DNA of 23,308 nucleotides from a virus. Of the stretch, positions 1-23,308 are shown piece after piece. The notes under the pieces were generated by a model. It saw only the letters and a list, made by a program, of their open reading frames with translations, ran no database searches and had not been told where the DNA came from. Made by a program: the position numbers and the translations under genes. The stretch is from positions 1 through 23,308 of IMG/VR virus record IMGVR_UViG_3300031524_001336. One strand, 5' to 3'. Each line of letters begins with the position of its first letter. Within the stretch, counting starts at the first letter, position 1.

Positions 1-62
1 GCGAGCACCTGCGAAAAGGCAATGCCCTCGGGGGTGCGGATTTTGAGGGTGCTGGTTTTCAT
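1..62 (-). CDS. 5' end of a host gene, RDD-family-like (truncated by window edge)
   Basis: Only the first 20 or so codons are present, reading leftward off the window. The start ATG is at 62-60 and the peptide begins MKTSTLKIRTPEGIAF. From memory, openings of this kind (a short strand followed by IRTPEG and then a small-residue segment) occur at the N-terminus of RDD-family membrane proteins of Verrucomicrobiota. The diagnostic Arg-Asp-Asp membrane domain would lie outside the window. The gene runs in the same direction as the integrase but lies beyond its terminator, so I read it as chromosomal sequence flanking the prophage. It could equally be another short-N-terminus protein, so the family call is tentative, though a real start is likely. 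Confidence 0.45.
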   Translation of the reverse strand, partial: MKTSTLKIRTPEGIAFSQVL

Positions 63-112
63 GGCTTGGGTTTTGCGGAGCAATTCAGTTCAACCACAGA
101 TGGACACGGGTT

Positions 113-127
113 GGGACAGCTTGTCCC
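113..127. other. Inverted repeat in the host/prophage junction; candidate recombination core
   Basis: GGGACA-GCT-TGTCCC is a perfect 6-bp dyad with a 3-nt centre, lying between the host-like gene start at 62 and the integrase stop at 219. Tyrosine recombinases act on cores with short inverted arms, and in a prophage the attachment site next to int should lie in this interval. The position and symmetry are seen directly; the role as attL is inference. The stretch just before it (about 92-108, CCACAGATGGACAC) resembles a dispersed intergenic repeat I associate with verrucomicrobial genomes. Confidence 0.25.
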
Positions 128-155
128 TTGCTCACACTGATCGCCCCACCACTTC

Positions 156-189
156 AAAGCCCCCGTTTCCTTGCAGAAACGGGGGCTTT
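156..189 (-). terminator. Strong hairpin terminator after the integrase gene
   Basis: There is a perfect 14-bp stem: AAAGCCCCCGTTTC at 156-169, a 6-nt loop at 170-175, and GAAACGGGGGCTTT at 176-189. It begins 30 bp past the integrase stop and separates that gene from the host-like gene at 1-62. Because the arms carry AAA at one end and TTT at the other, it can act in both directions. The U-tract is short, but stem strength makes termination very likely. Confidence 0.8.
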
Positions 190-218
190 CGCTTGTAGTT
201 ATTGGCGTTATTGCGTTC

Positions 219-1490
219 TTAATTGCGGGTGATGGCGGGCACGCCTTCCGCCTTTGGCAGCCCAAGACCGCCCCGGCCAGCAGGGGTAGTTACATCCAAA
301 GTTGCATCCATAGCCGGGAATGCCACTTTGGGGAGAACCGCCCATTTGACGGGCATTTCGTCGGGGTTCGCCTTGAATTTGTTGATGAAGTAGGCATAGC
401 TCTGCTCGGTGACTTTCACACTGCTGTGCCGCAGGAATTGCTGGGCGTCGTAAATGCCGTACTTCATGGCGACTTGGCCGCCGGAATAGGCGCGCAAGGC
501 GTGGTTGGTCTTCTGTGTTTCCCATCCCAGCTTGCGCAGCCACGCAGTCACAGCGCGAAACAGTCCCTGGGTGCGGTAGGGTTGGTTGCCGGTGATGATG
601 AATTCGTATGGCTCGCCCCGCCAGCCGCGCAGGTTTATCTGCGTGTTCATCTGGGTGAAGAAGGGGTCGAGGGCTTTGACTTGCAGCCAACCGGTGCCGC
701 TTTTGACGGCGGCGCGGCTCTCCAGTACGTTGAAGCCGTTGCGGTTTTGGTGCCAGCCCCAGGTGACTTGGCAGATTTCGCCAGCGCGAAGTCCAAAGGC
801 CAGTTCGTGTCCGATGGCGAGGTAAAGATTGCGATCCACGTCGGCCAGGGCTTCCCACGCGGTGAGTGTCTTCTGGACGATGTCGTCCGACGGGGGGTTG
901 TAGGCGATCTTGGGGACGGTGCGCCCGGTGAATTTGGCCGAGTCACCGGCTTTGACGAATTCGTCCAGGACGGGGTGGTACAGGTTGCGGGCTTTGTAAT
1001 GCTCGACACACTTGGGGGTGAACATGCTCTTGGTTTTGCGCCAGATGGAATTGGCGGTGCGGCGCGTGGAGGCGGCGGCAATCTGGTCGGCTTGGGCCAT
1101 GGCGTCTTTGTTCGCGTCAGCGAAGAAGGTGCGGACGACGGTGGCGGTTAGCTGGCTGATGCTGCCAGTCTCGGGGACGAAGCGTTTCAGTTCGTTCGCG
1201 TTCCGTTTGCGCGTCTTGGTGTTGGCGTCACTGGGGGAATCCTTGTAGGCGGCGATGAGGTCGGCGATGGTACCGGCCACGGCTTGCCGGAGCTTGGTGG
1301 GATCAAGAGCAGCGGTTTCGCCAGTAATGACGGCTTTTGTGATGGCTGCGTATTTGGCCTTGGCAATCTTTTGGGCTTCGGCGGCGTCGGTGCATTCGGT
1401 GCAGCGCAGGTAGCGGGACCCGCGAAAGGTGAACTCGAAATAGTAGGCGTCGCGGCCGGGGCGCTTGAAGAGGCGGAATTTCGACTTCAT
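219..1490 (-). CDS. int: Tyrosine recombinase integrase
   Basis: This 423-aa protein would catalyse site-specific integration and excision of the phage genome. The N-terminal 70 residues look like an arm-binding domain (FTFRGSRYLRCTEC), followed by a core-binding helical region to about residue 170. The catalytic domain shows the family residues in order: Arg235 in FGLRAGEI, Lys263 in the beta-hairpin AVKSGTGW, the His330-x-x-Arg333 pair in NHALRAYSGG, His355 in LRHSS, and the likely nucleophile Tyr365 in TEQSYAYF. The ATG start overlaps the stop of the small upstream gene by 4 nt, so translation is probably coupled. Length is normal for the family. An unusual C-terminal tail after residue 390 carries AMDATLDVT, encoded by a DNA repeat also found at 9700-9726. 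Placement at the edge beside a host-like gene supports a prophage end. Confidence 0.95.
   Translation of the reverse strand: MKSKFRLFKRPGRDAYYFEFTFRGSRYLRCTECTDAAEAQKIAKAKYAAITKAVITGETAALDPTKLRQAVAGTIADLIAAYKDSPSDANTKTRKRNANELKRFVPETGSISQLTATVVRTFFADANKDAMAQADQIAAASTRRTANSIWRKTKSMFTPKCVEHYKARNLYHPVLDEFVKAGDSAKFTGRTVPKIAYNPPSDDIVQKTLTAWEALADVDRNLYLAIGHELAFGLRAGEICQVTWGWHQNRNGFNVLESRAAVKSGTGWLQVKALDPFFTQMNTQINLRGWRGEPYEFIITGNQPYRTQGLFRAVTAWLRKLGWETQKTNHALRAYSGGQVAMKYGIYDAQQFLRHSSVKVTEQSYAYFINKFKANPDEMPVKWAVLPKVAFPAMDATLDVTTPAGRGGLGLPKAEGVPAITRN
288..314 (-). repeat. 27-bp dispersed repeat, copy 1 (inside int)
   Basis: Read on the minus strand this copy is GCTATGGATG-C-AAC-T followed by TTGGATG-T-AACT. 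It matches 24 of 27 positions of the plus-strand stretch at 9700-9726. It is itself a tandem of two 12-bp units, each containing GGATGYAAC. The match is visible directly; no function is known to me. Confidence 0.7.
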
Positions 1491-1639
1491 GGTTTGGTGG
1501 GGGTTGCGGTTGATTTGCGGGGGCGGCCACCGAGCGCGCCGTTGTCTTTGGCGGCGGCCACCTTCTTGGCGCTCTTGGATTGGCCGCCACGACGGCCAAG
1601 AGACACGGCAGCGGGGTCCTTCTTTGTCTTAGTCTTCAT
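1487..1639 (-). CDS. Small basic protein coupled to the integrase
   Basis: This 50-aa, strongly basic, Lys/Arg/Gly-rich protein has two glycine-rich patches, SLGRRGGQSKSAKK and GALGGRPRK, around an Ala/Lys helix. The longer reading frame starts with TTG at 1681, but that codon lies upstream of the expected transcription start of the promoter at 1682-1710, so I chose the ATG at 1639. Its stop overlaps the integrase start as ATGA. Small proteins with a GRKGG...GGRPRK layout recur in bacterial and phage genomes without a firm function. The charge and position suggest a DNA-binding accessory factor or an excision/integration helper. That role is inference; the gene itself is well supported by the coupling. 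Confidence 0.7.
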   Translation of the reverse strand: MKTKTKKDPAAVSLGRRGGQSKSAKKVAAAKDNGALGGRPRKSTATPTKP

Positions 1640-1681
1640 ACGATTTTGTTTGCAGGGAACGGATTTGCTCCCGTGGGACAA

Positions 1682-1710
1682 AGACTAACCCAAGCGGTTG
1701 GGTTTGTCAA
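1682..1710 (-). promoter_or_regulatory. Integrase operon promoter (sigma70-like)
   Basis: On the minus strand TTGACA (1710-1705) is a perfect -35, followed by a 17-nt spacer and TAGTCT (1687-1682) as the -10. Transcription would start near 1675 and read the small basic gene and int. Spacing and the perfect -35 make this the clearest promoter in the window. Confidence 0.7.
1687..1704. promoter_or_regulatory. Operator-like inverted repeat filling the integrase promoter spacer
   Basis: AACCCAA-GCGG-TTGGGTT is a perfect 7-bp dyad that occupies the spacer between the -35 and -10 almost exactly. A protein bound here would block RNA polymerase, or, for MerR-type regulators that act on spacer dyads, remodel the promoter. 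Position and symmetry are direct observations; the regulator is unknown. Confidence 0.5.
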
Positions 1711-2016
1711 CAGTGGGGGGGGCATGTCTGCAAAAAGTGTACGATTATGCTTGGCAAATGCATTCGAATAGCGAAAATCGAAATGTCAGGTGCATAATTT
1801 TGATGAATGTAAAAAACTAGAAAACAAAACAATTTGCGGCTTCGGCTGCTGTCTCCTCGAAACTGGTAATTTCAAAGTAAGGACAGCGTTTGAAGCACGC
1901 CCACAACTGGGCGTGCCGAAAGCGTTCCTTACACGGCATACCAGTGCCAGAGGAGGGCGTGAGTACACACGCCCTCTTGTCCTTCTGGCGGCTCGATAGC
2001 AACCTCCCAATTGAAG
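1711..2016. other. Non-coding, AT-richer stretch upstream of the cargo genes
   Basis: I see no convincing gene here. The open frames overlapping it have no domain, no coupling and no usable ribosome-binding site. The stretch holds the back of the integrase promoter, a run of G residues near 1715-1721, AT-rich sequence at 1740-1830, and the two adjacent hairpins at 1877-1989. A rightward promoter for the cargo genes should lie here, but I could not identify a convincing -35/-10 pair. Confidence 0.5.
1877..1989 (+). ncRNA. Two adjacent hairpins sharing a heptamer; candidate structured RNA
   Basis: Hairpin 1 spans 1877-1932. Its apical stem is perfect, GCACGCCCA (1895-1903) against TGGGCGTGC (1908-1916) with a 4-nt loop, and its base is GTAAGG against CCTTAC, with imperfect pairing between. 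Hairpin 2 spans 1946-1989, with GAGGGCGTG (1953-1961) against CACGCCCTC (1968-1976) and basal arms GCCAGA and TCTGGC. Both stems contain GGGCGTG and its complement, so an arm of one could pair with an arm of the other, giving two exclusive folds. Neither stem is followed by a U-tract. The strand is uncertain because the stems are symmetric. A small RNA, a leader for the genes at 2017-3326 or a protein-binding site are all possible. Confidence 0.4.
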
Positions 2017-2214
2017 ATGAATCAGAAATGCAAACCCAGTCTGTCCATGCACTCGCTTTGGCGGTTGGTGGCAATCACAACTTTGGTTGCCATCGTGGGA
2101 GCAGGTGGCTTTGTGGCTGGAGAGGTTTCAACCGTACAGGTATATCTAGGCACCAGCTGGGGAAAGGCTGCACTCATTTTGTGGCACTGCGATGACGACA
2201 GTTTTCATTTTTAG
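2017..2214 (+). CDS. Possible small membrane protein
   Basis: A 65-aa frame starts at ATG 2017 (an in-frame TTG lies at 2011). After a short polar N-terminus comes one hydrophobic segment at about residues 14-36 (LWRLVAITTLVAIVGAGGFV), compatible with a membrane helix or signal anchor, then a polar tail ending in CDDDSFHF. It lies 41 nt upstream of the secreted-protein gene at 2256 and could share its transcript. I see no clear ribosome-binding site and no family. A competing frame at 1890-2195 has less protein-like content. Confidence 0.35.
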   Translation: MNQKCKPSLSMHSLWRLVAITTLVAIVGAGGFVAGEVSTVQVYLGTSWGKAALILWHCDDDSFHF

Positions 2215-2255
2215 GTCAAACCAACAAAACAACAAAAACAAAAAGGTAAAACGGT

Positions 2256-3326
2256 ATGGGAATACAAAACAAATCAAACTGGGCTAAATTCACATGGGCA
2301 GGACGCAAACAGACAGTCCCGCGACTGTTTCTATGGAGCATAGTGACCGCATGGCTTTGCTTCTTTTTCACCTTCAGCACTCCATCGGCTAGAGCGGGAA
2401 CGACCACGGATGGTTCAGGTTCATCTATTCAGCAAATCCAACAATCAGTATCACCCACCACGCCAACTACTACAATTGCTTCGCCAAATGCCAATGCGAA
2501 GCCAGAGTGGGTGATTAGCTGTATTTTTTGGTATATATTTTTCATTCTTCTAGCCGCTGGAATCATCCTTATGGCACTGTGGGCTTTATGCAAAGCAGCG
2601 CATCTTTGTGGTGGTTCTGGAAACGCTCCGCCTGTGTCGCCAGGTGGGAATGGAGCCAATGTCGCCTCCAAGGGAGTTTTTGCCAGTGTTGTTGTTAACA
2701 CAAATGTTTCGCTGCCATCCACCGTTTTTTACTACTCTGGTGGCATTCTGGTTTCCAACAGTGCAGGGCTACCCAATTCAACATTGCCTGCATTCATCAC
2801 CGTTAACGGCCAGCCGTTGAGCTTTGGAAGTGAAATTCAGGATGCACCACCTGGAATCACAACACCTCCATCAATTGGCGTTTGGACTGAGACGAACACA
2901 TACTATGATCCTAATCTTGACCCGTCCTATCCGTATGTGGCCATCTACAACTTCTCTCTGTTGACCACCACGAACCTTGCAACTGGCTGGAATGAAATGT
3001 GTACCATCGTTGGTTGGGTGAATGAGAACCCGACAACACCGCTTGTTTGCTACATCACCTACACCAACAATGTGCCCTTGGCCACCAATTGGGCGCAGTG
3101 CTACCTCAACAGCTACAAGCAACCAACGAACATTGTTGTTTATGGTGTATTGCCAAACCTGCCAGCATTGAGCGCACTGCCCTTGGTAAAACCGAATGAC
3201 GGTATTTATCCTCCAGGCAGCGGTGGCGGCAGCACGAACTACACACCAGGTGTATTCGATTCAAGCGGTCGGTTCTTTGAGCTGACCTGCAACACCAACG
3301 CGGTTTCCACTGGTTGGGTTCACTGA
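2256..3326 (+). CDS. Secreted or membrane-anchored cargo protein of unknown function
   Basis: A 356-aa protein. Residues 21-47 form a signal-peptide-like stretch: basic start, hydrophobic core around LFLWSIVTAWLCFFF, and SARA before a possible cut at Ala47. A Thr/Ser/Gln-rich linker follows, then a second hydrophobic helix at about 86-110 (WVISCIFWYIFFILL). The remaining 240 residues are rich in Thr, Asn, Pro and aromatics, as in extracellular beta-sheet domains, and lie probably outside the membrane. I recognise no domain. The gene opposes the integrase, is less GC-rich than the phage core and ends in its own terminator, which are typical features of a lysogenic-conversion gene. Surface alteration or superinfection exclusion is conceivable but unproven. 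Confidence 0.8.
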   Translation: MGIQNKSNWAKFTWAGRKQTVPRLFLWSIVTAWLCFFFTFSTPSARAGTTTDGSGSSIQQIQQSVSPTTPTTTIASPNANAKPEWVISCIFWYIFFILLAAGIILMALWALCKAAHLCGGSGNAPPVSPGGNGANVASKGVFASVVVNTNVSLPSTVFYYSGGILVSNSAGLPNSTLPAFITVNGQPLSFGSEIQDAPPGITTPPSIGVWTETNTYYDPNLDPSYPYVAIYNFSLLTTTNLATGWNEMCTIVGWVNENPTTPLVCYITYTNNVPLATNWAQCYLNSYKQPTNIVVYGVLPNLPALSALPLVKPNDGIYPPGSGGGSTNYTPGVFDSSGRFFELTCNTNAVSTGWVH

Positions 3327-3340
3327 ACACTGATTCACTC

Positions 3341-3371
3341 AAAAACCCATCGCTTCGGCGGTGGGTTTTTT
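3341..3371 (+). terminator. Intrinsic terminator with a UUCG tetraloop
   Basis: AAAAACCCATCGC (3341-3353), loop TTCG, then GCGGTGGGTTTTTT form a 13-bp stem closed by C(UUCG)G, with one G-U pair, and the right arm runs straight into a T-tract. It starts 15 bp past the stop of the secreted-protein gene. Confidence 0.92.
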
Positions 3372-3406
3372 GTTGCATTTTTCCCAAAAAGGCGTAATGG
3401 TTAATT

Positions 3407-3670
3407 ATGCAAGAAAAATCAAGCATAAAGCAGCAGTTTGAAGCGTGGAAACAAATGCAGGGGCGTACGCGGATAGTTTTGTTTTGGTCGGGCCTTTGGT
3501 CCTTCGCGGCTATTTTTTGCCTGACAGTATGGTTAATGATTCACGCCTCGCAACCTACAAAGGTTGAGTATTATGCCATGGCTATTGTTGGCTTCGGCTT
3601 TTATGGTGTATGGCCACTCGTCGTTTTTCGCCGAAAAAAGTCCGATTCAAAGAGTCTCCAGAGCCTTTAA
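3407..3670 (+). CDS. Small membrane protein with two predicted helices
   Basis: This 87-aa frame begins at ATG 3407, 36 bp past the UUCG terminator. The N-terminus is polar and basic (IKQQFEAWKQMQGRTR), followed by a hydrophobic helix at about 23-44 and a second at about 56-74 (AMAIVGFGFYGVWPLVVF), then a basic tail RRKKSDSKS. The helical hairpin with positive ends suggests an inner-membrane protein with both termini in the cytoplasm. It converges on the leftward operon ending at 3710. I recognise no family. With the neighbouring secreted-protein gene it forms the cargo block; it would need its own promoter between 3372 and 3406, which is not obvious. Confidence 0.6.
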   Translation: MQEKSSIKQQFEAWKQMQGRTRIVLFWSGLWSFAAIFCLTVWLMIHASQPTKVEYYAMAIVGFGFYGVWPLVVFRRKKSDSKSLQSL

Positions 3671-3675
3671 AACCT

Positions 3676-3702
3676 TGTCCAGGGCGGCACGCGGGCTGGA
3701 CA
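3676..3702 (-). terminator. Weak hairpin at the end of the leftward early operon
   Basis: TGTCCAG (3676-3682) and CTGGACA (3696-3702) form a 7-bp stem with a 13-nt loop. On the minus strand it is followed by AGGTTTTAAAG, a short U-tract. It sits 8 bp past the stop at 3710 and between convergent genes, so it could end the leftward transcript. Confidence 0.45.
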
Positions 3703-3709
3703 GACTGCT

Positions 3710-3991
3710 TCACTCGCCGGGTCGGTGTTGGCGGACCAAGGTTTGGATGCCCCGCACTTGCAGGTGTTGCAGTGGAGTGAGGGGTAGCAAGTCGTGCAGT
3801 TCGGCCAACCGCACGGTCATATCTTGGGTAAATGCCAGCAGTTCTCCACATTTCATGCAAATGCTGAGGTCACCTGGTCGAGGTACCACACAGGATATTG
3901 TTTTTCCACCCAGTAGGCCGGTTGTGGCTGCACGGTCCATTTGGTAGTGGCAGGTAGGACAGGGGGAAATTGGCAGTGCGGTGTCGCTCAT
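3710..3991 (-). CDS. Small Cys-pair protein, early operon
   Basis: A 93-aa protein with two Cys-x-x-Cys pairs, SPCPTCHYQMD near residue 11 and SICMKCGELLAF near residue 45, spaced as in a zinc ribbon. After the second pair the chain is Leu-rich (LAELHDLLPLTPLQHLQ), probably helical. The ATG at 3991 overlaps the previous stop as ATGA, which fixes the start; a longer frame to 4165 reads through the neighbouring gene and has no protein-like composition. It is the last gene of the leftward operon. Small proteins with this CPxC...PGD...CxxCG layout recur in phages and metagenomes without assigned function. A structural zinc site is likely; anything more specific is speculation. Confidence 0.75.
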   Translation of the reverse strand: MSDTALPISPCPTCHYQMDRAATTGLLGGKTISCVVPRPGDLSICMKCGELLAFTQDMTVRLAELHDLLPLTPLQHLQVRGIQTLVRQHRPGE

Positions 3992-4212
3992 GGGGCGATG
4001 GCAAGGCTGACGACGGACTGGCGGCAGGTGATGCAATGGATGGCCAGCACGCCGCCCCGATGGTAGATGGCCACCACGCCAGAATGCGGGTGGCATTTGG
4101 GCACAAGGAAAAGGTGATTCAACGGCGCATGCTCGTGGTGGGATCGGCAATTGGGATCGTCGCACCCGGTCAACAGGCGTGCGTCAAGGTGGGTTTTGGT
4201 TACTGGGCGCAT
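3988..4212 (-). CDS. Small Cys/His-rich protein, early operon
   Basis: A 74-aa protein dense in metal-ligand residues: GCDDPNCRSHHEH near residue 16, KCHPHSG near 39 and HCITCRQS near 59. The order Cys-x4-Cys-x2-His-His ... Cys-His ... Cys-x-x-Cys suggests one or two zinc sites holding a small beta fold. Its start lies 13 nt inside the end of the PUR-like gene and its stop overlaps the next gene as ATGA, so it is tightly embedded in the operon. The function is not recognised. It looks like a compact protein-protein or nucleic-acid-binding module. Confidence 0.7.
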   Translation of the reverse strand: MRPVTKTHLDARLLTGCDDPNCRSHHEHAPLNHLFLVPKCHPHSGVVAIYHRGGVLAIHCITCRQSVVSLAIAP

Positions 4213-4478
4213 ACGCGGGCGAGGGCTTGAGCAAACTCGCCGACGCCGCCCAGGGGAATGACAATGGATAGGCGGCGGGGAGGTGGGCCGGAGGGGTTGG
4301 GGGTGGCGGGTTCTTCCGAAATGCGGATAAGGGGTCCGCGTTCGTTCATGCAGCGGCGCACGGTGAATTTCTTGCGCTCAACAATAATGACTTCTTCCGC
4401 TAGTATTGTCTCGGGCTGGCGATGGAACGGTTGCTGTGCCGCAAGGCGGCGCTGGGTGGTGGATTCGTTGGTGATCAT
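4200..4478 (-). CDS. PUR-domain-like nucleic-acid-binding protein
   Basis: A 92-aa protein. After a 25-residue polar N-terminus comes a beta-strand pattern: EEVIIVERKKFTVRR at about 28-42, ERGPLIRISEE at 46-56, and RRLSIVIPLGGVGEFAQAL at 68-86. The order ERK.F, RG..LRI.E, IVIP..G...F matches the PUR repeat of PUR-alpha-like proteins, which bind single-stranded DNA or RNA. I chose ATG 4478; a frame extending to 4595 overlaps the upstream gene out of phase. A phage copy could coat replication intermediates or bind transcripts. The family call rests on motif recall only. Confidence 0.6.
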   Translation of the reverse strand: MITNESTTQRRLAAQQPFHRQPETILAEEVIIVERKKFTVRRCMNERGPLIRISEEPATPNPSGPPPRRLSIVIPLGGVGEFAQALARVCAQ

Positions 4479-4482
4479 TGGT

Positions 4483-4686
4483 TTAGTTTTGTTGGTTGTC
4501 TGGTCGGGGGAATGTGGTTTTGCGGATGGCGGGGCGGATGGAGTCCATGATTTCGTCCAGTTGGGTGATGCGCCCGTTCCAGTGTGCCATTTCAATGGGG
4601 TTGTTCGACTTCATGGCTTCTTGATGTTTCACCTTGTTGCAGGCTTGCAGTAGTTCCATGGCTTCTATGATGGTGACGAGGTTCAT
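4483..4686 (-). CDS. Small helical protein of unknown function
   Basis: A 67-aa protein beginning MNLVTIIEAMELLQAC, rich in Glu, Gln, Met and Leu, with two helix-like blocks (residues 3-25 and 33-53, GRITQLDEIMDSIRP) and a basic tail. The start ATG 4686-4684 overlaps the stop of the zinc-motif gene as ATGA, and the PUR-like gene begins 4 nt after its stop, so all three are co-translated. A frame extending to 4920 encodes Arg/Pro-rich shadow sequence and is rejected. I recognise no family. The coiled look suggests a dimer or a small adaptor. Confidence 0.6.
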   Translation of the reverse strand: MNLVTIIEAMELLQACNKVKHQEAMKSNNPIEMAHWNGRITQLDEIMDSIRPAIRKTTFPRPDNQQN

Positions 4687-5261
4687 AGCCAGCATTCGAC
4701 GATGGCGGGGTCGTCGCCGTAAAAGCGGTCCAAGCAAGCCATCCCGGTGGGAAGGAGCTTGCGTGCGGCGTCCAGCGTGGGGGCGGTGCCAATAGGGCCG
4801 ATGCGGCGGTGCCCGCGCCAGCGGACGACGACGAAGGCATCGGCGTAATCTTGGGGGTGGTCGTAGATGACGTAGTAGTCCGGCCAGACACCAGCTCCGG
4901 GGCTGGTATAATCGTGGCAAGCGCCGCAGTAGCCGTAAATCACGTCGTTCGCATTATGGCTGGTGCGATGGCAGACGGGGCAGGTGATGCTGAACGGCTG
5001 AATGTCCGGGTCGGTGATGCTGAAAGAGTGTTTGTCTCTGAACAAGGTTTTACGGTGCAGGGCGGCGGCGGCTTGCGCAGCCTGGCGTTTGGTCATGCCG
5101 GGCGGGTCTTCTTCGGTGCCGCCGTAGCATGAGCAGCGTTTGTTCTGGTGGCCGACTGAACCGGCAAACATGCGCACCAGGCATTCTTGGTGGAAGTGGC
5201 CTTTCACGATGTCGGCGCGTTCGCCTGGCAGGATTTCCTCGTCGCAGTGGTCGCAGGTCAT
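4683..5261 (-). CDS. Cys-rich zinc-binding protein with three metal clusters
   Basis: A 192-aa protein. The N-terminus has Cys3-x2-Cys6 and His24-x2-Cys27, a LIM/RING-like half site; then Cys43-x-Cys45 in the striking segment CSCYGGTEEDPPGMTKR; then a zinc ribbon with Cys94-x2-Cys97 and Cys112-x2-Cys115. The last 70 residues are a mixed alpha/beta region (YYVIYDHPQDYADAF, then a Leu/Pro tail). The segment GSVGHQ...CSCYGGTEEDPPGMTKR is, from memory, strongly conserved among small environmental and phage proteins of unknown function. ATG 5261 overlaps the upstream stop as ATGA; the longer frame to 5762 is a shadow. The role may be in nucleic-acid binding or takeover of a host complex, but that is a guess. 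Confidence 0.75.
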   Translation of the reverse strand: MTCDHCDEEILPGERADIVKGHFHQECLVRMFAGSVGHQNKRCSCYGGTEEDPPGMTKRQAAQAAAALHRKTLFRDKHSFSITDPDIQPFSITCPVCHRTSHNANDVIYGYCGACHDYTSPGAGVWPDYYVIYDHPQDYADAFVVVRWRGHRRIGPIGTAPTLDAARKLLPTGMACLDRFYGDDPAIVECWL

Positions 5262-5851
5262 GAGCTTTTGGGGGCAAAGCCGACGGGGTGGAAGCCCATG
5301 GATTCGAGCACGACCTTTGCGGCGAGGCGCAAGGGTATTTCCGGTTGTTCGGACATAAGGAGGGGATAGAAGCGGGAGTCGGCCATCCTGCCAGGGGAGC
5401 CTATCTCGTCGCCCAGGCCGAAGTATTTCTGGTTGGCTGTGCGAATGATGGGGCGCACGCGCAGGCCGCAGGGCTGGTTGCGTGTCTCGGTGATGAAGTT
5501 GACGCATTCGACGCGGTCGGGTGATTCGCGGGGCATGACCGTCAAGGTGTGGCTGGTCTGGAAGAGCGCCCAGCCTTCCACCACTATCAAGGCGTGGGTG
5601 GCGGCGTGCGCGGCGCAGAAGATGCGGCAAGTCTTGGTGAATTCCTCCTTGGTGGCTTCGTCGCCGAACTCGTGTGACCAGACCATATATGCCGGGGGAC
5701 CGTCGGCGCTGAGTATGAACAAGGCCGGGTAGGTCATGCCTGGTGTGGACTCGCGCAGGCACCAGTCGGCGTAGTTCAAGGCTTGGGCGTAGAGATCGTC
5801 CATGGTTTTGTACTTTTTGGGCGGGTCGAAGCGGTTGGGTTCAAAGCTCAT
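5258..5851 (-). CDS. Hypothetical alpha/beta protein, early operon
   Basis: A 197-aa protein. I chose ATG 5851 because it overlaps the upstream stop as ATGA; an upstream ATG at 5881 would add ten residues. After a helical start (TMDDLYAQALNYADWCLRE) come alternating strands and helices: TYPALFILSADGPPAYMV, CAAHAATHALIVVEGWAL and a Thr/Arg-rich strand. The pattern of a hydrophobic strand followed by a conserved-looking EGWA resembles phage proteins of unknown function that carry an IVVEAW motif. There is no signal peptide, no membrane helix and no recognised catalytic set. It sits between two Cys-motif genes of the same operon. Confidence 0.7.
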   Translation of the reverse strand: MSFEPNRFDPPKKYKTMDDLYAQALNYADWCLRESTPGMTYPALFILSADGPPAYMVWSHEFGDEATKEEFTKTCRIFCAAHAATHALIVVEGWALFQTSHTLTVMPRESPDRVECVNFITETRNQPCGLRVRPIIRTANQKYFGLGDEIGSPGRMADSRFYPLLMSEQPEIPLRLAAKVVLESMGFHPVGFAPKSS

Positions 5852-6162
5852 GGCTGGGGGTGCATTATGTGTTTGCGGCAAACTGGTGTCAGCGGGGGGA
5901 ATTCCTCCCGGCTTTTGGTCATCACCATGGATTGGCCGGGGACGACCTGGCCGGCCACTTTCCTTTCAAAGCCTTCGGCGATGCGGAAGAACCGGCGCAA
6001 AGACCAGTGGTGGCGGTTCAGGTGCCCGCAATAGGCACACTTCACGGCTTTGGAGTAGCGCAGGAAGACGACGCACGCGGTCAGCCAGTCCGGGAAGAGC
6101 GGATTGGGTTTGGCGTCGAATTGCTGCACCTGGAATAGTGGCTGGCATTTCTTCTGCTTCAC
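5848..6162 (-). CDS. Small basic Cys-motif protein starting right behind the tRNA
   Basis: A 104-aa protein starting at GTG 6162-6160. The open frame continues upstream to 6366, but that extension only translates the tRNA gene at 6167-6241, so GTG is the sensible start. The only Shine-Dalgarno-like sequence upstream is GGAGG, 10 nt before GTG, which is the 3' acceptor strand of the tRNA. The protein has KCAYCGHLNRHHW near residue 48 and VCRKH near residue 96, giving Cys-x2-Cys plus His/Cys ligands for a possible zinc site, with a very basic helix RRFFRIAEGFERK between. Its stop overlaps the next gene as ATGA. Function unknown; nucleic-acid binding would fit the charge. Confidence 0.6.
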   Translation of the reverse strand: MKQKKCQPLFQVQQFDAKPNPLFPDWLTACVVFLRYSKAVKCAYCGHLNRHHWSLRRFFRIAEGFERKVAGQVVPGQSMVMTKSREEFPPLTPVCRKHIMHPQP

Positions 6163-6166
6163 AAAT

Positions 6167-6241
6167 TGGCTGCCTCCCCCCGAATTGAACGGAGTCTTCG
6201 CGGCTTCACAAGCCGTTGTGCTGCCATTACACCAAGAGGCA
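6167..6241 (-). tRNA. tRNA with GUG (His) anticodon on a Gln-like body, CCA encoded
   Basis: A complete cloverleaf can be drawn on the minus strand: acceptor TGCCTCT (6241-6235) with GGAGGCA (6177-6171) as 7 pairs including one T-G; D-arm GTGT-AATGGCA-GCAC with the conserved GG; anticodon arm ACGGC-TTGTGAA-GCCGC with four pairs and an A-C mismatch at 27-43; a 5-nt variable region; T-arm CTCCG-TTCAATT-CGGGG; discriminator G; and encoded CCA (6169-6167). The loop TTGTGAA gives anticodon GTG, reading His codons. However U1-A72, discriminator G73 and the TGGTGTAATGG D-arm are tRNA-Gln traits, and the G(-1)-C73 signature of tRNA-His is absent. It lies 6 nt past one gene and 4 nt before the next. 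Confidence 0.88.
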
Positions 6242-6247
6242 AATTGT

Positions 6248-7261
6248 TTATCGTCGGGAAAGGAGGTTGCGCAGTTGCTGGACAATTGTGTCCTGAATGT
6301 GTGTGTCCAATAGCACCACACGGGAACGCCCCAGCTCGCCGATGGCGCGGTCACCGTCTGCGGCATTCAACGCCGTGTGATTGTTGGCGGCGGGCGCACG
6401 GCAGATTATGGCGTAGTCACAATGGGACAGGGTATCGCGGTCCTTGCCGTCCGGGAAACGCAGGGCGGCGTCCAGGCCCGCCTCTTTCACTGCCGCCAGC
6501 AGCGGCGCTTGCTCGGGGACGGGAACGCCCACCAGGGCAATGCGCCGGGTTTTGGTGGTGGGTTCGTGAAAGGCTTCAAACCGGGGTTGGAACGGTTTAA
6601 GGGGTGACACCTTGGCCCCGGCGTGCGTTGCCAGCGCATATAGCAACTCGTTGTGCTGGGCTTCGCGGGCAAGGCGTTTGGCGGTCATCAATGCCTCCAG
6701 GCTGGGTTCGTCGAGATGCGCGAGCATTTCCTCGGCGGTCCACTTGCGGGGGACTTCAAGGGTGATTATTTCGGGCATGGGTGGTTCGCCAGGAGCGGGT
6801 GGCGGTGCCGCCGGGCGGTCCAGTAATTCCTTCCATTGGGTGCAAATGCTGCGGACGAGGGGCGCAACATTCTTGACGCTGGGGATGTCGCGTTGCAGTT
6901 CGCCGCGACCATCAAAGACTTTGCGTTGAGCGCGCTCGGCCAGCACGGTGGCGCTTTCCAACGGATCGGCCAGGCGGAGTGACACCCACTCGGAGGCCAC
7001 GGCACAGTAATCCTCATCACTCCAAGCGGTGGTTCGTTTGCGGACGGGTGCGGGTGACGGTGTGAGCGGTTTGGGGGTTGGGAAGTTGGCCTTGGCGGCG
7101 GCCTCGGCCTGTTCCTCGGCTTCCTGGGCGTCGTTGCGCCAGCGGTAGAGGACGCTGGGGTTCAGGCTCAATTGCGCGGCGGCGATTGGCACCGTGACCT
7201 CTTCGGCCAGGGCAAGCGCGCTGGCCCGGTAAGCCTCGTCAAATTGGCGGCGTTTTGCCAT
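6248..7261 (-). CDS. HTH protein with IS3 OrfA-like N-terminus and an unknown C-terminal domain
   Basis: A 337-aa protein. Residues 1-45 (KRRQFDEAYRASALALAEE, then SLNPSVLYRWRNDA) form the helix-turn-helix of IS3/IS911 OrfA-type transposition proteins. No transposase core follows. Instead there is a Pro/Ala-rich linker at 50-78, a helical block containing WSDEDYCAVASEW, a second Pro-rich linker near 150-162 and a C-terminal alpha/beta domain from about 238 (RRIALVGVPVPEQ ... DAALRFPDG ... CDYAIICRA) that looks Rossmann-like. I recall similar HTH plus alpha/beta proteins in phage regulatory regions, function unknown. It is most likely a domesticated DNA-binding protein rather than a transposase. 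ATG 7261 follows the previous stop by 3 nt, and the tRNA begins 6 nt after its stop. Confidence 0.75.
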   Translation of the reverse strand: MAKRRQFDEAYRASALALAEEVTVPIAAAQLSLNPSVLYRWRNDAQEAEEQAEAAAKANFPTPKPLTPSPAPVRKRTTAWSDEDYCAVASEWVSLRLADPLESATVLAERAQRKVFDGRGELQRDIPSVKNVAPLVRSICTQWKELLDRPAAPPPAPGEPPMPEIITLEVPRKWTAEEMLAHLDEPSLEALMTAKRLAREAQHNELLYALATHAGAKVSPLKPFQPRFEAFHEPTTKTRRIALVGVPVPEQAPLLAAVKEAGLDAALRFPDGKDRDTLSHCDYAIICRAPAANNHTALNAADGDRAIGELGRSRVVLLDTHIQDTIVQQLRNLLSRR

Positions 7262-7264
7262 AGG

Positions 7265-7663
7265 TCATTTCGTGGCTTGATGGGGTTTGAGGGTGATGGG
7301 AAAACCCAACATCGCCATTTCGCTGATGCTGATGCGCGGGTCGAGGCCGATGTAATGGCCGCTGGGGAGGCGGAACAGGAGCAGATCCGGCACGCTGTTT
7401 TCGTGGGCGGGCGCGGGCGCGGGTGCCTTTTCCGGCGTGGCCGATGTGGTTGGGGCGGTTGGGGTGGCCTTTAAATATGCTTCCAGGCGGTGATCCAGTG
7501 CCACGGCGTTGCCCCCGGCGATTGACCGGCGGCGTTTTAGTGGCAGGGCAAGCTGGGCATTCTGCCAGCGGGCAACTCGATTTTGGTTCAAGTCCGGCCG
7601 GGCGATGGCGGCTTGAAGGACTTGATTCCACTCGCTATTGGTCCAGCGTATTTTCGTTTTCAT
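7265..7663 (-). CDS. SANT/Myb-like N-terminus, hypothetical
   Basis: A 132-aa protein. The N-terminus (IRWTNSEWNQVLQAA ... RVARWQNAQLALP) resembles a short SANT/Myb or HTH segment with spaced tryptophans and is basic (KRRRS near residue 45). An Ala/Pro/Thr-rich linker covers about 70-93, and a small C-terminal strand region ends with PSGHYIGLDPRIS. The start is ATG 7663, which overlaps the upstream stop as ATGA; the longer frame to 7699 crosses that gene. It lies directly ahead of the HTH gene, and both appear to combine an N-terminal DNA-binding segment with a Pro/Ala linker. Function unknown; a regulatory or DNA-binding role is plausible. Confidence 0.65.
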   Translation of the reverse strand: MKTKIRWTNSEWNQVLQAAIARPDLNQNRVARWQNAQLALPLKRRRSIAGGNAVALDHRLEAYLKATPTAPTTSATPEKAPAPAPAHENSVPDLLLFRLPSGHYIGLDPRISISEMAMLGFPITLKPHQATK

Positions 7664-7968
7664 AATATGGGTTGTTTGAGATTTTGAACGCGTTGACACA
7701 TTTTGGCGTGCATGGCTTCGGCCTGTTCACGACCGCCGGTGCATTTATCGGCCACGGAATCCAGCTTGCCGCCGATGATGGAGGTTTTCCAGAGGTGCGG
7801 CGGGTCGTCGTTGTCCTCGGTCGTGCCCAGAAATTTGGTAACCACCACAGAGTCGTTGGTTTTAAACACGCCCACAATGGTGTCGGCTTCTTCGTACCAC
7901 ACCGCCCACCTGGCCAGGTCTGGCTCATGTTCCGGGGTGCCATGCTCATCGAGAATGAAGTATTTCAT
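7660..7968 (-). CDS. Conserved small phage protein (MKYFILDE type)
   Basis: A 102-aa protein opening MKYFILDEHGTPEHEPDLARWAVW, followed by strand-rich sequence VGVFKTNDSVVVTKFLG, an acidic loop and LWKTSIIGGKLDSV, then a helical tail with a REQAEAMHAKM stretch. From memory, small proteins with this order (an N-terminal Tyr/Phe strand, a DL..W....E helix, a V.T.FLG strand, a LW.T...GG segment and a final helix) are common in phages and prophages but have no assigned function. ATG 7968 was chosen over an upstream codon at 7992. It is the second gene of the leftward operon, after the putative regulator. Confidence 0.72.
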   Translation of the reverse strand: MKYFILDEHGTPEHEPDLARWAVWYEEADTIVGVFKTNDSVVVTKFLGTTEDNDDPPHLWKTSIIGGKLDSVADKCTGGREQAEAMHAKMCQRVQNLKQPIL

Positions 7969-7991
7969 ATTTGAGAAAAAGGTAACGCGCA

Positions 7992-8066
7992 CGCGGACAT
8001 GATCCGCGCGTCCTAAATTGGGATACTGGTGTGTTAATGCAGGGCGTGCCTACACCCCACCTGCAT
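7992..8066. other. Two small hairpins in the gap between regulator and operon
   Basis: The 110-bp gap between 7968 and 8079 contains CGCGGA (7992-7997) with TCCGCG (8003-8008) around a 5-nt loop, and ATGCAGG (8037-8043) with CCTGCAT (8060-8066) around a 16-nt loop. Neither has a U-tract. They could attenuate or stabilise the leftward message after the regulator gene, or bind a protein. Confidence 0.3.
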
Positions 8067-8078
8067 GGAATCCTATTA

Positions 8079-8390
8079 TCACTTTGCTTTTACGAGTGCT
8101 TTTGCTTTGGGAGCGGTTGGGGGTGTGGTGGGTTCTTCGGGAAGCCCGGCGTCATTCAGAAACTTGCGGAGGTCTTCGGCACTCATGGCGGCTTGCACGA
8201 GGTTCTTGACCAGCATCAGGTGGGCGCGACGGACTTCCCGGCGCAGCGTGAGGCAGCCCATGGCATAGCAGATTTCGGTCACCTTGGTGTCGGTGAGGCC
8301 CGTGCTCTGCTTGGCAGCTTCCAGGAGAAACCAGCCATCCTCGGAGAGGCGTATGTGTTTTGCGCGTTTTCTCGTTCTCATAAGTTCCAT
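8079..8390 (-). CDS. Ribbon-helix-helix-like regulator, first leftward gene
   Basis: A 103-aa protein from ATG 8390; a downstream ATG at 8381 has a slightly better ribosome-binding sequence (GGAAC), and a GTG at 8405 lies inside the operator. A basic N-terminus (RTRKRAKHIRLSEDGW) leads into a short strand and two helices (FLLEAAKQSTGLTDTKVTEIC), a layout close to Arc/CopG ribbon-helix-helix proteins. A longer helical part follows, and a Pro/Lys-rich tail. It is divergent from another RHH-like gene across a region with two operator-like repeats, and its own promoter overlaps one of them. A repressor of the lysis/lysogeny switch type is the natural reading, but this is inference from arrangement and fold pattern. 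Confidence 0.62.
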   Translation of the reverse strand: MELMRTRKRAKHIRLSEDGWFLLEAAKQSTGLTDTKVTEICYAMGCLTLRREVRRAHLMLVKNLVQAAMSAEDLRKFLNDAGLPEEPTTPPTAPKAKALVKAK

Positions 8391-8392
8391 TT

Positions 8393-8409
8393 TGTGGCTA
8401 TCCACTCAA
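8393..8409. promoter_or_regulatory. Operator-like repeat, site 1
   Basis: TGTGGCTATCCACTCAA, directly upstream of the leftward regulator start. It matches site 2 at 8456-8472 in 15 of 17 positions, and its core TGGCTATCCA is a near-palindrome. Centre-to-centre distance to site 2 is 63 bp. Confidence 0.6.
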
Positions 8410-8443
8410 CTTTAATCGGGGCTCATGCACCGATGTTTGTTGT

Positions 8444-8472
8444 GTGATACCGCAATGTGGATATCCAGTCAA
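8444..8472 (-). promoter_or_regulatory. Leftward promoter overlapping operator site 2
   Basis: On the minus strand TTGACT (8472-8467), a 17-nt spacer and TATCAC (8449-8444) form a reasonable sigma70-like promoter for the gene starting at 8390. The -35 and the spacer contain the palindrome TGGATATCCA, so a bound regulator would occlude it. This implies autoregulation. Confidence 0.5.
8456..8472. promoter_or_regulatory. Operator-like repeat, site 2
   Basis: TGTGGATATCCAGTCAA, whose core TGGATATCCA is a perfect 10-bp palindrome. It is the second copy of the site at 8393-8409, in the same orientation, and covers the -35 of the leftward promoter. Confidence 0.62.
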
Positions 8473-8490
8473 ATAAATATTGTTGAAACG

Positions 8491-8509
8491 TGTGGCCCGT
8501 GGAGCCACA
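8491..8509 (+). other. Leader hairpin before the rightward regulator
   Basis: TGTGGC (8491-8496) pairs with GCCACA (8504-8509) around a 7-nt loop, ending 9 nt before ATG 8519. The start has no clear Shine-Dalgarno sequence, so this hairpin could affect initiation. Confidence 0.3.
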
Positions 8510-8518
8510 GTAATTTCC

Positions 8519-8803
8519 ATGACGACGACCGACCAAATGATCGAAATCACGTTCCCTGGGCGCAGGCCAAGGAAACGCACCGGCATGCTGATCCGCTTCC
8601 GGCCGGAGCTGGAGCAGTCCATCAAGCAGATGGCCCGGAAATCCGGCATGACCATCACCAACTTCGTGTCCGCCGCCATTTGCCTGCATGGGAAGGAAGT
8701 GGAGCCGGGAATGATCTTCCGCATCGTGCTGGTGCGGCCTGCGCCGCCCCAGCCTGCGCCGACGCCCACGCCCCAGGGTCAAGGTGAACCCACCGACTTA
8801 TGA
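8519..8803 (+). CDS. Ribbon-helix-helix-like regulator, first rightward gene
   Basis: A 94-aa protein from ATG 8519 (alternative ATG 8537). The segment RKRTGMLIRFRPELEQSIKQMARKSGMTITNFVSAAI has a strand MLIRFR, a helix, a Gly-Met-Thr turn and a second helix, as in ribbon-helix-helix proteins. The tail is Pro-rich (RPAPPQPAPTPTP). It is divergent from the regulator at 8390 across the two operator-like sites, and its stop overlaps the next gene as ATGA. This could be the Cro-like partner of the switch. The protein is short and its fold assignment rests on pattern only. Confidence 0.6.
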   Translation: MTTTDQMIEITFPGRRPRKRTGMLIRFRPELEQSIKQMARKSGMTITNFVSAAICLHGKEVEPGMIFRIVLVRPAPPQPAPTPTPQGQGEPTDL

Positions 8804-9069
8804 GCGCCGTCGAGAAATACTATTCTGTGGCGGAAACCTGCCTCCTGCTGTCGGTGTCGTCCGACACGGTGTTGCGCCGCATCAAGGCTGGTGATTTCGG
8901 CGAAGGCGTAATCAACCTGTCCACACCGGAACGCCCCGATTATCGCCTCCCCGCCAGCGGGATCAATGCTTGGGCGGCGGCGCGCCGGGTTTTTCGTGAG
9001 CCGGGCATTGCCGCACGTTCCGTGGGGGAATTGCGCCGTAAATCAGCAATGCAGGCGGCCACCGCCTAA
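8800..9069 (+). CDS. Excisionase/MerR-type helix-turn-helix protein
   Basis: An 89-aa protein with the winged-HTH pattern of excisionases and HTH_17 proteins: EKYYSVAETCLLLSVSSDTVLRRIKAGDF at residues 5-33, then a short wing and ASGINAWAAARR. The tail is basic. ATG 8800 overlaps the stop of the upstream regulator as ATGA, which fixes the start. It may be the recombination directionality factor for the integrase, although in this position (right of the switch, far from int) it may also be a transcription regulator. The sequence alone cannot separate these. Confidence 0.65.
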   Translation: MSAVEKYYSVAETCLLLSVSSDTVLRRIKAGDFGEGVINLSTPERPDYRLPASGINAWAAARRVFREPGIAARSVGELRRKSAMQAATA

Positions 9070-9105
9070 TTGTGTTAGCAAAAAACGGCGCGCCACTTTT
9101 TTACC

Positions 9106-9879
9106 ATGCCCAGGGAGACACAACGCGAGAAGTTGCTGGAACGGTATGACCCGGACCAGCAAAGCCTGTTCGATGACGACGGCACGCCGATGCAGGCGGA
9201 GTTGTTGCAGGCGTTGGAGCTGCGCCGGTATGAGCACAAGGGTGTGCGCCTGGTCGAGAACGATGCCAGGGCGGCGGAGTTGGTCAGCTATCTCATGGCG
9301 GGCTGGGGCGTGAAGCGGATCGCGGTGAAAATGGAGATTTCCCCCAAGACGGTGCGGGCGGCCAGGCGGCTTTTGGCCAGCCAGGGAAAACTGGCCCCCT
9401 TTGAACAACGGTTGGTGGCGGCCATGGAGGATGCGATGGAGGCCAACGCAGAGGCGTACCGCGATGCAGCGGAAGCCCGGATGGTGCCGGTGACCACAAT
9501 TCCGGTTGGGAACGCGGTGACGTTTGACAAAAGGCAATTGGTGGTCGGCCGACCGACGAGCATCAATGCCACGCTTCATGCCCGGCCACCCCAGTTTTCG
9601 GTGGAGGAGATCAATGCTTCATTTGTGGACATTTCGAGCGCAAGTGAGTCCGCATCCCTGCCGAATGCGCAGAAACCCCTGCAAAACGAGGGTTGCGGCG
9701 CTATGGATGTAACCTTGGATGCAACTCATCCCCCGATTGACCCACCTCCCGCCCCCGTTCATCCGGCGGCGGATGGACGGATGGACGGACGCACGGCGGC
9801 CCCGGCCGATGGCCCCCGACCGGGGGCGGGGGGGATGCCGACCGCCGGGGCGGTTGGTGGACCCGATCCGAAGGGTTAG
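9106..9879 (+). CDS. HTH DNA-binding protein with disordered C-terminus
   Basis: A 257-aa protein. Residues 47-90 hold a clear helix-turn-helix (VENDARAAELVSYLMAG, then WGVKRIAVKMEISPKTVRAARRLL) of the HTH_23/resolvase-like kind, followed by a helical segment (LAPFEQRLVAAMEDAMEANAEAY) seen in several phage DNA-binding proteins. From about 170 the sequence is low-complexity Pro/Ala/Gly-rich, and its DNA holds tandem GGATGGAC units near 9764-9785 and a GC-rich dyad. The tail contains AMDVTLDAT, encoded by copy 2 of the 27-bp repeat shared with the integrase gene. A regulator, origin-binding protein or terminase-like factor are all possible; being upstream of the replication genes favours the first two. 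Confidence 0.65.
   Translation: MPRETQREKLLERYDPDQQSLFDDDGTPMQAELLQALELRRYEHKGVRLVENDARAAELVSYLMAGWGVKRIAVKMEISPKTVRAARRLLASQGKLAPFEQRLVAAMEDAMEANAEAYRDAAEARMVPVTTIPVGNAVTFDKRQLVVGRPTSINATLHARPPQFSVEEINASFVDISSASESASLPNAQKPLQNEGCGAMDVTLDATHPPIDPPPAPVHPAADGRMDGRTAAPADGPRPGAGGMPTAGAVGGPDPKG
9700..9726 (+). repeat. 27-bp dispersed repeat, copy 2 (inside the HTH gene)
   Basis: GCTATGGATG-T-AAC-C followed by TTGGATG-C-AACT, matching the minus strand of 288-314 at 24 of 27 positions, with all three differences being transitions. Both copies are in frame and encode AMDxTLDxT. Confidence 0.7.
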
Positions 9880-9909
9880 AAAATTTTAAACCACAAAAGA
9901 CCCGTGCTT

Positions 9910-10194
9910 ATGAATGATCCAAAAATTCTGCCAAAAAACGCGCCGCCACCTGCGGGGCCCAAAAAAGCGCCCAAGCTTGAGCGACTGCTGGTGTGGGCGG
10001 CCCCGCGAAAAAATCAGCGCATTTTGATCGCGTACAAGCCAGCGACGGACCCGCGCAATCCCAACAACCTCGTCACGGTGAACGTGAAGGACAACCAAAA
10101 CTTCCAGCTCAACATGGTGCTGCACGTTCACCGGGTCACGGACACCGTGTTTGATCTGGTGGGCGCGCTGCCGCGCTGGAGGGGCAAATGGTGA
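9910..10194 (+). CDS. Small phage protein of replication region, unknown function
   Basis: A 94-aa protein from ATG 9910 (a GTG lies two codons upstream). The N-terminus is Lys/Pro-rich (PKNAPPPAGPKKAPKLER), followed by strands RLLVWAAPRKNQRILIAY and LVTVNVKDNQNF, and a C-terminal LPRWRGKW. The ending RWRGKW, preceded by an Asp-Leu strand, recurs from memory in small phage proteins near replication genes. It overlaps the initiator gene by 7 nt. The beta content and basic charge could suit a small nucleic-acid-binding fold, but no function is established. Confidence 0.6.
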   Translation: MNDPKILPKNAPPPAGPKKAPKLERLLVWAAPRKNQRILIAYKPATDPRNPNNLVTVNVKDNQNFQLNMVLHVHRVTDTVFDLVGALPRWRGKW

Positions 10195-11036
10195 AAAAGC
10201 TCAACAACCATGGGACGGTCACATTGCCGCGCAACATGGCGGATGATGACCTGTGGGCGGCGGAGCCGTTCTGCCGGGGGCACGCGTGGCAAGACTTGTG
10301 GATGCTGGCCAATGATGAGGACAGGGAGGCGCGCTGGAAAGGTGTACCAGTGCCCGTAAAACGCGGCCAGCTTGCCCGTAGCGCCTGCGGACTGGCTGAA
10401 CGCTGGCATTGGTCCTCAAAAAAAGTGCGGGCCTTTCTGGAGGAGCTACGGGACCGCCGCAAGATCATCTACAAGACAAGCAATCTGGCGACCATCATCA
10501 CCATCCTTGACTACGAAGTTTTCAACACAGGGGAGGAAGACCCGCGCAACACAGAAGTAGAAGTGGAGGGAAACGCCGAAGGGAACGCAGAAGGGCACGC
10601 GGAACCACCACCAAAAGTCACAACAGAAGGGCACGCAGGGAAAGCGGAAGGCAACGCGAAAGTGGAGGCGGAAGGGCAACGGAACTATGGAACTATGGAA
10701 CCTTGGAATAGGAACCAAGGAACCATGGAAGGGCCGACCCCCGCCAAAAATGCTGTTTCCAAGCAACAGGCGATTGAATGGTGCCGGAAGAATCAGAGCG
10801 GGTACAGCGACGAAGAGGTAGCTGCCGCATGGAACGGTTTAAATGCCGTCGCGGTGGACGGGTTGTGGACCATCGGGGGGCGGCCGGTTTCCGACTGGCG
10901 CTGCGCACTGACGGATGAGTGTTGGAAGCGGCGGCAAATTTACGGCAAAAAAAATTCCGCGCCCACACGGGAGCGGGAGGCGGATGAACCGCCACGCCTG
11001 AAAGTAACCCCCCTGACTTTGGATGCCATGCGGTGA
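10188..11036 (+). CDS. DnaD-like replication initiator with iteron-bearing gene
   Basis: A 282-aa protein. Residues 20-110 form a winged-helix typical of phage replisome organisers: VPVKRGQLARSACGLAERW, then SSKKVRAFLEELRDRRKI, then ATIITILDYEVFN. Residues 118-170 are a low-complexity linker of EGNA/EGHA units created by a tandem DNA repeat. The C-terminal part (QQAIEWCRKNQSGYSDEE ... DWRCALTDECW) resembles the DnaB2/DnaD-type helicase-loading tail. It would bind the origin and recruit the helicase encoded just downstream, 12 nt after its stop. In several phages the origin lies within the initiator gene, which fits the repeats here. The start ATG 10188 lies inside the upstream gene. Confidence 0.78.
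   Translation: MVKKLNNHGTVTLPRNMADDDLWAAEPFCRGHAWQDLWMLANDEDREARWKGVPVPVKRGQLARSACGLAERWHWSSKKVRAFLEELRDRRKIIYKTSNLATIITILDYEVFNTGEEDPRNTEVEVEGNAEGNAEGHAEPPPKVTTEGHAGKAEGNAKVEAEGQRNYGTMEPWNRNQGTMEGPTPAKNAVSKQQAIEWCRKNQSGYSDEEVAAAWNGLNAVAVDGLWTIGGRPVSDWRCALTDECWKRRQIYGKKNSAPTREREADEPPRLKVTPLTLDAMR
10566..10682 (+). repeat. 12-bp iteron-like repeats within the initiator gene (candidate origin)
   Basis: Copies of the unit GAAGGGMACGCR occur at 10566-10577 (degenerate), 10578-10589, 10590-10601, 10626-10637, 10647-10658 and 10671-10682 (degenerate). The first three are head-to-tail; the rest are spaced. All are in the same orientation and in coding frame, giving EGNA/EGHA. Directly repeated 12-mers in an initiator gene are the layout of lambda-like origins. 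Confidence 0.55.
10681..10730 (+). repeat. 8-bp tandem repeats next to the iterons
   Basis: GGAACTAT, GGAACTAT, GGAACCTT, GGAATA (6 nt), GGAACCAA, GGAACCAT and GGAA follow each other without gaps. This block is more AT-rich than the iterons before it and could be the strand-opening element of an origin, or simply slippage-generated coding repeats. Confidence 0.5.
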
Positions 11037-11048
11037 AGGACTGAGCTT

Positions 11049-13229
11049 ATGAACGATGATATTAAAAACGAGTTGAAGGCCAGCGTTGACCTGGCGGAGT
11101 GGATTCGGCGGGACGGGGTGCCCCTGACGGGCGGCCCGAACGAGTTCAAGGCGCGGTGTCCGTTCCATGAGGATGGCACACCGAGCTTCACGGTGTTTCA
11201 CAAGGACGGGGCTTGGGCGTTCCATTGCTTCGGCTGCGAGGCGCAGGGCGACATCTTCGAGTGGGTGATGCGGCGGCAGAGCCTGAGCTTCCCGCAGGCG
11301 TTGCGGGTGGTGGCCAATGCGATGGGCCGGTTGTTGCCGGATGCGGGCGAGCGGCTGTACCAACCCCCGGAAGTAAAAAAAGCGGCGGCGGAACGGGAGC
11401 GGGGACCGTTCCGGGCGGAAGATTTCTGCGCGCTGGACCCGGCGGGCAAGCCGTTCGCGTACCTGACGCAGCAGCGTGGGTTGCCGGTGTCGCTGTTGAC
11501 GGATTACAGCGTGGGGCAGCTCGTGGACGGGTCGGCATATTCGTTCGCGTACAAGTGGCGTCCGCCAACCTGGCCGGCCAACCGCGAGAAACCGATGTTT
11601 GAATTCTGCAAGGTGGTGGACGTGGAGCGGCCGCAGGGAAAGAAGGTGGAGCGGCGTGATCCCAAGGGCGGAAAAAACATCCTGTTCGGCATGGAAAGCG
11701 CGCGGGTGAAGGAGGCGGCGGCGGCCAAGGGCGAGCTGGTGATTTGCGAGGGGGAGATTGATGCGCTCTCGTGGGCCTTCTACGGCTACGCAGCGGTGAG
11801 CGTGCCGGGGGGCGCGAAGTATCTGGGCTGGATTGACATTTGCTGGGAGTGGTTGCAGCCATTCAGAAAGATCCACATCAGTTTCGACGAGGACGGGGCG
11901 GGACGGGCCAAGGTGGTGGAGATCACCACGCGGCTGGGCATTGCCCGGACGGACATCATCCGGCTGCCGGTCAAAAACAAGCCGGTGCCCGCTGGCGGGG
12001 AACCCTGCTTGGCGGAAGTGCGTTACAAGGACATCAACGAATGCCTGCAAGCGGGCGTGGATGTCTCGGTGGTGATGGGCTGTGTCAGCGGGGCGGAGGT
12101 CATCAAGCCGGACAAGTTGAAGGACATTTACACATTTGAGAATGCGATTTGGGAAAAATTCCATCCGTCGGGCACGGCGCAATTGGGGCTGCTGCTGCCC
12201 TGGGGGAACTGGTTTGGCAGCAGCCTGAAATTCCGCTTCCGCTACGGCGAGGTGACGGTGTGGACGGGCTACAACAAGCATGGGAAATCAGAGGTCTTGA
12301 ACCACTGCGTCATTGACCTGTGCTGGCAGGGCGAGCGGGCGCTGGTGTGCTCGCTGGAGGTGCAGGCCCCGGTCACCTACCAAAAGCTCATCCGCATGGC
12401 GCTGGGGCGGCGGGACGTATGTGGCAAGGAGGAGCGGGCACAGTTCCGGGAACGGTGTCTGGCACCACTGGGGCAAAAGGTGTGGGTCTATGACGCGGTG
12501 GGCAACGCGGACATTGAGGAGGTCTTGCAGGTGATGCAGTACGCCTACCAGCGGTTTGGGGTGCGGCAATTCGTCCTGGACAGTTTGATGCGGTTCAGCG
12601 GACTGGACGGCGAGGGGCAGGAAATCTGGAACTCGCAACGGGCGTTCATGGACCGGCTGATTGAGTTTGTGCAGCGCAACAACGTCCACGTTCACCTGGT
12701 GGCGCACAGTAAAAAGCCGGGCGACCGCAAGGGCGAGGCCGCCATCCCGCGCCGGTACGACGTGATGGGCAGCAGCTACATCACCAATCTGGCGTTCAAT
12801 GTGATCGTGGTTTGGCGGAACCGGGCGAAGCAGGACAAGCTGGAGGAAATCTTTCAAGCCTGCACGGACCGCTGGATTTCGGAGCATCCCACAACGGCGG
12901 TGCCCGAGTGGAAGCGCCTGTTGGGGGGCAGTCCGGGGCGCAAGCAGCCGGAGGCGTTGCGCAAATACTGGGATGACATGATGGCCACGTTGAGGAGCCT
13001 GCCCGAGGAGACGGTGAAGGAATTCCTGGAGTTGGTCATGCTGCACGACGCTTATTTCATTGTGGACGCGCAGCGCGGCGGGGACGGCGACTGTCCGGCG
13101 CGGCACCTGTGGTTTCACTATGACAGCCTGCAATTTCTGGAGGTCAGCCCGTGGAAGGACGGCGACAAGCGGCGCGAGCCGAAGGCGTATGTGGACACGA
13201 AGATAACAGAAATAGACGAGGAATTTTAA
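11049..13229 (+). CDS. Bifunctional primase-helicase (T7 gp4-like)
   Basis: A 726-aa protein combining DnaG-like and DnaB-like parts. The zinc-binding domain is CPFH (Cys37, His40) with CFGC (Cys60, Cys63). The TOPRIM domain has Glu234 in VICEGEIDAL and Asp280/Asp282 in SFDEDGAGR, both groups needed for primer synthesis. The helicase has Walker A GYNKHGKS at 407-414, Walker B FVLDSL with Asp511, and VAHSKK near 551 with SSYITNLAFNVIVVWR after it. It would unwind DNA at the fork and lay primers in the phage replisome. Length and domain order match phage gp4-type enzymes. It is preceded by the initiator gene and followed, 3 nt later, by a small GTG-started gene. Confidence 0.95.
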   Translation: MNDDIKNELKASVDLAEWIRRDGVPLTGGPNEFKARCPFHEDGTPSFTVFHKDGAWAFHCFGCEAQGDIFEWVMRRQSLSFPQALRVVANAMGRLLPDAGERLYQPPEVKKAAAERERGPFRAEDFCALDPAGKPFAYLTQQRGLPVSLLTDYSVGQLVDGSAYSFAYKWRPPTWPANREKPMFEFCKVVDVERPQGKKVERRDPKGGKNILFGMESARVKEAAAAKGELVICEGEIDALSWAFYGYAAVSVPGGAKYLGWIDICWEWLQPFRKIHISFDEDGAGRAKVVEITTRLGIARTDIIRLPVKNKPVPAGGEPCLAEVRYKDINECLQAGVDVSVVMGCVSGAEVIKPDKLKDIYTFENAIWEKFHPSGTAQLGLLLPWGNWFGSSLKFRFRYGEVTVWTGYNKHGKSEVLNHCVIDLCWQGERALVCSLEVQAPVTYQKLIRMALGRRDVCGKEERAQFRERCLAPLGQKVWVYDAVGNADIEEVLQVMQYAYQRFGVRQFVLDSLMRFSGLDGEGQEIWNSQRAFMDRLIEFVQRNNVHVHLVAHSKKPGDRKGEAAIPRRYDVMGSSYITNLAFNVIVVWRNRAKQDKLEEIFQACTDRWISEHPTTAVPEWKRLLGGSPGRKQPEALRKYWDDMMATLRSLPEETVKEFLELVMLHDAYFIVDAQRGGDGDCPARHLWFHYDSLQFLEVSPWKDGDKRREPKAYVDTKITEIDEEF

Positions 13230-13232
13230 CCT

Positions 13233-13436
13233 GTGGAACTCACCCAAAAAGAAATCGAGACCCTGTCGCGGGAAGACCTTGCAGCCGAATTGTCCAACGC
13301 AGTGTATGCCGCCACGGCCCTGTTGGAACGGATGGAAGATGCGGGCCGCATCCTTGGCAACGGCCATCACAAGCGGCAGCGGGTGACCGCGTTTGCGGTT
13401 GAGGAAATGCTTCATAGCTGGAGGGAGGGCCAATGA
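13233..13436 (+). CDS. Small acidic helical protein behind the primase-helicase
   Basis: A 67-aa protein starting with GTG at 13233, only 3 nt after the primase-helicase stop, and ending in an ATGA overlap with the next gene. It is predicted helical throughout (QKEIETLSREDLAAELSNA, then TALLERMEDAGRIL) with a short His/Lys turn GNGHHKRQRV between. I recognise no family. Its position between replication genes and its coupling on both sides suggest a helicase or primase accessory factor, but that is inference only. Confidence 0.6.
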   Translation: MELTQKEIETLSREDLAAELSNAVYAATALLERMEDAGRILGNGHHKRQRVTAFAVEEMLHSWREGQ

Positions 13437-13906
13437 CCGCGAGCCAAATCATTGATGCGATTCACCAGGCGGGGGCGGTGCTGGTGTTGGAGGACGGCAA
13501 ATCGCGGGTGCGCGGGGCGACGATTCCGCCGGAGCTGATGGCGGAGTTAAAGGCCAGCCGCGACGCGGTGCTAACGGAAATGAAGCGCCGGGCGGATGCG
13601 GGTGTGGACCGCTACGCGGAGGTGCCGCGAGAAGACCCGCCCTTGCTGGGGCGGAACATGGCCGCCCCGGCGGAGCCGATGCGGCAGGCCATTTTGAATT
13701 ACGGGTTGCGTCAACCGCGTCCAGTCCACGCGTGGGTGATGCGCAGGGCAGACACATACCATGAGTTGGGGATACCAGTCGCAGAATGCGAATGGCGGGC
13801 GTGTGTGGACCTGCTGGCGTGGCAGCGAAATGCCGACCGGCGGACCGCCATCGAATGGCTGGAGGGGATTGAAGAAGTACATGACTACAACCAACAACAA
13901 ACATAA
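13433..13906 (+). CDS. TubC_N-like domain protein, replication region
   Basis: A 157-aa protein. Residues 4-48 (SQIIDAIHQAGAVLVLEDG, then RVRGATIPPELMAELKASRDAVL) match the TubC N-terminal-like fold: helix, two short strands L.LEDG and VRG, then two helices ending in a Lys/Arg-rich stretch. In mobile elements this small module is often attached to replication proteins. The rest (residues 60-157) is Arg/Pro-rich with Trp-containing helices (VMRRADTYHELGIPVAECEWRAC). It may be a partner of the primase-helicase. The start overlaps the previous stop as ATGA, and the candidate small terminase begins 2 nt after its stop. Confidence 0.6.
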   Translation: MTASQIIDAIHQAGAVLVLEDGKSRVRGATIPPELMAELKASRDAVLTEMKRRADAGVDRYAEVPREDPPLLGRNMAAPAEPMRQAILNYGLRQPRPVHAWVMRRADTYHELGIPVAECEWRACVDLLAWQRNADRRTAIEWLEGIEEVHDYNQQQT

Positions 13907-13908
13907 AT

Positions 13909-14280
13909 ATGGCAAACAGACTGACGGCCAACCACCAATTCCAGCTAACGGAGTGGTTGAAAAAGGGGTATCAAGACAAGACCCTCGACAGAAAAACCGA
14001 CGAAGAGGTTGCCGTGCTGGCGCGTGGCGCTCTCGGTTTCGACATCACCGCCAAAAACGTCGGGAGTTGCCGCCTGCGCGGCTTGGGCATCAAGCGACAC
14101 GAGCGACGTGAAAAGGCCCAGCCGGCTTTTCAACCGGATGCCCTGCCCGAGCTTTGCGCCCGCCTCGACCGCCATGGCGATTACCTGACCGACCTCGCGA
14201 AGCGCACCATAGACACCAGTGAGCGCGTGCAGCGCATTGAGGCCATGGTTGAAAAGCTGCATACGGCACTCGCCGGATGA
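13909..14280 (+). CDS. Candidate small terminase subunit or DNA-binding protein
   Basis: A 123-aa protein whose stop overlaps the large-terminase start as ATGA. The N-terminal half (NHQFQLTEWLKKGYQDKTLDR, then EEVAVLARGALGFDITAKNVGSCRLRGLGI) has an HTH-like helix pair, and the C-terminal half is a long helix with heptad-like leucines (ALPELCARLDRHGDYLTDLAKR ... RIEAMVEKLHTALAG), probably oligomerising. Small terminases have an N-terminal DNA-binding domain and a helical oligomerisation domain, and nearly always precede terL. The position is the strongest argument. A transcription regulator of late genes is the alternative. Confidence 0.5.
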   Translation: MANRLTANHQFQLTEWLKKGYQDKTLDRKTDEEVAVLARGALGFDITAKNVGSCRLRGLGIKRHERREKAQPAFQPDALPELCARLDRHGDYLTDLAKRTIDTSERVQRIEAMVEKLHTALAG

Positions 14281-16208
14281 AATTCGGCGAAGAACAGTTC
14301 CAGCAGATGATGGCTCGCCTGGGGGTGAAGCCGCATCCCGTCCTGGTCATGCCCGAGCGGCTCTGGCTGCTCGGGCTGATCATGGAGCATCCAACGACGT
14401 GGCAGGAGACGCTGACCAAACGGTTGAACACGCGGCAGGCGGCGATCAACGCGGCGGAGGCGGACCCGTTGTGGCAGGGCTGGGAGTTTGAGCCATGGGC
14501 GGATTCGGATGCGTTGTTGAAGGGGCAATGGAAGGGGGCGAACGGCTACGCCCCGGTGGCGGCGGACGTGCTGGCCATCTTCGGGGGAAACCGTGCATCG
14601 AAAACGGTGTATGCCGTCCGGCGGGCCTGCCAGACCGCCGTGCTGTATCCCCGCTCGACGGTGGCGATTTTGAGCGAGTCGGAAACGGCGAGCATCAAGA
14701 CGGTGCAGGCGCTGGTGTGGCATTACCTGCAACCGGAGTTTGGACACCTCAACCGCGAGCGGGACACGGTGTGTAAAATCAACTACACGCAGGCGGGCGG
14801 TTTCACCGACCGCAAGTTGATCCTGCCCAACGGGAGCGAAATCCATTTTCTGACGTACAACCAGGAACCGGGCGATTACGAGGGGTGGGAGTTCGGTGCC
14901 CCCGTGGCGGAGTACATGGAGGTGAATGAGAAGCTGGCGGCGGCGGGGGCGTTCATTCCGCCGAACGTGGGGGCGGTGGCGGACGAGTCCATGCCGCTGG
15001 CGTGGCTGAAAATGTTTTCCCGCCGGTTGAAGTTCCGCCGGGCGAAACTGCTCTGGTCGTTCACGCCGGTCAAGGGCATCACCCCGGCAATCAAGGAGTT
15101 GGTTGGCAACGCGGTGACGTTGAAGAGTCTGGAAGCGGAGTTGTTGCCCCGGCAGAACCTGCCGGATTTGCCCAAGGGGCACATGCCATATATCCGGGAG
15201 TGCAAGTTTCCGGGCATCAAGGCGTTTGCCATTTACTTTTTCACGCGGTTCAACCGCTTCGGCCCGGCCCCTGGGCGGACGTACTACGATGAGGTGAGGG
15301 AGTTGTGCGAGGGCAAGGCGAGCGAATATGTGGAGCGGGTGGCTTATGGCTTTGCGCGGGACAGTGTGGCGCGGGCCTTCCCGAAGTTTGGGCCATGGAA
15401 CATTGTGAAGCGGCGGCAATTGCCCGCCAACGGGACCAACTACTTCTTCACGGACCCGGCGGGTTCGCGGAATTGGGCGACGATTTGGGTGCGGGTGGCG
15501 CGGGACGGGACGCACTACATTTATCGGGACTGGCCGGACGCGCAGACCTACGGGGAATGGGCGGTGCCGACTGAGCGCGAGGTAAACGAGTCGGCGCGGT
15601 CGGGCTGGGACGGTGATCCGGGACCGGCACAGAACGGCATGGGCTTTGGCATCGTGAAGTACAAGAACCTGTTTCTGGAACGGGAGCGGGTGCCGGTGCG
15701 GCATTCAGACAACGCGGACCCGTATCACGCGAAGCTGTTGGAGCAGGCCCAGCGGGACAATCGTCCATTGGAGTCGGTGAGCGAGGAGATTGTCGAGCGG
15801 TACATTGATCCGCGCGCGGGGGCGAGTGAGCATCTTGCGGAAAAGGGGGGCACCTGCATCATTGACGAATTTGCCGAGCCGCAATATGGGCCGGACGGCA
15901 GGCTGCTGGCACCGATGATGGGTCTTATCCCCGCCAGCGGGGTGCAGGAGGATGAGGGGCTGGGGGTGGTGAATGAGTTGCTGGACTGGAATCAGGAGCA
16001 ACCGCTGGTGACGCTGATGAATGAGCCGAAGCTTTATGTTTGCGAGGATTGTCAGCAAGTGATTTGGGCGCTGGAGAATTACACCGGACGGGGCGGTCCC
16101 AAGGGGGCGTGCAAGGATTTTGCGGACCTGTTGCGCTACATGGCGCTGGCAAAGCTGGAATTTGTGGAGACCGGGCGGCGATGCGGCCGGGCGGGACGCG
16201 GATTTTGA
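14277..16208 (+). CDS. terL: Terminase large subunit
   Basis: A 643-aa ATP-driven DNA packaging motor and nuclease. The ATPase half has Walker A IFGGNRASKT (102-110), with Ser in place of the usual Gly before Lys, and Walker B VGAVADESMP with Asp236/Glu237, followed by the coupling motif LLWSFTP (about 258-264). The nuclease half has the expected acidic positions: Asp393 in YFFTDPAGSRNW and Asp511 in ERYIDPRAG, with a third acidic residue near FADLLRYMA. Length is at the upper end for the family. It would dock on the portal encoded at 17455 and cut concatemers. The gene couples to the upstream candidate small subunit. Confidence 0.9.
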   Translation: MKFGEEQFQQMMARLGVKPHPVLVMPERLWLLGLIMEHPTTWQETLTKRLNTRQAAINAAEADPLWQGWEFEPWADSDALLKGQWKGANGYAPVAADVLAIFGGNRASKTVYAVRRACQTAVLYPRSTVAILSESETASIKTVQALVWHYLQPEFGHLNRERDTVCKINYTQAGGFTDRKLILPNGSEIHFLTYNQEPGDYEGWEFGAPVAEYMEVNEKLAAAGAFIPPNVGAVADESMPLAWLKMFSRRLKFRRAKLLWSFTPVKGITPAIKELVGNAVTLKSLEAELLPRQNLPDLPKGHMPYIRECKFPGIKAFAIYFFTRFNRFGPAPGRTYYDEVRELCEGKASEYVERVAYGFARDSVARAFPKFGPWNIVKRRQLPANGTNYFFTDPAGSRNWATIWVRVARDGTHYIYRDWPDAQTYGEWAVPTEREVNESARSGWDGDPGPAQNGMGFGIVKYKNLFLERERVPVRHSDNADPYHAKLLEQAQRDNRPLESVSEEIVERYIDPRAGASEHLAEKGGTCIIDEFAEPQYGPDGRLLAPMMGLIPASGVQEDEGLGVVNELLDWNQEQPLVTLMNEPKLYVCEDCQQVIWALENYTGRGGPKGACKDFADLLRYMALAKLEFVETGRRCGRAGRGF

Positions 16209-16220
16209 CCAGACCCATTT

Positions 16221-16400
16221 ATGAACACACAAAAATTGACCAAGGAGCAATGGATTGACGCGCTGTATGCGATTTGCCATCCCGCGTGCGAGAATCAAAA
16301 GGAGCGGGATAACATGCGGGGCTGGGCTGAAACTTGTGCGGAGGAGTATTACGGTGAAATGACGCCGCAGGAGGCGTTCGATTACGAGATGTCTTGTTAA
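16221..16400 (+). CDS. Small acidic protein behind terL
   Basis: A 59-aa frame beginning ATG 16221 and ending TAA 16400. It reads MNTQKLTKEQWIDALYAICH, then continues with Cys-containing acidic helices and ends DYEMSC. It lies 12 nt past the terminase stop and 14 nt before the double-HTH gene, on the same strand, so the spacing fits an operon gene. The composition is protein-like (mixed helix, four Cys, high Glu/Asp) and matches no family I know. The frame is short and I see no strong ribosome-binding site, though the codon use resembles its neighbours. Confidence 0.6.
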   Translation: MNTQKLTKEQWIDALYAICHPACENQKERDNMRGWAETCAEEYYGEMTPQEAFDYEMSC

Positions 16401-16414
16401 AGCCAACAAAAACT

Positions 16415-16813
16415 ATGAACCGAAAAGAATTCCAACGTGCGCCGGGGTTGTTGCGCGAGAAAGACGCCATCGGGCTGGGGTACGCCCGCTGCACCCTGAT
16501 GAAATATGTGGACTGCCATGTTTTGCGGCGCATCAAGCCGCCGGGGTGTGGGCAGGCGCATTACCAGAAGCGGCAATTGGCGCAGTTGCTGGACTGGCCG
16601 GAGGTTGTGGCGGCGGATGAGGAGCAGTTCAGTCGGGAGCCGCAATTCATGCGCCGCAAGGCGGTGCGGCGGTGGACGGGATTGGACCGGGAAACCCTGG
16701 CCAAGCTGGTGGATCACAGTGTCCTCAAGCCGGTGCAGCCGCCAGGCACCGGGGAGGCGAAATACCTGAAATCTCAAATCGCGGCGCTGATTGGCATGGA
16801 GCATTGCGTGTGA
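16415..16813 (+). CDS. Protein with two tandem MerR/excisionase-like HTH domains
   Basis: A 132-aa protein from ATG 16415. It contains an internal duplication: LLREKDAIGLGYARCTLMKYVDCHVLRRIKPPG at about 12-44, and MRRKAVRRWTGLDRETLAKLVD followed by VLKPVQPPG at about 73-110. Each is followed by G.A.Y.K.Q.A.L, and both halves keep the pattern L...VD..VL..+PPG.G.A.Y. This is the winged-HTH fold of MerR and excisionase proteins, here as a covalent pair rather than a dimer. Its place between terL and the cargo gene suggests control of late transcription or a role in DNA end recognition; both are guesses. An upstream ATG at 16394 would overlap the preceding gene. Confidence 0.65.
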   Translation: MNRKEFQRAPGLLREKDAIGLGYARCTLMKYVDCHVLRRIKPPGCGQAHYQKRQLAQLLDWPEVVAADEEQFSREPQFMRRKAVRRWTGLDRETLAKLVDHSVLKPVQPPGTGEAKYLKSQIAALIGMEHCV

Positions 16814-16863
16814 AACTTAAACCCCAAACATTGCTGTTTAGACACGCACATCATGGCAGCATG

Positions 16864-17223
16864 TTATGGCTCGCTGCCAACCCATTCGTAATGGTTCACA
16901 TCATCTGGTTTAGTGTTAACGTAGGTCCGTTTGTCGTTGTTCAAAAGATTCTTCACAATCCACCCCAAATCTTGGGCAGCATGTGATTGGGCAACCTCGT
17001 CACATTCGCCGTGTTTTATATAGGCTTCATAAAGGGCAAACAGGGGCGTTCCAGTCCAGTCACCATTTTCGCCCCCAACCAAATCGCGCACGGCAAACGG
17101 CTTTGCCGGGAAGTTTTTTGCCCATGCGTAAATCGCCCCCTGCATAAAATGCTCAATAGCAATAATTTCCGCTGGTGGAACGGTCGTTATGGTCTTCAAA
17201 TTGATAGGTGGTGGCTTAATCAT
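16864..17223 (-). CDS. Opposite-strand cargo gene between terminase and portal
   Basis: A 119-aa protein on the strand opposite to the late genes, with AT-richer codons. It begins MIKPPPINLKTITTVPPAE and is mostly helical: IEHFMQGAIYAWAKNFPAKP, then FAVRDLVGGENGDWTGTPLFALYEAYI, then AAQDLGWIVKNLLNND. The block DLVGGEN.DW.GTPL..LYE is conserved in my memory of phage and mobile-element small proteins, function unknown. Reverse orientation and distinct composition are the signature of a moron, a gene added to the phage and expressed from its own promoter. Defence or superinfection immunity are common roles of such genes, but nothing here proves one. The start ATG is at 17223-17221. Confidence 0.7.
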   Translation of the reverse strand: MIKPPPINLKTITTVPPAEIIAIEHFMQGAIYAWAKNFPAKPFAVRDLVGGENGDWTGTPLFALYEAYIKHGECDEVAQSHAAQDLGWIVKNLLNNDKRTYVNTKPDDVNHYEWVGSEP

Positions 17224-17327
17224 AATCTGTCTGTTTATTTAAAATTCTTTTAAAATGACATCCCTGCACTTAAAGCGGGAAGGCAAACCTGCCATGCTGC
17301 GCTCTTGCGGTCAAGTACGCATGAAGG

Positions 17328-17340
17328 TTCCATGATGGAA
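17328..17340. promoter_or_regulatory. Dyad between the cargo gene and the portal gene
   Basis: TTCCAT-G-ATGGAA is a perfect 6-bp inverted repeat in the divergent gap. It could be an operator for the cargo gene or for late transcription. The 231-bp gap from 17224 to 17454 also holds an AT-rich stretch near 17235-17260, just ahead of the cargo start. Confidence 0.35.
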
Positions 17341-17373
17341 TGAAACGAAAAGGGCACGATAGGTATTCATACT

Positions 17374-17421
17374 AGCCGGAAACCCGTCGAACTGGCCGGA
17401 AACCACGGGTGCCCCCTTCCC
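17374..17421 (+). repeat. GCCGGAAACC leader element, copy A (before the portal gene)
   Basis: Two GCCGGAAACC units start at 17375 and 17395, exactly 20 bp apart, with GAACTG between them, followed by GGGTGCCCCCTTCC. A closely similar element precedes the scaffold gene at 20042-20090 with the same 20-bp unit spacing. Both are on the coding strand of head genes. Confidence 0.6.
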
Positions 17422-17424
17422 CAC

Positions 17425-17453
17425 GCCCCCGCAGGACTGAAACGCTCGGGGGC
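17425..17453 (+). other. Hairpin abutting the portal start codon
   Basis: GCCCCCG (17425-17431) pairs with CGGGGGC (17447-17453) around a 15-nt loop containing ACTGAAACG. The stem ends one nucleotide before ATG 17455, so it would cover the ribosome-binding region. Confidence 0.45.
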
Positions 17454-17454
17454 A

Positions 17455-19701
17455 ATGAGCGTACGAGATGATTCTGAGATTCTGGTAACGTCGCTGGACG
17501 CGCACGTTGACCTGCTGTTGACCGAATTCAAGCAGGCGGGCGTGCTGCCCAATGGCTTTTACGACGTGGCCTTCAACGAGGAAACGCGGCGCATGCTGTG
17601 GGCGGGGCAAAGCCCGGACGGCAAGAAATGGGACGAAAACATGCCGGAAGGACAACCGGCGCTGCCCTGGAACGGCAGCAGTGACACCCGCGTGCCGCTG
17701 GTGGACACGGTGGTCAATGACGACACGGCGGTGTTGACGGCGGCCTTCCGCAAGGCGGATCTGCGGGCCACGACCGTCAACTGGCAGAACGTGCCGGTGA
17801 CGGCGGGCATTTCGGATTACCTGCATTGGCTGGTACACAACAAATTCCGGGTGGAATGGCGGCTGGAGGCGGAGTTGGCGGCGCAATACTCGCGGGAATA
17901 CGGCTTTGCCATCGCCTATGTTGGCTGGGAACGGGAGTTGGGCAAGCGCCGGGTTAAATTCACCCTCCAGCAAATCCAACAGCTTGAGCAGCAGGCACCG
18001 GACTTCAAGGGGCTGGCCGACGGCATCATGGACCCGACGCAGGACGAGGCATCCGCCGCCGCGATCCAGAGCATTTACCGGCTGTATGTGGTGCAGGCGT
18101 TGCAGGGGAAGGGCTTTTACGATCAGGAGTTGAATGACGACAAGCTGATGAGCCTGAAACCGTCGCTGGCCAGGCGGTATGTGCGCGAATTACGGGAGAG
18201 CGGGGAAACGGTGGTGCCCATCCCGTATGTGATGCGCAATGAGCCATTGGTGTGGGTGGGCAAACCGTATCAGGAAATCCTGGCGGCGCGGGGCACGATG
18301 AAGCTGCAACAGGCGCGGGCCATCTTCTGGCGGCGCTGGATGACTTCGGCGGAATTGGACTCGAAACGGGCGGACGGCTGGAATGAGGACTGGATTGACG
18401 CCACCTTGAAAACGCAGGGCAACATTTCCTCGTGGGCGGGGGCATTGGGAGCCACCAGCCTGACCGGGCCTTCCACCAAAACCGTGGGGAGCACGACCTA
18501 TCTCAAGGTGACGGAGGAGAACAACCCGCTCATCGAGGTGGTCTATGGCTACGTCAAAAAGGTGGACGAGGACGGAGTGACGGGCGTGTATGAAACCATT
18601 TTCAGCCCGCATGTGACCCACAACCCGGAAACGCACGCCAAGGATTTCTGCGCGAGCCACCAGCTTATTGATTACGCGCACGGGCAATACCCGTTTGTGG
18701 AGTTCAAGCGGGAGAACATCGGGCGGGCGTTGACGGACGTGCGCAGCGTGCCGGAAATCGCCAGCACCTGGCAGAACGAGGTGAAGCAGCAGCGCGACAT
18801 GCTCTACAACCGGGCACAGTGGGACACGCTGCCCGCCATCGCGGTGCCCAAGCTGGGCGGGGTGGATTACAAGATTGGACCGGGGGCGCAGGTGCCGCTG
18901 GGTAAGAATCAGGACATCACGGCGATCAATCTGAATGCGCCCAGTCCGCAACTCTCGGTGGAACTGGTGCAGATGATCACCCTGATGCGGGATGATTACT
19001 TCGGGCAGTTCAACCAGGAGGTTCACCCGGCGAAAATCGCGGTGAAGCAGGAAAAGGCGGCGGACGACTACTACACGTTTTGGGGCGCGGTGTTGACGAT
19101 GGTGTTTGCACTGGAACTGCAATACAACCCGGACGAAATCACCAAAGTCACCGGGAATCCCGCACTGGCGAACCTTGATCCCTTCCTGGTGATTGACGAT
19201 TTGAATGTGCGGCTGGAGTTCGACGTGAAGGATTTGAACCCGGATTACCTGATGACGAAGCTGGACACGTTTAACAACAAGATCGTGCCGGCGGACGTGA
19301 CGGGGAGCATTGACCGGGGGGCGCTTACGGCCTACGAGGCGCGGGCAATGGACCCGTTGCTGGCGCAGCAGCTCATCCAGGACAAGCGCAGCGCGAGTCA
19401 GAAGGTGTTTGAGGACGTGCAGAAGAACCTGGGCAACATGATGCTGGGTTTTGAGGCCAACTATGTGGAGAACGATCCCACGGCCCCGATGAAACTGCAA
19501 TTCCTGCAACAACTCATGCAGAACAACCCGAACGTGCAGGGGCTGGCCAAGAAGGATGCCCGCTTCAAACAGTTGCTGGAGCTGTACGCCAAGAACCTGC
19601 AAATGAGCGTGGACCAGCAGCAAAACAAGCAGGTGGGCCGCATCGGCGTGAAGCCGATGGCGCAGGCATCCCCGGCAGCAGCATCCCAACCCACCCCTTG
19701 A
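17455..19701 (+). CDS. Portal protein
   Basis: A 748-aa protein, the size of large P22-like portals, placed between terminase and scaffold/capsid genes. The N-terminal region has the portal-type pattern of a Trp-rich start (WNGSSDTRVPLVDTVVNDDTAVLTAAFR) followed by helices and strands of the clip and stem regions. The middle contains a membrane-like stem helix (ELVQMITLMRDDYFGQFNQEV), and the C-terminus is a long helical barrel-like part with Gln-rich repeats (QQLMQNNPN ... QMSVDQQQNK). It would form the dodecameric ring through which DNA is packaged. The assignment rests on position, length and fold pattern rather than a diagnostic motif. A hairpin and a repeated leader precede it. Confidence 0.8.
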   Translation: MSVRDDSEILVTSLDAHVDLLLTEFKQAGVLPNGFYDVAFNEETRRMLWAGQSPDGKKWDENMPEGQPALPWNGSSDTRVPLVDTVVNDDTAVLTAAFRKADLRATTVNWQNVPVTAGISDYLHWLVHNKFRVEWRLEAELAAQYSREYGFAIAYVGWERELGKRRVKFTLQQIQQLEQQAPDFKGLADGIMDPTQDEASAAAIQSIYRLYVVQALQGKGFYDQELNDDKLMSLKPSLARRYVRELRESGETVVPIPYVMRNEPLVWVGKPYQEILAARGTMKLQQARAIFWRRWMTSAELDSKRADGWNEDWIDATLKTQGNISSWAGALGATSLTGPSTKTVGSTTYLKVTEENNPLIEVVYGYVKKVDEDGVTGVYETIFSPHVTHNPETHAKDFCASHQLIDYAHGQYPFVEFKRENIGRALTDVRSVPEIASTWQNEVKQQRDMLYNRAQWDTLPAIAVPKLGGVDYKIGPGAQVPLGKNQDITAINLNAPSPQLSVELVQMITLMRDDYFGQFNQEVHPAKIAVKQEKAADDYYTFWGAVLTMVFALELQYNPDEITKVTGNPALANLDPFLVIDDLNVRLEFDVKDLNPDYLMTKLDTFNNKIVPADVTGSIDRGALTAYEARAMDPLLAQQLIQDKRSASQKVFEDVQKNLGNMMLGFEANYVENDPTAPMKLQFLQQLMQNNPNVQGLAKKDARFKQLLELYAKNLQMSVDQQQNKQVGRIGVKPMAQASPAAASQPTP

Positions 19702-19704
19702 TTT

Positions 19705-19998
19705 ATGTTTAACATCTTCAAACTATTCCAGACCAACGAGGAGCGCCAACGCGAGGAGTTGACCCGCGTGCTGGCACTGGCCGGGGCGGCGGAGCATCCC
19801 ATCTTCACGGCCATCTTAAGCTACGCGGACGAGCATGCGCGCAACGAGCATGAATCCGCCTTGACGGCCAATCTCACCAACGAACAACGGCAATACAACG
19901 CCGGGCGGTCGGCTTCGGCCTACGATTTCGCCCAGGCATTGCGCGAGCTGCAACGGCAGGCGCAGGCGCGGATGGACAAGGAAAAGCGCGAGCCGTGA
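19705..19998 (+). CDS. Small helical protein between portal and scaffold
   Basis: A 97-aa protein beginning 3 nt after the portal stop. It is almost all helical: EERQREELTRVLALAGAAEH, then AILSYADEHARNEHESAL, then NEQRQYNAGRSASAYDFA, and ends in a Gln/Arg/Lys-rich amphipathic tail. The NAGR...A.DF segment recurs, from memory, in small phage proteins at exactly this position, of unknown function. Head assembly or a chaperone for the portal are reasonable guesses. Its stop lies inside a repeat of GTGATGCGT units. Confidence 0.65.
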   Translation: MFNIFKLFQTNEERQREELTRVLALAGAAEHPIFTAILSYADEHARNEHESALTANLTNEQRQYNAGRSASAYDFAQALRELQRQAQARMDKEKREP

Positions 19999-20020
19999 TG
20001 CGTCATGAGTGATGCGTGAG
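19995..20020. repeat. Short GTGATGCGT direct repeat of intergenic host type
   Basis: GTGATGCGT at 19995-20003 recurs at 20009-20017, separated by CATGA. Strings of ATGAGTGATGCGT units are, from memory, frequent in intergenic regions of some Verrucomicrobiota. It overlaps the stop of the preceding gene. Confidence 0.4.
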
Positions 20021-20041
20021 CAGAACGCACCGTGTCAAAGT

Positions 20042-20090
20042 GGCCGGAAACCGTCCGAACTGGCCGGAACCCAAGGGCGGTCCCTTCTCT
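20042..20090 (+). repeat. GCCGGAAACC leader element, copy B (before the scaffold gene)
   Basis: GCCGGAAACC begins at 20043 and GCCGGAACCC at 20063, again 20 bp apart with GAACTG between, followed by GGGCGGTCCCTTCTC. About 40 of 48 positions agree with copy A at 17374-17421 when one gap is allowed. Confidence 0.6.
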
Positions 20091-20110
20091 CATGCAGGCA
20101 ATTGCGGTTT

Positions 20111-20138
20111 AGTGGCACCGGCCCACGGTCGTGCCACT
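20111..20138 (+). other. Hairpin between leader element B and the scaffold gene
   Basis: AGTGGCAC (20111-20118) pairs perfectly with GTGCCACT (20131-20138) around a 12-nt loop that could itself pair CCG with CGG. It lies 25 nt before ATG 20164. It corresponds in position to the hairpin before the portal gene. Confidence 0.5.
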
Positions 20139-20163
20139 GAACGACTGACAACTTGCGAAGAGC

Positions 20164-21300
20164 ATGAGCGAAGCAGCCAAAATCACGGAGTCGGGCGCTG
20201 TGGGGCAGCCCGGAGAACCAACCACACCGAAGGCGAGCAATTTAACGTCCGACGGCATTTCGAGCCTTTTAAATTCGGAATTTGCCAACGAGGACACGGC
20301 GGACAAACCCGGTCAAGAAACTCCACCGGACAAGAAAGCCGACGACAATTCCAATCCCGCAAAAGCGGACGAAGCAGCAGCGGAACAGGCGGACACAACG
20401 GCGGACAAAAAGACGGCGGAAGAACCCAAGCTGGACGGCGAGGGCGAGGGCGACGAGTTGCCCCCCGAGATGCAGACGGCTCTGGAGGAGTGGGAGGCCA
20501 AAGGCGGCCCGCTCCCGGACAGCGTGCAACGGGTGGTGAACAAGCGCATTGGCCGGTTGACGGGGGAAAAGGAGGCGGCAGCCAAGCGGGCAGAGACGGC
20601 GGAAGCAGCCTTGAAGGCGGCGCAAGCAGAAGCGGAAAAGCTCCGCAATGATCCGAGCCGCCCGGCCCAACCGAACCCCCATGGCATCCCGAATGAAACC
20701 GAATTGGCAAGGACTGAGAAAGCGGCCAAGACGTTTCTGGATGAGGCGGAGGCGTATCTGGACCAGACGGCGACGCCGCAGGAGCAGGAGCGCATTGAGC
20801 GGTTCATGCAAAGCAATGGGCTGGACGGCACGACCTTGAAACGGCGTGTGCGTGAGGTGAATGCCTATCTGCGGGATGAACTGCCGCAGCAGCGCGCCAC
20901 GGTGCAGCAATTCCGGGCACAGGAAACGACGTTCAACGCGCAAGCGGAACGGGATTTCCCCTGGCTCAAGGACACGGCTGCCCCGGAGCATCAAGTCGTC
21001 AACGAAATGTTGAAGCTGATGCCGGACCTGCCGAAGCGGTTGCCGAATCACAAGCTGGTGCTGGGCATTTACCTGCTCGGCTACAAGGCTTATGAGGCGC
21101 AACTCGCCGCGACCAAGACCGGCACGGCCAAGCCGGCCGCTGCCAAGAATCCCCCGCCGAAAGCACCCGCCGGAACGGGTGCCACACACGCCGCCACCGT
21201 GAAGCCGAAAAGCAGTGACGCTGCCAGCGAACGCTTTTCCAAAGCGCCGTCGCGGGAGAATGCCGTAAGTCTGGCCCGTGCTGCCCTGATGGAAGCCTGA
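20164..21300 (+). CDS. Scaffold-like head assembly protein
   Basis: A 378-aa protein immediately upstream of the major capsid gene. The first 100 residues are acidic and low-complexity (DTADKPGQETPPDKKADDN). A coiled coil covers about 130-160 (EKEAAAKRAETAEAALKAAQAEAEKL), a helical middle follows, and the C-terminus is Ala/Pro/Lys-rich and ends with a basic helix (SRENAVSLARAALMEA). An acidic N-terminus, coiled coil and basic C-terminal helix are the hallmarks of phage scaffolds, which shape the procapsid and then leave. No protease is fused to it. The identification depends on layout and composition rather than sequence similarity. Its message carries leader element B. Confidence 0.75.
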   Translation: MSEAAKITESGAVGQPGEPTTPKASNLTSDGISSLLNSEFANEDTADKPGQETPPDKKADDNSNPAKADEAAAEQADTTADKKTAEEPKLDGEGEGDELPPEMQTALEEWEAKGGPLPDSVQRVVNKRIGRLTGEKEAAAKRAETAEAALKAAQAEAEKLRNDPSRPAQPNPHGIPNETELARTEKAAKTFLDEAEAYLDQTATPQEQERIERFMQSNGLDGTTLKRRVREVNAYLRDELPQQRATVQQFRAQETTFNAQAERDFPWLKDTAAPEHQVVNEMLKLMPDLPKRLPNHKLVLGIYLLGYKAYEAQLAATKTGTAKPAAAKNPPPKAPAGTGATHAATVKPKSSDAASERFSKAPSRENAVSLARAALMEA

Positions 21301-21340
21301 GTGGCAAGCGCCACCGGCCATAAAAAAGTGAGTTTCAAGC

Positions 21341-21366
21341 AACCAGCGTGACGCTGGACCCAATAA
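21341..21366 (+). promoter_or_regulatory. CCAGCG leader hairpin, copy 1 (before the major capsid gene)
   Basis: AACCAGCG-TGA-CGCTGGACCCAATAA: CCAGCG (21343-21348) pairs with CGCTGG (21352-21357). The same string, with the 3-nt loop missing and one extra C, precedes the next gene at 22397-22418. AGGA at 21366-21369, 6 nt before ATG 21376, is a good ribosome-binding site. A second small stem, GTGGC-AAGC-GCCAC, follows the scaffold stop at 21301-21314. Confidence 0.55.
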
Positions 21367-21375
21367 GGAAAAAAT

Positions 21376-22398
21376 ATGTTGCTTGAACGCAATGTGGTGG
21401 GGAAGAAAACGGACTGGGCGACTTACATCACCCTGTCTGACGAGCATGAAACCCCCTTGCTCCGGACTCTGCCCAAAGGGCCGAAGCCCGTGAACATCGT
21501 GAAGCATTACCAGGCGGACACCTACACGGCCCCGGTGCCGAATGCGTGGCCGGACGGCAAGGACTGGGACGCCTTCACCAGTGCCGGGCAAAACCGGCGC
21601 GAATTGACGGCGCGCTGCCAGTGGTTTGTGAAAACGGCCGCCGTGTCCAAGCTCGCGGAAGATGTCACGGACACCGCTGGCATCCAAGACGAACTCGCGC
21701 ATGAAATCCCGAAGAAGATGACGGAAATGGCGCGTGAGATGGAGTGCTCCGCCGCAGGCGACCAGGGCGAATATGTGGATGACGGCAAGGTTGGCCACAA
21801 GTTCCGCTCCCTGGGCGTGTGGATTCAGGCGGCGGCACAGACCGACGCGGGCACGGTGGTGGATGCAACCATCCGCCCCAATGCCACCCAGGTGTATTCG
21901 GACGTGAAGGGGAACCTCACGGAAGACGCCGTTAAAAACATGCTGCAAGCCGCGTGGAAGGCCACGGGCACCAAAGGCATGAAGGCGGGCTTTGTGGGCA
22001 CCGCCCTCAAAAAACAGTTCGGGATGTTCCAGTTTTACATTCCGACCTCCCTCAACACGCAGGCCACGGCCCGCATCATCACGCGGGGCGAGGATGCCAC
22101 GGTGTTGGGCAACACGGTGGACGTGTATGACAGCGACTGGGGCAAGATCGAGTTGCACCTGACCCGCTGGAACGCGCAACCGGGCTTCCAGGCGAACGGC
22201 GGTACGAGCGCAACGGTGGGCGACTGGCGCGGGTATTTCCTGAATACCGAACGCTGGGCGTGGTTGTGGAACCAGAAACCCACGGTGTACAAGCCGGAAT
22301 TCAAGGGCGGGAGCTATAAGGCGGCGATTGACGCCATCCTGATGTTCCTCTGCTGGAATCCCATCGGCGAATGCAAGGTGGCCCCGAGCGACGCGTAA
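21376..22398 (+). CDS. Major capsid protein, SU10/DUF5309-like
   Basis: A 340-aa HK97-fold-type capsid protein. The N-terminus (ERNVVGKKTDWATYITLSDEHETPLLRTLPKG) has the short N-arm and ETP-L motif of SU10-like capsids, and VSKLAEDVTDTAGI followed by the helix DELAHEIPKKMTEMAREMECSAAG matches the long spine helix region. The C-terminus has the strand-rich P-domain elements ending YKAAIDAILMFLCWNPIGECKV, like the DUF5309 family. It forms the shell after scaffold removal. The start has a good AGGA site, and the gene is preceded by a repeated leader hairpin. The size fits the family; the call is from pattern memory. Confidence 0.85.
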   Translation: MLLERNVVGKKTDWATYITLSDEHETPLLRTLPKGPKPVNIVKHYQADTYTAPVPNAWPDGKDWDAFTSAGQNRRELTARCQWFVKTAAVSKLAEDVTDTAGIQDELAHEIPKKMTEMAREMECSAAGDQGEYVDDGKVGHKFRSLGVWIQAAAQTDAGTVVDATIRPNATQVYSDVKGNLTEDAVKNMLQAAWKATGTKGMKAGFVGTALKKQFGMFQFYIPTSLNTQATARIITRGEDATVLGNTVDVYDSDWGKIELHLTRWNAQPGFQANGGTSATVGDWRGYFLNTERWAWLWNQKPTVYKPEFKGGSYKAAIDAILMFLCWNPIGECKVAPSDA

Positions 22399-22418
22399 CC
22401 AGCGCTGGACCCCAATAA
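22397..22418 (+). promoter_or_regulatory. CCAGCG leader hairpin, copy 2 (after the capsid gene)
   Basis: AACCAGCGCTGGACCCCAATAA, with the palindrome CCAGCGCTGG at 22399-22408. It overlaps the last two bases of the capsid stop codon and is nearly identical to the element before the capsid gene. ATG 22442 follows 23 nt later in an A-rich leader. Confidence 0.55.
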
Positions 22419-22441
22419 ACAAACAAAAACGAAAGACACAC

Positions 22442-22978
22442 ATGAAAATTGTACCTCTTCCTTTTGAGACGGCAGCGTTAACCGGGTTTACGCACAAAGC
22501 CATCATCACCTACGCGGACCTGACGGCGGCCGCAGGCACCCAAACGCTGACCATCTTCCCGGATGGCTCGGTGTACGGCTACAACCAGCAGACCGGTGTG
22601 GCCATGCAGGACACCACCCTGACCCAGCTTCCCGCTGGCTTCACGGTGGAAAAGACGCAAATCCGGCTGGTCACCCCCTTTACGGGCGGTGCGATCAGCG
22701 CGGCCACGGTCACCCTGGGCGACAAGGCCAGCACGAACCGGTACATGGCCAGCGCGGCCACGGACTTGTTCACGGCGGCAGGGACGAACACGAAGGACAA
22801 CGTGGCCAGCGCCACGACCTACACGTTCTCCACCACCGACGTGGCGAACAGCAACGCCCAGTTGGTTGCAGTGATTGCGACCACGGGCGGCAACGTCAAC
22901 ACCGCAACGGCGGGCGTGTTGGAGATCTTCCTGGCACTCGCGGACATCTCCGCTCAGTCCACGGTGACCGGTACATAA
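22442..22978 (+). CDS. Capsid-associated (decoration-like) protein
   Basis: A 178-aa protein directly after the major capsid gene. It is rich in Thr, Ala, Val and Gly in alternating patterns (YADLTAAAGTQTLTIFPDG, TVTLGDKASTNRY, VIATTGGNVNTATAGVLEIF), which point to a beta-sandwich. There is no signal peptide or membrane helix. Genes in this position often encode decoration or head-stabilising proteins with beta-rich folds. No specific family is recognised, so the role rests on position and composition. It follows the second copy of the repeated leader and ends 49 bp ahead of a 12-bp hairpin. Confidence 0.6.
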   Translation: MKIVPLPFETAALTGFTHKAIITYADLTAAAGTQTLTIFPDGSVYGYNQQTGVAMQDTTLTQLPAGFTVEKTQIRLVTPFTGGAISAATVTLGDKASTNRYMASAATDLFTAAGTNTKDNVASATTYTFSTTDVANSNAQLVAVIATTGGNVNTATAGVLEIFLALADISAQSTVTGT

Positions 22979-23027
22979 ACGACTTGCCCGGAGCATAGGC
23001 CGGGTAGGGGTTGGTGGTTAGGAGCAC

Positions 23028-23059
23028 GGTGGTGGCGGCCTCATTCAGCCGCCACCACC
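23028..23059. other. Perfect 12-bp hairpin between head genes
   Basis: GGTGGTGGCGGC (23028-23039) pairs with GCCGCCACCACC (23048-23059) around the 8-nt loop CTCATTCA. No T-run follows (CAACATTAAAAAG comes next), so it may attenuate transcription, protect the upstream capsid message from decay or be an RNA-processing site rather than a full terminator. Confidence 0.5.
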
Positions 23060-23079
23060 CAACATTAAAAAGACAAAAC

Positions 23080-23308
23080 GTGGAAGTTGATTTCTCCAGA
23101 TTGGATCAGGCGACCGCCATCAAGGTGGATGAGCTGTTGCGCCATGACTACAACGAACGATTGGTGCGGGCGGCCAACCGGCAGAAGCGCATTGCGTTCC
23201 TGAACGCCTTGCAGCGCCCCCTGGCCAAAGACGGCTACGGCGAACGGCGGTTCATGATTGACCCGGTCTTTGATGCCTATTGGCGCGAGTGCTACGGCAA
23301 GCATTACA
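23080..23308 (+). CDS. Head-region protein, cut by the window edge
   Basis: A GTG at 23080 opens a frame that continues without stop to the last base, giving 76 residues: MEVDFSRLDQATAIKVDELL, then LVRAANRQKRIAFLNALQR, FMIDPVFDAYWRECYGKHY. An A-rich leader (AAAAAGACAAAAC) precedes it, with only weak ribosome-binding potential. The composition is globular, with basic helices and aromatic residues. The pattern NR...IAFLNA followed by IDP.FD.YWR..YG is familiar from small phage proteins in the head gene block; I cannot name a function. A head-completion or connector protein would fit the position. Confidence 0.65.
   Translation, partial: MEVDFSRLDQATAIKVDELLRHDYNERLVRAANRQKRIAFLNALQRPLAKDGYGERRFMIDPVFDAYWRECYGKHY

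Follow-up and report, generated by a model that had tools for sequence, protein, structure and literature searches.

The window, an entire virus record of 23,308 bases and probably a piece of a phage genome, holds one tRNA gene, which is a rare variant: its anticodon, GUG, reads histidine codons, and both main marks for histidine charging in bacteria are absent. The gene is genuine and structurally complete. With a probability of about 0.5, it represents an accessory tRNA private to its lineage, with a histidine identity that was lost or never completed, uncharged or weakly mischarged and possibly decaying. An intact structure that fits no identity, its absence from the closest covering relative and the lack of a known competent synthetase make this the most economical reading.

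The tRNA gene and its surroundings

ARAGORN and Rfam (RF00005) placed the tRNA on the minus strand, read from 6241 to 6167 (Table 1), with the sequence TGCCTCT TG GTGTAATGGCAGCAC A ACGGC TTGTGAA GCCGC GAAGA CTCCG TTCAATT CGGGG GGAGGCA G CCA. The RF00005 score was 43.2 bits (gathering threshold 29, E-value 2.6e-6), with the acceptor, D, T and anticodon arms all present, as in a member of the family. In the cloverleaf the D/T-loop contacts and the CCA are intact, every position of the T-stem is paired, and the anticodon stem has four of its five pairs; its computed forced energy, -25.0 kcal/mol, is close to the unconstrained minimum of -27.3 kcal/mol. A tRNA-shaped pattern fitting the gene occurred in 0 of 100 shuffles of the window. 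The original prediction of a cloverleaf with U1-A72, G73, an encoded CCA, the loop TTGTGAA and the anticodon GUG was borne out, and the sequence likewise confirmed base 34 at 6209, an A27-C43 mismatch and A48. Further features are A15-A48 and the T-stem pair C52-G62; G-1 is not encoded, the base there being T.

Table 1. Features of the tRNA operon and the integrase in the window
Feature	Position	Strand	Remarks
tRNA gene, anticodon GUG (base 34 at 6209), U1-A72, G73, encoded CCA, T at -1	6167..6241	-	ARAGORN; Rfam RF00005; sequence
Tyrosine-family phage integrase	219..1490	-	phage temperate
ORF of 337 aa, N-terminus matching Pfam HTH_Tnp_1	6248..7261	-	stop 6 nt upstream of tRNA
Probable small ORF of 104 aa, GTG start, CxxC-type motif	5848..6162	-	starts 4 nt after CCA
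Next gene of tRNA operon	5258..5881	-	32% identical to L005 4638-5183

The mismatch and A48 had also been read as signs of decay. Decay is possible on other grounds, but these two features are not strong marks of it: among 950 tRNAs of the loci retrieved, which are mostly viral, 27-43 was unpaired in 111 (A-C in 11 of them) and A15-A48 occurred in 40, so that neither is rare in phage tRNAs, and the argument from them is weakened; C52-G62 (8 of the 950) is rarer than either. The score of 43.2 bits lies below the best 150 of 210 Rfam matches (nearly all tRNAs) from 12 other phage loci, the 150th having 53.4 bits. The intact cloverleaf argues against advanced decay.

The tRNA is packed between two co-directional minus-strand ORFs (gaps in Table 1), a placement expected of a maintained gene, which counts against the main reading. 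A promoter-like site was not found directly upstream, so that expression would be from the operon transcript. The small ORF on the 3' side is without a family match. Other phage genes in the window encode a DnaD-like helicase loader (10188-11036), a primase/helicase and an SU10-type major capsid protein, and the match to a terminase is weak; an aminoacyl-tRNA synthetase was not found among the ORFs scanned. Two tandem diverged matches to the helicase loader, of which the window has one, were seen at L003 160-1257 and L004 776-1873. Another viral contig (L140, 5104-5436) carries a permuted tmRNA (RF04321, 122 bits).

Only one relative, L005 (from a 36.7-kb contig), covers the left arm of the window. 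Its nucleotide identity to the right arm is 75-80%, and it has the left operon too, more distantly related than the right arm; the counterpart of the 337-aa ORF (L005 5602-6096) has a similar start and lies in the matching place. At the place of the tRNA, L005 has no tRNA or remnant, and a different small gene is found there. Since the flanking operon occurs in L005 without it, the tRNA is not a trait common to these two phages.

The tyrosine integrase indicates that the phage is temperate. The left 62 bases of the window (1-62, minus strand) look like the beginning of a protein-coding gene, MKTSTLKIRTPEGIAFSQVL, perhaps one of the host that adjoins the integrase. As a lead only, MKTSTLKIRTPEGIAFSQVL resembles the beginning of Verrucomicrobiota membrane proteins of the RDD family. 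A phage with such an integrase and one lone tRNA might complement a host tRNA gene that the integrating prophage had disrupted. This tRNA-dependent lysogeny is documented in actinobacteriophages, in which the phage tRNA has the disrupted host isotype and must work (PMC10865867), but the tRNA of the window is without the histidine determinants, ARAGORN found no tRNA or fragment near the integrase, the tRNA shares no stretch longer than 8 nt with the flanks of the integrase, and the left 62 bases resemble the start of a protein gene and not of a tRNA, all of which makes such a role extremely improbable. The idea that attP lies within the tRNA, or that a piece of a tRNA sits by the integrase, was rejected, no match being longer than 8 nt.

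Histidine identity and the isotype of the body

In bacteria, histidine identity is set by G-1, C73 and the anticodon (PMC9976931). The window tRNA has the GUG anticodon; the predicted absence of G-1 and C73 was confirmed, T and G standing in these positions. An unbiased pattern of GUG with an encoded CCA gave at least 120 loci in IMG/VR, and ARAGORN confirmed 92 GUG tRNAs among the matches listed. Within these 92, G-1 was present in 79, C73 in 86 and G73 in none. Four of the 92 listed have U1-A72 together with a normal G-1 and C73, so that U1-A72 does not rule out a histidine origin, and four have neither G-1 nor C73 and carry A73. The stricter pattern GUG+A72+G73+CCA, verified on the window, matched no other contig in the whole of IMG/VR (2.9 million contigs); in 84,980 bacterial and archaeal genomes it gave 10 matches, one of them a tRNA (Marinomonas lutimaris), the patterns requiring an encoded CCA and thus passing over hosts that do not encode it. 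A GUG tRNA with G73 and U at -1 is a very rare combination.

The host HisRS may not need G-1:C73, which counts against the main reading. A working tRNA-His for such a host would have a precedent in some alphaproteobacteria: Caulobacter tRNA-His lacks G-1 and forms with its HisRS a pair orthogonal to the E. coli one, the two differing in the discriminator and in position 72 (PMC3875453). The four listed viral tRNAs with A73, and CAY codons that stand for histidine in the phage genes, also speak for a working tRNA. The absence of G73 among the 92 listed and the single Marinomonas tRNA in the genome scan, which required an encoded CCA, speak against it, and we consider this explanation unlikely. 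An error of sequence or assembly at position 34, 73 or -1 is highly improbable: the window is a single metagenomic record and the Marinomonas parallel likewise comes from one assembly, but for a tRNA-His the errors would have to affect no fewer than two independent positions (-1 and 73), and with an error in the anticodon alone the body would still be poor in every class.

The body had been described as glutamine-type. Many glutamine determinants (PMC9976931) are indeed there, namely G73, U1-A72, G2-C71, G10, U35, G36 and A37, while G3-C70 (C3-G70 in the window), U34 (G34) and U38 (A38) are missed; three of the four acceptor determinants (G73, U1-A72, G2-C71, G3-C70) are thus present, and the anticodon-loop set (U34 or C34, U35, G36, A37, U38) is broken by G34 and A38. 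The fit is not specific. From the asparagine set (PMC9976931), G73, G34, U35 and A37 are present and only U36 is missed (G36), which leaves the set incomplete and the asparagine anticodon one base away; U1-A72, G73 and A37A38 occurred in 26 of 26 tRNA-Asn surveyed in the fetched loci, tRNA-Gln being more mixed. The D-arm, exact or near, is common to phage tRNAs for Trp, His, Gln and Asn and is typical of phage tRNA-Trp. A search for U1, A72 and G73 with this D-arm and any anticodon gave one tRNA-Gln and one tRNA-Asn. A glutamine-derived body as the unique reading was rejected, its features being found also in Asn, Trp and some phage His tRNAs.

A position-specific isotype classifier (949 tRNAs, anticodon masked, 84% leave-one-out accuracy) gave the body a weak best score for Trp (1.8), followed by Glu (-11.6), Gln (-13.0), Asn (-23.4) and His (-42.2), figures that show an atypical body and not its ancestry, as the training set is mostly phage and without an identified host of this phage. 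By part, the acceptor alone was assigned to Asn, the D-arm to Trp and then Gln, and the T-arm to Phe; with the D-arm left out, a best-class score as low as that of the window tRNA was seen in 0.4% of real tRNAs. The body fits no isotype well. The original prediction is supported in the lack of the histidine acceptor marks, and only in part in the glutamine class of the body. The gene is not clearly a glutamine tRNA converted from UUG by one base, as had been proposed; a parent of the kind found in Marinomonas is lacking.

Charging and decoding

Under the main reading, the window tRNA would be the single accessory tRNA in the left-arm minus-strand operon of a temperate phage, and would be released from the transcript of the operon by the enzymes that normally process tRNAs. 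Its GUG anticodon pairs with CAU and CAC, but with U at -1 and G73 a normal bacterial HisRS should charge it very poorly. It would then be largely uncharged, or would weakly receive a wrong amino acid from a synthetase (Gln-, Asn- or Asp-type) that tolerates G73 together with part of this anticodon. Little effect on decoding is expected, because the host tRNA-His does the work, and the tRNA would have no selected function.

The codons of the phage bear on what the tRNA could insert. CAC and CAT codons of the window genes aligned with H 122 times and with Q 16 times in relatives (in which no such tRNA was found), and the histidine residues of the relatives mostly align with CAC/CAT in the window; histidine codons make up 94 of 5,500 in the window. 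This contradicts the recoding of His to Gln that had been suggested, and recoding was rejected.

Mischarging at a low level by a non-His synthetase (Gln, or Asn/Asp), with missense at histidine codons that the phage uses or tolerates, is a different proposal and resembles the case of tRNA-ProX. It could draw on the Gln and Asn determinants that are present (PMC9976931) and on the natural occurrence of hybrid-identity tRNAs (PMC11415595), but Gln U34, U38 and G3-C70 and Asn U36 are missing, the ORFs scanned yielded no dedicated synthetase, the alignment of CAY codons favours H, and no conservation was found; we regard it as decidedly unlikely. Very unlikely, too, is a phage hybrid-identity tRNA that reads histidine codons and accepts Gln, Asn or Asp, causing statistical missense in proteins of the phage or host.

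The original prediction further named a synthetase trap and a decoy for anticodon nucleases, and evidence for neither emerged here. GUN anticodons are targets of the colicin E5 type. A role as a decoy for host anticodon nucleases that act on such anticodons, or as a tRNA insensitive to them, would accord with the evasion of tRNA-targeting defences by phage tRNAs (PMC10264068; PMC11555353) and with the passage of PMC10639084 in which GUN anticodons are Q34 substrates. However, TTGTGAA is an ordinary GUG loop, rescue by a phage tRNA-Tyr needed the anticodon and the stem-loops and presumably a function in translation (PMC11555353), and nothing specific in the window speaks for a decoy, which is the least probable of the explanations weighed.

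If the window tRNA is charged, the enzyme would show how loosely a host synthetase can read identity. If it is uncharged, it would be a clear case of a phage tRNA unable to do what its anticodon says, and would caution studies of codon compensation against tallying phage tRNAs on the anticodon alone.

Comparison with known tRNAs

Hybrid-identity tRNAs occur in nature; for one of them, tRNA-ProX, the pair A15-A48 is given as a trait (PMC11415595), but it is not diagnostic at the frequency given above. The mistranslating tRNA-ProX of Streptomyces shares with the window tRNA this pair and the disagreement between anticodon and body. It is, however, a conserved family with the partner ProRSx and a clear proline body, whereas the window tRNA is a singleton of no clear class. 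The case of tRNA-ProX shows that a functional alternative is possible, but there the tRNAs make up a family with a dedicated synthetase, and neither of these was found for the window tRNA.

The Marinomonas lutimaris gene (L044 4274-4348, NZ_JAHLLW010000006.1) shares U1-A72, G73, the encoded CCA and GUG with the window tRNA. It is a tRNA-Gln copy in a tandem tRNA-Gln/tRNA-Met array with U34 changed to G, otherwise identical to the adjoining tRNA-Gln(UUG). The same classifier calls it, correctly and strongly, Gln; it is a clear tRNA-Gln point mutant, and the window tRNA has no such parent. A second GUG tRNA in the same genome is of the ordinary type found across the genus, and the variant is unique among 49 Marinomonas genomes (absent from the other 48), which suggests that a redundant copy has mutated in this genome alone.

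Among annotated phages, the best BLAST match was the tRNA-Trp of Mycobacterium phage Sparky (93.5% over positions 2-32, D-arm included), which has a CCA anticodon and whose likeness is confined to the 5' part. The nearest tRNA by identity (69%) was that of L002 (1-73, minus strand), a phage GUG tRNA in which the 17-nt D-arm is identical, U1-A72 is present, base -1 is G and position 73 lies beyond the contig end. The nearness of both the Sparky and the L002 tRNA is partly by construction, because they were fetched with a pattern taken from the window tRNA. GUG and U1-A72 are shared by five phage tRNA-His (L139, L166, L071, L125 and L002), and in L139 and L002 the D-arm, too, is largely or wholly the same. 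That phage tRNA-His genes differ in their first acceptor pair can be seen from L139, L071, L125 and L166. These four encode G-1 and C73, whereas the window tRNA has T-1 and G73.
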